Shown in pieces: positions 1 through 64,000 of a stretch of 64,000 nucleotides of DNA (positions are counted from its first letter, which is position 1; every line of letters begins with the position of its first letter). A program made the translations under genes and the position numbers. The DNA is from Woeseia oceani (lineage in GTDB: Bacteria; Pseudomonadota; Gammaproteobacteria; Steroidobacterales; Woeseiaceae), in contig NZ_CP016268.1 in assembly GCF_001677435.1 (NCBI RefSeq), positions 3,089,001 through 3,153,000 of the forward strand. The letters are read 5' to 3'. The notes beneath the pieces were generated by a model, which ran no database searches, was not told the DNA's origin, and saw only the letters and a program-made list of their open reading frames with translations.

Positions 1-768
1 AACCTTGTTCTTCACCACTTTAACCCGCGTCTGGTTGCCAATGACCTCGTCGCCTTTCTTGATCGCGCCGATACGGCGAATGTCGAGGCGTACGGAGGCA
101 TAGAACTTCAGCGCATTACCGCCGGTAGTTGTTTCCGGGCTGCCGAACATGACGCCAATCTTCATACGGATCTGGTTAATAAAGATCACCATCGCATTGG
201 AGCGCTTGATGTTGCCGGTCAGCTTTCTGAGCGCCTGCGACATCAGCCGCGCTTGCAGACCCATGTGCGAATCGCCCATCTCGCCTTCGATTTCGGCTTT
301 GGGAGTCAATGCGGCCACGGAGTCGACAACGATTACGTCAATGGCCCCGGAACGCACCAGCATGTCGGTGATTTCCAGCGCCTGCTCGCCGGTGTCCGGC
401 TGCGAGACCAGCAAGTCGTCAACGTTCACGCCCAGTTTTTCCGCATAACTCGGATCCAGCGCGTGTTCAGCATCGACGAACGCCGCTGTGCCGCCCATTT
501 TCTGCGCCTCGGCGATCACCTGCAGTGTCAGGGTGGTTTTACCGGATGATTCAGGGCCGTAGATTTCGATTACCCGGCCTTTCGGCAAACCGCCGATGCC
601 CAGCGCGGTATCGAGACCGATGGAGCCGCTGGAAATGGCCTCAATGTCACGTGACGGCCCACCGTCACCGAGACGCATTACCGAGCCTTTACCAAACTGC
701 TTTTCAATCTGGCCGAGGGCCGCTGCGAGTGCCTTTTTGCGATTGTCATCCATAGTATCGATTGCCAT
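1..768 (-). CDS. recA: Recombinase A, C-terminus cut by window edge
   Basis: RecA forms ATP-dependent filaments on single-stranded DNA, catalyses strand exchange and triggers LexA self-cleavage. The first 256 residues are present. The N-terminus reads [20 protein letters not shown], matching the E. coli MAID start followed by the [20 protein letters not shown] helix, so I start at 768; an in-frame ATG at 753 is an alternative. The Walker A region and the TRVKVVKNK segment near the window edge are clear. It lies downstream of pncC and thpR, the usual gammaproteobacterial neighbourhood. I see no CTGT-N8-ACAG LexA box in the 100 bp upstream. Truncation is due only to the window boundary. Confidence 0.97.
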
Positions 769-868
769 GCCGCTGTGAGTGAGGCCGGTAATTATTTCAT
801 AGATTGAGATCGCTCACAGCCGCCCGGCGGATGCAAAATCGGGCAATGTGTCAGGAAAGACGTCGAAC

Positions 869-1378
869 TCATTGAATAGCCGGGTAGTACCGCACGCCCT
901 GCGCTGTCGCGACCGACTCCATCAATTCGAAACCTGACCACTCCAGCATGACAGGCTGCGCAAGCGGCTCCGACGGGAACGAACGCGCATGCCGGGCGAT
1001 CGTGATGTGCGGCCGGTAGGTCGACTCCTGACGGCCGAGCCCCGCCGCTTCTGCAAGGGTATCCAACGTCTGCACAAGCCGGCTTAGTGCCGGTGGCACC
1101 GACGACGCGAGCAGGCAGGCAATCTTTGGTCGCGGCCAGAACTCAAGGCGGTCAAACCGCAGCCGGAAAGGCTCAGGCTGTATCGCATCCATTGCCCGCC
1201 GGATGGATGGAATGGCGGCCTCCGGAACCGCGCCGAGAAACCGCAGCGTGACATGCCAGTTGCCGCGGAACACGAGCTGCCCCTCCACGGTACCGCTCGC
1301 GGTCTTGATCGGTTCTCGCAACTGCTCCCGCTGCCGCTCATTGGGCCACAGCGCGAAGAACAGGCGCTTTTCAGGCAT
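869..1378 (-). CDS. thpR: RNA 2',3'-cyclic phosphodiesterase (LigT/ThpR family)
   Basis: This 169-residue protein belongs to the 2H phosphoesterase family, which hydrolyses RNA 2',3'-cyclic phosphodiester ends to 2'-phosphomonoesters. Both signature motifs are visible: HVTLRFLG near residue 43 and HITIAR near residue 126, the two HxT/S catalytic motifs. The start is the MPEKRLFFALWP methionine at 1378, because family members begin just before the (R/L)FFAL strand and a longer reading would run deep into pncC. The start overlaps the pncC stop by 8 bases, so the two are probably translationally coupled. The physiological substrate in bacteria is not well established. Confidence 0.9.
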   Translation of the reverse strand: MPEKRLFFALWPNERQREQLREPIKTASGTVEGQLVFRGNWHVTLRFLGAVPEAAIPSIRRAMDAIQPEPFRLRFDRLEFWPRPKIACLLASSVPPALSRLVQTLDTLAEAAGLGRQESTYRPHITIARHARSFPSEPLAQPVMLEWSGFELMESVATAQGVRYYPAIQ

Positions 1379-1877
1379 ATTGCCGCAGCCGTTCCAGTAC
1401 GCCCTGCAGCGCGGCAGCAACGCTCTGTAGCCGGACCTGCCAGCGATCGCCGTCGAACCGGCGGCATTCGGCGAACACATCGCAGCCCGACTTGCCGCGG
1501 CGCGCCCAGGCAAACCAGACCATGCCCACCGGCTTTTCCGGGCTGCCGCCATCGGGTCCGGCAACGCCGCTCACGGCAACGCTGATGTCGGCACCACTCA
1601 GCTGCAAGACCCCTTCGGCCATTTCCTTGACCACCGCCTCGCTGACCGCACCGTGCTCCGCGAGCGTGGCATTGATGACACCCAGCACTGACTCTTTGGC
1701 GCCGTTTGAATAGCTGACGATCCCGTAGGCAAAAACCCGTGAACTGCCGGGAATATCAGTGAGTGCTTTCGCGACCCAGCCTCCCGTACAGGACTCCGCC
1801 GTGGCGACACTCTTGCCGGCCGCCGCCAGTTCGTTGACCAGTGCTTCCGCCAGATTTTTAAGGTCCGTTTCAGTCAT
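1371..1877 (-). CDS. pncC: Nicotinamide-nucleotide amidohydrolase PncC (CinA C-terminal domain)
   Basis: This 168-residue single-domain CinA-C protein deamidates nicotinamide mononucleotide to nicotinate mononucleotide, recycling the NMN released by NAD-dependent DNA ligase. The family motif AESCTGGWVAKALTDIPGSS lies at about residues 26-45 and a GVAGPDGGSPEKPVG segment follows at about 103. The N-terminal CinA molybdopterin-like domain is absent, as in the E. coli stand-alone form. Its start overlaps the upstream glycosyltransferase stop by 8 bases and its end overlaps thpR, so the three form a tight transcription unit leading into recA. Confidence 0.93.
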   Translation of the reverse strand: MTETDLKNLAEALVNELAAAGKSVATAESCTGGWVAKALTDIPGSSRVFAYGIVSYSNGAKESVLGVINATLAEHGAVSEAVVKEMAEGVLQLSGADISVAVSGVAGPDGGSPEKPVGMVWFAWARRGKSGCDVFAECRRFDGDRWQVRLQSVAAALQGVLERLRQYA

Positions 1878-2955
1878 CCAGAATTGATCGGTACAGGTCG
1901 ATGTGGCTTGCCACCATCGTCTCTATCGAAAACTCCTTGTGCATCCGCGCGCGGCCGTTCTGGCCAAGTTGCCGCCTCCGTTCGCTGTCGTCAAGCAATG
2001 CGGCGATTCCTGCCGCCAGTGCAGCGACGTCACCCGGCGGCAGCAACAACCCGGTCTCATCGTGCACGACGGCTTCGCGCAAGCCGCCAGCCGCAAATGC
2101 CACGACCGGCACACCGGCGGCGGCAGCTTTGAGTGCCGCAACACCGAGGCCTTCCGCCAACGCGGGGTGCACGAGCAGGTCGGCGCAGGAGAGGTAATCA
2201 TCGAGGTCTTCACGAAAACCGGCGAACTGTACGGCGTGATCCAGCCCGGCGTCAGCCGCCAGGGAGCGCAGTTCGGCTTCGAGCGGCCCCCTCCCGAACA
2301 GGATCAGTCGCAGCCGCGGATAGCGCGGTAATAATTCACCCATCGCCTCCAGCAGAAAACGATGGCCTTTGCGTTCGATAAACTGCGCTACGCAGAACAG
2401 CACGGGATCGCCCGCCTGCAGAGCAAACGCCTGGCGAAACGCGACCCTGTCTGGCGGCTCGTCGAAGTCGTTCGCAGCCACAGCACTGCGAATGACTGTC
2501 AACCGGCTGTGCTGCACGCCCGTTGCGCGCAACACCTCGGCGATGGTTTCAGAAATGGCAACAATCTTCCGGTAGGGCCGATACCGAAGGCGGGCCAGCC
2601 AGCCGGGCTCCCGGTTGTCAACACGGCGCGAAAGCACTGCCGGGATGCCGTTTGCCCGCGCCGCGCGGCCGCCGAAAAAATCCGCACCACGGCGGCTGTG
2701 GCAATGCACAAGGTCCGGCTGTTGATCGCGAAGCACGGCACGCAGGCGGCTAACGAACCCAAAATCAAGATCACCACGGCAGCACAGATTAACGACTTCA
2801 ATGCCGGCATCGTCGGCGGCTTCCGCCAACGCCGAATCACTGGCACAGACGAGAACATTGTGGATACCGCTTTGGTTGAGGCCGTCGATCAGCCACAACA
2901 CCTGCTGCCCGCCACCGTACAGATGGCGCCCGGTTTCGACATGCACGATTTTCAT
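1870..2955 (-). CDS. Glycosyltransferase family 4 protein
   Basis: This 361-residue GT-B fold protein probably transfers a sugar from a nucleotide donor to a cell-envelope acceptor; donor and acceptor cannot be read from the sequence. The N-terminal domain opens with MKIVHVETGRHLYGGGQQV, typical of GT4 acceptor domains. The C-terminal nucleotide-sugar domain contains LFCVAQFIERKGHRFLLEAM and the HPALAEGLGVAALKAAAAG segment. The EX7E motif there has Glu at its first position but Lys at the second. There is no signal peptide or membrane segment, so it is likely cytosolic or peripheral. The gene lies 133 bp downstream of a diguanylate cyclase and overlaps pncC. Confidence 0.85.
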   Translation of the reverse strand: MKIVHVETGRHLYGGGQQVLWLIDGLNQSGIHNVLVCASDSALAEAADDAGIEVVNLCCRGDLDFGFVSRLRAVLRDQQPDLVHCHSRRGADFFGGRAARANGIPAVLSRRVDNREPGWLARLRYRPYRKIVAISETIAEVLRATGVQHSRLTVIRSAVAANDFDEPPDRVAFRQAFALQAGDPVLFCVAQFIERKGHRFLLEAMGELLPRYPRLRLILFGRGPLEAELRSLAADAGLDHAVQFAGFREDLDDYLSCADLLVHPALAEGLGVAALKAAAAGVPVVAFAAGGLREAVVHDETGLLLPPGDVAALAAGIAALLDDSERRRQLGQNGRARMHKEFSIETMVASHIDLYRSILDD

Positions 2956-3088
2956 AGCCAGAGGCGGCGTTGCGGCTGGTTCATCGGCTCGAGGCTAACA
3001 TAGCCGCCAATCCCCGCCCATGCACGGATTGCGCACTAACCGCAACCGGGATTGCACAGTGGCTTTTACAGCGCAACTCATCGGTCTG

Positions 3089-4408
3089 TCAGAGGACGGA
3101 AATAGACTGCGAATCGGTCAGCGCTTGCTCACCAATCATCACCCGGTCACGACCGGCGCGTTTGCCCGCGTACAAGCGCTCATCCGCGACCCGCAACAAA
3201 TCGTCCGGCGTCTGCGCATCATGCGGGTACGACGCAATACCGGCTGTGAACGTAATACTCTCAACAGGCATCGGCAGATCGAGTTCACTGCAATGCTCAC
3301 GAAAGCGTCTGCGCAACCGCTCGGCAGCATGCAATGCACCCATGGTTGTCGAATCCGGCATGATGACGACAAACTCTTCGCCGCCGTAGCGGCAGGGAAT
3401 ATCAGCCGTGCGGAACACCTCCTGCATACTGCTGGCCATCGTCTGGATAACAATGTCTCCAACCTGATGTCCGTGGTTGTCATTGATCTCTTTGAAGTGA
3501 TCGAGGTCGATCAGCATGACATTGATGTGATGCCCGAGGCGCAGGGCACGGGCAAACTCCAGCGGCAGGTTCTCATCGAAAAAACCGCGGTTAAAAAGCC
3601 CGGTCAGCGGATCACGCGCAAACTTGTCTTTCAGCTGTTCGTAGCGTTGCCGGTAGGTCAGAATATGGAATATATCGCGCAGGCGCTGATCGCCCTTGGC
3701 TGCCGTCCGGCTCGGTGCCGGAACAAGGTACAGGTAGGCCGTCATTATTGCCGCGCAAAGAAGACTCGCCACCAGCTTGCCGATCAACGCCGACCGCAAA
3801 ATATTCAGGTACGCGTCATCTCCGTAAAAGACCGCCGTAACAAAAAGAACGGTATCCAGAACGACCACACTGCATAAAGCCAGGGCGATGCGGAAAAACA
3901 GCAGTCGCGGAAACAAACGAAAGAAAAATTCGTAGGCAATGATGATGAGTATGACTTCAAGGCTCAATAACGCAGTGCCACTGATCAATGGCCACAAATC
4001 AGCCATCAGGTACTCGCTGGAGAAGTCCTTGCTCAGGGTCGCACCGGGGCTATCGAGGTGCATGCTGACAAGCCAGACAAATAACGCCAGCGTCAGGTTG
4101 GCCGCAACAATGCCAACGATCAGCATTTGCGTTTTCGCCGCATCATCGCGTATGTAAACCAGCAACGTTACCATCAATGTTGCCGTGAACAGGACGCTGG
4201 ATCCGGGGCTGATAAAGATGGTCGGCGCCACCTGCACATACAGCGTCGCAGCGAGGCCAGCCTGCATTTGCTGATACGCCCCGATTGTCATGCACAACGG
4301 TGCTATGCCGAAACGACTGCGCAACCGGAAAAACAACAGCAGCAGTCCTGCCACGACCAATACTTCGAGCAATAACAGTCCGGCCTGGTAGAGATGGTCA
4401 GCGTTCAT
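3089..4408 (-). CDS. Membrane-anchored diguanylate cyclase (GGDEF)
   Basis: This 439-residue protein should make cyclic-di-GMP from two GTP at the inner membrane. The first roughly 230 residues hold six or seven hydrophobic segments. A short linker leads to a GGDEF domain starting at [14 protein letters not shown] (about residue 263). The active-site signature is GGEEF, and RTAD lies five residues before it, a canonical RxxD inhibitory I-site, so product inhibition is expected. The start is the ATG at 4408; the longer reading begins with TTG. The membrane domain matches no sensor module I can name with confidence; a transporter-like VUT/YhhQ-type fold is only a guess. It is divergent from mutS. 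Confidence 0.9.
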
Positions 4409-4599
4409 ACCCCGCAATCATAGCCAAAACCGCAACCGGTTACGCTGTTCAAGGTCTGACATTGCAACGGAAAATCGACAAAAGACAGCTGCGCACGACA
4501 AATCCGTGCACGGGCGGCGCAACCCATCGACTTGCCACGCGGCAGCCGCTAGCATGTTCGCCCTTTAGCCGGTCCCCGGCGACGAATTCGGCTGCATCC

Positions 4600-7200
4600 A
4601 TGAGTGCCAAAACCAGTCAAGCCCATACGCCGATGATGCAACAGTACCTCGGCATCAAACGTGACTACCCCAACATGTTGGTGTTTTACCGCATGGGTGA
4701 CTTCTACGAGCTGTTTTTTGACGATGCGAAGCGTGCCGCACAGCTGCTCGACATCACCTTGACCGCCCGCGGCAAGTCCGGCGGCAACCCGATCCCGATG
4801 GCGGGCGTGCCTTATCACGCCGCGGAAGGGTATCTCGCCAAACTGGTACGCAAGGGTGAGTCCGTTGCCATCTGCGAACAGATCGGTGACCCGGCGCTGG
4901 CCAAGGGACCCGTCGAGCGCAAAGTCGTGCGCGTGGTGACACCTGGCACATTGACGGATGAGGCACTGCTCACGGCGCACCGCGACAACCTGGTGGCTGC
5001 GGTGTACGAAGATCCGGCCGCGAGCAAGGCACGGAAGAACGCCGCAACAATCGGGCTGGCATGGCTGGATCTGTCCGGTGGCCGGTTTCGCCTGACCGAA
5101 CTTGCAGACCGCAGTGCCTTGTCCGCCGAACTGGAACGCCTGCGCCCGGCAGAACTGGTCACCAGCGAAGACACATCGCTCAGCGGTGTATTGCGTGACA
5201 GCCTGCGTGTCAGCACCCGGCCCACCTGGCATTTCGACGTCGACAGCGCGAACCGCTTGCTCTGTGATCAATTCGGCACCAAGGACCTCAGCGGTTTCGA
5301 CGCCACGGATACACCGCTCGGTGTCGCCGCTGCCGGTGCCTTGCTGCAATACGTCAGCGACATGCAGAAAACTGCGCTGCCCCACCTGACTTCACTGACT
5401 GTCGAACGCAGCGGCGACGCCCTGATCATGGACGGCGCAACGCGACGCAATCTCGAACTCGAACAATCGCTCACCGGGCATCACGAACACACACTTGCCG
5501 GCGTTATGGATCATTGCCAGAGCGCGATGGGCAGTCGCTTGCTGCGACGCTGGATTCAGCGGCCGCTGTGCAATGCGTCGATATTGCGTTCCCGCTACCA
5601 CGCCATTGGCACGTTAATAGAACGCGGCGCCATTGAAGTACTGAACGAACAACTCGACGGTATCGGTGACGTCGAACGTATTTTGTCGCGTGTCGCTTTG
5701 CGTTCCGCGCGGCCCCGCGATTTGTCACAACTCAGTGCCACGCTGGTGCGCTTGCCCGCCCTGCGGCAGGCACTTGAACCGCTGAACTCGCCATTGCTGC
5801 AATCACTGCGGGAGCAAATCGGTGAACACGGGCAACAACGACAATTGCTCGAACGCGCATTGATAGACAACCCACCGATGCTGATTCGGGACGGTGGTGT
5901 CATCGCCGATGGCTACGACGCCGAACTGGACGACCTGCGCAATATTGCGACCAACGCCGATCAATACCTGATCGACCTCGAAACCCGTGAACGCGAACGC
6001 ACGGGTATCAGCACACTGAAGCTTGGCTACAACCGCGTGCACGGCTACTTCATCGAGATATCCAAAGGTCAGGCAACCAGAGCGCCGGATGACTACACGC
6101 GCCGGCAAACCCTGAAAGGCGCGGAACGCTACATCACGCCGGAACTGAAAGAGTTTGAAGACAAAGTACTGAGTGCGCGCGAACGCGCCCTGAATCGTGA
6201 GAAGATTCTCTACGAAACACTGCTGGATGAACTGATCGCAGTGCTCGGTACATTACAGGAGACAGCGCACGCGCTTGCCGAACTGGACGTACTGTGCTGT
6301 TTCGCAGAGCGTGCACTGACACTGAATCTGACACCGCCTGAAATCGCCAGCGAGCCGTGCATCGAGATACGCGGCGGACGGCACCTTGTTGTCGAACAGG
6401 TCATTGATATCCCGTTCGTTGCCAACGATCTGACGTTCTCCGAACGAACCCGCCTGCAGGTCATTACCGGGCCCAACATGGGCGGTAAGTCGACCTACAT
6501 GCGACAAACCGCGCTGATCGCAATACTCGCGCACGTCGGCAGCTACGTGCCGGCAGATGCATTGCGCATAGGTCCGCTGGACCGGATTTATACTCGCATA
6601 GGCGCATCCGACGATCTTGCTGGCGGGCGCTCTACCTTTATGGTGGAGATGACCGAGACTGCCACGATCCTCAACAATGCTACCGAACGCAGTCTGGTAC
6701 TGATGGACGAGATTGGTCGCGGCACCAGTACTTTCGATGGCCTGTCACTGGCGTGGGCCGCCGCGCATTTCATGGGTGAAAAAGTCCGCGCGTTCACGAT
6801 GTTTGCGACGCACTATTTTGAACTGACGGCACTGGCGGCTGAAATTCCCGGCTGCGTGAACGTGCACCTCGATGCCACCGAACACAAAGGGCAGCTGGTA
6901 TTCCTGCACACGGTAAAAAACGGACCGGCGAATCAGAGTTACGGCCTGCAGGTCGCATCACTTGCCGGCGTACCGGGCACAGTGATCAAACGTGCTCGTG
7001 GCTACCTCACGGCACTTGAAGCGCAACAGCTGCGCGCGAACGACAGCCCGCAGCCGCAGCTACCGCTCGCAATGTCGTCCGCGGCTGACGACGCCGACGA
7101 ATTGCGCGAGGCCCTGTCTGACATCGACCCTGACAGCCTTTCACCCAGAGAGGCATTGGACGTACTGTATCGGCTGAAAACACTCGCTGATAACGACTGA
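4600..7200 (+). CDS. mutS: DNA mismatch repair protein MutS
   Basis: MutS recognises mispairs and small loops and recruits MutL in an ATP-dependent sliding clamp. The start is the [17 protein letters not shown] methionine, which matches E. coli [18 protein letters not shown]; the frame is open far upstream but that part is not conserved. The mismatch-contact motif [11 protein letters not shown] is at about residues 35-45, Walker [10 protein letters not shown] at about 626, and Walker [15 protein letters not shown] at about 702. The length of 866 residues is normal. It stands alone, divergent from the diguanylate cyclase gene and convergent with nudB, with 50 bp between the stops. Confidence 0.97.
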
Positions 7201-7250
7201 TAACGGACAACGACCACCCTTTCCGCCACGGCAGACACTTGCACAGACGA

Positions 7251-7706
7251 CTACGACGGATACAGATCACGTCGCAATTCATCCAGCGCCGCGGTATTGG
7301 TCCAGGACCAGACCGCGTTGACAGCCTCAGCGACCGGCATCCAGCAATAAGCGGAGTGCTCCTCGTAATCGAGGCAGATCTCGAGCGGCTGGTCGACACA
7401 GAAATGCCATTCGTATTCCATGTTATGGGTGACGCCCGGCGCGTAGCGGTGGCGCCAGCGTGGGTCGATCTCGAATTCGCGCTGGCGACCGGTGTAGACA
7501 AGACGCTCATCCGCCACGATGCCGGTTTCTTCGGCAAGCTCCCGAGCCGCCGCAGCGGCGTGCGATTCGCCGCGTTCGAGACTACCGGTCACCGACTGCC
7601 AGAATGACCATGGCTTGCAACGCCGCAAGAGCAGCGCATCGCCTGTGTATGCGTACACGACGATTAACACGGATTCAGGGCGACGGTATTGCTCAGCCGT
7701 GTTCAT
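7251..7706 (-). CDS. nudB: Dihydroneopterin triphosphate diphosphatase (Nudix)
   Basis: This 151-residue Nudix hydrolase is probably NudB, which removes pyrophosphate from dihydroneopterin triphosphate in folate synthesis. The Nudix box begins GSLERGESHAAAAAREL and continues AEETG, fitting GX5EX7REUXEEXGU exactly. The start at 7706 (MNTAEQYRRPESVLIVVYAY) mirrors the E. coli start MKDKVYKRPVSILVVIYA; an ATG at 7748 in the same frame would add 14 residues. The FWQSVTGS segment before the box is typical of NudB rather than MutT. It follows aspS on the same strand, the usual gammaproteobacterial arrangement. Confidence 0.88.
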   Translation of the reverse strand: MNTAEQYRRPESVLIVVYAYTGDALLLRRCKPWSFWQSVTGSLERGESHAAAAARELAEETGIVADERLVYTGRQREFEIDPRWRHRYAPGVTHNMEYEWHFCVDQPLEICLDYEEHSAYCWMPVAEAVNAVWSWTNTAALDELRRDLYPS

Positions 7707-7831
7707 TTGGTGGGCGACTTGCGTGTGGCGCCGCAATTTTCTGAGCATCGTAAACGTAACCGGCCGACAGTAACTGAGAGGCTTGCCAGCGTAGCAAACC
7801 AATCATGTCAGGCCGGTTAAACCACACCGAT

Positions 7832-9607
7832 CTATTGTTCGACGTGGGTCTTGCGCAGTCGAATGCCGGTCTCTTTCAATTGCTCGGCCGATACTTCGCC
7901 CGGAGCATTGGTCAGCGGACAGTGCGCTGACTGGGTTTTCGGGAACGCAATCACGTCCCGAATACTGTCCGCACCGGCCATCAGCATGACCAGACGGTCG
8001 AGGCCGAAGGCAATGCCGCCATGCGGCGGACAGCCGTACGACAATGCGCGCAGCAAGAAGCCGAATTTCTCTTCTGCTTCGTCCTCACTGATCGACAGCA
8101 ACTCGAAAACAGCCGCCTGCATCTGCTGGTCATGAATACGTATGGAACCGCCGCCCACTTCCGAACCGTTCAGCACCATGTCATACGCACGCGACAGAAC
8201 CTTGCCCGGGTTTGCCTTGAGTTCTTCCGGGTCCGAGGTCGACGGCGCCGTGAACGGGTGGTGCAACGATGTCCAGCGACCGGACGTCTTGTCCTTCTCG
8301 AACATGGGGAAGTCGACAACCCAAAGCGGGGCCCAGCCCTCTTTGACCATGCCGCGATCCGTGCCGACTTTGACCCGCAGCGCGCCCAGTGCATCGTTCA
8401 CAACGTTGGCTTTATCGGCACCGAAGAAGATCAGGTCACCGTCTTTGGCGGCCGTCCGTTGCATGATGCCCTCGACCGCATCGTCCGGCAGGAATTTCAA
8501 AATCGGCGACTGCAGTCCGTCGCGACCTTTCGCCACGTCATTAACCTTGATGTACGCCAGACCTTTCGCGCCGTAGCGACCGACGTATGCCGTGTAATCA
8601 TCGATCTCCTTGCGACTCAGTGCGGCACCACCCGGCACGCACAATGCCGCTACGCGACCGTCTTCGTCTTTGGCAGGGCCGGCAAACACCTTGAATTCAA
8701 CCGACCCCATCAAATCGGACACTTCGATCAATTCCAGATCGATACGCAAATCCGGTTTATCAGAACCGAAACGCTGCATGGCTTCCGAATACGGCATGCG
8801 CGGGAACGGCGCAGGCAATTCGATATCCATCGCCTTGCGGAACAGTTCGCGCACCAGCTCTTCCATGATGCCGGTAACGGCCGCCTCGTCCACGAAGCTC
8901 AGCTCGATATCGAGCTGGGTAAATTCCGGCTGACGGTCGGCGCGCAGGTCTTCGTCGCGGAAGCAACGCACGATCTGGTAGTAACGATCCAGCCCCGACA
9001 TCATCAGCAGCTGCTTGAAGATCTGCGGTGATTGCGGCAAGGCGAAAAACTTGCCCGGATGCGTGCGGCTCGGAACGATGTAGTCGCGTGCGCCTTCCGG
9101 CGTAGCACGGGTCAGCATCGGCGTTTCGACGTCGATAAAGCCGTTGTCATCCAGGAAGTTACGCATGGCGCGGGTCACCTTGTGACGCAGCCGCAGGTTG
9201 TTCAGCATCGGCTCGCGTCGCAGGTCAAGATAGCGGTGCTTGAGACGCAGCTCTTCGTTCACCTGCTCGTCATGGTGGAACGGCGGGGTCGCCGAGTCAT
9301 TCAGAATGGTCAACTCGCGCGACAGCAGTTCAATCTTGCCCGTCGGCATGTTCGGGTTCACGGTGCCATCCGGCCGCGCACGCACGAGGCCTTTGACCTC
9401 CAGCACGAATTCACCGCGGATGCGCTCGGCCTCGGCGAACATTTCCGCCGTATCCGGATCGAAAACGACCTGCAGCAGGCCCTCGCGATCGCGCAGATCA
9501 ACGAAAATTACGCCACCGTGGTCCCGGCGGCGGTGTACCCAGCCGGCTACCGTGACTTCCTGTCCGATCAGCGATTCGTCTACCTGTCCGCAATAATGGC
9601 TACGCAT
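7832..9607 (-). CDS. aspS: Aspartyl-tRNA synthetase
   Basis: This class II synthetase charges tRNA-Asp with aspartate. The 591-residue length fits the bacterial type, which has an inserted GAD domain. The N-terminal OB fold ([20 protein letters not shown] and the [19 protein letters not shown] anticodon-contact region) is followed by motif 2 at [18 protein letters not shown] and motif 3 at [13 protein letters not shown] start at 9607 on MRSHYCG, the family start; the longer reading adds nine residues that are not conserved. It lies between DUF502 and nudB. Whether it is discriminating or non-discriminating cannot be judged from the window. Confidence 0.97.
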
Positions 9608-9661
9608 GGTTAATTCCGGGAAATCGCGCGTCAAGCGCGTAAAAAAGAGGCGGAATGGTAC

Positions 9662-9691
9662 GGCCTGCCGCCCTACTCTGCAAGGCAGGCC
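9662..9691. repeat. 8-bp perfect inverted repeat between the DUF502 gene and aspS
   Basis: GGCCTGCC at 9662-9669 is mirrored by GGCAGGCC at 9684-9691, with a 14-nt loop. On the minus strand the hairpin lies about 20 bp after the DUF502 stop. A T6 run comes about 20 nt further on, too distant for a classical intrinsic terminator. It could be a weak terminator or an RNA processing signal before aspS. Confidence 0.4.
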
Positions 9692-9712
9692 GCGACGGGA
9701 AACAGTCGGAAA

Positions 9713-10384
9713 TCAGTCTTTTGCGGCCGGCTGGTGCGCCGTTTTCGCCGGCATGTTCAAGGGCAGCTCGCCCGACTTGTCCGCCGGCCAGGTCGGTACG
9801 ACGACGCCCAGCGAGATGATCAGTTTCAACGCCTCGTCCACCTGCATGTCCAGTTCAACCACGTCGTCTTTGGGCACTATGATAATGAATCCGGAGGTCG
9901 GATTCGGCGTAGTCGGCACAAAGCAGGAAATCACCTCCTTGCCGGTACGCGCTTCAATTTCGCCGAGCTGGGTGCCCGTCTGGAACGCCAGGCTGTAGAT
10001 GCCTTTGCGCGGGTACTCGAGCATCAGCACTTTTTTGAACGATTGATTCGAGTCGGACAACACCACCTCGGCGAAGCTCTTCGACGCCATGTAGATGGAG
10101 CGCACGATGGGAATACGTTGCAGCACCGACTCCCACAGTCCGACCATGCTGCGGCCAACGATATTCGCCGCCAGCACACCCGTCAGCAGCACCAGGCCCA
10201 GCGTCAACAGCAAACCCAGTCCCGGCACCGCAACCGGCAGCCATTCCTCCGGCCGGTAGCTCGGCGGCAACCATTGCAACGTCTTGTCCATCACGCCGAC
10301 CACGAAACGCAGCAGCAGAAAGGTCACGGCAATGGGCAACCACACCAGAAGACCGGCAACGAAATAACGGCGCAGGTTCTTCAT
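9713..10384 (-). CDS. DUF502 family inner-membrane protein
   Basis: This 223-residue protein carries two N-terminal membrane helices (about residues 9-34 and 53-77) followed by a cytosolic DUF502 domain. The conserved core runs through RIPIVRSIYMASKSFAEVVL, then a LMLEYPRKGIYSLAFQTG strand and a CFVPTTPNPTSGFIIIVP segment, all typical of the family. No biochemical function is established for bacterial DUF502 proteins. It lies between fmdB and aspS, an arrangement conserved in many gammaproteobacteria, which suggests co-transcription but not a shared pathway. Confidence 0.92.
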   Translation of the reverse strand: MKNLRRYFVAGLLVWLPIAVTFLLLRFVVGVMDKTLQWLPPSYRPEEWLPVAVPGLGLLLTLGLVLLTGVLAANIVGRSMVGLWESVLQRIPIVRSIYMASKSFAEVVLSDSNQSFKKVLMLEYPRKGIYSLAFQTGTQLGEIEARTGKEVISCFVPTTPNPTSGFIIIVPKDDVVELDMQVDEALKLIISLGVVVPTWPADKSGELPLNMPAKTAHQPAAKD

Positions 10385-10412
10385 ACTGGCGGCGCTCCGT
10401 TAGCGGTACGGG

Positions 10413-10742
10413 TCAGTCGCTTGACGACGCGCTACTCACCTTGGCAGCTGCAGGCTTGCTGTCTGCTTTCGGCACGCTCGTGGTCGAGCTCGCTGCAGAA
10501 CTGTTGCTGGATGTAGTGGCTGACGAGTCGTTCTCGCTCTTGTGAACGTTGCGTTGCTTGTCTGTCTTGAAATCTGTCTCGTACCAACCACCACCTTTAA
10601 GGCGAAAGTTTGGCGCAGATACCAGTTTCTTCAGCGCCGGCTTGCCGCACTCAGGGCACTCAAGCAAAGGCTCATCACTCATTTTTTGCAGCGCATCAAA
10701 TTCATGCGCACATTTCTGGCAGGCATACTCGTAAATCGGCAC
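10413..10742 (-). CDS. FmdB-family zinc ribbon regulatory protein
   Basis: This 109-residue protein has the N-terminal FmdB zinc ribbon: MPIYEYACQKCAHEFDALQK followed by CPECG, giving the two CxxC pairs. The conserved sequence ends near the GWYETDFK segment. The last 45 or so residues are Ser/Ala/Lys-rich and probably disordered. The start codon is GTG, supported by a GGAG Shine-Dalgarno 8 bases upstream. FmdB-like proteins are annotated as putative regulators, but their role in proteobacteria is not known. It is the first gene of the fmdB-DUF502-aspS-nudB series and lies 65 bp downstream of the clpB stop. Confidence 0.9.
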   Translation of the reverse strand: MPIYEYACQKCAHEFDALQKMSDEPLLECPECGKPALKKLVSAPNFRLKGGGWYETDFKTDKQRNVHKSENDSSATTSSNSSAASSTTSVPKADSKPAAAKVSSASSSD

Positions 10743-10807
10743 GCAATCATCTCCGAACGGGGTAAGGCCAGCGCCGAACTGCGCCAGCGGTTGTGATTAT
10801 AAAGTCA

Positions 10808-13396
10808 TCAGGCCGCATTCTGGAAATCCAGCATTTGCGCGCCGTCGCCGCTCACGCCGACTTCAATCGTATCGCCGGGTGAAAAGCGGCCCTCGAGGAT
10901 CTTCTGCGCCAGCGGATTCTCTACCTGCTGCTGTATCGCCCGCTTCAGCGGCCGGGCACCGTAGACCGGATCGAAGCCAGCGTCCGCGAGCCTGTCCAGC
11001 GCGGCGTCCGTGAGTGTAATGTGCATATCCCGGTCAGCCAGTCGCTGGTGCAGATAGCCCAACTGGATATCGACGATTTTGCGAATATGCTCACGGGCCA
11101 GCGGGTGGAACACCACCACGTCATCCACGCGATTGATGAACTCAGGCCGGAAATGCTGGCCGACTACCTCCATCACCGCACTTTTCATCGTTTCGTAATT
11201 GTCGTCGCCGGCCAGCTCCTGGATCATCTGCGAGCCAAGGTTTGAGGTCATGACGATCACGGTGTTGCGGAAGTCGACAGTACGGCCCTGACCATCGGTC
11301 AGGCGTCCGTCATCCAGGACCTGCAGCAAGACGTTGAATACGTCGGGATGCGCCTTCTCAACTTCGTCCAGCAAAATCACCGAATACGGGCGGCGACGTA
11401 CTGCCTCGGTCAGATAGCCGCCTTCTTCGTAGCCAACATAACCCGGCGGTGCACCAATCAAGCGCGCGACTGAGTGCTTTTCCATGAATTCCGACATGTC
11501 GATGCGCACCATTGCGTCGTCCGTATCGAACAGGAAATTGGCCAGCGCCTTGGTCAGTTCGGTCTTGCCCACGCCCGTGGGCCCAAGAAACATGAACGAG
11601 CCGATAGGTCGCTTCGGATCGGACAGCCCGGCCCTGGAGCGGCGAATTGCGTTTGCAACAGCCGTCACCGCTTCTGCCTGACCAACCACCCGCTGCTGCA
11701 CGACCGATTCCATCGCCAGCAGTTTTTCCTTTTCGCCTTCCAGCATCTTGGACACGGGAATGCCCGTCCAGCGAGAGACGATTTCCGCAACTTCCTCTTC
11801 CGTCACGTTGTTGCGTAACAACGTGGTCTCGCGGTTCTCGGCCTGGGCTGCACTCGCCAGTTGCTTTTCAAGTTCCGGTATCCGCCCGTACTGCAGTTCC
11901 GACATGCGCGCGAGATCGCCGGCACGGTGCGCTGTCTCCAGCTCCAGGCGAGCGCGTTCAATTTCTTCCTTGACGTGCGTCGCACCCTGCATGGCGGCTT
12001 TCTCGGCCTTCCACACTTCTTCGAGATCCGAGTACTGCTTTTCGAGATCGGCAAGTTGCGCCTCAAGATCATCCAGACGTTTGCGCGAGGCATCGTCCGA
12101 TTCCTTTTTCAACGCTTCGCGTTCGATCTTGAGCTGAATGACGCGCCGTTCGAGGCGGTCCATTGATTCCGGTTTGGAGTCGATCTCGATACGAATACGT
12201 GACGCGGCCTCATCAATGAGATCGATGGCCTTGTCGGGGAGCTGCCGGTCACTGATGTAACGGTGCGACAAGGTTGCCGCCGCTACGATCGCCGGGTCGG
12301 TAATCTCAACCCCATGATGCACTTCGTAACGCTCTTTGAGCCCACGCAAGATCGCGATTGTGTCCTCGACATTCGGCTCCTCAACCAACACCTTCTGAAA
12401 ACGCCGCTCCAATGCCGCGTCTTTCTCAATGTACTTGCGGTACTCATCGAGCGTTGTCGCACCGACGCAATGCAATTCGCCGCGCGCAAGCGCGGGCTTC
12501 AGCATATTGCCCGCATCCATGGAGCCTTCCGCCTTGCCTGCACCAACCATTGTGTGCAGCTCGTCGATAAAGAGAATGATCTGGCCTTCCTGTTTGGCCA
12601 GGTCACTGAGTACCGCTTTCAAACGCTCTTCAAACTCACCGCGAAACTTGGCACCGGCGATCAGGGAGCCCATGTCCAGCGACAATATGCGTTTGTTGCG
12701 CAGGCCTTCAGGAATTTCGTTATTGACAATGCGCTGCGCAAGACCTTCGATGATCGCTGTTTTGCCGACGCCGGGCTCGCCGATCAGTACCGGGTTGTTT
12801 TTGGTACGGCGTTGCAGAATCTGGATCGTGCGCCGTATCTCTTCATCGCGCCCGATAATCGGGTCCAGCTTGCCCTGCTCCGCGCGCTCCGTCAGATCAA
12901 TGGTGTACTTCTCCAGCGCCTGGCGAGTCTCCTCGGCGTTGGGGTCGTTTACCTGTTGACCACCCCGCAATTCGTCGATGGCCTGTTCGACAGCGCCGCG
13001 AATAGCGCCTGCCTGCAACAGCAGTTTCGCCAGCGGCGACTTGTCTTCAAGTGCCGCAAGGACGAACAACTCGCTGGAGATGAACTGATCGTTGCGTTTT
13101 TGTGCCAGCTTGTCGGTGACATTCAGCAGCTTCGTCAGCTCATTGCCGATGTGCACCTCGCCGCCCGTGCCTTCTACTTTTGGCAGGCGGTCGAGGGTGT
13201 CGCCAAGTTGCGAGCGCAGCAAGTTGACGTTGGCACCTGACTTGGTCAGAAGTCCACGCACGGAGCCGCCCTGTTGGTCGAGTAACGCAATCATGACGTG
13301 CACCGGTTCGATGAACTGGTGGTCCTGGCCAACGGCCAGCGACTGGGCATCCGACAGCGCCATCTGGAACTTGCTGGTCAATTTGTCCATTCGCAT
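10808..13396 (-). CDS. clpB: ATP-dependent disaggregase ClpB
   Basis: ClpB is a hexameric AAA+ chaperone that works with DnaK to pull polypeptides out of aggregates. All domains are present in 862 residues: an N-terminal Clp-N repeat domain starting [17 protein letters not shown]1 with Walker A GEPGVGKT (about residue 206), a coiled-coil middle domain (about 410-530) rich in Glu, Lys and Arg, and NBD2 with Walker A GPTGVGKT (about 605). The start matches E. coli MRLDRLTNKFQ, and an AGGA Shine-Dalgarno precedes it. A sigma-32-like promoter lies 32-65 bp upstream. It follows pgeF and rluD, the same order as in E. coli. Confidence 0.97.
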
Positions 13397-13433
13397 TTGA
13401 AATTCCTGGGTTAATGGATCCGGGTTCGCTACT

Positions 13434-13461
13434 AAATTGCGGCAGACCAGCGCATTTCAAG
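13434..13461 (-). promoter_or_regulatory. Probable sigma-32 (heat-shock) promoter of clpB
   Basis: On the minus strand CTTGAAA (13461-13455) is a perfect sigma-32 -35 element. After a 13-nt spacer comes CGCAATTT (13441-13434), six of eight matches to CCCCATTT. The predicted start of transcription is about 30 nt before the clpB ATG. The element lies in the intergenic gap after pgeF, so clpB could be heat-induced independently of the rluD-pgeF transcript, as known for E. coli clpB. Confidence 0.6.
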
Positions 13462-13484
13462 CGGCCGGGTGTTGCGGTTATTAC

Positions 13485-14216
13485 TTATTTCGCGCGGTAT
13501 ACGAAGCTCGCCATACGCCCGCATTCGCCGTCACGGCGGTAGGAAAAAAACGCGCCGGCCTCGGTGTACGTGCAGCGATCGCCGCCGTAGACCTCCGTAA
13601 CCCCGCAGCCGGCAAGCCGGCCGCGGGCAAGGCCGTACAGATCCGCCTGCCAGCGGCCGCGCTCATTTGGTTCAAAGAACTGCGCCGATTCCGCATCGCT
13701 GGCCATAAAGGCATCGCGGACTTCAGCGCCAACTTCGAAGGCCGCCTGCGAGATGGCCGGCCCCAGCCACGCAAGAATGCCGGACTGACTGCTCATTTCA
13801 GCCACGGTCGCCTCGAGCACGCCGTCAAGCAGTCCTCGCCAGCCCGCGTGCGCAGCGGCCACCCTGCTGCCGTCCTTCGAGGTGAACAGCACGGGCAGGC
13901 AATCGGCGGTCAGTACCGCACAGACCACGCCGGCCGCACTCGTGACAGCGGCATCCGCTGTCGGCTTTGCCAGCGGATTCGGCAGGGCAACCGCGGTCGA
14001 GCCGTGCACCTGTCGCAGCCATTGTGGATCGGCCGGAAGGCCACACTCGCGACGCAGGCGTTGCCGGTTTTCGGTGACGCAGCGCAATTGATCGTTGACA
14101 TGGTCGCCCAGGTTCAGCGATGCGTAAGGGCCGTCACTGACACCCCCGGTCCGCAACGACGTACCGGCCAGGACATTGGCCGGCGCGGGCCAGTCGGCGG
14201 CTATCCAGTTAGTCAT
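13485..14216 (-). CDS. pgeF: Purine nucleoside phosphorylase / peptidoglycan editing factor PgeF
   Basis: This 243-residue protein belongs to the DUF152/YfiH multicopper-oxidase-like family, which includes purine nucleoside phosphorylase LACC1 and the E. coli peptidoglycan editing factor that removes mis-incorporated L-Ser precursors. The three metal-binding or catalytic motifs are visible: QVHGS (about residue 69), ADCLPV (about 105) and AHAGWRG (about 122). The start overlaps the rluD stop by 8 bases. The rluD-pgeF-clpB order matches E. coli. Which of the reported activities dominates here cannot be read from sequence. Confidence 0.93.
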   Translation of the reverse strand: MTNWIAADWPAPANVLAGTSLRTGGVSDGPYASLNLGDHVNDQLRCVTENRQRLRRECGLPADPQWLRQVHGSTAVALPNPLAKPTADAAVTSAAGVVCAVLTADCLPVLFTSKDGSRVAAAHAGWRGLLDGVLEATVAEMSSQSGILAWLGPAISQAAFEVGAEVRDAFMASDAESAQFFEPNERGRWQADLYGLARGRLAGCGVTEVYGGDRCTYTEAGAFFSYRRDGECGRMASFVYRAK

Positions 14217-15171
14217 CGCCGGCCATTGATTTGGCGTGACGGCGCAGCGCGTTCAGCAATGCCTGGAAGTCGTCTGGCAGGGCAATCTGAAATTCCAGCG
14301 GCTCTCCATTGAGCGGGTGCGCCAGCTCCAGCCGGGTCGCACACAAGGCCTGGCGACGGAATCCACGCAGAACGTCTGCCAGCGCTTCGTCGCCACCGCG
14401 TGGCAGTGCCAGACGACCACCGTAGACCTGATCGCCAATCAGCGGGTGTCGGCGGTGCGCCATGTGCACCCGAATCTGATGGGTACGACCGGTCTCGAGT
14501 TTGACACTGATGTGCGTGTGCGCAGCAAACCGTTCCTTTACCCGGTAATGAGTGACGGCCGGTTTACCATCGGCTTGCACGCTCATGCGCAAACGGTCCA
14601 CGGGATGACGTTTGATCGGCGCATCAACAGTACCGCCTGCTGTCAGTACGCCATTGCAGACGGCCTCGTAATGACGATCGATTTCGCGCTCAGCCAGCAT
14701 GCGGGTCAGTGCGGTATGCGCTGTCAAGGTCTTGCCGACCAGCAGCAAGCCGCTCGTATCCTTGTCCAGCCGGTGCACGATACCGGCGCGCGGCAATTCA
14801 ACCAGCCCGGCCGCGTGATGCAGCAGACCGTTCATCAATGTGCCGCGCAAATTGCCGGCACCGGGGTGCACGACCAGGCCGGCTGGCTTGTTGATGACCA
14901 GCAGATCCTCGTCTTCAAATACGACCTCGAGCGCCAAGGGTTCAGGTTTGCTGGTCACCGCCGCCTCGGGCAGGGGTTCCAGCCAGACAGCCTCACCGCC
15001 AGTGACCGTGTCCCGGGGTCGCCGCGCCTCGCCATCGACGCTCACCTGCCCTTTCTTCAGCCATTGCGTCAGGCGGCTGCGGGAATACTCCGGAAACATC
15101 TGCGCCAGTGCCTGGTCCAAGCGTTTTCCAGCCAGTTCCAGAGGGATAATTCGGTTTTGCTTCTCGCTCAT
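14209..15171 (-). CDS. rluD: 23S rRNA pseudouridine synthase D
   Basis: RluD makes pseudouridines 1911, 1915 and 1917 in helix 69 of 23S rRNA. The protein has an N-terminal S4-like domain (SRSRLTQWLKKGQVSVDG) and a pseudouridine synthase domain with catalytic Asp in GIVHRLDKDTSGLLLV. Later motifs LETGRTHQIRVHMAH and GDQVYGGR align closely with E. coli RluD. I start at the ATG at 15171 (MSEKQNR), giving 320 residues; the frame extends four codons further upstream. It is divergent from bamD and overlaps pgeF. Confidence 0.95.
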   Translation of the reverse strand: MSEKQNRIIPLELAGKRLDQALAQMFPEYSRSRLTQWLKKGQVSVDGEARRPRDTVTGGEAVWLEPLPEAAVTSKPEPLALEVVFEDEDLLVINKPAGLVVHPGAGNLRGTLMNGLLHHAAGLVELPRAGIVHRLDKDTSGLLLVGKTLTAHTALTRMLAEREIDRHYEAVCNGVLTAGGTVDAPIKRHPVDRLRMSVQADGKPAVTHYRVKERFAAHTHISVKLETGRTHQIRVHMAHRRHPLIGDQVYGGRLALPRGGDEALADVLRGFRRQALCATRLELAHPLNGEPLEFQIALPDDFQALLNALRRHAKSMAGDD

Positions 15172-15282
15172 TACAACAATCACTGCCTTGGGGCCGGAAA
15201 CTGGAGAGTTTACGGTATACTCGCCCGCTTTGAGCGCCCGTCAGTACAATTCACGGGCCGGCTAACACAGGTTTTCGCATAG

Positions 15283-16074
15283 ATGAGTCTCCGCAATACA
15301 TTCGCCGCACGCCGCTCGCCGCTGCCCGCAAGACGCCTGCGGTTGGCGCTGGGCGCGCTGCTGGCCAGCCTGGCCCTGTCTGCCTGCGCCGGCAAAGATG
15401 AACGCGACGATACGCTGGTCAACAACATTACCCGCGCGTACGAAACAGCGCAGACTTCAATGGCGAACCAGAACTACCGGCGCGCTATCCAGATTTTCGA
15501 AACCCTGCAGGCCCGCTTTCCGTTCAGCGACCTGTCGAAACAGATTCAGCTCGAACTGATGTACGCGTATTACAAGAGCAACCAGCAGGATCAGGCCATT
15601 GATGCCGCCGATCAGTTCATGCGCGAAAACCCGACGCACGCGCGTTACGACTATGCGCTGTACATCAAAGCGCTGGCGTACTTCGAGCGTGACCCCGGCA
15701 TGCTGGAACGCATTTTCAAACGCGACGTCTCGCGACGTCCGCCGCGCGATGGTGCGCTGGCCTTTTCCCTGCTCAAACGGCTTGTTGACCGTTACCCTGC
15801 CAGCCCTTACGCAGCGGATGCTGAACAGCGCATGGTGTACCTGAAGAATCGCCTGGCCGCCTACGAGAATGGTGTCGCCCGTTTTTACCTGAGCCAGGAA
15901 GCCTACGTCGCTGCGCTGAATCGAGCCAAAAACGCGCTCGAAGAATACAACGGCGCTGACAGCACCAAGGACACACTCGATATCATGATCGAAGCCTACG
16001 AAGGCCTTGGTATGAGCGAATTGGCAGCCGACACGCGGCGTGTACGCAACGCGAATTTCCCGAGCGGCAGCTAA
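15283..16074 (+). CDS. bamD: Outer membrane assembly lipoprotein BamD
   Basis: BamD is the essential TPR lipoprotein of the BAM complex that inserts beta-barrel proteins into the outer membrane. The N-terminus is an unusually Arg-rich, roughly 35-residue signal peptide ending in the lipobox LSAC. Five TPR-like helical pairs follow, including RRAIQIFETLQARFPFSD and LMYAYYKSNQQDQAIDAADQ. Total length is 263 residues, against about 245 for E. coli. A TATACT hexamer at 15216-15221, about 62 nt before the start, may be its -10 element, but no good -35 goes with it. It is divergent from rluD, and its stop lies 8 bp from that of nadE. Confidence 0.94.
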   Translation: MSLRNTFAARRSPLPARRLRLALGALLASLALSACAGKDERDDTLVNNITRAYETAQTSMANQNYRRAIQIFETLQARFPFSDLSKQIQLELMYAYYKSNQQDQAIDAADQFMRENPTHARYDYALYIKALAYFERDPGMLERIFKRDVSRRPPRDGALAFSLLKRLVDRYPASPYAADAEQRMVYLKNRLAAYENGVARFYLSQEAYVAALNRAKNALEEYNGADSTKDTLDIMIEAYEGLGMSELAADTRRVRNANFPSGS

Positions 16075-16082
16075 GCCGCAAG

Positions 16083-17714
16083 CTATTCCGGAAACGTGTA
16101 ACGCGAGGTTATTGGGTAGCGCCAGTCACGGCCAAAGGCCCGCGCACTGATGCGTATGCCGGGCGGCGCCTGCCGCCGCTTGTACTCGTTGCGCTTGACC
16201 ATTTCCAGCACCCGAATTACCACCTTGCGATCGAAGCCTCGCTCGCAGATTTCGTCTACCGATAAATCATCAACAATAAATGCTTCGAGGATCGGGTCGA
16301 GCACGCTGTAGTCCGGCAGCGAATCACTGTCTTTCTGATTCGGCCGCAGTTCGGCTGACGGCGGCCGTGTGATCACGCGCTCCGGAATCGCTGCACTGAC
16401 CGTATTGCGGTAGCGTGCCAACTGATACACCAGCGTCTTGCTGCAATCCTTGATCGGCGCAAAACCGCCGTTCATGTCGCCGTACAACGTGGCATAGCCG
16501 ACCGCCATCTCGCTCTTGTTGCCGGTAGTCAGCAACATGCGTCCGGTCTTGTTGGATATTGCCATCAGCAACAAGCCACGGCTTCGCGCCTGAATATTTT
16601 CTTCGGTTACGTCCGGCTCCCGGTCGCCGAATATTTTCTTGAGCTGACCAACCGTCGCGCCGTAGATAGGTTCAATCGGCAATACGTCATACCGTACGCC
16701 CAACAGTTTGGCCTGCGCCGCAGCATCTTCCTGGCTCATGGTGCTCGTATAACGAAACGGCATCATGACCGCGCGTACGCGGTCAGCGCCGAGCGCATCA
16801 CAAGCGATAGTCAGGATCAGGGCAGAATCGATGCCACCGGACAAACCGACGACCACACCGGGAAAGCCGTGTTTCTCGACGTAGTCACGGGTACCGGTCA
16901 CCAGCGCTTCGTAGACACTTTGCTCGGCAGCCAGCAATGGCACCACCTCGCCGGCCACTGGCACGACGCCACTGGCATTTGCTCTAAGGTCAACCGTGTA
17001 CAAGCCTTCTTTGAAAGCCGGCGCACGAAAACGGACGTCACCGTCCGGCATCATCGCGAACGATCCGCCGTCGAACACCAGTTCGTCCTGGCCGCCGACC
17101 ATATTCAGGTACACACAAGGAATGCCGGTTTCGCTCAAGCGTTGCCGAACGACTTCTTCGCGTTTCTGCTGGCTGTTGACTTCGTAGGGTGAACCGTTGA
17201 TCGCCAGTATCACTTCCGCGCCAGCCGAGCGGCTACGCGCGGCAGGCTGTTTGCGCCACAGGTCTTCGCAGATATTCAGACCGATACGTATGCCATTGAG
17301 CTTGAATACGGCGGCTTCGCTGCCCGCCTCAAAATACCGGGCCTCATCGAAGACCCGGTAGTTGGGCAGCATTTGTTTGCGGTAACGCGCGACCACTTTG
17401 CCGTCACGGAACACCGCACACGCATTGAAAATCACGCCATCGCGGTATTCAGGAAAACCCACCAGTACGTGAACGCCGCGCACCGTTGTGCGAATGCGCT
17501 CCATTGCGTCGTCCACACGACGCCGCAACCCGTTATGAAACAGCAGGTCCTCGGGCGGATAGCCGCAAATGCTAAGCTCGGGAAACGCGACGATGTCGGC
17601 ACCCAGCTCTTCACGCGACCGCTCCGCATATTCAAGTATACGGTCGGTATTGCCCGCCACATCACCGACCACGAGATCGAGCTGGGCGAGCGCTACCTTG
17701 ACTGAATTGTTCAT
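16083..17714 (-). CDS. nadE: Glutamine-dependent NAD+ synthetase
   Basis: This 543-residue two-domain enzyme makes NAD+ from nicotinate adenine dinucleotide using glutamine as nitrogen donor. The N-terminal nitrilase-type glutaminase shows its Glu-Lys-Cys triad in AFPELSICGYPPEDLL (about residue 45), RKQMLPNYRVFDE (about 113) and NICEDLWR (about 148). The C-terminal synthetase has the ATP pyrophosphatase loop VVGLSGGIDSAL (about 288). The terminal ITSRYTFPE is typical. It lies 50 bp downstream of sucD on the same strand. With pncC at 1371-1877 the window holds two steps of NAD metabolism. Confidence 0.96.
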   Translation of the reverse strand: MNNSVKVALAQLDLVVGDVAGNTDRILEYAERSREELGADIVAFPELSICGYPPEDLLFHNGLRRRVDDAMERIRTTVRGVHVLVGFPEYRDGVIFNACAVFRDGKVVARYRKQMLPNYRVFDEARYFEAGSEAAVFKLNGIRIGLNICEDLWRKQPAARSRSAGAEVILAINGSPYEVNSQQKREEVVRQRLSETGIPCVYLNMVGGQDELVFDGGSFAMMPDGDVRFRAPAFKEGLYTVDLRANASGVVPVAGEVVPLLAAEQSVYEALVTGTRDYVEKHGFPGVVVGLSGGIDSALILTIACDALGADRVRAVMMPFRYTSTMSQEDAAAQAKLLGVRYDVLPIEPIYGATVGQLKKIFGDREPDVTEENIQARSRGLLLMAISNKTGRMLLTTGNKSEMAVGYATLYGDMNGGFAPIKDCSKTLVYQLARYRNTVSAAIPERVITRPPSAELRPNQKDSDSLPDYSVLDPILEAFIVDDLSVDEICERGFDRKVVIRVLEMVKRNEYKRRQAPPGIRISARAFGRDWRYPITSRYTFPE

Positions 17715-17764
17715 CGTCGGGCGAGACTCAAGCGAACGGAGGTTGTCGGCAGGCCGACAGCGAA

Positions 17765-18637
17765 TCAGCTGTTAATCAATTCCAGCATCTTGCTGCCAAG
17801 TTCCGCCGGCGAACGAACGGTAGCAACACCGGCGTTATCAAGCGCACGGTACTTGTCATCCGCTGTGCCTTTGCCGCCGGCAATAATGGCACCGGCATGT
17901 CCCATACGTTTGCCCGGGGGTGCCGTAACACCGGCAATGTAGGCCACGACAGGCTTGCTAACTTCTGACTGAATAAATTCAGCAGCCGCTTCTTCGTCCG
18001 TACCACCAATTTCGCCAACCATCACAACGCCGTCAGTATCCGGGTCGTCCTGGAACAAGCGCAGGCAGTCGATGAAATCCATGCCACGAACCGGGTCGCC
18101 ACCGATACCTACACAGGTGCTTTGGCCCAAACCGTTGTTGGTGGTCTGGTAAACCGCTTCGTAGGTAAGTGTGCCGGAGCGCGAAACAACGCCGATACGG
18201 CCTTTCTTGTGAATGAAGCCTGGCATGATGCCGATCTTGCACTCGTCCGGCGTAATGATGCCTGGGCAGTTCGGGCCGATAAGACGGCAATCATAGTTGC
18301 GCAGCGCGGACTTGACCTTAACCATGTCCAGCACCGGAATGCCTTCGGTAATGCACACGACCAGACCAACACCCGATTCAGCCGCCTCAAGAATGGCGTC
18401 GGCAGCAAACGGGGCCGGTACGTAGATCATGCTGACATCAGCACCGGTTTCGCTAACGGCTTCACGCATCGTGTTGAACACCGGTACACCCAGCGTTTCT
18501 TCACCACCACGGCCTGGCGTTACACCGCCAACAACCTTGGTGCCGTAATCGATGCATTGCTCTGTATGGAACTGACCTTGTGTGCCGGTGATGCCCTGAC
18601 AAATGATCTTACTGTTCTTGTTTACCAAAATACTCAT
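17765..18637 (-). CDS. sucD: Succinyl-CoA synthetase alpha subunit
   Basis: SucD with SucC converts succinyl-CoA to succinate with substrate-level phosphorylation in the TCA cycle. The CoA-binding Rossmann domain begins [18 protein letters not shown], and the phosphohistidine loop reads [20 protein letters not shown] near residue 245. The length of 290 residues is standard. Its ATG overlaps the sucC stop by four bases (ATGA), which implies translational coupling and equal synthesis of the two subunits. Confidence 0.97.
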
Positions 18638-19800
18638 GACTTCACCGCCGCAGCTACTGCTTTCTTGGCCGCATCGGTAAGGTCGTCCGCGGCAATAATA
18701 TCGAGACCACTCTCTTTCAGGAGAGCACGGCCTTTTTCAACGTTTGTACCTTCAAGGCGCGCAATTACAGGCACTTTCACGCCCACTTCTTTCACAGCCG
18801 TGATAATGCCCTCGGCAATCAGGTCACAACGCACAATGCCGCCAAAGATGTTGACGAGAATCGCGGTTACGTTCTGGTTGGACAAAATCAATTTGAATGC
18901 TTCGGCTACGCGCGCACTCGTTGCGCCACCGCCGACATCCAGGAAGTTCGCGGGATCGCCGCCGTGCAGCTTGATAAGGTCCATGGTCGCCATGGCCAGG
19001 CCTGCACCGTTCACCATGCAAGCAATGTTGCCGTCCAGCGAGACGTAGTTGAGGTCGTGGGCTGCCGCCTCACGCTCTTTCTCGTCTTCCTGGCTGGGAT
19101 CACGCAGCGCCGTCAGTGCTTTCTGGCGGTACAGCGCGTTGTCTTCGATGTCGATTTTCGCATCAAGAGACAGGACGTCGCCCGCTTTGGTGATGATCAG
19201 CGGGTTCACTTCGACAAGACTTGCGTCGCATTCAACGAACAACTTGTACATACGTCCGACCAGGTCGCCGAACTGCTTTTGCTGTGCTTTGTTCAGGTTC
19301 AGGCCAAATGCTAACTGGCGTGCCTGATACGGCATCAGCCCGGCATCCGGTGCCACGGCAACGTTGAAAATCAGCTCCGGCGTATCTTCTGCAACCTGCT
19401 CGATGTCCATGCCGCCCGCTTCAGAGGCAATGAACGATACCTGTTTGGCTTCCCGGTCCACGACCATGCTGAGGTAAAGCTCGCGTTCGATATCGGACCC
19501 GGACTCTACATAGACAGTATTGACTGGCAGGCCTTCCGGGCCTGTCTGGTGAGTCACCAACGTCATACCCAGCATTTCTTTCGCATAGGCGCGTACTTCG
19601 TCTTTCGAACGCGCCAGCTTCACGCCCCCCGCTTTGCCGCGACCACCAGCGTGTACCTGAGCCTTCACGACCCATAGGCTGCCACCCAATTTGTCAGCAG
19701 CTGCCGCCGCATCGTCAGGATTGTCCACAGCGTGCCCGCTGGGCACCGGAATGCCAAAGTCGGCAAATAGTTTTTTGGATTGGTATTCGTGAAGGTTCAT
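18634..19800 (-). CDS. sucC: Succinyl-CoA synthetase beta subunit
   Basis: SucC is the nucleotide-binding ATP-grasp subunit of succinyl-CoA synthetase, 388 residues. It begins [20 protein letters not shown] as in E. coli, with [17 protein letters not shown] in the ATP-grasp fold and a C-terminal ligase domain containing [16 protein letters not shown]. The sucAB genes that adjoin it in enterobacteria are absent; here it is the first gene of a sucC-sucD(-nadE) unit. A 273-bp divergent region separates it from pilS and must hold both promoters. I see no clear -35/-10 pair for sucC there. Confidence 0.97.
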
Positions 19801-20073
19801 TGTTTAAGTATCTTTGTGTTGGTGAGCTTTTCGAAGAGCAACTGGCCGGCCTCGAGGACCCTCGAATCCGGTCAGGGCAAAAAATTCCGGCGTATTTTGG
19901 AGCAAAGCGGCCGCATACGCAAAGCCGCGCCACTATCGCACAATGCGGCGCCAGCGCACACCGCTGCCGCCGGTGCCGACTGCGCCGAATTGGTGCGCGG
20001 CACTATCGAGCCAGTCTGGCCATATTGCACTACAATCGGCAGCCATCGGCCGGATGGCCAGTGGCGGTAACCC

Positions 20074-21744
20074 ATGCAACCAACAACAGGCGAGCCAAAG
20101 AGTAGCGAGGAACGTGGCCGACAGCTGCGCGATATCGAGCAATCCGACCTTACGTGGCGCGCGCTCAGTACACTGAACATATTCCGCCTGCTGGTCGCGG
20201 TATCGTTGCTGATCCTGTTCTTTGCCAGCGGTGAGCCGCGCTTTTTCGGTGATCGCTACCCCGCTTTATTCTCCGCCACCGCCGCCGGGTATTTCGTATT
20301 TGCGGTGCTGTCCGGCGTCACTATCCGGATGCGCTGGGTTTCGGCGGCACTGCAGGTGCTTACCCAGGTCACGGTCGATATTGCCGCGATTGTGATCTTG
20401 ATGCACGCCAGCGGCGGTATATCCAGCGGCCTCGGTGGTTTGCTGGTGGTCTTCGTTGGCGCTGGCAGCCTGGTCTTGCCGTTGCAGGTTCCCGCTTTTT
20501 TTGCGGCGCTGGCTACGCTGGCAATCCTTGGCGAGCAGCTATTCTCGCAATTGTTCGACTCGCCGGGCCACAGTGCCAATTATTCAGCGGCCGGCGTACT
20601 GGGCGCGATCGTCTTCGCCATCGCCCTCGCCGCGAGACCACTCGCCAAACGCATTCAGGCAAGCGAAGAGCTCGCCCACCAGCGCGGTATCGACCTCGCC
20701 AACCTGTCGGAGCTGAACGAGTACATCGTTCAGCATTTGCGGGAAAGCATCGTCGTCATCGACCGTAACGACGGCATCCGGCTGATCAACAGCTCGGCCG
20801 CCGCATTACTGGGAATCGACGCCGGGCAGCACAAGACCATGGCGGCCGCAGCACCGGATCTGGACCGCTTCCTCAAAGCCTGGCGGGCAGACGACAGTAT
20901 CGCCGGTCACACGGATTTCACGCTGGTCAGCGTTGATCATTCGGCGCGTATCTCGGTCCACCTCGCGCCCCTCGGGCGCGGGATCGGCCGCAATGGACCC
21001 GTATTGATGTTTCTCGAAGACGCCAGCCTGATGAACGCCCGGGTACAACAGTCCAAACTGGCGTCGCTCGGCCGGCTGAGCGCCAGCATTGCCCATGAGA
21101 TTCGTAACCCGGTAGGCGCCATGAGCCACGCCGGACAACTGCTCGCCGAATCGAAAGGCCTGTCCGAAGCAGACCTCCGGCTGACCAGCATCATCCAGAC
21201 ACACGCCGAACGCGTCAGCCACATCATTGACAATGTACTGCAGTTGTCGCGTCGTGAATCCGGCCAGGCCGAGGAGTTGCAGCTGAAGCCATGGCTGGAA
21301 GATTTTGCCGCCGAGTTCTCCAACACCCTGGAATTGCAGGAAGGCGAGCTCAGTATCGCCAGCGCAGAAGAGGGGCTGATTGTGAATATGGACCCCAGCC
21401 ATTTGCGCCAGGTAATGTGGAATTTATGCGATAACGCCGTGAAATACGGCAGCGAAACCGGCGGCATCATGGTTGAATTGCGTGCCGGACAGGTTGCACG
21501 CAGTCGCCGGCCGTTCCTTGAAGTTCTAGACCGGGGTCACGGTATCGATTCCGCAACGGCCGATAAGATATTCGAACCATTCTTCACCAATCGCAAAGGT
21601 GGCACGGGACTCGGCTTGTATATATCGCGGGAACTGTGCGAGCTGAACCACGCAACGCTGGTGTATCAGGCGCGCGAAGGCGGCGGCAGCATATTTCGCA
21701 TCGTCTTTGCTGACGGCGGTCGCTGGCAGCGCCTCGGCGATTAA
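20074..21744 (+). CDS. pilS: Sensor histidine kinase PilS
   Basis: PilS is the inner-membrane kinase that controls pilin transcription through PilR, in Pseudomonas by sensing pilin levels in the membrane. The 556-residue protein has about six N-terminal membrane helices (residues 30-195), a PAS-like domain with the VVIDRNDGIRLINSSAA strand (about 225-310), and a kinase core. The H box is SIAHEIRNPVGAMSHAGQLL (about 345), the N box NLCDNAVKYG (about 450) and the G boxes DRGHGID and GGTGLGLYIS (about 485-515). A TACAAT hexamer in the upstream gap could be its -10. pilR follows after 24 bp. Confidence 0.93.
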   Translation: MQPTTGEPKSSEERGRQLRDIEQSDLTWRALSTLNIFRLLVAVSLLILFFASGEPRFFGDRYPALFSATAAGYFVFAVLSGVTIRMRWVSAALQVLTQVTVDIAAIVILMHASGGISSGLGGLLVVFVGAGSLVLPLQVPAFFAALATLAILGEQLFSQLFDSPGHSANYSAAGVLGAIVFAIALAARPLAKRIQASEELAHQRGIDLANLSELNEYIVQHLRESIVVIDRNDGIRLINSSAAALLGIDAGQHKTMAAAAPDLDRFLKAWRADDSIAGHTDFTLVSVDHSARISVHLAPLGRGIGRNGPVLMFLEDASLMNARVQQSKLASLGRLSASIAHEIRNPVGAMSHAGQLLAESKGLSEADLRLTSIIQTHAERVSHIIDNVLQLSRRESGQAEELQLKPWLEDFAAEFSNTLELQEGELSIASAEEGLIVNMDPSHLRQVMWNLCDNAVKYGSETGGIMVELRAGQVARSRRPFLEVLDRGHGIDSATADKIFEPFFTNRKGGTGLGLYISRELCELNHATLVYQAREGGGSIFRIVFADGGRWQRLGD

Positions 21745-21768
21745 GCATCACTGGACTGACAGAGCAAC

Positions 21769-23085
21769 ATGAACAGACCGTTGGCCCTGGTAATTGACGA
21801 CGAGCCCGATATTCGCGAGCTGCTCGCGCTGACGCTCGGCCGTATGAATATTGAGGCAGCGCTCGCGGGCGACGTCGCTGAAGCGCAGGCGCAACTCAGC
21901 GAACACAATTTTGATCTTTGCCTGACAGACATGCGCTTGCCGGACGGGGATGGACTCGATCTCGTCAAGTGGATACAGACCAACAGTCCAGGCGTACCTG
22001 TCGCCGTCATCACCGCACACGGCAATGTGGAAACGGCGGTACAGGCGCTGAAGCTCGGTGCGTTCGACTTCATCTCGAAACCCCTCGATCTCGCCAATCT
22101 GCGCAATGTCATCGAAAGTGCGCTGAAACTGGGCGAGCCGGCGCCGGCAGACGACAATCGCCTGTTGGGCAATTCCACACCCATGCGGGAACTGCGGGAG
22201 TTGATTGAGCGGGTCGCGCGCAGCCAGGCACCGGTCCACATCTGCGGCGAGTCCGGTACCGGCAAGGAACTCGTGGCAAGACTGATCCATGACTCGGGGC
22301 CGCGTGCCGATGGACCTTTCGTGCCGGTTAACTGCGGTGCAATTCCCGCGGACCTGATGGAGAGTGAGTTCTTTGGCCACCGCAAAGGCGCCTTCACAGG
22401 CGCGGTAGCGGACAAAGCAGGACTGGTGCAAAGCGCGAATGGCGGTACGCTGTTTCTCGATGAAATCGCCGACCTGCCACTGTCCATGCAGGTCAAGCTG
22501 CTGCGCGTAATACAGGAACAAACGGTCCGTCCAGTTGGCGCGGCGGCTGAGGAGCAGGTCAATATCCGTATCCTGTCCGCGACTCACAGGAACCTCGCCG
22601 ACATGGTGGCGAACAGCGACTTCCGCGAAGACCTGTTTTACCGAATCAATGTCATTGAACTGCGCGTCCCGCCGCTGCGTGAACGCGGCGACGATGTCCT
22701 GTTGCTTGCCGAAAACGTCATGCGGCGACTCGGCAGTTCAACGGAAATGCTGGATGCAGGCGCCCGCAAGCTGTTATGCAGCTACCGTTTTCCCGGCAAC
22801 GTGCGCGAACTGGAAAACATGCTGGAGCGGGCAGTTACGCTGTGCGTCAATGGCAGCATTTCGAGTTCCGACCTGCACGTCCGGGAAACTCCTCGGGCGG
22901 ACGATGCATTGCCAGCGGCCAACAGCGCGACGTCCAATCTCGGTGGGCATATCGAAGATGTTGAGCGCCAGGCGATTGTCGAAGCACTCGAAAAAACCCG
23001 CTACAACAAGACGGCGGCGGCGAAGCGACTGGGGCTGTCGTTTCGCCAGTTGCGGTATCGCATCAAGAAACTCGGTATCGAGTAG
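21769..23085 (+). CDS. pilR: Sigma-54-dependent response regulator PilR
   Basis: PilR is an NtrC-class activator of sigma-54 RNA polymerase at the pilin promoter. The 438 residues comprise a receiver domain (phospho-acceptor Asp in CLTDMRLPDGDG, about residue 54), a AAA+ central domain with Walker A GESGTGKE (about 160) and the sigma-54 contact loop GAFTGA (about 208), and a Fis-type DNA-binding helix-turn-helix at the C-terminus (KTAAAKRLGLSFRQLRYRIK). Its probable target, a -24/-12 promoter with repeat operators, starts within 35 bp of the pilR stop. Confidence 0.95.
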   Translation: MNRPLALVIDDEPDIRELLALTLGRMNIEAALAGDVAEAQAQLSEHNFDLCLTDMRLPDGDGLDLVKWIQTNSPGVPVAVITAHGNVETAVQALKLGAFDFISKPLDLANLRNVIESALKLGEPAPADDNRLLGNSTPMRELRELIERVARSQAPVHICGESGTGKELVARLIHDSGPRADGPFVPVNCGAIPADLMESEFFGHRKGAFTGAVADKAGLVQSANGGTLFLDEIADLPLSMQVKLLRVIQEQTVRPVGAAAEEQVNIRILSATHRNLADMVANSDFREDLFYRINVIELRVPPLRERGDDVLLLAENVMRRLGSSTEMLDAGARKLLCSYRFPGNVRELENMLERAVTLCVNGSISSSDLHVRETPRADDALPAANSATSNLGGHIEDVERQAIVEALEKTRYNKTAAAKRLGLSFRQLRYRIKKLGIE

Positions 23086-23115
23086 CCAGCAGCGTCGGCG
23101 GATGCCGACGCACTG

Positions 23116-23169
23116 TGACAATTTTTGTCAGTTCCTGACAGCCAGTGACCGAACTTGCCCAGCCTGACA
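23116..23169. promoter_or_regulatory. Probable PilR enhancer: phased TGACA/TGTCA repeats
   Basis: TGACA (23116-23120), TGTCA (23126-23130) and TGACA (23136-23140) are spaced at exactly 10 bp, forming two overlapping palindromes with 5-nt centres. A fourth TGACA lies at 23165-23169. They sit about 80-135 bp upstream of the -24/-12 element, the usual distance for an NtrC-class enhancer. Pseudomonas PilR is reported to bind (C/G)TGTC-type repeats upstream of pilA, so PilR is the natural candidate; assignment is inference. Confidence 0.55.
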
Positions 23170-23219
23170 AAAGCCGTGACTGCGAAGCCCGTCACATTTC
23201 GATTTTTTTTCATTATATT

Positions 23220-23232
23220 TTTCAATAACTTA
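23220..23232 (+). promoter_or_regulatory. Possible IHF site upstream of pilA
   Basis: TTTCAATAACTTA matches the IHF consensus WATCAA-N4-TTR with one mismatch. It lies in an A+T-rich stretch (23200-23250) between the TGACA repeats and the sigma-54 promoter. DNA bending by IHF at this position would bring enhancer-bound PilR to the polymerase. The A+T-richness makes chance matches likely. Confidence 0.4.
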
Positions 23233-23249
23233 AATTACATCTGCTAAAA

Positions 23250-23266
23250 CTGGCATGGGGCTTGCT
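23250..23266 (+). promoter_or_regulatory. Sigma-54 (-24/-12) promoter of the first pilin gene
   Basis: CTGGCATGGGGCTTGCT differs at one base from the consensus YTGGCACG-RNNN-TTGCW, with the invariant GG and GC dinucleotides in correct phase. It ends about 70 bp before the pilin ATG at 23337. It follows pilR directly, consistent with PilR-dependent pilin expression as known in Pseudomonas. Confidence 0.85.
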
Positions 23267-23336
23267 TTATACCCGGTACAGGCGAATACGCCGTACGCTT
23301 TTCTACTCGCAAGTTTACAAATTCATGGAGACTCCA

Positions 23337-23798
23337 ATGAAAAAAGTTCAACAGGGTTTTACGCTTATCGAACTGATGATCGTTGTCGCGATCATCGGCA
23401 TCCTGGCCGCCATCGCTATTCCGGCTTATCAGGACTACACGATTCGCGCACAGGTTTCTGAAGGTTTGAGCCTGTAAGGCGCTGCTAAAGCAGCGGTAAC
23501 CGAGTACTACCAGGACCAGGGTGCATATCCTGCTGATAACGATGAAGCTGGACTGGAAGCCGCAGCAAGCATCGCCGGCAAATATGTTTCTCAGGTCGCA
23601 GTTGCGGGTAACGTCATCACGGTGACCTACTCAAATGCGGACCCGCAGTCTGCCAACGCCAACATCAACGGAGCTACCATTACTTTGACGGCATTGGATA
23701 ACGGCGGCAGCGTCTCTTGGACCTGCGCGGGCGGCGCCGGTGGCACAGAGCCATTGAACGCGAACCCGAAATGGCTGCCAGCTGCTTGCCGTCCGTAA
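23337..23798 (+). pseudogene. pilA: Major type IV pilin PilA interrupted by an in-frame TAA at codon 47
   Basis: The frame begins [20 protein letters not shown], a perfect type IV prepilin N-terminus: short leader, GF cleavage site, Glu at mature +5 and a hydrophobic helix. After EGLSL a TAA at 23475-23477 ends the product at 46 residues. The same frame then stays open to TAA at 23796-23798, reading GAAKAAVTEYYQDQGAYPAD and ending SWTC...LPAACRP, the usual pilin C-terminal disulfide loop. Without the stop it is a normal 153-residue pilin. A sigma-54 promoter precedes it and a strong terminator follows. It may be a recent nonsense mutation (a Ser TCA codon would need one base change) or a sequence error. 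The 46-residue peptide could be membrane-inserted but cannot form a pilus. Confidence 0.85.
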
Positions 23799-23848
23799 TC
23801 GGAGTCCGCTAGCGTCGGCTTCCCGATGCAATGACTAAGATCCAGGAG

Positions 23849-23876
23849 AAAGCCCCGCTAGCCGGGGCTTTTTTCT
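23849..23876 (+). terminator. Intrinsic terminator after the first pilin gene
   Basis: A perfect 9-bp stem (AAAGCCCCG at 23849-23857, CGGGGCTTT at 23863-23871) with a 5-nt loop ends in a six-T run (23869-23874). It lies 50 bp after the pilin stop and separates the first pilin transcript from the second pilin gene. Confidence 0.9.
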
Positions 23877-24012
23877 TCAAGTAGATTTTTTGCTTACATA
23901 CAGCAGGTTGCTGAGCATGACTCACTGGGTGATCCGGCATCGTGCTTGAACGTAATGGCCGCTGCCGCTATTTTTGTCTGGGCACAGAGCGCTGGTTGAC
24001 GGGAGTCGTTCG

Positions 24013-24516
24013 ATGAAAACATCCACACGACAAGCAGGCTTCACGCTGATCGAACTCATGATAGTCGTTGCCATTATTGGCATCCTGGCCTCACTGGCTG
24101 TTTCGGCCTACCAGACTTATACCGTGCGCGCCCAGGTCGCCGAAGCACTGAACTTTGCTGCCAGCGTTAAAGTACCCATTGTTGACACATTCACTACAGA
24201 GGGACGCCCTCCGAGTGGACGCCAGGATGTCGGTTTATCTGCGGCAGCGACTGATTCACAAGGCAATTACGTCAGCGCCATGAATATCGTCAATGGCCGC
24301 ATCGACATTACTTTCGGCAACAACGCGCACCCTGCCATTTTTGGTGAGTCTCTGTCGGTCACGCCCTATGCCACGCCGGGCGGACAGGCCATCTCGTGGC
24401 GTTGCGGCTACGCATCGGCCCTCAATGGCGGCCCGCTGACCGGCGGTGGCATTACCGCGGCTTACCAGGCCGGCTCCATCGAAGAACGATACCTGCCGTC
24501 CAATTGCCGTGGCTAA
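24013..24516 (+). CDS. Second type IV pilin, intact
   Basis: This 167-residue prepilin begins [20 protein letters not shown], with the prepilin peptidase site before Phe and Glu at mature +5, so it is a substrate for the PilD encoded at 27754. The globular part ends with the cysteine pair in SWRCGY...YLPSNCRG, a pilin disulfide loop. After the N-terminal helix it differs substantially from the first pilin. The start is the ATG at 24013; the 13 upstream in-frame residues do not look like a prepilin leader. A degraded -24/-12-like element (CCGGCATCGTGCTTGAA at 23933-23949, lacking the -12 GC) lies about 65 bp upstream. It could be the working major pilin or a minor subunit. Confidence 0.9.
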   Translation: MKTSTRQAGFTLIELMIVVAIIGILASLAVSAYQTYTVRAQVAEALNFAASVKVPIVDTFTTEGRPPSGRQDVGLSAAATDSQGNYVSAMNIVNGRIDITFGNNAHPAIFGESLSVTPYATPGGQAISWRCGYASALNGGPLTGGGITAAYQAGSIEERYLPSNCRG

Positions 24517-24541
24517 CGGCCGGCTGCACAGAAGCAAAACC

Positions 24542-24558
24542 AACGCCCAAAGGGCGTT
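24542..24558. repeat. Short perfect hairpin after the second pilin gene
   Basis: AACGCCC and GGGCGTT flank an AAA loop, giving a perfect 7-bp stem 25 bp after the stop codon. No T run follows on the plus strand, so it may be a weak or factor-assisted terminator before pilB. Confidence 0.45.
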
Positions 24559-24687
24559 AAACTTCGGGCTTTGACTAAATATGTTGCATTTGTGAACAAC
24601 AGCACAAAATGCAGTTGATCCAGATGGGCGGATCAGTGAGACTGTTAAGTCCGCAAAATCCTTGGCATTCAGGCATCTGACGCACTC

Positions 24688-26409
24688 ATGGCAGTATCGG
24701 CATCTCAATCGACGCTTTCGGGCCTTCCACGGCGCCTGGTCCAGGACGGGATCATTGCTGAACAGGCCATCCTTGACGCCGCAGAAGCGGCCAAGAAAGC
24801 ACATCTGCCGTTAGTCGCCTACCTCGTATCCAACGAACTGGCCGATTCCCGCGCAATCGCGGTCGCGGCCTCGCACGAGTTCGGCGTGCCTTTGCTGGAT
24901 CTGGATGCGATAGAAGTGGATCTCGAGTGCCTGCGGGCAGTCGATCAGAAACTCCTGAACAAGCACCGTGTGCTGCCTTTGGTCAAACGCGGCCAGCGGC
25001 TATTCCTGGGTATCTCTGACCCAACCAATTTACAGGCTATCGACGAGGTCAAGTTTCAGACCAGCCTGCGTGTTGATCCGGTGGTTGTCGAGCAGGCAAA
25101 ACTGGAAGAACGCATCAGCAAAGCGCTGGAAGCGGTCGACACGACCATGTCCGGCCTCGACGATGACGACTTCGACCTGGAGAACCTCGACGTATCAAGC
25201 GGCGAAGAAGAGCAGGAAGATGGCATCACCCGTGATGACATCGAAGACGCGCCGGTTGTTCGTTTCGTTAACAAGGTTTTGCTCGACGCGATCAAACGCG
25301 GCGCATCGGATATCCATTTCGAACCTTACGAGAAAATCTTCCGCGTACGCACACGACTTGACGGCGTGCTTTCCGAAGTTGCACAACCGCCGGTCGCGCT
25401 TGCCAACAAGGTATGTGCGCGACTCAAAGTAATGTCGCGCATGGACATTGCCGAGCGCCGCGTACCACAGGACGGTCGCATCAAAATGCGTTTGTCCAAA
25501 AACCGCGCTATCGATTTTCGTGTCAATACCTGCCCGACCTTGTTCGGCGAGAAAATCGTATTACGTATTCTGGATCCCAGCAGCGCCAAGCTTGGCATTG
25601 ACGCACTGGGCTATGACGAAACGCAGAAGGCGCTGTACCTAAAGCACCTCAACAAGCCGTACGGAATGATTTTGGTTACCGGCCCGACAGGTTCGGGTAA
25701 AACCGTTTCGCTGTATACCGGCCTCAATATTCTGAACACGGAAGACCGCAATATTTCGACGGCGGAAGATCCGGCGGAAATCAACCTGCCTGGCATCAAC
25801 CAGGTTAACGTCAATCCGAAAGTTGGACTCACGTTTGCCTCATCGCTGAAAGCGTTTCTGCGACAGGATCCCGACGTCATCATGGTCGGTGAGATTCGTG
25901 ACCTGGAAACCGCCGAGATCGCGATCAAGGCGGCACAAACCGGTCACCTTGTACTTTCCACACTGCATACCAATGACGCGCCGAAAACACTGACGCGACT
26001 CGTCGACATGGGCGTCAAGCCTTACGCTATTGCGACCTCAGTAAGCTTGATCATTGCGCAACGGCTTGCGCGCAAGTTGTGTGACAACTGCAAGGAAGTG
26101 CGTGACATTCCGCACGAAGCCTTACTCAAAGAAGGCTTCGCGGAAGCAGACATCAAAGCAGGGCTTTCAGTATTCGGGCCGAAGGGCTGCAAGTTATGCA
26201 ATGAAGGGTACAAAGGCCGCCTCGGCTTGTTCCAGGTCATGGAAGTCTCAGAGACCATGGGACGCATCATCATGGAGGGTGGCAATGCCATGCAGATAGC
26301 CGATCAAGCTGCCAAGGAAGGTGTCATCGATCTTAGAACGGCCGGACTGAACAAAGTCAAGGACGGGATCACAAGTCTTGAAGAGATCAACCGGGTTACA
26401 ATTGAGTAG
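24688..26409 (+). CDS. pilB: Type IV pilus extension ATPase PilB
   Basis: PilB is the cytoplasmic hexameric ATPase that powers pilus polymerisation. The 573-residue protein has an N-terminal MshEN-type domain (about residues 1-150), Walker A GPTGSGKT (about 331), an Asp box and Walker B RQDPDVIMVGEIRD (about 395), a His box, and a zinc-binding CxxC pair (CDNC about 465, CKLC about 508). The MshEN region in other bacteria can bind c-di-GMP, which is notable given the diguanylate cyclase at 3089-4408, but I cannot confirm the ligand residues. pilC follows after 34 bp. Confidence 0.95.
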   Translation: MAVSASQSTLSGLPRRLVQDGIIAEQAILDAAEAAKKAHLPLVAYLVSNELADSRAIAVAASHEFGVPLLDLDAIEVDLECLRAVDQKLLNKHRVLPLVKRGQRLFLGISDPTNLQAIDEVKFQTSLRVDPVVVEQAKLEERISKALEAVDTTMSGLDDDDFDLENLDVSSGEEEQEDGITRDDIEDAPVVRFVNKVLLDAIKRGASDIHFEPYEKIFRVRTRLDGVLSEVAQPPVALANKVCARLKVMSRMDIAERRVPQDGRIKMRLSKNRAIDFRVNTCPTLFGEKIVLRILDPSSAKLGIDALGYDETQKALYLKHLNKPYGMILVTGPTGSGKTVSLYTGLNILNTEDRNISTAEDPAEINLPGINQVNVNPKVGLTFASSLKAFLRQDPDVIMVGEIRDLETAEIAIKAAQTGHLVLSTLHTNDAPKTLTRLVDMGVKPYAIATSVSLIIAQRLARKLCDNCKEVRDIPHEALLKEGFAEADIKAGLSVFGPKGCKLCNEGYKGRLGLFQVMEVSETMGRIIMEGGNAMQIADQAAKEGVIDLRTAGLNKVKDGITSLEEINRVTIE

Positions 26410-26443
26410 CTTCGGTCGCGGCATAGAGAGCTAGGGAACTAAC

Positions 26444-27664
26444 ATGGCGGAATCAGCGGTTGCTAACAGTACGCCTTTCCTTTGGGAAGGGACGGATCGC
26501 AAAGGCAACAAGATCAAGGGCAAGGCAATGGCGGCCAACGAGGCAGCTGTTCGTGCTGACTTGCGTCGTCAGGGCGTCGTGCCCAGCCGTATCAAGAAAC
26601 AGAGCAAAGGCCTGTTCAGTGGCTCGGCCAAGATTACGATGGGCGACATTGCCATTTTCAGCCGGCAGCTCGCCACCATGCTCAGCGCGGGCATTCCGCT
26701 GGTACAGGCGTTCGAGATCGTTGGCAGCGGGCACGAAAACGCGGCGATGCAAAAACTGATCATGACGATCAAGGCGGACGTCGAAGGCGGCAGCGCACTT
26801 GCCGAAGCCCTTGCCAAACACCCGCTTTATTTCGACGACCTGTTCATCAATCTGGTTGAAGCCGGCGAGCAAGCAGGTGCTCTTGAAACCCTGCTGGACA
26901 AAATCGCGACCTACAAAGAAAAAACGGAAGCGATTAAGAAAAAGATCAAAAAAGCACTGACCTACCCGGCTGCCGTACTGGTTGTCGCATTCGTGGTAAC
27001 CGTCATTCTGCTGATTTTCGTGATCCCGGCATTCGAAGACTTGTTCCAGGGCTTTGGCGCCGATCTGCCGGCCTTTACACAAGTCGTAATCGACCTTTCC
27101 AAATTTGTCCGCGATCAGGGCTGGATGCTGGCACTCGCCGGATTTGCCGCAGTATCCGCATTCTTGTACTTCAAGAAGCGATCCCGGGCGATGCGGGAAT
27201 TCCTTGACCGTATGGCACTGAAGACGCCGATCATTGGCCCGATCATTCAGAAAGCAGCCATTGCCCGTTACGCCCGGACGTTGTCAACAATGTTCAGCGC
27301 CGGTGTACCGCTGGTGGAAGCGCTTGAGTCTGTAGCCGGCGCCACAGGTAACATCGTCTATGAAGTGGGCGTGCTGCACATGAAAGACGAGGTCTCCACT
27401 GGCCAACGGCTGCAGCAGGCAATGGAAAACACGGACCTGTTCCCGAACATGGTTATCCAGATGATCGCCGTTGGTGAAGAATCCGGCTCGCTTGATGAAA
27501 TGTCCGCCAAAGTCGCCGACTTCTACGAGGAAGATGTGGACAACGCGGTCGACAATCTCAGCAGCCTGCTCGAACCCATGATCATGGCAATCCTCGGTGT
27601 ACTCGTCGGTGGACTGGTCATCGCCATGTACCTGCCAATTTTCAAGATGGGCGCGGTCGTATAA
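26444..27664 (+). CDS. pilC: Type IV pilus inner-membrane platform protein PilC
   Basis: PilC is the polytopic platform that couples PilB to pilin insertion. The 406-residue protein has two T2SF domains, each with the GVPL/GIPL-type motif (SAGIPLVQAFEIVGSG about residue 83, SAGVPLVEALESVAGA about 286). Three membrane helices lie near 170-195, 220-240 and at the C-terminus (MIMAILGVLVGGLVIAMYLP). The length and the TLSTMFSAGVPL segment are standard for the family. It lies between pilB and pilD, the canonical pilBCD order. Confidence 0.95.
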   Translation: MAESAVANSTPFLWEGTDRKGNKIKGKAMAANEAAVRADLRRQGVVPSRIKKQSKGLFSGSAKITMGDIAIFSRQLATMLSAGIPLVQAFEIVGSGHENAAMQKLIMTIKADVEGGSALAEALAKHPLYFDDLFINLVEAGEQAGALETLLDKIATYKEKTEAIKKKIKKALTYPAAVLVVAFVVTVILLIFVIPAFEDLFQGFGADLPAFTQVVIDLSKFVRDQGWMLALAGFAAVSAFLYFKKRSRAMREFLDRMALKTPIIGPIIQKAAIARYARTLSTMFSAGVPLVEALESVAGATGNIVYEVGVLHMKDEVSTGQRLQQAMENTDLFPNMVIQMIAVGEESGSLDEMSAKVADFYEEDVDNAVDNLSSLLEPMIMAILGVLVGGLVIAMYLPIFKMGAVV

Positions 27665-27695
27665 TCGCGAGGCCTGTGACAACAAATGCACTCCC

Positions 27696-27717
27696 AGCGG
27701 CGCCTAATGGCGCCGCT
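27696..27717. repeat. 9-bp perfect hairpin between pilC and pilD
   Basis: AGCGGCGCC (27696-27704) and GGCGCCGCT (27709-27717) flank a TAAT loop 32 bp after pilC. Only CTTGT follows, so there is no proper U tract. It may reduce read-through into pilD or protect the pilBC mRNA 3' end. Confidence 0.45.
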
Positions 27718-27753
27718 CTTGTATCCGCAGTCTGAACCGGGAATCATTCACTG

Positions 27754-28638
27754 ATGATTGAAATTCTCTCTGCCCACCCTGCCGTCTTCCTGCTGGTCTG
27801 CGTACTCTTCGCGTTGCTGATCGGCAGCTTCCTTAACGTCGTCATATACCGCGTGCCGGTCATGATGCAGCGCGAATGGCGTAGTCAGTGCCAGGAGTTG
27901 CTGGCCGAACCTGCCGACGACTTGCCGGAAGGCCGGTTCGATCTGGTGGTGCCCCGTTCACGGTGTCCGTCCTGTGGTATCCAAATCACCGCGCTGCAAA
28001 ACATCCCTGTTGTCAGCTACCTCCTGTTGCGCGGCAAATGCGGGCACTGCCAGGCACGGATTTCGGCGCGCTATCCCGCCATTGAGGTGCTTACCGCGGT
28101 ACTGACCGGTCTGACGGCGTGGCGCTTCGGCTTTGGCTGGGAAGCGGCCGCTGCCATTGGCCTTACCTGGGTCCTGATCGCCATCACCTTTATCGATTTT
28201 GATCACCAGATCATTCCGGACTCCATGTCACTGCCTCTGTTGTGGGCCGGCCTCAGCCTGAGCCTGTTCAACCCGATGCCCGCTGCCGAGGTGTTGTTCA
28301 TCGCGCCGAAAACGGCCATTGTCGGCGCACTGGCGGGCTACCTCAGCCTGTGGAGTGTCTATCACCTGTTCAAGCTGGTGACCGGCAAAGAAGGTATGGG
28401 GTACGGTGACTTCAAACTGCTTGCGGCACTTGGTGCATGGCTCGGCTGGCAAGAACTGCCGGTGATCATCATTTTGTCAGCGCTGGTTGGAGCGATCGTC
28501 GGCATTGCCTTGATGGCAGTACGTGGCAGAGACCGGAATGTACCAATGCCTTTCGGACCCTTTCTTGCGGCAGCCGGTTGGCTCGCCATGTTATACGGGC
28601 CACAAATTCGCAGCTGGTGGATCGGCGCTGTTACCTGA
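27754..28638 (+). CDS. pilD: Prepilin peptidase / N-methyltransferase PilD
   Basis: PilD cleaves prepilin leaders and N-methylates the new Phe1 at the inner membrane. The 294-residue protein carries the cytoplasmic zinc-binding loop with two CxxC pairs (CPSC about residue 70, CGHC about 96). The two catalytic aspartates of the GxGD-type peptidase are in FIDFDHQIIPD (about 148) and GMGYGDFKLL (about 212). About seven or eight membrane helices are evident. Both pilin genes in this window have matching cleavage sites. coaE follows after 15 bp, as in many gammaproteobacteria. Confidence 0.95.
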   Translation: MIEILSAHPAVFLLVCVLFALLIGSFLNVVIYRVPVMMQREWRSQCQELLAEPADDLPEGRFDLVVPRSRCPSCGIQITALQNIPVVSYLLLRGKCGHCQARISARYPAIEVLTAVLTGLTAWRFGFGWEAAAAIGLTWVLIAITFIDFDHQIIPDSMSLPLLWAGLSLSLFNPMPAAEVLFIAPKTAIVGALAGYLSLWSVYHLFKLVTGKEGMGYGDFKLLAALGAWLGWQELPVIIILSALVGAIVGIALMAVRGRDRNVPMPFGPFLAAAGWLAMLYGPQIRSWWIGAVT

Positions 28639-28653
28639 ACCGGATAGCCTCGC

Positions 28654-29277
28654 ATGCGCAAGCTCGAAAATACTGAACCGTTCCGTATAGGTCTGACAGG
28701 CGGCATCGCCAGCGGCAAGTCCCTCATCGCGAATTATTTCGAAGAGCTGGGCGTTCCGGTCATTGACACCGACGTCATTGCCCGCGAGCTGGTTGAACCG
28801 GGCAGTCCAGCGCTCAACGAAATACGGCAGATGTTCGGCGACCGGGTTATCGCGGTAGACGGTGGGCTGAACCGCGCGGCGCTGCGTACCATCGTTTTTG
28901 CCGACGAAGGTGAACGCCGCAAGCTGGAAGGTCTGCTGCATCCGCTGATACGGGAAGAGACTATGCGTCAGTCAGCCAGCGCAGGCGGCCGCTACCAGAT
29001 TATCGTAGTGCCGCTGCTGGCTGAATCGCCAATGCGCGAGAGCATGGACCGCATACTGGTGGTCGACGTACCGAAAGCATTGCAGCTTGAGCGACTACTC
29101 GCCCGTGACGCTGAAAACAAAGCTCAGGCTGAACGCATAATCGCCTCTCAGGCCAGCCGCGAAGAACGGCTGGCTATCGCCGATGACGTTATCAACAACG
29201 ACGGCTCTCTCGAGCTTGCCCGGCAACGGGTGGCGGAGCTCCACCGACGTTACGAACGCCTTGCTGCGCTGCGTTGA
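28654..29277 (+). CDS. coaE: Dephospho-CoA kinase
   Basis: CoaE phosphorylates dephospho-CoA on the ribose 3'-hydroxyl, the last step of coenzyme A synthesis. The P-loop reads GLTGGIASGKS at about residues 13-23, followed by the substrate-binding DTDVIARELVEPG (about 37). The 207-residue length is standard. The pilD-coaE-zapD linkage is conserved in gammaproteobacteria. Confidence 0.96.
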   Translation: MRKLENTEPFRIGLTGGIASGKSLIANYFEELGVPVIDTDVIARELVEPGSPALNEIRQMFGDRVIAVDGGLNRAALRTIVFADEGERRKLEGLLHPLIREETMRQSASAGGRYQIIVVPLLAESPMRESMDRILVVDVPKALQLERLLARDAENKAQAERIIASQASREERLAIADDVINNDGSLELARQRVAELHRRYERLAALR

Positions 29278-29390
29278 TCACCTTACCTGTCGCCGTTTGA
29301 AGTCATTTGCGCATACCGCCGCACGTGGCGCAGAATAGCGCAATGGTACGAGCCGTAATGACAGCAGAACAACACAGCGCCGGTCGGACG

Positions 29391-30146
29391 ATGTGCGAAT
29401 ACGAGCAGCCACTCAATGAGCGGATGCGCACTTTCATGCGCCTGGAGTTCCTGTATCAGCAGCTGCTGTACAACACCGAGCAGGAAGCCGACTGGGCTAC
29501 CCGTGCCGCCACCACGAGTTTGCTGGAGATTCTGGCCATCCTCAGTCGCGGCGACGTGCGCAGTGACGTCCACAAGGAACTGGACCGGCAACTCGATGTG
29601 CTGGAACGCTACAAATCGCAACCCGCCGTCGACGTCAAGCGCCTTTCTTCGCTGATTTCAAATCTGACCCACACACGGGAAGAACTGCGCAGTATCGGCG
29701 CACATTTTCTGCAGCCACTGAAAGATTGCGAGTTTCTGAGCTCGATCAAGCACCGGAGTGCAATCCCCGGTGGGACCTGCGAATTTGACTTACCGGAGTA
29801 CAGCCACTGGTTGCGGCAACCATTCGAGCGACGACAACAGGACATGCAGGGTTGGCTGCATATACTGCAACCGGTTTGCGACGCGGTGATTGAAGTGCTG
29901 TGGCTGATTCGGGAAAGCGCGCAACCGCAGGAACGCCGTGCGATCAATGGCATGTACCAACACAACATGCAACGCGATGCGCATTGCCAAATGTTGCGGG
30001 TTACGCTGCCATTGAACAGTCCGTTGTTTCCGGAGATCAGCGGGAGTCAGCACCGCTTTACCGTGCGCTTTCTCGAATGGTCAGCGATAGGCTCACGGGC
30101 CGTGCAGACCGGACACGACGTAAGCTTTCACATCAGTATTTGTTGA
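29391..30146 (+). CDS. zapD: Cell division protein ZapD
   Basis: ZapD (DUF1342) crosslinks and bundles FtsZ filaments at the division site. The 251-residue protein aligns with E. coli ZapD throughout: EQPLNERMRTFMRLEFLYQQ near the start, DVHKELDRQLDVLERY, and the SIPGG-like AIPGGTCEFDLPEYSHWL segment. The C-terminal strand SQHRFTVRFL is also conserved. I start at the ATG at 29391, just before EYEQPLNE as in E. coli; ATGs at 29358 and 29343 are in frame. The yacG gene that usually follows is missing; the mutT stop lies 21 bp away on the other strand. Confidence 0.92.
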   Translation: MCEYEQPLNERMRTFMRLEFLYQQLLYNTEQEADWATRAATTSLLEILAILSRGDVRSDVHKELDRQLDVLERYKSQPAVDVKRLSSLISNLTHTREELRSIGAHFLQPLKDCEFLSSIKHRSAIPGGTCEFDLPEYSHWLRQPFERRQQDMQGWLHILQPVCDAVIEVLWLIRESAQPQERRAINGMYQHNMQRDAHCQMLRVTLPLNSPLFPEISGSQHRFTVRFLEWSAIGSRAVQTGHDVSFHISIC

Positions 30147-30167
30147 GTCTGCGTCGCGGACTGACTG

Positions 30168-30578
30168 TCATACCCGGCGATCTCGGCCAAGCAGCGCTTC
30201 AAGTACGGGCCCGTCTGCCGGTAGCAATTCCGCGACGGAGATATCGGCCGGAAATCGCCACTCCATCGCCTGACCATCACAGGCTATTGGCTCGCGCTGC
30301 CAGCTATGCACCAGGAAAAAATCGAGTTCGACACTTCGGTCGGCGTACTCGTGCATCAAGTGCATGAAGTGCTCGGAGTCGCCGACTTCGACCGCCAGTT
30401 CTTCACGCAACTCACGCACCATTGCTTCAGCCGGTGTCTCGTCGCCCTGCAGCTTGCCGCCTGGAAACTCCCACAATCCGGCGAACGGCGAATCTCCGAG
30501 GCGTTCCGTAATCAGCACCCGGCCAGATGCATCGATCAAGATACCGGCCGCAACCTGCAAGCGTTGCGCAATGGTCAC
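30168..30578 (-). CDS. mutT: 8-oxo-dGTP diphosphatase MutT
   Basis: MutT hydrolyses 8-oxo-dGTP to prevent A:T to C:G transversions. The 136-residue protein has the Nudix box GGKLQGDETPAEAMVRELRE followed by ELAV, with the LWEFPGGK lead-in typical of MutT. It begins MTIAQRLQVAAGILIDASGRV. It follows secA after 9 bp on the same strand, the conserved secA-mutT arrangement. The bifunctional MutT/thiamine-phosphate synthase fusion seen in some relatives is absent. Confidence 0.93.
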   Translation of the reverse strand: MTIAQRLQVAAGILIDASGRVLITERLGDSPFAGLWEFPGGKLQGDETPAEAMVRELREELAVEVGDSEHFMHLMHEYADRSVELDFFLVHSWQREPIACDGQAMEWRFPADISVAELLPADGPVLEALLGRDRRV

Positions 30579-30587
30579 GTCAAACGG

Positions 30588-33506
30588 TCAACTCAAGCGG
30601 CCGTGGCATTGCTTGAACTTCTTGCCTGAACCGCAAGGGCACGGCTCGTTGCGGCCGACTTTGCGATCTTCGCGCACGAACGGTGCGGGCGCCTCGGCTG
30701 GCGGGCGCGGTATTGGGCCGTCACCCTGTCGACCAGCGGCTGCTGGTGGCGGCGCAGCCTGCCCCAGGGCCGGCGCATCGGCATGCTTGAATTCCATTGC
30801 CTGCGCTGCTCGGCGCTGTTGTTCCATGCGCTGGATATCTTCTTCGCTCTGAATCCGCACACGCGACAAAATTGTTGTCGTGTCGTGTTTGATCTGGTCC
30901 AGCATCGCGCCGAACATCTCGAACGCTTCGCGTTTGTATTCCTGCTTCGGGTTCTTCTGCGCATAGCCTCGCAGATGTATGCCCTGACGCAAGTAATCCA
31001 TTGCGGCCAGATGTTCCTTCCAGTGGTAGTCAAGTTGTTTCAACATGACTTCTTTCTCGACACTCCGCATCAACTCAGTGCCGATCGTTTTTTCTTTCTC
31101 AAGATACGCTTTGCGCAATTCCTCAACGACACGCTCGCGAATGGTTTCTTCGTTGAGCTTAGGATCGTCGCGCACCCACTGCGAAACATTCACGCGCGCC
31201 ATGAAATCGTGCTCGATGGCCTGGGTTAGCCCATCGGTATCCCACTGGTCCTCCAGACTGCCCGGCGGAATGTACTGCGCAACAACGTCTTCCACGACTT
31301 CGTCGCGAATCGCCATGACCGAGTCCTTGATATCGTCGGCGGCCATGAGTTCGCTGCGTTGATGGTAGACAACTTTACGCTGGTCATTGGCAACATCATC
31401 GTACTCAAGCAGGTTCTTGCGTATGTCAAAGTTATGCGCTTCGACTTTGCGCTGTGCCTTCTCGATTTGCCGCGACAGGATTTTGCTTTCTATCGCCTCA
31501 CCTTCACGCATACCGGCTCGCGACAGCAACGCCTTGGTTCTATTCGGATCGCCGAAGATCCGCATCAGGTTGTCTTCCATCGACAAATAGAAGCGACTTG
31601 AGCCGGGATCACCTTGACGACCGGAGCGGCCGCGCAACTGGTTGTCGATACGCCGTGACTCGTGGCGCTCAGTACCGATGATGTGCAGTCCACCGGCCTC
31701 AAGTACAACTTTCTGACGCGCCTCCCATTCGGCTTTGACCACCTCTTTGTCCGCGTCCTCGCCTGCGTCGGCGTATGCCGCTTCGAGGTTGCCGCCAAGC
31801 ACGATATCGGTACCGCGCCCCGCCATGTTCGTTGCGATGGTAATCGCGCCTGGTCGGCCGGCCTGCTGTACTACCGTCGCCTCGCGTTCGTGTTGCTTGG
31901 CATTCAGCACTTCGTGCTGCACGCCCTTTTTCTTCAGCAGCGACGATAAATATTCCGACGTTTCAATTGATGTCGTACCCACCAGCACCGGCTGCTGACG
32001 TTCGCGGCAGTCGACGATGTCTTCGATGATCGCGTCGAATTTATCCTTCTGCGTCAGGTAGACAAGGTCCGGCTGGTCCTTGCGTACCATCGGCCTGTGG
32101 GTTGGGATCACTATGACCTCTAGGCCATAAATTGTTTGGAATTCAAAGGCTTCCGTATCAGCCGTGCCCGTCATACCGGACAGGCTGTTGTACAGCCGGA
32201 AGTAATTCTGAAAAGTGATGGAGGCAACCGTCTGATTCTCCTGCTTGACGGCAACGCCTTCCTTCGCTTCGATCGCCTGATGCAATCCATCGGACCATCG
32301 ACGTCCCGGCATGGTTCGGCCAGTAAACTCGTCGACGATGACAATCTCGCCGTTGCTGACGATGTATTCGACGTCCTTGTTAAACATGACATGAGCGCGC
32401 AACGCGGCGTTCAGGTGATGCAACAGTCGAATATTGCCGGCGTCATACAGGCTTGAACCTTCTTCCAGGAGTCCGGCCTGGGACATCAATTGTTCAACGT
32501 ACTGATGTCCGTCTTCTGTGACGTGCACCTGCTTTGCTTTCTCGTCGGTCGTGTAGTGACCGCGTATCGCCAGGCGGCACAGTGGAATCTTGCCGTCCTC
32601 AACCTGCACAACATCGGCATTTCTTGATTCTGCCAAGTCTATCGCCGCAGAAAGCGACATGACTTCCTCGCCATCGTCTGATTTCAGCAGCTTGCCGTGC
32701 TCATCCTTCAGCTTGATGGACTTTGCATTGATGTTGAAATTATTCGAATCCGCTGTGTCCTCGTGCAGACGCAACTTGGGAATCAGCTTGTTGATCTTTT
32801 GATAGAGATCTGTGTTCTCTTCGGTTGGACCGGAGATGATCAGCGGCGTACGTGCTTCATCGATCAGAATCGAGTCGACCTCATCGACAATCGCAAAATT
32901 CAGCGGGCGCTGGACTTTGTCATCAGGGGAGAACGCCAGATTGTCACGCAGGTAGTCGAATCCCAGTTCATTGTTGGTCGCATAGGTGATGTCCGCGTTA
33001 TAGGACTCCGCTTTCTGCTGCTGTGTCTGACCGCTACGGGTCACGCCGACGGTCAAACCCAGGAACTCATACACCGGCCGCATCCAGTCGGCGTCGCGCT
33101 GCGCGAGATACTCGTTAACCGTGACTATGTGCACGCCCTTGCCGCTCAAAGCATTCAGATAAGCAGGCAGAGTCGCTACCAGCGTCTTGCCTTCGCCAGT
33201 CCGCATTTCGGCAATATTGCCTTGATGCAAAACCATGCCGCCGATCAATTGCACGTCAAAGGGCCGCATACCCAGTGTCCGCCATGCGGCTTCACGGGCG
33301 ACTGCGAAGGCTTCCGGGAGTAGTTGATCCAGCGTTGCACCATCGGCTATACGCTGTTTGAATTCGTCGGTCTTTGCTGCCAAAGCACCGTCATCCAGTG
33401 CTTTGATGCCCTCTTCCAGATCGTTGACGCGTTTTACGACCTTGTACATCTGCCGCAGCAGGCGTTGATTACGGCTACCAAAAAATCGAGTAAGAAAATT
33501 TGCCAC
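30588..33506 (-). CDS. secA: Preprotein translocase ATPase SecA
   Basis: SecA drives post-translational export through SecYEG. The 972-residue protein shows Walker A MRTGEGKT (about residue 103), the DEAD-type [12 protein letters not shown] (about 208), and a C-terminal zinc-binding tail with [14 protein letters not shown] that binds SecB and phospholipid. I start at the GTG at 33506 ([13 protein letters not shown]), because GGAG lies 9 bases upstream and SecA proteins begin there; the longer reading would start with TTG inside that Shine-Dalgarno. No secM-like arrest peptide precedes it; an M23-family gene lies upstream. Confidence 0.96.
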
Positions 33507-33779
33507 TGAGGGCTCCTGCAAGAGGGTATTCGGCCACGGACGTTACCGCCACGACCACACACAAAGACCGGTATTTTACGTACTGACTGGAAATTTGCAC
33601 CACGGATTACCCTGACTAAGACAAATTGCCGAACCGGGGTTCCGGCAAGCATCGTCAAGAACGTCCGTTGTTGTTGAATGAAAGAAGGATTATGAGGCCG
33701 GTGGAGACGATTCCAAGGGCCTTACAGAGCGAGAATCGTACCTGGGCCGATGGCCCGCGGTTACCCGTAAACGGCTCGC

Positions 33780-34715
33780 TTACTCGGCGGCGCCCTTGCG
33801 AACAAACGACACGGGATTAACCCGCTTGCCGCGGTGCAGGACCTCAAAATGAAGATTCGGCCCGGTAGCCCGACCTGTCTCGCCCATCAGCGCAACCGTC
33901 TGACCCTTGCGGACTTCTTCGCCCACGGCAACGAGGTTTTCCAGATTGTGCGCATAACGTGTGGCGTAGCCGTTGCCGTGATTGATCTCGACCAACTGCC
34001 CATAGCCGTAGCGTTTGGACGACCAGGTCACGACCCCGTCCGCTACCGCAATGATTTCCGCGCCTTCCTTGCCCGCGAAATCAACTCCGCGGTGATTCGC
34101 AGTCTTGCCTGTAAAAGGATCGGTTCGACGGCCGAAATAGGACGACATCCAGCCTGATTTGACCGGCATGCCGTGCGGGTAGACGCGATCATTGAGGTTC
34201 TGATTGAGAATGACCGATTCGAGGACACCCAGTTGCGCTTCGCGATTGTCGAGTTGCATCGCCAGTCCCTCCATCGCGGTCAGGACCTCGGGCACTGCTG
34301 CAGACGAACCGGCCGAATCAGGCTCCTCGGGACCGCCAAGCGCCGGGATGGCGTCAAAATCAAATTCACCGTCGTCGAGATCGGCCATTTCAGTCAGGCG
34401 GCGACCCAGCGCATCGAGCCGGATCACCCGCGCATTCATCTGGCCGATTCGCAGCGCCAGCGCGTTCAGGGTGTCTTCGGTTTCTTGCCGGGTTGTCAGA
34501 ATGGCATCACGCTGTGCTTCAAGCTCGGCGTTCAAAGCAGCGGTGGTTTCCAAGCTTACGCCGGAACCGTTGTGTACCGAGTAAATATAGCCACCGAAAA
34601 AAGCCGCCCCGCAAAAGCCACTGATAATCAGCGCTGCAAACAGCCCTGCGGTGGGTCCGGACAGGCTGATCTGCCGAGGTTTGCCAAACCCCTTGCCAAA
34701 TATCACTACATTCAT
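33780..34715 (-). CDS. M23-family (LytM) envelope protein, HxH motif altered
   Basis: This 311-residue protein has one N-terminal membrane anchor (about residues 22-46), a coiled-coil region (about 55-105), and a C-terminal LytM domain (about 188-305), so it should face the periplasm. M23 enzymes are zinc DD-endopeptidases that cut peptidoglycan crosslinks. The first zinc motif HRGVD is intact. The second usually reads HxH but here is NLHFEV, so the catalytic first His is Asn while the zinc-ligand His remains. It may therefore be weakly active or an amidase activator like EnvC/NlpD. It is 273 bp upstream of secA, a common gammaproteobacterial arrangement. Confidence 0.88.
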   Translation of the reverse strand: MNVVIFGKGFGKPRQISLSGPTAGLFAALIISGFCGAAFFGGYIYSVHNGSGVSLETTAALNAELEAQRDAILTTRQETEDTLNALALRIGQMNARVIRLDALGRRLTEMADLDDGEFDFDAIPALGGPEEPDSAGSSAAVPEVLTAMEGLAMQLDNREAQLGVLESVILNQNLNDRVYPHGMPVKSGWMSSYFGRRTDPFTGKTANHRGVDFAGKEGAEIIAVADGVVTWSSKRYGYGQLVEINHGNGYATRYAHNLENLVAVGEEVRKGQTVALMGETGRATGPNLHFEVLHRGKRVNPVSFVRKGAAE

Positions 34716-35025
34716 TAACTACGCCCCGGATGCGTATGTTCAAAAGTATTTGCGCTAACGTAACCATCGGAATCATGGCCCGGCTGCCGGTCGTGGCGCC
34801 GTGTCGTTTTTGTCAGCCTGTGCTCGATGATCACTTCGGTAGCCCCGCTATCGTAGGACTAAACGCCCCTTAGATCGGTGGTTTTGCGTCCCCGTCTTTC
34901 GGCGGGTATGCCCTTGTCAAGGCGGTCAATATGCATAATGACGCTTTTCATTACAAGATCGCACGGCCAGAATGTCGACCCCGGTCACTTGTGGTCCGCT
35001 GAAAACGCCTAACCCGTCACATTTC
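34716..35025. other. Divergent intergenic region, M23-family gene / dciA
   Basis: These 310 bp separate two divergent genes and should contain both promoters. I see no convincing -35/-10 pair, no coding potential and no strong terminator. A weak 6-bp hairpin (CCCGTC/GGCGGG) lies near 34890, and a TTGTCA at about 34916 has a CATAAT 14 bp downstream, too close for a sigma-70 promoter. Confidence 0.5.
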
Positions 35026-35334
35026 ATGAGCATTATTCGCCTCGACAAACTGCTGAAGTCCCCTTCCTCGAGCCGCCTGGAGGAAATTATTCAGCGTGCC
35101 CGCCGACATCAGGACCTGACGGAGCTCATTAAATCCAGTTTAGACAAGGACTTAGCTGAGGCAGTGGTGTCGGTCAGCGTGCAGAAGGACGAACTGGTCG
35201 TGGTCGCCAGCAGCTCGGCGTGGGCCGCACGCCTGCGATTTGAGGCAGATTCACTGTTGCGCGCCGCGCGCGCGCAAATAGCGGACGTTGCGCGTTGCCA
35301 GGTCAGAGTCGCCCGCCAAGGGCCGGGGGACTGA
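35026..35334 (+). CDS. dciA: DnaB helicase loader DciA (DUF721)
   Basis: DciA is the ancestral loader of the replicative helicase DnaB in bacteria that lack DnaC. The 102-residue protein is a minimal DUF721 domain: LDKLLKSPSSSRLEEIIQRA, then VVSVSVQKDELVVVASSSAW and AARLRFEADSLLRAAR. The long disordered C-terminus of some family members is absent. I start at 35026 (MSIIRLDKLL); an in-frame ATG at 34972 would add 18 unconserved residues. It sits between lpxC and the secA-associated M23 gene, the common gammaproteobacterial location, and its stop is only 2 bp from the lpxC stop. Confidence 0.88.
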   Translation: MSIIRLDKLLKSPSSSRLEEIIQRARRHQDLTELIKSSLDKDLAEAVVSVSVQKDELVVVASSSAWAARLRFEADSLLRAARAQIADVARCQVRVARQGPGD

Positions 35335-35336
35335 CG

Positions 35337-36245
35337 TCAGGCGTAGGCCGGGGTCGCGTAGGAAATAGGCGCCTTCGTCGCATCCTCGTAGGTAACCTCT
35401 TCCCAGGCGGTCGTATCAGCAAGCATCGCCCGCATCAGTTTATTGTTCAGGTCGTGGCCCGATTTGTGCGCGGAGAACTCGCCAATCACGGTACGGCCAA
35501 GCAGGTATATATCGCCGATCGCATCCAGAATTTTGTGAACAACAAATTCGTTGGCGTACCGGAGGCCGTCCTCATTGAGGATGCGGTAGTCATCGAGCAC
35601 GATGGCGTTATCCATGCTGCCACCGAGTGTCAGGTTGCGTTCACGCAAAGTTTCAACATCGCGCAGGAAACAAAACGTGCGCGCCCGACTGACTTCTTTG
35701 AGGAACGACGATGAGGAAAAGTCGATCGACGCATGCTGACTGAGCTTGTTAAACACCGGGTGATTGAAGTCGATATCGAAGTTGACTTTAAAGCCGTTAA
35801 ACGGCGTCAATTGTGCCCACTTGTCGCCTTCTTCGATGCGGATTTTGCGCTTGATCCGGACAAAGCGCTTGGCGGCATTCTGCTCTTCGATCCCCGCAGA
35901 CTGCAGCAGGAATACAAACGGAGCCGCACTGCCATCCATGATCGGCACTTCAGGCGCCGACAGGTCCACGTACAGATTGTCGATGCCCAGACCGGCGAGT
36001 GCTGACATCAAATGCTCGACCGTCGCAACCTTGACATCGCCTTTGACCAGCGTGGTACCCAGCATGGTCTCGCCGACCAGATTGGGGTCTGCGGGAATAT
36101 CCACCGGCACGTCCAGATCGACACGCCGAAAGGTGATACCCGTATTGGCGGCCGCCGGACGCAGAGTCATGTAGACCTTCTCGCCCGTATGCAGCCCCAC
36201 GCCAGTGGCCCGAATGGCCGTTTTCAAGGTGCGTTGTCGCAACAT
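35337..36245 (-). CDS. lpxC: UDP-3-O-acyl-N-acetylglucosamine deacetylase LpxC
   Basis: LpxC catalyses the committed step of lipid A synthesis, a zinc-dependent deacetylation. The zinc ligands are visible in [16 protein letters not shown] (about residue 77) and [11 protein letters not shown] (about 235), and the catalytic His in [12 protein letters not shown] (about 263). I start at the ATG at 36245 (MLRQRTLK), matching E. coli MIKQRTLK; a GTG two codons upstream is possible. It is last in the dcw series but separated from ftsZ by about 417 bp containing a terminator, so it probably has its own promoter. Confidence 0.96.
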
Positions 36246-36305
36246 TGCCACAAATTCTCGCTAAGCTATCCGCGGCGCGCTCGCGTCCAAGGAAATCGCG
36301 AGCAT

Positions 36306-36351
36306 CCGCTGGTTGTATGGGCTGCAGTGCAGCCGGAGCTGCGGGCAGCGG
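36306..36351 (-). repeat. Nested inverted repeats in the lpxC upstream leader
   Basis: A perfect 15-nt palindrome with one central base (GGCTGCA-G-TGCAGCC, 36320-36334) is nested inside CCGCTG (36306-36311) and CAGCGG (36346-36351). Read as minus-strand RNA it folds as an outer 6-bp stem, an internal loop and an inner 5-bp stem with a 5-nt loop, ending about 60 nt before the lpxC start. The remaining ftsZ-lpxC gap holds the ftsZ terminator and a weak promoter-like TTGAAC-16-TAATCT near 36464-36491. I see no gene in it. Confidence 0.45.
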
Positions 36352-36571
36352 AAAACCGACTGGCTGTGTCAGCCGGAAATGTCGTCTTTGGGTGGCCCGT
36401 GTTGCAGAAACACCACTTATTTTTCAATGACTTACGGTCATTCTCTCATTCAATTTGGGCGAAAGATTAGCACACCGTCTCTCAAGTTCAAGTCATTCGC
36501 TGCGGCCATTGCTGTTACGAAACCATCGACAGGCTGCTTCCGACCCCGGTTATTGGACGTTGTTCCCCGTT

Positions 36572-36603
36572 GAAAATGGCCGACCCGATCATTCGGGCCG
36601 GCC
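36572..36603 (-). terminator. Probable terminator of the dcw operon after ftsZ
   Basis: On the minus strand GGCCGGCCCGA (36603-36593) and TCGGGTCGGCC (36588-36578) form an 11-bp stem with one G-U pair and a 4-nt loop, followed by ATTTTC. It begins 60 bp after the ftsZ stop. The T run is short, so efficiency may be moderate. Confidence 0.65.
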
Positions 36604-36662
36604 ACAGCGGAGGCACTGGCTCGCGCAGAGTGAGTGACGCGAGCTTTACAGCATTGGCGGAC

Positions 36663-37841
36663 CTAGTCTGCCTGGCGCCGCAAAAACGCCGGAATATCCA
36701 GCAAGTCATCTTGCAAACCGGGCTCTTCCAGGCCGTCGCCTACCGCACGCTTGCGCTGTACAGTTGGCTTGTCCAGCGAGTGATAGTTCGGTTCCGAAGA
36801 CGGTGCCGAAGCCTGTGCCGGTGCCTGCGTTGGTGCGTCGTAACTGCGGCGCACAACCCGCATAGGCGTATTCGCTTGCGCCATCTGCTTGCCCAGTCCG
36901 GTTGCAACAACCGTCACCCGAATCCGGTCGCCCATGTCCGGATCGATTACCGTGCCTACGACCACAGTCGCATCATCGGATGCAAACTCCTTGATCGTGT
37001 TGCCCACTTCCTGGAATTCGCCGATCGACAAGTCCATGCCGGCCGTGACGTTAACCAGAATGCCGTTCGCGCCGGCCAGGTTAATGTCCTCGAGCAACGG
37101 ACTGGAAACAGCCATTTCGGCCGCTTCCCGTGCCCGGTCTTCACCCGACGACGATCCCGAGCCCATCATGGCCATACCCATTTCCGCCATAACAGTCCGC
37201 ACGTCGGCAAAGTCGACGTTGATCAGGCCGGGTCGCGTTATCAGTTCTGCGATGCCCTGCACTGCGCCCTGCAGCACTTCATTGGCCGACCGGAATGCGT
37301 CGAGCAAAGTTGTGTCACCGCCCAATACGGACAGCAGTTTTTCATTTGGAATCGTGATCAGCGAGTCAACGTACTTGCCGAGTTCAGCAATACCCTGATC
37401 CGCAATCATCATGCGCTTTCCACCTTCCATGATGAACGGCTTGGTCACGACTGCGACGGTCAGAATGCCCAGCTCTTTGGCAACCTGCGCGACGATAGGA
37501 GCTGCACCGGTTCCTGTACCACCGCCCATACCGGCTGTGATAAACAACATGTCAGCGCCTTCGATGACTTCGGTAATGCGGTCACGGTCTTCCATGGCCG
37601 CTTGCCTGCCAACGTCAGGGTCCGCACCGGCTCCCAACCCTTTGGTGATATTGCAACCGATCTGCAAGGCTGTACGCACGCGTGCACTGTTAAGTGCCTG
37701 TGCGTCTGTGTTGGCGCAGATAAAATCCACGCCCTCGATACCGGAATTGACCATGTGCGCGACGGCATTGCCGCCACCACCGCCAACTCCGATGACTTTT
37801 ATTACTGCGCTCTGGCTATGCGCATCCATTAATTCGAACAT
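36663..37841 (-). CDS. ftsZ: Cell division protein FtsZ
   Basis: FtsZ is the tubulin-like GTPase that forms the Z ring. The 392-residue protein has VIGVGGGGGNAV near the N-terminus, the GTP signature GGGTGTGAAP (about residue 108) and the T7-loop region NVDFADVRTVM (about 207). A variable linker follows (about 318-375), and then the conserved C-terminal peptide DDLLDIPAFLRRQAD, which binds FtsA and ZipA. GGAGGG precedes the ATG. It is preceded by ftsA with a 116-bp gap, the largest within the dcw cluster, which could hold an extra ftsZ promoter. Confidence 0.97.
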   Translation of the reverse strand: MFELMDAHSQSAVIKVIGVGGGGGNAVAHMVNSGIEGVDFICANTDAQALNSARVRTALQIGCNITKGLGAGADPDVGRQAAMEDRDRITEVIEGADMLFITAGMGGGTGTGAAPIVAQVAKELGILTVAVVTKPFIMEGGKRMMIADQGIAELGKYVDSLITIPNEKLLSVLGGDTTLLDAFRSANEVLQGAVQGIAELITRPGLINVDFADVRTVMAEMGMAMMGSGSSSGEDRAREAAEMAVSSPLLEDINLAGANGILVNVTAGMDLSIGEFQEVGNTIKEFASDDATVVVGTVIDPDMGDRIRVTVVATGLGKQMAQANTPMRVVRRSYDAPTQAPAQASAPSSEPNYHSLDKPTVQRKRAVGDGLEEPGLQDDLLDIPAFLRRQAD

Positions 37842-37957
37842 GAATCATCCCTCCGCTTAAGGATTTTCTAGACCTTTCAACTCTCACTCTTGCCCATGTT
37901 ACGCGCTCATCTGCGTAACGTATTTTTCGTGGTACCGGTCCGAAGACCGCATCACCA

Positions 37958-39196
37958 CTAAATCTGTCCCTGGAACCAGGAACGCATGCGTTCCCAGATA
38001 TCCGCGAGCCCGCTGCCGACGGGCGTACTGCGTTTGCCGCGCCGCTTCAGGTCCTCGTAGCCGTACAACAGCAAACCGACGCCGGTTGCATGTATCGGGT
38101 TACGTACAACTTCCAGCAGGCCTTCAACATACTGCGGCGAACCGAGCCGGACCGGCGTGTGGAATACTTCTTCCGCCAGTTCAACTGCCCCTTCCATTTT
38201 CGCGCTGCCGCCGGTGATCACGACGCCCGCAGCTATCAGCTCTTCAAAGCCGCTGCGACGAAGTTCATCGCGCACCAGGCCGAACAATTCCTCGAAACGC
38301 GGTTCGACAATCTCGGCCAGCGTCTGTCGAGCCAACCGGCGAGGCGGTCGGTCGCCCACACTGGGTACCTCAATCGTTTCGTCCGAGTTCGCAAGCTGCG
38401 ACAGCGCGCACGCGTACTTGATTTTGATTTCTTCCGCGTACTGCGTCGGCGTGCGCATCGATACGGCGATGTCGTTGGTAACCTGATCCCCGGCGATTGG
38501 GATAACAGCCGTGTGCTGTATCGCGCCGCCAAGAAAGACTGCTATGTCGGTGGTTCCGCCGCCGATATCGACCAGGCAGGCGCCCAGCTCTTTTTCATCG
38601 TCCGTCAGTACGGCATAACTCGATGCGAGCTGTTCCAGAACGATGTCGTCCACCTCCAGACCGCAACGTTGCACGCATTTCACGATGTTCTGTGCGGCGC
38701 TTTCGGCCCCCGTCACCATGTGTACTTTGGCTTCCAGCCGGACGCCGGACATGCCGATGGGTTCGCGTATGCCTTCCTGATTATCAATCAGGAATTCCTG
38801 CGGCAGGATGTGCAGAATCTTCTGGTCAGCCGGAATCGCAACAGCCCGTGCCGCATCAATAACGCGGTCCACGTCGCCAGCGCTGACTTCCTTGTCGCGA
38901 ATGGCGACGATGCCGTGCGAGTTAAGGCTGCGGACATGACTGCCAGCGATGCCTGCGTACACGGAATGAATGTCGCAACCCGCCATGAGTTCAGCTTCCT
39001 CGACCGCGCGCTGAATGGAGTGCACGGTCGATTCAATGTTCACGACCACGCCCTTCTTCAACCCACGTGAAGGATGCGAACCTATGCCGACCACTTCGAT
39101 GTTGCCGTCTTCGGTCACTTCGCCAACGATAGCGACGACTTTGGACGTACCAATGTCGAGCCCTACAATCAGGTTTTTATCTGCGCGCTTGCTCAC
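37958..39196 (-). CDS. ftsA: Cell division protein FtsA
   Basis: FtsA is the actin-like protein that anchors FtsZ filaments to the membrane and recruits later division proteins. The 412-residue protein shows the phosphate-1 loop LIVGLDIGTSKVVAIVGE at the N-terminus, the SHUP/1C region and the phosphate-2 motif CLVDIGGGTTDIAVF (about residue 203). The C-terminal amphipathic membrane helix is LADIWERMRSWFQGQI. It follows ftsQ after 40 bp on the same strand. Confidence 0.97.
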   Translation of the reverse strand: MSKRADKNLIVGLDIGTSKVVAIVGEVTEDGNIEVVGIGSHPSRGLKKGVVVNIESTVHSIQRAVEEAELMAGCDIHSVYAGIAGSHVRSLNSHGIVAIRDKEVSAGDVDRVIDAARAVAIPADQKILHILPQEFLIDNQEGIREPIGMSGVRLEAKVHMVTGAESAAQNIVKCVQRCGLEVDDIVLEQLASSYAVLTDDEKELGACLVDIGGGTTDIAVFLGGAIQHTAVIPIAGDQVTNDIAVSMRTPTQYAEEIKIKYACALSQLANSDETIEVPSVGDRPPRRLARQTLAEIVEPRFEELFGLVRDELRRSGFEELIAAGVVITGGSAKMEGAVELAEEVFHTPVRLGSPQYVEGLLEVVRNPIHATGVGLLLYGYEDLKRRGKRSTPVGSGLADIWERMRSWFQGQI

Positions 39197-39236
39197 TTAA
39201 TACTGTCCTGTTTCAGAAGTGAGAATTCCATAGCGT

Positions 39237-40046
39237 TCATTCGCTACGCCCCGCCAGCATTTCCGGCGCCGATTCATTCGGCGCTGACATGGAGTCTGGC
39301 GCTTCACCATTCCAACCGATCGTGAAACCGTTGCTGTACCGCAAATCCACGAAATCAATTTCTTTAGCCCGCCGCGTGATGACGTCGGCAACCACATCCA
39401 GGAAGAGTTGCGTGCGCGTATCCACGTCACGTCGGCCAAGTCGAATCTCGATACCGTTTTGCAGTGTCATGTCCCATGCTCCGCGGGGGTCCAGATGCAG
39501 TCGCCGAACATCAAGACCGCGTGGTATCAGCTGTTCCCGTATCTTCAGGTAACGTTTCGCCACTTCATCAGACCGACCCTCCGGGCCACTCAACCTCGGT
39601 AGCTCTGCTGGAATGTGGCGCGCATCTTTGACGAATAATTCGCCACGGATGTTCAACAAGCCACGCTCACCCCAGCAAGCCGCCGGAACCTGTTCACTCA
39701 CACTGATTTCCAGCTGCCCGGGCCAACGACGCACTACGTTGGCGCGGTCAATCCACGGCATAGCCGTCAACTGTGCCTGGATGTCATCGAGATCTGCGGA
39801 CAAGAAGCCGCGCCGCAGTTCGGCACTGATCGCCTCTTCAATTTGCAATGCACTCACTCGCTGAAACGGCCCGTCAATTGTGATTGCGGTAATCGGCCGG
39901 TCCAGCAAATTGGCACTGAGCCGGTAACTCACCGTAATCAGCAACGCTGCCAGCAGCATCGCTCCAATACGCGCAAACGGGATACGCGGCATCTTGAACG
40001 TCGGGCGTTCCGATTGTTTACGCCGCCGCGCTTGTTTACGCGCCAT
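39237..40046 (-). CDS. ftsQ: Cell division protein FtsQ
   Basis: FtsQ is the single-pass divisome protein that holds FtsL and FtsB. The 269-residue protein has a basic cytoplasmic N-terminus (MARKQARRRKQ), one membrane helix (about residues 25-45), and a POTRA domain beginning ITIDGPFQRVSALQIEEAI. The beta domain contains LSGPEGRSDEVAKRYL and ends with VDLRYSNGFTIGW. I start at 40046, which overlaps ddlB by 11 bases; a longer reading would overlap by 50. Confidence 0.92.
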   Translation of the reverse strand: MARKQARRRKQSERPTFKMPRIPFARIGAMLLAALLITVSYRLSANLLDRPITAITIDGPFQRVSALQIEEAISAELRRGFLSADLDDIQAQLTAMPWIDRANVVRRWPGQLEISVSEQVPAACWGERGLLNIRGELFVKDARHIPAELPRLSGPEGRSDEVAKRYLKIREQLIPRGLDVRRLHLDPRGAWDMTLQNGIEIRLGRRDVDTRTQLFLDVVADVITRRAKEIDFVDLRYSNGFTIGWNGEAPDSMSAPNESAPEMLAGRSE

Positions 40047-41019
40047 GAGCTGCAACCTCCGTCGCCTTAATTGCCGCATTGGCACTGGTTTCCAGCACTC
40101 GCCAACACAACTCTGGAAAATCCATTCCTGCTTGCTTGGCAGCCATTGGCACCAGGCTGTGTGACGTCATACCCGGCACGGTGTTGACCTCCAGCACCAG
40201 CGGAACACCGTCCTTGCCGGTCATGAAATCAACGCGGCCCCAACCGCTGCAGCCCAGCTCGTCAAATGCGGCGAGCGCCAGATCCAGGTATTGCTGTTCA
40301 TCATCGGCATCGGTGCTACCGGGGCAGGTGTAGCGGGTGCGCTCCGATTCGTACTTGGCGCGGTAGTCATAGAACACGCGCGGTGTTTCGATGCGGATAC
40401 TTGGCAGGGCGGCACCTTGCAGCACCGCGACGGTGATTTCCTTGCCGACGATGCAGGTTTCAACGATGGCACTGGCGTCGAAGCTCAGAGCCAGCTCAAC
40501 TGCCGCTTCCAGTTCGCGCTTCTCGAACACTTTACTCATGCCGACACTCGATCCTTCGCGCGACGGCTTCAGGACCAGCGGGTAGCCGAATTCGTCAGCG
40601 GCAAGTCGCGCATCTTCAATGCTCTCGATAACCCGATAGTCCGGGGTAGCTATCCCTGCGGCACGAAAAATGTGCTTGCTGCGTATCTTGTCCATAGCAA
40701 TCGCCGAAGCCATCACACCACTGCCGGTGTACGGCATACCCAGCCATTGCAGAGCACCCTGCAGCGCACCGTCTTCCCCACCGGGCCCATGAAGTGCAAT
40801 CCAGACCCTGTCGAATCCGGCGGATGCAAACTGGCGAAAATCTTTCTCCGCGGGGTCCCAGGCGTGCGCGTCAATACCGCGCGACTGCAATGCTGAAAGC
40901 ACGGCACCACCACTGGCGAGAGACACTTCACGCTCACTGGAGAAGCCACCCAGCATGACGGCTACCCGTCCGAACGCGGCGGCATCGGTAATTGCTTGAC
41001 GCTGTTCACGACACGTCAT
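40036..41019 (-). CDS. ddlB: D-alanine-D-alanine ligase
   Basis: DdlB joins two D-Ala using ATP to supply the terminal dipeptide of the peptidoglycan stem. The 327-residue ATP-grasp protein shows VAVMLGGFSSEREVSLASG at the N-terminus, LKPSREGSSVGMSKV (about residue 157), and VLEVNTVPGMTSHSLVPMAA (about 283), the magnesium and substrate-binding segment. The start overlaps the murB stop by four bases. The TSHS segment and the standard active-site pattern suggest a D-Ala ligase rather than D-Ala-D-Lac. Confidence 0.96.
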   Translation of the reverse strand: MTCREQRQAITDAAAFGRVAVMLGGFSSEREVSLASGGAVLSALQSRGIDAHAWDPAEKDFRQFASAGFDRVWIALHGPGGEDGALQGALQWLGMPYTGSGVMASAIAMDKIRSKHIFRAAGIATPDYRVIESIEDARLAADEFGYPLVLKPSREGSSVGMSKVFEKRELEAAVELALSFDASAIVETCIVGKEITVAVLQGAALPSIRIETPRVFYDYRAKYESERTRYTCPGSTDADDEQQYLDLALAAFDELGCSGWGRVDFMTGKDGVPLVLEVNTVPGMTSHSLVPMAAKQAGMDFPELCWRVLETSANAAIKATEVAAHGA

Positions 41020-41918
41020 GACAGCACCTCACCAACAATTCGAACTTCGCAAATCAGCTCAATGCCGTGCTGCTCGCGCACGGTGTTTCGAACGTGTGTA
41101 ATCACGGCCTCGATATCGGCGGCTGTGGCGTCATCACGATTGATAATGAAATTGGCGTGCTTGTCGGATACCTCGGCTCCGCCAATCCGGTAGCCTTTCA
41201 AACCACTGGCTTCGATAAGCCGCGCGGAATGATCGCCAACAGGGTTGCGAAACACCGAGCCGCAACTGGGTAGTCCAAGGGGCTGCGTTTCCTTGCGTTT
41301 ATCCAGCATGCCTTTCATAGCTTCCATGCTCGGCACGACGCTGCTGTCGAACACGAAGGTGCCCTCGACGAACCATTCATCGGCTGGCCCTTTGACGCTG
41401 CGGTAACCCACGGAATAATCGTCGGGCGTCCGCACGCGGACGTTACCGGCGCGATCAATGGTTCGTACCGAGCGAACCCGCTCCCAGGTCTCTCCGCCAT
41501 GAGCGCCGGCATTCATCGCCAGTGCGCCACCGACCGTCCCGGGGATACCGGCGAAAAACTCCGAAGGCCCAAGGCCCCAGCGGATGCACTGGCGCGCGAG
41601 CAAGGTACACGGCAGACTCGCACCGGCGACGACACTGTCGTCATCATGGCGCTCGATATCTTTGAAAATCCCGGCCGTCGCGATGACCGCGCCACGCAAG
41701 CCACCGTCACGAACCAGCAGGTTGCTGCCCAGACCAAACCAGAAAACCGGCGTATCGGAGTCGAGGCTCTGCAGAAACACAGCAAGGTCTTCCAGGCTCG
41801 CAGGCTTGTAAAACAAATCAGCCGGCCCACCTACCCGCAGCGACGTATGCTTGCTCATGGGCTCGTTGCGGCGCAGCTCGCCGGCGAAAGCAGAGGTGGA
41901 ATTCATCGTAGCCATCAC
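41016..41918 (-). CDS. murB: UDP-N-acetylenolpyruvoylglucosamine reductase
   Basis: MurB reduces UDP-GlcNAc-enolpyruvate to UDP-MurNAc with NADPH and FAD. The 300-residue protein is the short (type II) form. The FAD-binding region begins NTSLRVGG-like at [15 protein letters not shown] (about residue 22) and continues [21 protein letters not shown] (about 115). The catalytic Ser lies in SCGSVFRNP (about 218). In-frame ATGs at 41918, 41915 and 41906 are all possible; the first overlaps the murC stop in the usual four-base way. E. coli murB lies outside its dcw cluster; here it is inside. Confidence 0.95.
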
Positions 41919-43339
41919 GAGGCAACTCCCGCCGCAGGCGTGGCTGTCAACAGTGCTGGCAGGCGACTGGCGAACGCACCGACGTCGCCTGCACCCATGG
42001 TAAGAACCAGGTCGTTCTCAAGCAGCAAACCGCCCAGTACTGACACGGCCTCATCGAAAGTCTCAACGAACACCGGCTCAACACCGCCGCGGCTGCGAAT
42101 AGCCCGAGCCATGGCGCGACCATCGGCACCGGCTATCGGGTCCTCGCCGGCGGCATACACTTCGAGCAGAATCAGCACGTCGACGTCGGCCAGTACACTT
42201 GCAAAATCATCGAGCAAGTCGCGGGTACGGCTGTAACGGTGTGGCTGAAAAATCAGCACTATGCGTCGTTCCGGCCAGCCAGCGCGTGCGGCCGCCACGG
42301 TGGCAGCGATCTCGGTCGGGTGATGACCGTAGTCGTCGACCAGCATGACCCGGCCACGAGACGTTTGGATTTCGCCGTTATTCTGAAAACGGCGGTCAAT
42401 ACCTTCAAATTGCTGCAAGGCAGTGACCAGTGCCTCGTCTTCGATATCCAGTTCGCCTGCAACCGCGACGGCAGCCAGCGCATTCAGTACATTGTGCAAA
42501 CCGGGCAGTTTCAAACGAATGGCGAGTACACCTGCGGCATCGCGGCGTACCACTTCAAATTCAGTACAACCCTCGCTGTAACGTATGTTCTGCGCACGAA
42601 TATCCGTATCGTCATTGATACCGTAAGTAACAATGGAGCGACCGACGTTGGCAATAATGCTGCGCACACCCGGATCGTCAGAACACATCACCGCCAACCC
42701 ATAGAACGGCAGGTTGTGCAGAAAATCGATGAAGCCCTGGTGCAGGCGATCGAGGTCACCTTTGTAGGTCGACATGTGATCGGCGTCGATATTGGTGACA
42801 ACGGCCAACATCGGTTTCAGATGCACGAACGACGCGTCGCTTTCGTCCGCTTCTGCAACAAGGTATTCGCCCTGCCCCAGCTTCGCATTGGCGTCGGCGC
42901 TCTTGAGCCGGCCGCCGATCACAAACGTCGGATCCAGTCCGCCTTGTGCCAATACACTGGTAACGAGACTGGTGGTGGTGGTCTTGCCGTGCGTACCGGC
43001 AACCGCTATCGCGTAACGAAAACGCATCAGCTCTGCGAGCATCTCGGCACGCGGCACCACGGGTAACAACAGTTCGCGAGCCGCGGATACTTCAGGATTG
43101 CGCTCGTCGACAGCGCTCGATACGACCACCGCATCGGCGGCCGCCACGTGTTCGCGATCATGGCCAACAAAGACTGTCGCGCCCAAACCTTCGAGTCGAT
43201 CCACGGCGGCGTTGCGCCGCAGATCCGACCCCTGAACTTTGTAGCCAAGGTTCAGCATGACTTCGGCGATACCTGACATGCCGGAGCCGCCGATACCGAC
43301 AAAGTGCACGCGATTGATCCGGCGCATACGCTCGATCAT
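41915..43339 (-). CDS. murC: UDP-N-acetylmuramate-L-alanine ligase
   Basis: MurC adds L-Ala to UDP-MurNAc. The 474-residue Mur ligase has the UDP-binding [19 protein letters not shown] at the N-terminus, the ATP loop [13 protein letters not shown] (about residue 114), the DADH-type [13 protein letters not shown] (about 185), and the C-terminal [12 protein letters not shown] (about 347). It is linked by four-base overlaps to murG upstream and murB downstream. Confidence 0.97.
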
Positions 43340-44424
43340 GCCGCACCTCCGGCGAGTTCCAGGCAGACGCTGGTGATAGTGCTCAATGCATTCGGTGCCG
43401 CCAGTTCACGCGCGCGCTCCGCACGGTCACACAGGGCTGCCCGGCTGGACAGCCACTCGCCAAGTACCGTAGCCAGTTTTGCCGCATCCAGATCACGTTC
43501 CTGGAGAATGCACGCCGCGCCCGCTGCCACCAGACCACTGGCATTGATGGTCTGGTGATCATCGACTGCAGCAGGGTACGGAATGAAGATCGCACCCAGA
43601 CCCGCCGCCGCCACTTCGGCAACGGTCAACGCACCGGCACGACAAACCACGAGGTCCGCCCAGCCGTATGCGGCGGCCATATCCTCGATGAATTCTTCAA
43701 GCTGCACTTCGACGCCAGCATCGCTGTACGCCGCAGCAGCGATCGCCGCCGTTCGACCGCCGGTTTGATGGCGAACCATTGGTCGCACTTCGACGGGTAA
43801 CAGGCCGAGCGCCGCAGGCACCATTTGGTTGAGGGCTAACGCGCCCTGACTGCCACCGAGAACCAACACTCGCAGCGCACCCTCGCGCTGCGCAAACCGT
43901 TCGGCTGGTGCCGGCAATGCGGCAATTTCCGCCCGTACCGGGTTGCCCACGGTGCGCGCACGAATCGACGCGGAAAAACTGCCCGGGAAGGCTTGCAGCA
44001 CAACCCGGGCGAGACGCGCCAGAAGTCGGTTGGTAACGCCGGACACAGCGTTCTGTTCATGAATCACCAGCGGCCGGCGCAACAGCCAGGCAGCCAGCCC
44101 GCCCGGGCCGCTGACAAAACCGCCCATGCCCAATACGGCTGCCGGTCGATGCCGGGCCACGATGCGTAAAGACTGCGCAAGCGCTCGCAGCAAGCGGAAC
44201 GGCGCCAGCAACATGGCCAGCCGGCCTTTGCCACGCAATCCCTGCACGGTCACCCATTCAATTGGTATTCCGGCCGCCGGCACGACCCGCGCTTCGATAC
44301 CGCGGCGGGTTCCCAGCCACACAACGTCGCGCGACTGCTGGCGCAACGCATTGGCAACCGCAAGCGCCGGATAGACGTGGCCACCGGTGCCGCCTGCCAT
44401 TACCAGTATCGGCCGGAGATTCAT
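43336..44424 (-). CDS. murG: Lipid II synthase MurG (GlcNAc transferase)
   Basis: MurG transfers GlcNAc from UDP-GlcNAc to lipid I at the inner face of the membrane. The 362-residue GT28 protein begins with the G-loop [20 protein letters not shown] and contains [15 protein letters not shown] (about residue 123), [14 protein letters not shown] (about 188) and the C-terminal donor site region [17 protein letters not shown] (about 257). It overlaps ftsW and murC by four bases each. Confidence 0.97.
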
Positions 44425-45620
44425 TGCTTGCCCCGGGGTGCACGGCGGCGACGGTTATTGGAGCTGACGCCCGTGTCAGTCGCCAACTCATGATGGATGC
44501 GCAACAGGATCGCGATGCTCGCCATCGTCACGATGAGGCTGCTGCGGCCATAGCTGATCAAAGGCAGCGTGAGCCCCTTGGTCGGCAACAAGCCCATGTT
44601 GACACCCAGATTGATGAAGGCCTGCAAACCCAACCAGGTGCCAATACCGACAGCGATGTAGGCCTCGAAAAAACGTTCTGCATCAGCAGCGCGCATCGCC
44701 AGCCGACCTACTCGCCACAAGAAGGCAAGGAACAGACCGATCAACAGCAGCGATCCGAGCAATCCGAATTCTTCGGCGAATACGGCGAACACAAAGTCGG
44801 TATGAGCTTCCGGCAGGTAGAACAGTTTCTGCACACCGTCACCAAGCCCGACGCCGAACCATTCGCCCCGACCGATCGCGATCAACGACTGGGTCAGCTG
44901 AAAGCCTGAATTGAACGGGTCCGACCACGGGTCCATGAAGCCGGTCAGCCGCTTGAGTCGGTAGGGTGAAGTCACCGCCAGCACCGCCATCGCCGCGACA
45001 GCTGCACCAAAAAATACCAGGAAGTCACGTATGCGAGCGCCGGCGACAAACAACATTGCCAGCGACGTCGCGAGCAGTACGATTGCTGCGCCAAAGTCCG
45101 GTTCTGACAGCAGTAATGCACAAGCCACGCTGAGCAACAGCATGGGGCGCAGAAAGCCAACGAAACCTTCGCGCAGTGACTTGTTGCGGCGCACGAGGTA
45201 ACCGGCGAGATACAAGATCAGACAAAGTCGTGCCGGCTCAGACACCTGCAGGTTCATGAACCCCACGCGTACCCAGCGGGTACTGCCATTGACCGTGTAG
45301 CCAACGCCGGGCACCAGCACGAGTATCAGCAGCACAAATGCGAGCAACAACAGCAGCGGCCCCAGGTTGCGCCACGCTGCCAGCGGAATGAACAGGCAGA
45401 CCAGCGCTGCCGCACCGCCGATAGCCGCGGCCAGTGCCTGGCGTTGCAAATAGTAAAATGGATTGCCAGCGGTTGCGTCGGAGACGGAAACCGACGCTGA
45501 AGCGAGAATGACCATGCCACCCAGCAACAGGGTCAAGGCCAATGTCAGCAACACCGGATCGATCGTCAACGGCGTGCGCAACCGGGCCGGGAAAGGCATT
45601 GATGCATGGGTAGCGCTCAC
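44421..45620 (-). CDS. ftsW: Septal SEDS glycosyltransferase FtsW
   Basis: FtsW polymerises lipid II at the septum as a complex with FtsI (PBP3). The 399-residue protein has ten hydrophobic segments. Conserved SEDS features include NGSTRWVRVGFMNLQVSEPARL (about residues 113-134, containing the family W-W and Q-P-S/A motif), a large extracellular loop with the LTGFMDPWSDPFNSGFQ segment, and GLTLPLISYGRSSL near the C-terminus. It overlaps murD and murG by four bases. Confidence 0.96.
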   Translation of the reverse strand: MSATHASMPFPARLRTPLTIDPVLLTLALTLLLGGMVILASASVSVSDATAGNPFYYLQRQALAAAIGGAAALVCLFIPLAAWRNLGPLLLLLAFVLLILVLVPGVGYTVNGSTRWVRVGFMNLQVSEPARLCLILYLAGYLVRRNKSLREGFVGFLRPMLLLSVACALLLSEPDFGAAIVLLATSLAMLFVAGARIRDFLVFFGAAVAAMAVLAVTSPYRLKRLTGFMDPWSDPFNSGFQLTQSLIAIGRGEWFGVGLGDGVQKLFYLPEAHTDFVFAVFAEEFGLLGSLLLIGLFLAFLWRVGRLAMRAADAERFFEAYIAVGIGTWLGLQAFINLGVNMGLLPTKGLTLPLISYGRSSLIVTMASIAILLRIHHELATDTGVSSNNRRRRAPRGKQ

Positions 45621-46969
45621 GACTGCAAGGCCTCCACCGCCACACGAAACGCAACGCCGCGCTCCTGGTAATTCGGAAACTGATCGAAGCTGGCACAGGC
45701 AGGCGCTAACAAAACAGTGTCGCCGGGCGTTGCCAGCTCCGCAGAGTACGTGACTGCTGCAGGCAAAGACTCCGCCTGCGTCACCGGGACCCGGCCGGCA
45801 AAAGCATTTTCAATTTTCGCGGCGTCTTCACCGATCAATACCAGCGCGCGCAAGCGATCATGCACGGCGCCTGCCAGTGCTGCGAAATCCCCACCTTTGC
45901 CCTGGCCACCGGCAATAAGCACCACCTTGCCTTCGACCGAGTTCACTGACGCGATCGCAGCAGCGACATTGGTCGCTTTGGAGTCATTGATGAAAGTCAC
46001 GTTGTTGAAACGCGCCACAAACTGCATGCGGTGCGGCAGGCCCGTAAAGGTTTTCAGGGCCTCGAGCATCGCCGGCATGTGCAAACCAAGCAGGTCGCCT
46101 GCTGCCAATGCCGCCAAGGCGTTCTCAAGATTGTGACGGCCGACAAGTTTCATCTTTGCGGCCGGCAGCAACACTTCGTCACCCCGAGCCAGCCAGGTTT
46201 CGCCGTCAACTTGCCGCGTGCCAAAGTTCTGCCGTCGCGGTTCATTGAGAGCGAACGAACGGCAGGTTCGCCCGCTCACCATGCGTCGCCGTGCCTCGTC
46301 GTCGACTCTGTTGATAACGACGGCAGCAGCTTCACGAAAAATGCGGTACTTCGCTTCGCGGTATTCGTTCTCGTCGCGGTGCCAATCAAGATGATCCGGC
46401 GATATATTCAGCAGGACAGCGACCTTGGCCGGCAACGAACGCGTGCGCTGCAATTGAAAACTCGACAACTCCAGCACATACACATCGGGCGTCTCGTGGC
46501 TCAGCAGATCAAGCGCGGGTTCGCCAAGATTGGCCCCCGCCAGGACCCGCTTGCCGTCCGCTTCACACATCAGAGCGATCAACGTCGTCACTGTGCTCTT
46601 GCCGTTTGAACCGGTAATCGCGACGAACGGCGCCCGGGCGCATTCAACGAACAACTCGATATCAGAAACAACATCGACGCCAGCTGCGCGAGCCGCTTCG
46701 AGCAACGTATCCTGATCGCTGATGCCGGGCGACACGATCACCCGGCGCACCGCATGCAACAGTTCGAGCGGCCGTTTGCCGACGATGACCTCCGCGTCTG
46801 GCTGCAAAGCGCTCAACTCGGTCAGTCCCGGCGGCGCCGGCCTGGAGTCGACGTACACAGCCTGACGCTCCTGACGCTTCAGGAAGCGGGCGATCGACAG
46901 ACCGGTATTGCCTATGCCATAGACCAGGTCGCGTTCCCCGACTGCCGGATGTGACTGCATCGTGTTCAT
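45617..46969 (-). CDS. murD: UDP-N-acetylmuramoylalanine-D-glutamate ligase
   Basis: MurD adds D-Glu to UDP-MurNAc-L-Ala. The 450-residue protein has a UDP-binding start ([17 protein letters not shown]), the ATP loop [15 protein letters not shown] (about residue 113) and [16 protein letters not shown] (about 182). I start at the ATG at 46969, whose ATGA overlaps the mraY stop exactly like the other junctions; the frame is open further up but that would invade mraY by about 88 bases. ftsW follows with a four-base overlap. Confidence 0.96.
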
Positions 46970-48048
46970 CGTATTTTCAAACTCGCGAGACCGATCAACA
47001 CCAGAATTACCGTAATAATCCAGAAACGAACGATCACTTTGGGCTCGGCCCAACCTTTCAGTTCGAAGTGGTGATGCAGCGGCGCCATACGGAATACGCG
47101 CTTGCCGGTAAGTTTGAAGGAAGCAACCTGGATGATGACCGAGGCCGTTTCGACTACGAACACACCGCCCATAATCGCAAGTACAATTTCTTGCCGAACA
47201 ACTACCGCGACGACGCCAAGCGCAGCACCTAACGACAGCGCGCCGATATCGCCCATGAAGACCTGCGCCGGGTAAGTGTTGAACCAGAGAAAGCCCAGAC
47301 CGGCTCCGGCCAGCGCCGTGCAGAACACCAGAATTTCACCTGTGCCGGCGACGTAAGGAATGCCGAGATAGCCCGAGAAGTTCACGTTACCCGTGACGTA
47401 CGCGAAAATACCCAGCGCGCCACCAACCAGCACAGTCGGCATGACTGCCAGGCCATCCAGACCGTCGGTAAGATTGACGGCGTTGCTGAAGCCAACGATA
47501 AAGATGAACGTGACGCCGATCTGCAAAATCCCCAGCGGAATCCACAGGTCTTTAAAGTAGGGAATCAGCAACGAGGTCGCGATTTCATCGGTCGCCATCA
47601 TGTAAAGCACAACCGCAGCAATACCGGCCGCGGTCGATTGCCAGAACAGTTTCTTGCGCGCAGACAATCCTGCGGGATCCTGCAGAATCAATTTTTTGTA
47701 ATCGTCCACGTAGCCAATCACGCCGAACGCGAGAGTGACGAGCAACACGACCCAGATGAACGGGTTCTCAAGATCCGCCCACAGCAATGTACTTACGACG
47801 ATGGCGGTCAGAATCATCGCGCCGCCCATGGTCGGCGTGCCCGCTTTGGGCAAGTGCGTTGCCGGGCCATCGCTGCGAATAGGCTGACCTACCTGATTGC
47901 TACTGAGTTTCGCAATCATGCGCGGGCCGATAATGAACGACAGCACCAGCGCAGTGAGCGCCCCCAGAATCGCGCGCAAGGTCAGGTAATTGAATACCGT
48001 GAAACTCGGTTCAAACTGCGCCAGATACTTGGTCAGATAAAGCAACAT
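46966..48048 (-). CDS. mraY: Phospho-N-acetylmuramoyl-pentapeptide transferase MraY
   Basis: MraY transfers phospho-MurNAc-pentapeptide to undecaprenyl phosphate, making lipid I. The 360-residue polytopic protein has ten membrane helices and the catalytic Asp motifs: GYVDDYKKL (about residue 112), [10 protein letters not shown] (about 190) and [10 protein letters not shown] (about 264), plus [14 protein letters not shown] (about 321). It begins [20 protein letters not shown], as is typical. It lies 2 bp after murF and overlaps murD. Confidence 0.97.
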
Positions 48049-48050
48049 TG

Positions 48051-49415
48051 TCAGTGCCTCCCTGTTGCTTCTGAATCGGGGCGCAGCGCCGCTACCACGC
48101 GCTCCATACGCATACTCCGCGACCCTTTCACCAGCAGGTTGGCTGCGCCACTGGCTGTGGCCTGCAATTCAGCAATCAGACTCTCAACCGAATCAAACCA
48201 GGCGCCGTTGGCACCGAAAGCTTCGACCGCGTGCTGCGAAAGGTTGCCGGTTGCGAGCAAGCGTGCAACGCCTGCCTTGCGGATCTCCGCGCCGACGGCG
48301 CGATGCATCTCGATCGCATCGGCACCCAGCTCACCCATGTCACCGAGCACCATCCAACTGGTGCCGTCTTGAGCTGCGACGTACTGCGCCGCTGCAACCA
48401 CACTGGCCGGGTTTGCGTTGTAGGTATCGTCAAACAAACGCAGCCCGCGAACGCCAGCAACAGGGCGCAAACGACCTTCGACCGGTTGCGCGGACTGCAG
48501 TCCGCTGCGGATTTGTGCCGGCGTCAGGCCCGCAGCGTGGGCGACAGCAGCGGCGGCACACGCATTCATTACATTGTGCGCACCGGGCAGCGGCAACTCG
48601 ACCGCAATACTCGCGCCGGGCAGTAGCAGATCAAAGCCGGAACCACTGGCCGCCGAACGCACGTTCCGCACCCGGACCATCGCCTGCTTGCTGTAGCCGA
48701 AACTTACAATGGCAAGGTCGTCGGCCATCGCGGACCACAGATCGAAATATTTGTCGTCAGCATTCAGGACCGCCGTTGCCGGTCGGGGACTGCCTTGCAG
48801 AATTTCGCCCTTCGCGTGTGCAACGCCTTCTATCGAGCCGAACCCTTCCAGGTGCGCCGGACCCGCGTTGCTGATCACCACGATTGAGGGCATCGCGAGC
48901 GATGTCAGGTACGCAATCTCACCCGCATGGTTGGCACCCATTTCCAATACGGCGAAACGGTGCTCAGCCGACAGCCGCAACAACATCAACGGCAAACCGA
49001 TATCGTTATTCAGGTTCCCTTGCGTCGCCAGAGTATTGGCAACCGGGTTCAAACAAGCGGCAATCAGTTCCTTGAGCGTCGTCTTGCCGTTGCTGCCGGT
49101 CACGCCAATCACCGTAGCTGGCAACTGTGCGCGCCAGTCTGCCGCGAGGCGGCCCAGTGCCTTGTGGGTGTTATCGACTTTGATGCAGGGCAGGGAAGTA
49201 TCGACAGTCGTCTGTGCCACGATCCCCGCCGCTCCGGCTTCTTCAGCCTGCGGTGCAAATGCCGCACCGTCGAAACTCGGCCCTTGTAGTGCAACGAACA
49301 ACTCGCCGGATGACAGGCTGCGGGTATCCGTGCTGACGCCGCGGAACACAGCATCAGCGCCGTGCAAACTTGCCCGAAGTACGTTTGCCGCTTGCAACAG
49401 AGTGCTCTCGATCAT
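48051..49415 (-). CDS. murF: UDP-MurNAc-tripeptide-D-alanyl-D-alanine ligase
   Basis: MurF adds D-Ala-D-Ala from DdlB to complete the UDP-MurNAc-pentapeptide. The 454-residue Mur ligase has [18 protein letters not shown] near the start, the ATP loop [17 protein letters not shown] (about residue 105), and the C-terminal [14 protein letters not shown] (about 328). I start at the ATG at 49415, which overlaps the murE stop as ATGA. The mraY start follows 2 bp after the stop. Confidence 0.96.
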
Positions 49416-50914
49416 GCCGGGCACCTCTGCTGCAGATTCTGTCGTGCAACCTGGTAGTCAGAGAACGGCAGGCGCTGTTCGCCGATGATCTGGTAGTTTT
49501 CGTGACCTTTGCCGGCGATCAGAATCACGTCTGATGTCGACGCCTGGGCAATGGCAAAGGCAATTGCTGACGCGCGATCTTCGATCGCCACTTCTGCTCC
49601 CGACATGCCGTGCTGCGCATCGCGCATGATCGCCAGCGGATCTTCCGAGCGCGGATTGTCGCTGGTCAGAATCACCTTGTCCGCGCAGCGTTCCGCAATC
49701 GCGCCCATCTGCGGGCGCTTGCCCTTGTCCCGGTCGCCGCCACAGCCGAAGACGCACCACAATTTTCCTCTGCAATGCGGCGCAAGCGCTGTCAACGCAG
49801 CCTCAAGCGCCGCGGGGGTATGCGCGTAATCCACGAAGACAGCGGGCAACTCACTGTGCAGCGGTATTGTTACCTGCTGCAATCGTCCCGGCGGCGCTTC
49901 TACCGCTTGCATGACCTCCAGCGCCGTCGCGAACGGAACGCCTGAACTCAACAGCAGCGCGATAACCTGCAACGCGTTGGCGACATTGAACTGGCCGTAG
50001 AGTGGCAGTACGAGCTGACCTTCGCCCCACGAACTCATTACCTGCACGCAGGTTCCGTCAGCTTGCGGCGTGATTGTTTCAGCGAAGACGTAACGCTTGT
50101 CGCCAGCCTCTGCAACCGCCCTGCTCGCAACCAGAATTGCGTTTGAACCGCAACGCGCAGCCAACGTCAGGCCGAACTCACTGTCGATGCAGACGACCTG
50201 GTGCTGCGGAGAAAACTCCGTAAACAGTCGTGCCTTGCTGTCACCGTACGCCGCCATGTCGCCGTGGTAATCAATGTGATCACGGCTCAGATTGGTAAAT
50301 AACGCGGCATCGACCTGGACGCCATTCAGGCGCCCCTGGGTCAATGCGTGAGACGAGACTTCCAGCGCAGCCCGGGCGGCACCGGCATCGCGAAACCTGG
50401 CGAACTGGCGGTGCAACTCGACACAGTCCGGTGTTGTCAGGCCATAGTCGTCATTGATTTCATCTATCCCCGTACCCAACGTGCCAATGTAGCCACAACG
50501 CTCGCCGAGCAACTGCCAGCTTTGCGCCAATAACCAGGCAACGGTGGTCTTGCCATTGGTTCCGGTAACACCGCAAACCTTGATCGCCGCGGACGGTGCC
50601 CCGAACCAGCGGTTGGCAATGTCGCCAAGCTTCGCAGCAAGATCCCGCACAACCACGGTCGTCACGCCGGCGGGTGGCACAACTGATTCATCGCCGTCCC
50701 AGACTATCGCCGCAAGGGTCGCGGCGAGCTTCTCGTCGAGGTGCTCCAGCCCATGCGATCGCTTGCCGCGGACGGCGAGAAATACGTCGCCGCTCTGCAG
50801 GCGGCGACTGTCACTGGCGATACCGGCGACAGGAATCGCCGGCGCGGCAGCAAAGCCCGCCAGCAGATCAGCGAGAGTGGGTGCCAATGTGATGGACTCG
50901 GCCGGCATGCTCAT
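49412..50914 (-). CDS. murE: UDP-MurNAc-L-alanyl-D-glutamate-2,6-diaminopimelate ligase
   Basis: MurE adds the third stem residue. The 500-residue protein has the UDP-binding IASDSRRLQSGDVFLAVRG, the ATP loop CGVTGTNGKTTVAWLLAQ (about residue 114), and SSHALTQGRLNGV (about 186). The substrate-selecting motif reads DNPR in LTSDNPRSEDPL (about 418), the form associated with meso-diaminopimelate, so the peptidoglycan is predicted to be the DAP type. It is linked to ftsI and murF by four-base overlaps. Confidence 0.97.
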   Translation of the reverse strand: MSMPAESITLAPTLADLLAGFAAAPAIPVAGIASDSRRLQSGDVFLAVRGKRSHGLEHLDEKLAATLAAIVWDGDESVVPPAGVTTVVVRDLAAKLGDIANRWFGAPSAAIKVCGVTGTNGKTTVAWLLAQSWQLLGERCGYIGTLGTGIDEINDDYGLTTPDCVELHRQFARFRDAGAARAALEVSSHALTQGRLNGVQVDAALFTNLSRDHIDYHGDMAAYGDSKARLFTEFSPQHQVVCIDSEFGLTLAARCGSNAILVASRAVAEAGDKRYVFAETITPQADGTCVQVMSSWGEGQLVLPLYGQFNVANALQVIALLLSSGVPFATALEVMQAVEAPPGRLQQVTIPLHSELPAVFVDYAHTPAALEAALTALAPHCRGKLWCVFGCGGDRDKGKRPQMGAIAERCADKVILTSDNPRSEDPLAIMRDAQHGMSGAEVAIEDRASAIAFAIAQASTSDVILIAGKGHENYQIIGEQRLPFSDYQVARQNLQQRCPA

Positions 50915-52641
50915 TGACTCATCGCCTGCATGATGCCGTCGCCCTCTGCGCGTTCCGGCATCGCGTCGGGTGGCACAGCAAGCAAGCGTAATGATTCGGC
51001 CATGACATCAGAGAACACGGGCGCGGCGACATCGCTGCCGTAGTACAGCTCGCCTTTCGGCTCATCAATGATGACCACAGCAGCCAGCCGCGGATCACTG
51101 GCCGGCGCAAGTCCGGCGAATATGGACAGATAACGATCCTGTGAGTAGCCACCGGCCGTGAATTTCCAGGCTGTACCGGTCTTGCCCGCAATACGGTAGC
51201 CGGTAACGCTCGCTTTCGTGCCGGTACCGCCCGGGCGCACGACTTCTTCCATCATGCGGCGCACAGCCAGTGCCGTGTCTTCGCTCAGGACGCGCTCACC
51301 CGGCGGCGGTTCATTCAGCGCCACAAGCGAGACCGGGCGCATGATGCCACCGTTGCCAATGGCCGCGTAAGCATGCGCAAGCTGCAGCGGCGTAACGGAC
51401 AGTCCGTAGCCGTACGCAAGCGTTGCCTGGCTGATCGGGCGCCAGTGGTTGAAGTGAGTCAGCAACCCTGCCGATTCACCGGGAAACCCGCTGGTTGTCA
51501 AAGAGCCGAGACCGAAACGGGTCATCGTCTGCCACAGCTGATCCGGCTCCAGCGACATCGCAACCTTGGTAACGCCGACGTTACTCGAGCGTGCCAGTAC
51601 CGTGGTCAAACTGACCCTGCCCAGGTTGCGTCGATCTTCGATGCGTTTGGCACCGACGACAACATAGCCCGGCGAAGTGTCGATAAGACTGTTGGCACGG
51701 TATTCGCCGCTCTCCAATGCCGCAGAAATAATCAGCGGTTTGATACTGGAACCGGGCTCGAAAATGTCGGTGATCGCACGATTGCGGTAGCGTTCGGCAG
51801 AGTACTGCGAGCGGTCATTGGGGTTGTACGACGGCTGATTTGCCATCGCCAGCACTTCGCCTGTTTGCACATCCAGAATGACGATTGAACCGGAGTTCGC
51901 TTTGAACTCGCGGATCGCACTTTTCAAGGAGCGGTACGCAAGGTACTGCAAGCGCAGGTCAATACTCGTGCGCAGGTCTTTTCCGGGGCTCGGCGGCCGA
52001 ATGCTTTCGACGTTTTCGACCGAGCGACCCAGGCGGTCTTTCAGGACGCGCTTCGAACCGGACTCACCACCCAACCAGTGATTGAACTCAAGCTCCAGGC
52101 CTTCCTGACCGTCGTCATCGACACTGGTGAAGCCAAGCACGTGCCCTGCAACCTCGCCCGCCGGGTAGTAACGACGATACTCGCGGATAACGTTCACACC
52201 GGGCAGCTTCAATGCGAGTACGCGGTGCGCCTGCTCGGGGCTGAGGTGCCGCTTCAGGTACAGGAATTCTTTGTTCATGCTGCGCGTGATGCGTCGCATC
52301 AACAGTTGCGAATCCATGTCCAGCGCATTTGCGAGTTGCGGCACCTGGTCCACAGCGACAGCCAGTTCCTGCGGATTCGCCCAAATGCTGTCTACCGGCG
52401 TACTGATCGCCAGTGCCTCGCCATTGCGATCCATGATGGCGCCACGGTGTGCCGTGATTCGCTCTGTGCGCAGATGGCGCGTGTCAGCTTGCTCGTTGAG
52501 GAACTCTTTATTGAAGACCTGCAAATGCACAGCGCGCGCAACCAGCGAACCGGCCGCAAACACGAAAAACGTGCCAACCAGTACTGTCCTGCCAACGAAA
52601 CGTCGGGCAGTTTGCTGTTTTGTTTCTGCGCCGCGACTCAT
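50911..52641 (-). CDS. ftsI: Septal transpeptidase PBP3 (FtsI)
   Basis: FtsI crosslinks septal peptidoglycan in complex with FtsW. The 576-residue class B penicillin-binding protein has one membrane helix (about residues 20-40) and an N-terminal pedestal with HRGAIMDRNGEALAIS. The transpeptidase motifs are SxxK in EPGSSIKPLI (about 301), SxN in LARSSNVGVTK (about 353) and KTG in AGKTGTAWKF (about 487). It overlaps ftsL and murE by four bases. Confidence 0.97.
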   Translation of the reverse strand: MSRGAETKQQTARRFVGRTVLVGTFFVFAAGSLVARAVHLQVFNKEFLNEQADTRHLRTERITAHRGAIMDRNGEALAISTPVDSIWANPQELAVAVDQVPQLANALDMDSQLLMRRITRSMNKEFLYLKRHLSPEQAHRVLALKLPGVNVIREYRRYYPAGEVAGHVLGFTSVDDDGQEGLELEFNHWLGGESGSKRVLKDRLGRSVENVESIRPPSPGKDLRTSIDLRLQYLAYRSLKSAIREFKANSGSIVILDVQTGEVLAMANQPSYNPNDRSQYSAERYRNRAITDIFEPGSSIKPLIISAALESGEYRANSLIDTSPGYVVVGAKRIEDRRNLGRVSLTTVLARSSNVGVTKVAMSLEPDQLWQTMTRFGLGSLTTSGFPGESAGLLTHFNHWRPISQATLAYGYGLSVTPLQLAHAYAAIGNGGIMRPVSLVALNEPPPGERVLSEDTALAVRRMMEEVVRPGGTGTKASVTGYRIAGKTGTAWKFTAGGYSQDRYLSIFAGLAPASDPRLAAVVIIDEPKGELYYGSDVAAPVFSDVMAESLRLLAVPPDAMPERAEGDGIMQAMSQ

Positions 52642-52925
52642 TGGCGTTCAATTACGTATATTTCAGCGGTCTTTGGTCGTAGCAGTGACAATTCGTCCGC
52701 GGCAACCTGCTCAATACGCGCGTGCGTAGCCCAGGTGCTCTGTTCAATTTGCAACTGCCCCCATTCAATATTGAGTTCGTCACGTTCGGCGGTCAGCCTT
52801 TCAAGCTCGACGAACTGGCTGCGTGCTTCGTGTTTGGTATAGATGAGCGCTACCGCTGACATCACGCAAATCATGGCGAATACCAAAGTAAGCAAAACAG
52901 GTGGGCGCGAAGGCGTACCGGCCAT
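52638..52925 (-). CDS. ftsL: Cell division protein FtsL
   Basis: FtsL is a small bitopic divisome protein that with FtsB and FtsQ controls FtsWI. The 95-residue sequence has a short cytoplasmic N-terminus, one membrane helix (LTLVFAMICVMSAVALIY, about residues 12-30) and a periplasmic leucine-zipper-like coiled coil (about 33-75) including ARSQFVELERLTAERDELN. Sequence conservation in this family is low; identification rests on size, topology and its position between rsmH and ftsI. Its ATG overlaps the rsmH stop by one base (TGATG). Confidence 0.9.
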   Translation of the reverse strand: MAGTPSRPPVLLTLVFAMICVMSAVALIYTKHEARSQFVELERLTAERDELNIEWGQLQIEQSTWATHARIEQVAADELSLLRPKTAEIYVIERQ

Positions 52926-53857
52926 CAGATTCGCTCCGCAATTCTTAAACGCGCACTGCGCGCCCGAACGTTTGCGGCTATCTCCGCTTCGCTGGCTTTG
53001 ATGGCGCGCCCGATAACGCGCATGGGCGGACGAAACTCTTCAGGTATCGTCGGCATTCCACGGTACTGCTCAGGCTCGCGCGACATGTCGCGAAAAAAGC
53101 GTTTGACCCGGCGATCCTCCAGCGAATGAAAACTGATAATGCACGCGCGGCCGCCCGCTCTCAGGACCGCAGGAATCGCAGCCAAGGCACTGTCAAGTTG
53201 CCCAAGCTCATTGTTAACTGCGATTCTTAATGCCTGAAAAGTCTTGGTGGCAGGATGCCTGCGCTGACCGCGTTGCGGAACGCATGCTTCAACCACGGCC
53301 GCCAACTCGCTCGTCCGTGTCATTGGTGTTGCCTTGTTCGCGCGCAGCACTTCGCTCGCAATACGCGGCGCGAAACGCTCTTCACCATATTCCCAAAGCA
53401 CCGCTCTCAAGGTTTTCTCATCCACTGTTGCCAGCCACTCGGCCGCACTTTTTCCACGGGTCGGGTCCATGCGCATATCCAGCGGTCCGTCGTTGCGAAA
53501 GCTGAATCCGCGCTCCGCGTCATCCAGCTGCGGGGACGAGACACCGAGATCGAATAGCAGCCCGTCCACCTGGCCCAGGATTCCGTTTTCACGTGCGATT
53601 TGTTCAAGGTCTGCAAGGTCGCCCTTCACCATTGTGAAACGCGGATCGGAAGTTAGTGCCTTTGCAGCACTGACTGCCTGCGGATCGCGATCGATTGCCA
53701 GCAGTCGTCCATCCGGTCCGAGTTGTTGCAAAATTTCGCGGCTGTGACCGCCACGTCCAAACGTGCCATCGACATAACTGCCATTGCGCTGAATATTCAG
53801 CCCGTCGAGAACCGGGGCCAACAACACTGGTACGTGCGAAGCCTGACCGTCAGTCAC
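52925..53857 (-). CDS. rsmH: 16S rRNA m4C1402 methyltransferase RsmH (MraW)
   Basis: RsmH N4-methylates C1402 of 16S rRNA in the ribosomal P site. The 310-residue protein starts with a GTG codon preceded by GGAG, and opens SHVPVLLAPVLDGLNIQRNG. The SAM site is YVDGTFGRGGHSREIL (about residue 28), followed by DRDPQAVSAAK and LLFDLGVSSPQLDDAERGFS (about 103). The C-terminal ISFHSLEDRRVKRFFR (about 240) is also typical. It lies 14 bp after mraZ. Confidence 0.97.
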   Translation of the reverse strand: MTDGQASHVPVLLAPVLDGLNIQRNGSYVDGTFGRGGHSREILQQLGPDGRLLAIDRDPQAVSAAKALTSDPRFTMVKGDLADLEQIARENGILGQVDGLLFDLGVSSPQLDDAERGFSFRNDGPLDMRMDPTRGKSAAEWLATVDEKTLRAVLWEYGEERFAPRIASEVLRANKATPMTRTSELAAVVEACVPQRGQRRHPATKTFQALRIAVNNELGQLDSALAAIPAVLRAGGRACIISFHSLEDRRVKRFFRDMSREPEQYRGMPTIPEEFRPPMRVIGRAIKASEAEIAANVRARSARLRIAERI

Positions 53858-53871
53858 GGCACTACGCTCCG

Positions 53872-54321
53872 CTACAACGACAGGGATTCGAGTTCGGCTG
53901 GCAGCACACCATCATCATCCTCGCGCAGCCATTCATCCCGCTTTTCGTTCCAGGTTGCTTCATCCCACAGTTCGAATTTATTGCCCTGACCAATCAACAT
54001 GGCCGTTCGCTCAAGGCTTGCGAAATCCCGCAGCTCACGCGACACCAGAATGCGGCCACTGCCATCCAGCTCCAGTTCAGTCGCGTAACCCACCATCAAA
54101 CGCTGCAAACGGCGCGCTTTTTCGTTCAGACTTGGCAAACGCATGAGCTTGCGCTCAATGTCTTCCCAGTCCTGCAAGGGGTAAATGAGTACGCAATGAT
54201 CCCGATCCACGGTGGCAACCAATTGCCCATCGCAACGCGCAGCAATCCGTTCCCGGTACCGGGTCGGAATGGCGAGACGCCCTTTGGCGTCGAGCGTGAC
54301 TTTGGTTGCTCCACGAAACAC
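53872..54321 (-). CDS. mraZ: Transcriptional regulator MraZ
   Basis: MraZ is an AbrB-fold protein that binds TGGGN repeats in its own promoter and represses the dcw operon. The 149-residue protein has two tandem MraZ repeats: FRGATKVTLDAKGRLAIPTR near the start and ATELELDGSGRILVSRELRD near residue 75. I start at the GTG at 54321 (VFRGATKV), which aligns with E. coli MFRGATLV. The ATG at 54381 would place 20 unconserved residues over the operator. A Shine-Dalgarno is not obvious. It is the first gene of the cluster. Confidence 0.93.
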   Translation of the reverse strand: MFRGATKVTLDAKGRLAIPTRYRERIAARCDGQLVATVDRDHCVLIYPLQDWEDIERKLMRLPSLNEKARRLQRLMVGYATELELDGSGRILVSRELRDFASLERTAMLIGQGNKFELWDEATWNEKRDEWLREDDDGVLPAELESLSL

Positions 54322-54365
54322 GGTGATATTTTTGGCGACCCGGCCGACCCCAATACGGGCCAGTG

Positions 54366-54390
54366 ACCCACCTTCTCCCACTTTTCTCCA
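54366..54390 (-). promoter_or_regulatory. MraZ operator: three TGG(G)N repeats
   Basis: On the minus strand TGGAG (54390-54386), TGGGA (54380-54376) and TGGGT (54370-54366) are separated by exactly 5 bp, the arrangement known for MraZ binding in E. coli and Mycoplasma. The array lies between the -10 element and the mraZ GTG start, so MraZ binding should block transcription of the whole cluster. Confidence 0.85.
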
Positions 54391-54399
54391 CTTTTCGAC

Positions 54400-54428
54400 A
54401 CTATATTGAGGGCTCTCACCAGCGTCAA
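54400..54428 (-). promoter_or_regulatory. Strong sigma-70 promoter of the mra/dcw operon
   Basis: On the minus strand TTGACG (54428-54423), a 17-bp spacer and TATAGT (54405-54400) give five of six matches at both elements with optimal spacing. The predicted start of transcription, near 54393, lies just upstream of the MraZ repeats, giving a leader of about 70 nt. Confidence 0.85.
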
Positions 54429-54681
54429 CAAAGCTTGGAATTAATTCTTGTTCTACAGGGACTTAGCGGCTATTGGGTGGCCATGGAAGGGCAAATTGTG
54501 GCAAGCAATTAGGACTGTAAATCAAGCGCTTAAGGCTTGTTCCTCGATAATACTTAAGCAGGATGTCGGCCTCAGGCGACATAACATTGTTTCACGGGTT
54601 TGCAGGGGGGCCCGCGCAGGCTGGCCCGACCGAACGCAAGAATACACGATAACTTGATGTTTTATAAGGGGTTTTAAAACG

Positions 54682-55070
54682 AGGTGCAGCAAAGCAGGAG
54701 TCGGCCTTAAGCCGGGTTCTGTCGAGGGCAATCATTCATCTGGGACAGCCGTCACCGACTGCCTCAAGCAACCTACCCGGGAGTCCGTTCGGAACCGACG
54801 GCGCCAGCACAAGGCCGGCCTACTCCCCTATTTGGTCTTGCTCCCGACGGGGTTTACCTAGCCACGGCGTGTTGCCACCCGTGCGGTGCGCTCTTACCGC
54901 ACCTTTTCACCCTTACCGGCACCGAAGTGCTTAGGCGGTAGTTTTCTGTGGCACTTTCCATGGGCTTGCGCCCTCCAGGCGTTACCTGGCGTCGTGTCCG
55001 AAGGAGCCCGGACTTTCCTCGACGAGCGTAGCTCGCCGCGATTGCCTGGCCGGCTCCCACTTTGCTGCGC
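54682..55070 (-). ncRNA. rnpB: RNase P RNA, bacterial class A
   Basis: The minus strand carries class A RNase P RNA, the ribozyme that matures tRNA 5' ends. Conserved blocks, in order: GAGGAAAGTCCGGGCTCC (P4 5' strand region), CAGGTAACGCCTGG, GGTAAGGGTGAAAAGGTGCG, GGTAAGAGCGCACCG, GACCAAATAGGGG, CCCGGGTAGG, AGATGAATGATTGCC and ACAGAACCCGGCTTA (P4 3' strand). A long P1 helix pairs GCAGCAAAGTGGGAGCCGGCC with the 3' segment GGCCGACTCCTGCTTTGCTGC (one segment each end), which sets the boundaries to within a few bases. It lies between rsmI and mraZ, as in other gammaproteobacteria. Confidence 0.97.
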
Positions 55071-55096
55071 GCGCATCATACTGCATTTGGCAGGCC

Positions 55097-56011
55097 TCAG
55101 GAGGGCTCTTTGGGCGCCTCGTGACCGGTCAGCTCCAGCATCCGCTGATAAACCGCATTACGGCGCTGGCCCGAGGCTTCGGCCACAATTTCTGCCGCCT
55201 GCCGTGGTGGCATCAAGGGCGCCAGGCGCCGCAACAGGGTGTCTGTGTCAAGACCGCCCGGCTCCACAGATTCCGGCGCTCCGGCGACCACGATGACAAA
55301 CTCGCCCTTGGCAGGAATACCGCCAGCGGCCAGTTTCTCCGCCAGATTATCCAGTGGCGCCAGAACACACTGTTCGTGCAGTTTGCTCAGCTCGCGGCCG
55401 ATAAACGCATCCCGGGTCGCGCCGAGAATGTCGCGCATATCCGCAATCGTCGCTGAGATCCGGTGCACGGCCTCGTAGAACACCAGCGTACGCTGTTCAT
55501 TTTTGAGTGCAGTCAGGCGCACTCGGCGAGCATGGCTTTTGGCCGGCAAAAAGCCCTCGAAACAAAACCGGTCGGTAGCCAGACCGGCCACCGACAATGC
55601 GGCAACCAAGGCACTGGGGCCGGGTATCGGGGAGACCGTTTTGCCAGCATCGTGTGCCGAGCGCAGCAAACGGTAGCCGGGATCGCTGATCAGAGGGGTG
55701 CCGGCATCACTGACCAGAGCGACTGAACGGCCCTCGCCCAGCGCCTCAATAATGCGCTCGCTGGCAGCCGCTTCGTTGTGTTCATGCAGTGCTACCTGCG
55801 CCGTCCGGATGCCGAAATGCGATAGCAATCGACCAGTCCGGCGGGTATCCTCAGACGCGACGAGTTCGACTTCGCGCAAAATCTGGCGCGCGCGAGGCGA
55901 CAGGTCTTCAAGGTTGCCGATGGGCGTCGCAACCACAAACAAGGTACCGTCAGTCAATCTTAAAATTCCTGCTGATGGGCGGCTTTCGCCGGTATTATCG
56001 GCCGATTGCAA
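55097..56011 (-). CDS. rsmI: 16S rRNA 2'-O-methyltransferase RsmI
   Basis: RsmI 2'-O-methylates C1402 of 16S rRNA, the same nucleotide that RsmH N4-methylates. The 304-residue protein has the tetrapyrrole-methylase fold: LFVVATPIGNLEDLSPRARQ, then VASEDTRRTGRLLSHFGI and VALVSDAGTPLISDPGYRLL. The start at 56011 is an ATG. A TTG at about 55957, preceded by AGGA, would begin right at the conserved strand and cannot be excluded. It is upstream of rnpB and divergent from lpoA with 53 bp between starts. Confidence 0.94.
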   Translation of the reverse strand: MQSADNTGESRPSAGILRLTDGTLFVVATPIGNLEDLSPRARQILREVELVASEDTRRTGRLLSHFGIRTAQVALHEHNEAAASERIIEALGEGRSVALVSDAGTPLISDPGYRLLRSAHDAGKTVSPIPGPSALVAALSVAGLATDRFCFEGFLPAKSHARRVRLTALKNEQRTLVFYEAVHRISATIADMRDILGATRDAFIGRELSKLHEQCVLAPLDNLAEKLAAGGIPAKGEFVIVVAGAPESVEPGGLDTDTLLRRLAPLMPPRQAAEIVAEASGQRRNAVYQRMLELTGHEAPKEPS

Positions 56012-56064
56012 ACTCCATACTGCGGGCGGTTGATCTTCCCGCGCTTAAGCAAGCTACCGACGTT

Positions 56065-58005
56065 ATGAGTAACAGAGTACACAAATACAGTCGCTTGCTG
56101 CTGTTGTTGCTATCCAGTGCCATCTTTCTCGGCGCTTGTGCAACCGGCGGCCTGCCCGTCAACACCGCTGAAGGCCGTGCCGAGCGCATGGCCGAAAGCG
56201 GCAATCACGAAGATGCCGCGGCGCAGTACATCGGTCTTGCGACGTCGGCTGAAGGCAGCGAACGGCAACGCCTGACCTTGCTGGCCATTGAACAGTGGCT
56301 GGAAGCCGGCGACGGACGTCGCGCCCGCAACGCATTGCGGCGAATTGAGGCGCCGGCCGGTGGCGAACTGCTGTGGCTCTGGAGCAGCGACGCGGCTGCG
56401 CTGGCCTTATGGGAGGGCCGCCCGGATGACGCGCTGGCCCTGCTGGAACCACTGTCTCGCCAGCCGCTGTCGGAAGCCCGGCGCTTGCGGGTTGAGGCGC
56501 TGCAGGCCGATGCCTGGTTTCAAAAAGGCGACCCTATCAGGGCTATAGACCTGTACCGGCAACGGGAAACGTGGCTCTCGGATTCAGCGGAAATCCAGCG
56601 TAATCGTGAACGTCTGTGGGCGGGCCTGCTGGTCAGTCGGCCACGTAATTTGCGTGCGGCAATAGACCTCAGCAATGACCCGGAAATTCGCGGCTGGCTG
56701 GCGCTCGGCGCATTGGCAACATCCACCGGCCAGCAAGGCGTGGGTTGGGGCAACGGCGTGCGTCGCTGGCAGGAAGACTATGCCAGCCACCCGGCAATGA
56801 AGTTGCTGGCTACTTTAGACGTGCCTGCGGTAGACCAGCTCGGGTATCCAGCTCAGATTGCGCTGTTGCTGCCTTTGAGTGGCGCCAACGCCAGTGCTGG
56901 ACGCGCCGTGCAAAACGGCTTTCTGGGCGCCTATTTTTCGGCGATTAACGAACTGGGCAGTGACCAGCAAGTCCGCGTGTACGATTCGGCCGGCGGCGCA
57001 TCGGCGGCGTATCAGCGTGCCGTTGAGGATGGCGCCGAGTTCGTGGTTGGTCCGCTGTTGCGCAACGGGGTGACAGCGGTCGCCACGGGCGGTCTGCTGC
57101 CGGTCCCCGTGCTGACACTGAACTACCTGCCTGACAATCTGCTGGCACCGCCCGGCCTTTATCAGTTCGCCCTCGACCCTGAAGATGAAGCAGTCTCCGC
57201 GGCGGAACGAGCCTTGAGTGACGGCCATCGCCGCGCGCTGGCACTGGTACCGCGCAATGACTGGGGGCGGCGTTTGCTGGAAAGCTTTGGTTCAGCCTTC
57301 GAGTCCGGCGGGGGCGTCCTGCTGCAAGCCCGGGATTACGAACCGGAAAAGCAGGACTTCGCTTACGAAATTGAAAACCTGATGCTGTTGTCGCAGAGCC
57401 ACCAGCGCTATGAGCGTCTGCGGGCGAATATCGGTGGGCCGTTGCAGTACGACCCGCGCCGCCGTCAGGACGCGGAGTTTATTTTTTTGGCGGCAACGGG
57501 TCCGGCCGGCCGCTTGCTCAAATCCCAACTCAAATTTCACTACGCTGGCGACCTGCCCATTTATTCCACGTCGCGCATTTATGCCATGGACGGTCGCTCC
57601 AATGCGGATCTCAATGGCCTGATGTTTGCCGATACGCCCTGGTTGATATCACCGCAACCGTGGATAGCGGAACTGCCGGCCCTGTACAACGAACATTTGC
57701 CGAATGAACGGCGTATGGGTCGGTTGCATGCCCTTGGCTATGACGCATGGCAACTGGTTGGTGCACTGTTCAATGCGCGCCTTGACGGCATGCCGGAAAT
57801 TGACGGCGCCAGCGGACGCCTGTACCTGGACGACAATGGCCGGGTGCACAGACGCCTCGCATGGGCGCGCTTCGAGCGGGGCGAGCCAGTCGCTATCCCA
57901 CTGTACGGCGGCCTGGATCGCAGCCTCGATCAGGCAGATGACCTGACCCGAATGGCTGACCCCGATGAGCAGGTATTGCGGGATGATCGCGGCCCCGGCA
58001 GCTGA
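56065..58005 (+). CDS. lpoA: Penicillin-binding protein activator LpoA
   Basis: LpoA is an outer-membrane lipoprotein that spans the periplasm and stimulates the transpeptidase PBP1A. The 646-residue protein has a signal peptide ending in the lipobox LGAC (about residue 24). An N-terminal TPR-like helical domain follows (about 30-250), then a periplasmic-binding-protein-like LppC domain (about 260-630) containing QIALLLPLSGANASAGRAVQNGF. I start at the ATG at 56065, because only this gives a signal peptide at the N-terminus. yraN follows after 8 bp. Confidence 0.93.
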   Translation: MSNRVHKYSRLLLLLLSSAIFLGACATGGLPVNTAEGRAERMAESGNHEDAAAQYIGLATSAEGSERQRLTLLAIEQWLEAGDGRRARNALRRIEAPAGGELLWLWSSDAAALALWEGRPDDALALLEPLSRQPLSEARRLRVEALQADAWFQKGDPIRAIDLYRQRETWLSDSAEIQRNRERLWAGLLVSRPRNLRAAIDLSNDPEIRGWLALGALATSTGQQGVGWGNGVRRWQEDYASHPAMKLLATLDVPAVDQLGYPAQIALLLPLSGANASAGRAVQNGFLGAYFSAINELGSDQQVRVYDSAGGASAAYQRAVEDGAEFVVGPLLRNGVTAVATGGLLPVPVLTLNYLPDNLLAPPGLYQFALDPEDEAVSAAERALSDGHRRALALVPRNDWGRRLLESFGSAFESGGGVLLQARDYEPEKQDFAYEIENLMLLSQSHQRYERLRANIGGPLQYDPRRRQDAEFIFLAATGPAGRLLKSQLKFHYAGDLPIYSTSRIYAMDGRSNADLNGLMFADTPWLISPQPWIAELPALYNEHLPNERRMGRLHALGYDAWQLVGALFNARLDGMPEIDGASGRLYLDDNGRVHRRLAWARFERGEPVAIPLYGGLDRSLDQADDLTRMADPDEQVLRDDRGPGS

Positions 58006-58013
58006 AGCCGCGC

Positions 58014-58989
<976 letters not shown>

Positions 58990-59029
58990 ACATACTGCGG
59001 CGCGGCCCGGCACACTCGCGCTGCGTTGC

Positions 59030-59434
59030 TTATTTCACAACCTTCAGGTGTGAGCGGCTGCCCTTCGGAACTTCCTTCTGCTCCGGTTCCGGCTCCGGCG
59101 GTTCGGGTTGATCGGCGCCGTGCGAAAAAATCATGCCCTGCCCGGTTTCTTTCGCATAAATCCCCAGTACCGATCCGACCGGGACCCAAACGTCGAAAGG
59201 CACACCGGAAAAGCGGGCCCGAAAACTGACAGCTTCGTTGGATAGTTTGAGATTGTGTGCGGCCGAATGGCTGATATTGAGGATGATCTTGCCATCCTTG
59301 ATGTGCTCGGCCGGCACCATCACGCCATCGACACCGGCATCGACAACTATGTGCGGCGTATTACCGTTATCGCCCATCCATTCGTGCATTGCACGGATGA
59401 GGTACGGTCTCTTCGAGCGGCTCGGGTGACTCAA
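59030..59434 (-). CDS. sspB: ClpXP adaptor SspB
   Basis: SspB delivers ssrA-tagged proteins to ClpXP. The 134-residue protein has the substrate-binding domain RPYLIRAMHEWMGDN...TPHIVVD and IILNISHSAAHNLKLSNEAV. A charged linker follows (about residues 95-120), and then the ClpX-tethering tail ending HLKVVK, as in E. coli ALRVVK. I choose the TTG at 59434, since AGGAG lies 8 bases before it; a GTG three codons earlier would sit almost on that Shine-Dalgarno. It follows sspA by 165 bp. Confidence 0.92.
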   Translation of the reverse strand: MSHPSRSKRPYLIRAMHEWMGDNGNTPHIVVDAGVDGVMVPAEHIKDGKIILNISHSAAHNLKLSNEAVSFRARFSGVPFDVWVPVGSVLGIYAKETGQGMIFSHGADQPEPPEPEPEQKEVPKGSRSHLKVVK

Positions 59435-59598
59435 TCTCTGCACTCCTGACCTGGCACAAATTGCAGCACCGTCTCGCAGCCAGACGACACCCGGAAGGAC
59501 CAGGTCAACGAATCAAAATTAATTGTGGCACCGCACAAGAATACCATTCAGGTAACGCGCTCGTCAGTTGAAGACGCGACACGCCGCGAGGCGCGTCG

Positions 59599-60228
59599 TT
59601 ACATCCGCATTTCCTGTTCCAGCTCTGTCAGGCTGTCCTGAAAGGACGGACGTTCAAATACACGCTTCATGTAGTCTTCAATCGGCGCAGCCTGCGACCC
59701 AAGGTCAATACCGTAGATCGGCAGACGCCACAGAATCGGTGCAATACTGCAGTCAACCAGCGAAAAGTCTTCGCTGAGGAAATAGGTGCCGGCTGCAAAC
59801 AAATCAACGCTTGCCAGAATGCTTTCGCGCAGCAGTTTCTTTGACTTCGCGCCGAGCTTGCGCTCGCCATCGGCTTCGAATTGCTCGGCCAGTTGGTACC
59901 AGTCCGTCTCAATGCGGAACAGCGCTAACCGAAACTGTGCTCGGGTTACCGGATCCACGGGCATTAACGGAGGATGCGGAAACCGCTCGTCCAGATACTC
60001 GATAATCACCCGCGAGTCGTACAGCACCAGATCGCGATCGACCAGCGTCGGCACGGTGTGGTACGGATTCAGGTCCATAAGATCTTCAGGAAGATCCGGA
60101 CCATCGACATTGGCGATATCGATATTGATGTTTTTTTCTGCAAGCACGAGACGCGTGCGATGGCTGTGGATGCACGTTGGCTTGGAAAACAACGTCATCA
60201 CGGATCGTCGATTGGCAATTACTGCCAT
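59599..60228 (-). CDS. sspA: Stringent starvation protein A (GST fold)
   Basis: SspA binds RNA polymerase holoenzyme and supports stress and virulence gene expression; it has a glutathione transferase fold without GST activity. The 209-residue protein matches E. coli SspA from MAVIANRRSVMTLFSKPTCI through EYLDERFPHPPLMPVDPVTR to the C-terminal EDFSLVDCSIAPILWRLP. AAGGGGA precedes the ATG. It lies downstream of petC, beyond a strong 12-bp hairpin. A short hairpin (ACACGCC/GGCGCGT, 59579-59596) overlaps the region just after its stop. Confidence 0.95.
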   Translation of the reverse strand: MAVIANRRSVMTLFSKPTCIHSHRTRLVLAEKNINIDIANVDGPDLPEDLMDLNPYHTVPTLVDRDLVLYDSRVIIEYLDERFPHPPLMPVDPVTRAQFRLALFRIETDWYQLAEQFEADGERKLGAKSKKLLRESILASVDLFAAGTYFLSEDFSLVDCSIAPILWRLPIYGIDLGSQAAPIEDYMKRVFERPSFQDSLTELEQEMRM

Positions 60229-60269
60229 AGCGTAGTCCCCTTGGACCTTAAAATAGAGAAGATTGAAGC

Positions 60270-60297
60270 TGACGCGACGCCAAACGGCGTCGCGTCA
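60270..60297 (-). terminator. 12-bp hairpin terminator between petC and sspA
   Basis: TGACGCGACGCC (60270-60281) and GGCGTCGCGTCA (60286-60297) form a perfect 12-bp stem with a 4-nt loop. On the minus strand it starts 11 bp after the petC stop and is followed by a U/C-rich stretch rather than a clean U run. It probably separates petABC from sspA expression. Confidence 0.6.
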
Positions 60298-60307
60298 ATG
60301 GTAAATG

Positions 60308-61048
60308 TCAGGAGACGTCCTTCCAGATCTGCTTCTTGAGCATCGATGCAATGACGAAAAATACGATCAGGAACATCAGCACCCAGGTACCCATGACTCG
60401 ACGGGTACTTCTCACAGGCTCGCTGATGTATTCAAGAAAATTAACCGTGTCGCGGACGAACCCATCAAACGCTTCGGTCGGCAAGGCTCCGGCGGTCACT
60501 GGTTCGAAATGCTCGAAGTGCGGCGTACCGCCTGAGTTGTCCTCAGAGAACACCGCTTTCTGCAGGCCCTGCAACTCCCAAAATACATTGGGCATGCTGG
60601 TGCCACCCAGGTACAGGTTATCAACACCTGTCGGGCTGCTCGCGTCCAGGTAAAAGCCGCGCAGGAAGTTGAAGATATAGTCCGTACCCTTTGAGCGAGC
60701 CATCAGCGACAAGTCCGGTGGCACTTGTCCGAACCAGCGTTTCGCATCGTCCTCAGGCATATTGACTTCGATCGTCTCGAACATCTTTTCTGCGTTAAAC
60801 ATCAGGTTGTTGACGACCTGATCTTCCGACAACTCAAGGTCTTTGGCGATCGTCTTGTAGCGTACGTATTTAGCCGAGTGACAGCCCGAGCAATAGTTCA
60901 TGAAGTTACGCGCGCCGCGCTGTAACGACGCGATGTTGTCAACATCGTTGCCTGCTTTTTCCAGCGCCATCTCGGCACCAGCAGCCAGTCCTGCGCTGTT
61001 CCACAGTAACAGTGACAGCGCAACAAGAATCCCTTTCTTATTTAGCAT
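60308..61048 (-). CDS. petC: Ubiquinol-cytochrome c reductase, cytochrome c1
   Basis: Cytochrome c1 is the haem c subunit of the bc1 complex. The 246-residue protein has a signal peptide (residues 1-22, cleaved after GLAAG-type sequence), the haem motif CSGCH (about residue 53), and the axial-ligand region GGTSMPNVFWELQGL with Met (about 150). A C-terminal membrane anchor (GTWVLMFLIVFFVIASML, about 220-237) follows. Its start overlaps the petB stop by 11 bases. Confidence 0.96.
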   Translation of the reverse strand: MLNKKGILVALSLLLWNSAGLAAGAEMALEKAGNDVDNIASLQRGARNFMNYCSGCHSAKYVRYKTIAKDLELSEDQVVNNLMFNAEKMFETIEVNMPEDDAKRWFGQVPPDLSLMARSKGTDYIFNFLRGFYLDASSPTGVDNLYLGGTSMPNVFWELQGLQKAVFSEDNSGGTPHFEHFEPVTAGALPTEAFDGFVRDTVNFLEYISEPVRSTRRVMGTWVLMFLIVFFVIASMLKKQIWKDVS

Positions 61049-62291
61049 GGTAAACCACCCTGTCAGGCACCGGTTTGGTCTTATCTATAGTTGAGTAATA
61101 CGGCATCAGCAGGAAGAAGCCGAAGTAAATGACCGAGAACACTCTCGCCATTACTACGTAAACATCTTCTGCAGGCTTGAGACCCAACCAGCCGAGCATG
61201 ACAAAGCTGATTGCGAACAGCGTCAAGGCGACTCGGTAAATCCAGCCACGGTAACGTATCGATTTAACCCGCGAACGATCAAGCCAGGGCAGGAACATCG
61301 GCAACAATACCGCCGCCCCCATGAGGATGGCACCCCACAGTTTGTTGGGGACCGCGCGCAAAATTGCGTAGAACGGTGTGAAGTACCAAACAGGCGCGAT
61401 GTGCTCCGGCGTGGCCATGGTGTTGGCCGGCTCGAAATTAGCGTGTTCGAGGAAATAGCCTCCCATATCCGGCGCAAAAAACACGACGAACGAGAAAATC
61501 ATCAGGAAGACGATGATCGCAACCAGGTCTTTGCTGGTGTGGTACGGGTGAAATGCAACGCCGTCCAGAGGTACGCCGTCAGGACCTTTGCGTTCCTTGA
61601 TCTCAATGCCATCAGGGTTGTTGGAGCCGACTTCGTGCAACGCCATGATATGGACTACCACCAACCCGATCAGCGCCAATGGCAAAGCAATAACGTGCAG
61701 CGCGAAGAAACGATTGAGCGTGATATCCGATATCGAGTAGTCACCACGGATGAGCTCAACGATCGAGTCGCCGACCACAGGAATGGCACCGAACAGCGAG
61801 ATGATCACCTGCGCTCCCCAGTAAGACATCTGCCCCCACGGCAACAGATAACCGGCAAAGGCCTCGGCCATCAGCACGAAGAAGATCAACATGCCAATAA
61901 TCCAGATCAGCTCACGCGGCTTCTTGTAGGAACCGTAGAGCATGGCGCGGAACATGTGCAGGTAAACAATAATGAAAAAGAACGACGCGCCAGTGGAGTG
62001 CATGTAGCGTATAAGCCAGCCGAACTCGACATCGCGCATGATGTATTCGACCGACGCGAACGCATCTGCCGCGGCAGGCTTGTAGTTCATCGTCAGGAAT
62101 ATGCCGGTCAGCAGCTGAATGACCAGCACCACCATCGCCAGTACGCCAAACACGTACCAGATATTGAAGTTCTTGGATGCGTAGTATTCGGTGACGTGCT
62201 CCTTCATCAGCTTGGTGAACGGGAAGCGATCATCGATCCATTTCATCAAGCCACCGGTCGGAGTGCCGATTTCAGATTCAATACGCGCCAT
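61038..62291 (-). CDS. petB: Ubiquinol-cytochrome c reductase, cytochrome b
   Basis: Cytochrome b carries the two b haems and both quinone sites of the bc1 complex. The 417-residue protein has eight or nine membrane helices. Visible landmarks are the haem-ligand His pair in RYMHSTGASFFF (about residue 94) and HVIALPLALIGLVVVHIMAL (about 198 and 212), and the Qo motif PEHIAPVWYFTPFYAILRAVP (about 298), a PEWY-type variant reading PVWY. It is a full-length, unsplit cytochrome b. petA ends immediately upstream. Confidence 0.96.
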   Translation of the reverse strand: MARIESEIGTPTGGLMKWIDDRFPFTKLMKEHVTEYYASKNFNIWYVFGVLAMVVLVIQLLTGIFLTMNYKPAAADAFASVEYIMRDVEFGWLIRYMHSTGASFFFIIVYLHMFRAMLYGSYKKPRELIWIIGMLIFFVLMAEAFAGYLLPWGQMSYWGAQVIISLFGAIPVVGDSIVELIRGDYSISDITLNRFFALHVIALPLALIGLVVVHIMALHEVGSNNPDGIEIKERKGPDGVPLDGVAFHPYHTSKDLVAIIVFLMIFSFVVFFAPDMGGYFLEHANFEPANTMATPEHIAPVWYFTPFYAILRAVPNKLWGAILMGAAVLLPMFLPWLDRSRVKSIRYRGWIYRVALTLFAISFVMLGWLGLKPAEDVYVVMARVFSVIYFGFFLLMPYYSTIDKTKPVPDRVVYHAK

Positions 62292-62876
62292 TTATGCTAC
62301 TCCTGTATCGGCGCCAATCATGATGACGTCATCGCGGACAAAGCGATACGGCGGCACTCGTAAGTTGGTCGGTGCCGGCACGCCTTTATATACGCGGCCA
62401 GCCAGGTCGAAGCGCGAGCCGTGGCAAGGGCAGAAAAAGCCACCAAACCAGTCATCGGTAGGGCCTACCTGAAACTGCGGCAGCGGTGCGCACCCCAGGT
62501 GCGTGCAGGAACCCTCGATCACGAGGAATTCGGGACGAACCGAGCGGTACTCATTGACCGCGTACTCCGGCTGCTGCTCTACCACCGCAGAATCCGGGTC
62601 GCGAAGCAGGTCCGTCGTCTGCGACAGGCGCGCCAGCATCTCTTTGTCGCGGCGCACTACGTAGACCAGCTTGCCTCGCCAGATCACTCGCACCATGGCA
62701 CCGGGCTCCAGCGAACTGACTGGCACCTCCACCGGAGCTCCCAATGCCTGAGCGCGAGCGCTCGGCTTGAGGGAGGACAAGAACGGAATAGAGGCAAGGA
62801 CTAAGCCCGCACCTCCGGTCACGGCGGTGGCAACAGTTAAAAAATGACGCCTGTTGCGATCAACGTCGTCGGTCAT
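62292..62876 (-). CDS. petA: Ubiquinol-cytochrome c reductase, Rieske iron-sulfur subunit
   Basis: The Rieske protein takes electrons from ubiquinol and passes them to cytochrome c1. The 194-residue protein has an N-terminal signal-anchor with a Tat-like RNRRHFL motif (residues 7-13). The [2Fe-2S] ligands are in CTHLG (about 128) and CPCHGSRFD (about 150). GGAG precedes the ATG. It is the first gene of petABC and begins about 125 nt after a TATAAT-type promoter. Confidence 0.96.
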
Positions 62877-63004
62877 CGGGCACTCCCATACACCGGCCTA
62901 AGGCCGCAATTTTTGCTGTGTTCGAAAACTGGTAGATTTGCAGCAGACCCGATTTGTCGTCAGGATGACGGCTGATCCGGGACTGGGTGCGGAACCAAGG
63001 CGGC

Positions 63005-63034
63005 ATTATATACATTTAGCCGTGAACGTGGCTA
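63005..63034 (-). promoter_or_regulatory. Probable promoter of petABC
   Basis: On the minus strand a perfect TATAAT (63010-63005) follows TAGCCA (63034-63029) with an 18-bp spacer; the -35 matches consensus at four of six bases. It points at petA with a leader of about 120 nt. The divergent protease gene starts about 75-100 bp on the other side; I see no clear promoter for it. Confidence 0.5.
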
Positions 63035-63107
63035 CACGCTAGGCCATCAAGTTCCATCCCGAGCATCGCTAACACTAATGATTGACGAGTATTCATCAGG
63101 AGGCCTG

Positions 63108-64000
63108 GTGGCCCGCATCAAGCCGGTACTGCTGTTTTTACTGCAATCCGTTTGCATCGGACTGGCTACAGCCTTTGTCGTTGTGCTGTTTCGGCCGGAT
63201 TTGCTGCCGCTGACAAATAACGGTCGGTCCATTGCCACGCCGCCGGCAAGCTATGCAGACGCGGTGGATATTGGCGCTCCGTCAGTCGCCAACATCTACA
63301 CCCGCCGACTGGTGCAGGCCGGGCCCGAGAACGACGGCAACGACCGGCTGCGCTTGAATACCAGTCTCGGCTCGGCAGTGGTCATCGATGCGGATGGCTA
63401 TCTCGTCACCAATTACCATGTCATCGCCGATGCGGCAGAAATCCGGGTACAGATGGCCGATGGCCGTATCGCCGACCCTCAAGTGGTCGGTTTTGACGCC
63501 GAAACCGACCTCGCACTCCTCAGAGTGGACTTGGGCACGCTGCCCGCCATCCCGCTGGGTCGCTCCAGCAATCTGCGCATCGGCGACGTTGTCCTCGCTA
63601 TCGGCAACCCCTACGGCCTCACCAAGACCGTCACCCAAGGCATCGTCAGCGCGACGGGCCGCGGACAATTGAACCTGATGACCTTCGAAAATTTCATCCA
63701 GACCGACGCGGCGATCAATGAAGGCAATTCCGGCGGTGCACTCATCAATAGTCTGGGTGAACTGGTCGGCATCAACACCGCCGTGCTGGCCCAAGATGCG
63801 GGTACCGAGGGCATCAGTTTCGCCATCCCGGTTGACCTCGTGCGCGGTGTGGTCGAGGCGCTGAAGCGCGACGGGCGTGTCATCCGCGGCTATATCGGGC
63901 TGGACTCGGACGAATTGACGCCTGCGGAAGCCGATGCGCTCGGGCTTCCTCCGGAAATCGGCATTCTGCTGAATGCCGTGCGCGCCGGCGGACCAGCCGA
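63108..64000 (+). CDS. DegS/HtrA-type periplasmic serine protease, 3' end cut by window edge
   Basis: This is a trypsin-like HtrA protease anchored in the inner membrane, probably DegS (AlgW), which starts RseA cleavage in the sigma-E response. One N-terminal membrane helix (LLFLLQSVCIGLATAFVVVLF) is followed by the protease domain with the catalytic triad: His in VTNYHVIAD, Asp in AETDLALLRV and Ser in NEGNSGGALIN. A PDZ domain begins at GYIGLDSDELTP and is truncated. I start at the GTG at 63108, 4 bases after AGGAGG; the ATG at 63078 is the alternative and would put that Shine-Dalgarno inside the gene. Its single-PDZ status cannot be checked here. Confidence 0.88.
   Translation, partial: MARIKPVLLFLLQSVCIGLATAFVVVLFRPDLLPLTNNGRSIATPPASYADAVDIGAPSVANIYTRRLVQAGPENDGNDRLRLNTSLGSAVVIDADGYLVTNYHVIADAAEIRVQMADGRIADPQVVGFDAETDLALLRVDLGTLPAIPLGRSSNLRIGDVVLAIGNPYGLTKTVTQGIVSATGRGQLNLMTFENFIQTDAAINEGNSGGALINSLGELVGINTAVLAQDAGTEGISFAIPVDLVRGVVEALKRDGRVIRGYIGLDSDELTPAEADALGLPPEIGILLNAVRAGGPA

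Follow-up and report, generated by a model that had tools for sequence, protein, structure and literature searches.

Does the DNA between pilR and pilA of Woeseia oceani hold the enhancer through which PilS and PilR would control the major pilin gene, and how widely is its design shared? The window, by which we mean the whole stretch of 64,000 nucleotides that was analysed, comes from a genome assembled as one contig of 4,059,891 bases. It carries, in this order, pilS, pilR, the intergenic enhancer region, a pilA frame, a second pilin gene, and pilB. pilS (20074–21744; this and the pilR, pilin, half-site, IHF-like, and promoter coordinates below lie on the plus strand) encodes a membrane sensor kinase with the Pfam domains 6TM_PilS, HisKA, and HATPase_c. 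pilR (21769–23085) is full-length and encodes an NtrC-class response regulator that comprises a receiver, an AAA+ sigma-54 activation region, and a Fis-type HTH. All four of its Pfam domains (Response_reg, Sigma54_activat, AAA_lid_14, and HTH_8) score above cut-off, and its translation contains the GAFTGA loop. Among the 25 NCBIfam matches listed, none above cut-off gave a name to PilS or PilR; by Pfam domains, the two proteins supply the 6TM kinase and the receiver/AAA+/HTH regulator that characterize PilS-PilR control of pilA. The second type IV pilin gene (24013–24516) has an open frame that matches PF00114 and N_methyl, and the general prepilin N-terminal domain TIGR02532 is its only NCBIfam match above cut-off. 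pilB (24688–26409) is named from its T2SSE and MshEN domains and from its position. Two consecutive pilin genes are also found in one relative (G020, locus L120).

An earlier note on this DNA had proposed that three pentamers at exact 10-bp steps precede pilA, and these are present: TGACA at 23116–23120, TGTCA at 23126–23130, and TGACA at 23136–23140. The first two pair as the inverted repeat TGACA-N5-TGTCA, and a weak fourth half-site, TGACC, follows in the same 10-bp phase at 23146–23150. The copy that the note had counted as fourth, a TGACA at 23165–23169, does exist, but it lies off this grid (29 bp from 23136) and outside the conserved columns, at a position that is not conserved. A scan of the 4.06-Mb genome, proposed in the same note, returned the exact three-half-site pattern once. 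Allowing up to two mismatches gave eight matches, two of which are the pilA array read on either strand, compared with three for a reversed control; 200 dinucleotide shuffles of the upstream region produced no match as good as that of the real array. A genome-wide regulon in this organism was considered and rejected: none of the six 2-mismatch arrays outside pilA (L002–L006 and L008) has a strict sigma-54 element within some 900 bp, and the open reading frames beside the arrays of L006 and L008, the two loci for which they were listed, include nothing pilus-like. Among the matches listed, pilA is the only place in the genome where the array is joined to a sigma-54 element.

Conservation was assessed in pilR loci pooled from this genome and searches of 40 relatives (30 loci) and from named genomes (80 loci), whose near relatives include metagenome-assembled genomes of Woeseiaceae with PilR identities of 70–74%. 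We kept 49 loci, our own included, in which a type IV pilin-like start lies no more than 520 bp after pilR; L001 and L007, which are copies of our own locus, were left out. The array, written R-N5-Y-N5-R with R = TGACR and Y = YGTCA, occurs without mismatch in 29 of these 49 loci and with at most one mismatch in 42, which provides the conserved upstream inverted repeats that characterize sigma-54/NtrC-class promoters. Seven loci lack it at one mismatch (L035, L049, L093, L101, L112, L114, and L118), and some of these are not true pilA loci. L094, which combines an exact array with a weak sigma-54 match, was left out of the set of 41 arrays used below. Among the 40 distinct arrays, the first four columns of half-site 1 are kept in 39 (T), 40 (G), 40 (A), and 40 (C); GTCA of half-site 2 is kept in all 40; and half-site 3 keeps G and C in 40, A in 39, and T in 30. 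Columns flanking the array are far less conserved. The alignment of relatives called for by the earlier note thus revealed conserved pentamers at a conserved 10-bp spacing, the reverse of the outcome it had named as fatal to its proposal.

The weaker fourth in-phase half-site is real, because 22 of the 41 arrays have a half-site there with no more than one mismatch, compared with an average of 2.7 of 41 for each offset from 35 to 64. Its orientation is mixed in relatives (R-like in 19 of 41 and Y-like in 14 of 41 at one mismatch, with some arrays scoring as both). The four in-phase half-sites would most likely constitute two abutting dimer sites, the second of which has a weak outer half. A pair of abutting sites appears to fit better than the two overlapping palindromes described previously, which would share the middle half-site. 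In four loci (L039, L045, L046, and L047), half-site 1 and the stop codon of pilR seem to overlap, such that the enhancer would begin inside pilR.

Sigma-54 promoters follow the -24/-12 consensus TGGCACG-N4-TTGCW, and the IHF consensus is WATCAANNNNTTR. The element TGGCATGGGGCTTGCT at 23251–23266 departs from the former at one position, as the earlier note had stated, and contains the GG-N10-GC core of sigma-54/NtrC-class promoters. Of the 42 loci whose arrays have no more than one mismatch, 41 have a good -24/-12 element downstream of the array. The A+T-rich, IHF-like sequence claimed for this region was located at 23220–23232 (TTTCAATAACTTA), where it differs from the consensus by one mismatch and lies 31 nt before the TGG of the -24 element. 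Matches of this quality occur in 23 of the 41 promoters, compared with 2.4 expected in shuffles, and in 18 of those 23 the site is positioned exactly 31 nt before the -24 element. A putative IHF-type site with a fixed position is therefore found between enhancer and promoter.

The combination extends well beyond near relatives. Of 396 genomes of the host's order, 163 carry three half-sites followed, after a gap, by a sigma-54 element, and the reversed control matched in none; the 233 genomes without a strict match pool incomplete genomes, genomes lacking pilR, and diverged sites. These counts, together with the 42 of 49 pilR-pilin loci, indicate that the array is not due to chance. A version with two half-sites was found class-wide in 36 of 276 genomes at distances of 76–136 (two control matches) and in 47 of 276 at distances of 121–181 (no control match), and the third half-site is degenerate in many class-wide and Pseudomonas sites. 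A pilin follows in 23 of 31 and 18 of 23 of the respective class-wide readings, plus one pilin-like open reading frame recognized by eye, and in 26 of 30 Pseudomonadaceae readings. Those without a pilin motif number 8 of 31, 5 of 23 (L235 being the one re-added by eye), and 4 of 30; class-wide matches and matches from the family of G042 that were listed without a locus were left out of this classification. At least three genomes (G039, G314, and G013) carry two whole enhancer-promoter copies. Those of G039 (G039:C25:141747-141883 and 143075-143211) are 1.3 kb apart, which suggests tandem pilin copies. In G020, where pilA lies away from pilR, an array with a Y-like half-site 4 (TGTCT) is located near the gene (L120:116-160) and has no good sigma-54 element.

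The distance between enhancer and promoter varies among these genomes in a regular manner. We measured d from the centre of half-site 2 to the -12 GC, which is 137 at this locus. At least 150 matches from 147 genomes of the order fall at d = 124–127 (22), 134–138 (101), 145–150 (18), and 157 (3), with six elsewhere; none of the matches listed for the order lies at 128–132, 139–144, or 151–156. In Pseudomonadaceae, d is 78–81 (12), 88–92 (7), 101–104 (6), or 135 (1). A class-wide set comprises 40 pilin-linked promoters, mostly one or two genomes per family and spanning d = 80–179; one reading each was dropped for L153 and L229, which gave double readings 20 bp apart. The best period of this set is 11.02 (bootstrap 10.82–11.22), and none of 4000 random sets was as good with the period left free. 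Class-wide, the distance thus changes mostly in whole helical turns (n = 40).

It is likely that PilR-type pilin promoters form a natural ruler, in which the spacing has drifted over about 78–179 bp and has been held near helical turns of ~11.0 bp by selection on looping. The same steps could arise as an artefact of shared ancestry or of a 10-bp array read in different registers, and we consider this unlikely. Many of the genomes are related, no significant periodicity is seen when the order is reduced to its 17 distinct out-of-cluster lengths (p = 0.083), and double readings 20 bp apart do occur, as in L153 and L229. However, the class-wide set draws few promoters from each family and peaks at 11.02, with R = 0.56 compared with 0.16 at 10.0 bp; a period other than 10.0 speaks against misread registers of the 10-bp array as its source. 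The 30 distinct class-wide lengths give R = 0.57, a value reached by none of 20000 random sets, and within single genera all 12 adjacent steps measure 9.0–12.8 or 20.0–21.0 bp (p about 0.0002 against a uniform distribution). If selection does hold the spacing in this way, selection on looping would be readable from genomes, and mutants would not be needed to estimate the helical repeat in vivo. What is kept in phase would then be the fixed IHF position and the pair of abutting PilR sites.

We conclude that the region very probably combines an upstream activating site with the sigma-54 promoter from which PilS-PilR drives the major pilin gene. The conserved array, IHF-like site, and sigma-54 element bear out the earlier description of an NtrC-class promoter laid out directly after pilR and before pilA. 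Comparison of genomes establishes the array, its association with sigma-54 elements and pilin genes, the position of the IHF-like site, and the helical spacing; what is known of the protein family suggests how these parts would work. Phosphorylated PilR dimers would bind the in-phase TGACR/YGTCA half-sites on one face of the helix, likely occupying a strong TGACA-N5-TGTCA site and the weaker site that abuts it. Once bound, PilR would assemble into oligomers; with IHF bending the intervening DNA into a loop from its site 31 nt upstream of -24, these would reach sigma-54 RNA polymerase at the -24/-12 element, some 137 bp away, and open the promoter.

Could the array instead serve a different NtrC-class activator or a repressor, with PilR binding elsewhere? 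The genome encodes further NtrC-class regulators, which matched PilR searches at 39–44% identity, and the assignment of the array to PilR in this organism derives from sequence comparison. We nevertheless regard this alternative as very unlikely, given that the array tracks PilR. Among the matches listed for 39 relatives, array and sigma-54 element occur together in 25 of the 28 genomes that have an orthologue of PilR and in none of the 11 without, the latter including G025 (47% identity) as well as G009 and G028, which have only paralogues. The three exceptions that possess PilR are G020, G033, and G037, the last of which stops at a contig edge. Proteins with N_methyl are kept in 10 of the 11 PilR-less genomes, a count that does not show that pilA is kept because N_methyl matches include pseudopilins. 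The array also mostly precedes pilin genes, and its half-sites are shared by the pilin promoters of Pseudomonas, a known target of PilR. A role of the palindromes at the RNA level, in a hairpin that terminates or stabilises the pilR transcript, is barely credible: folding of the region gives a z-score of -3.14, but the strong stem is a separate hairpin at 23092–23111, upstream of the array, no T-run follows it and a terminator scan found none on this strand, the array is also present where pilA does not adjoin pilR (Pseudomonas), and the 11-bp spacing rule would be left unexplained. The hairpin itself, GCGTCGGC-ggat-GCCGACGC, is a perfect 8-bp, GC-rich stem just past the pilR stop codon.

The gene that this probable PilR-driven promoter would serve is itself interrupted. 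The pilA frame (23337–23798) matches PF00114 and begins with a pilin N-terminus, and an in-frame TAA breaks it at codon 47 (23475–23477), shortly past the conserved N-terminal helix. The aligned pilA frames of relatives are open at this position, and elsewhere in the genome PF00114 matches only the intact second pilin. The promoter is intact, and the major pilin expected downstream under PilS-PilR control is broken by this one in-frame TAA. A sequencing error could be its source. If the TAA is real, PilS would sense no PilA from pilA, and the promoter might be permanently on.

How does this promoter compare with known systems? Among the papers listed, a literature search on Woeseia and pili found nothing relevant, and a search for an 11-bp spacing rule for PilR found no report. 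A TGACR-N5-YGTCA array for pilA was not found in the portions available of PMC6058289, PMC8041468, PMC11841059, PMC6528607, PMC10418997, and PMC6211767.

Pseudomonas offers the closest parallel. Its PilR sites are described as (C/G)TGTC-type repeats, and a footprint of P. aeruginosa PilR was reportedly published by Jin in 1994. The earlier note had suggested that the palindromic phasing may set the Woeseia promoter apart from these sites. We located pilA in other genomes via pilB, which gave 16 loci from Pseudomonas, Halopseudomonas, Stutzerimonas, Azomonas, and Marinobacter (P. aeruginosa not among them; L119–L125 left out). TGACR-N5-YGTCA precedes the pilin gene exactly in 11 of the 16 and with one mismatch in the other five; these one-mismatch sites, which have shuffle frequencies of 0.005–0.05, are weak taken singly. 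In the family of G042, the genome that holds the Pseudomonas resinovorans locus, 31 of 119 genomes match, compared with two matches for the control. A sigma-54 element lies downstream in Pseudomonas as it does here, and the PilR HTH is conserved from this window to Pseudomonas. The shared half-sites and conserved HTH remove the suggested contrast. What differs is the arrangement: the Pseudomonadaceae array is nearer the promoter (mostly 78–104 bp to -12, compared with 137 here), the third half-site is often degenerate, and pilA does not adjoin pilR. The promoter is of an ordinary kind, strongly conserved and of widely shared design. For PilR-type pilin enhancers in many families of the class, a clear half-site consensus emerges: TGACR-N5-YGTCA, with half-sites in 10-bp phase.

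Other systems resemble individual parts of this layout. The Npa-pilE system of commensal Neisseria places an IHF site between the UAS and the RpoN promoter of the pilin gene under a PilSR-like system, according to the part of PMC6528607 available, and the likeness considered here is one of layout. In Myxococcus xanthus, the accessible text of PMC11841059 describes NmpR sites (GCGCA-N5-TGCGC), two of which lie 5 nt apart at the pilR promoter. These share with our array the 5-bp half-sites, the 5-bp gap, and four half-sites in 10-bp phase, and two abutting dimer sites would likewise be the simplest reading here; the half-site sequence and the regulator differ, and NmpR binding has been demonstrated experimentally. 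The spacing rule has its counterpart in Vibrio, where 61 LuxO-dependent qrr enhancers, likewise of the NtrC-class sigma-54 type, have loop lengths clustered about 11 bp apart (PMC4740811, as far as its text was available). That set covers one genus, a different activator, and lengths of about 80–120 bp, whereas PilR-type promoters span the class at d of about 78–179 bp. The ~11-bp rule is thus already known from Vibrio qrr, and what is added here is the PilR system and its breadth, a second and broader natural data set, with a period of about 11 bp, against which helical phasing of enhancer loops in bacteria, and looping on one face of the helix, can be tested.
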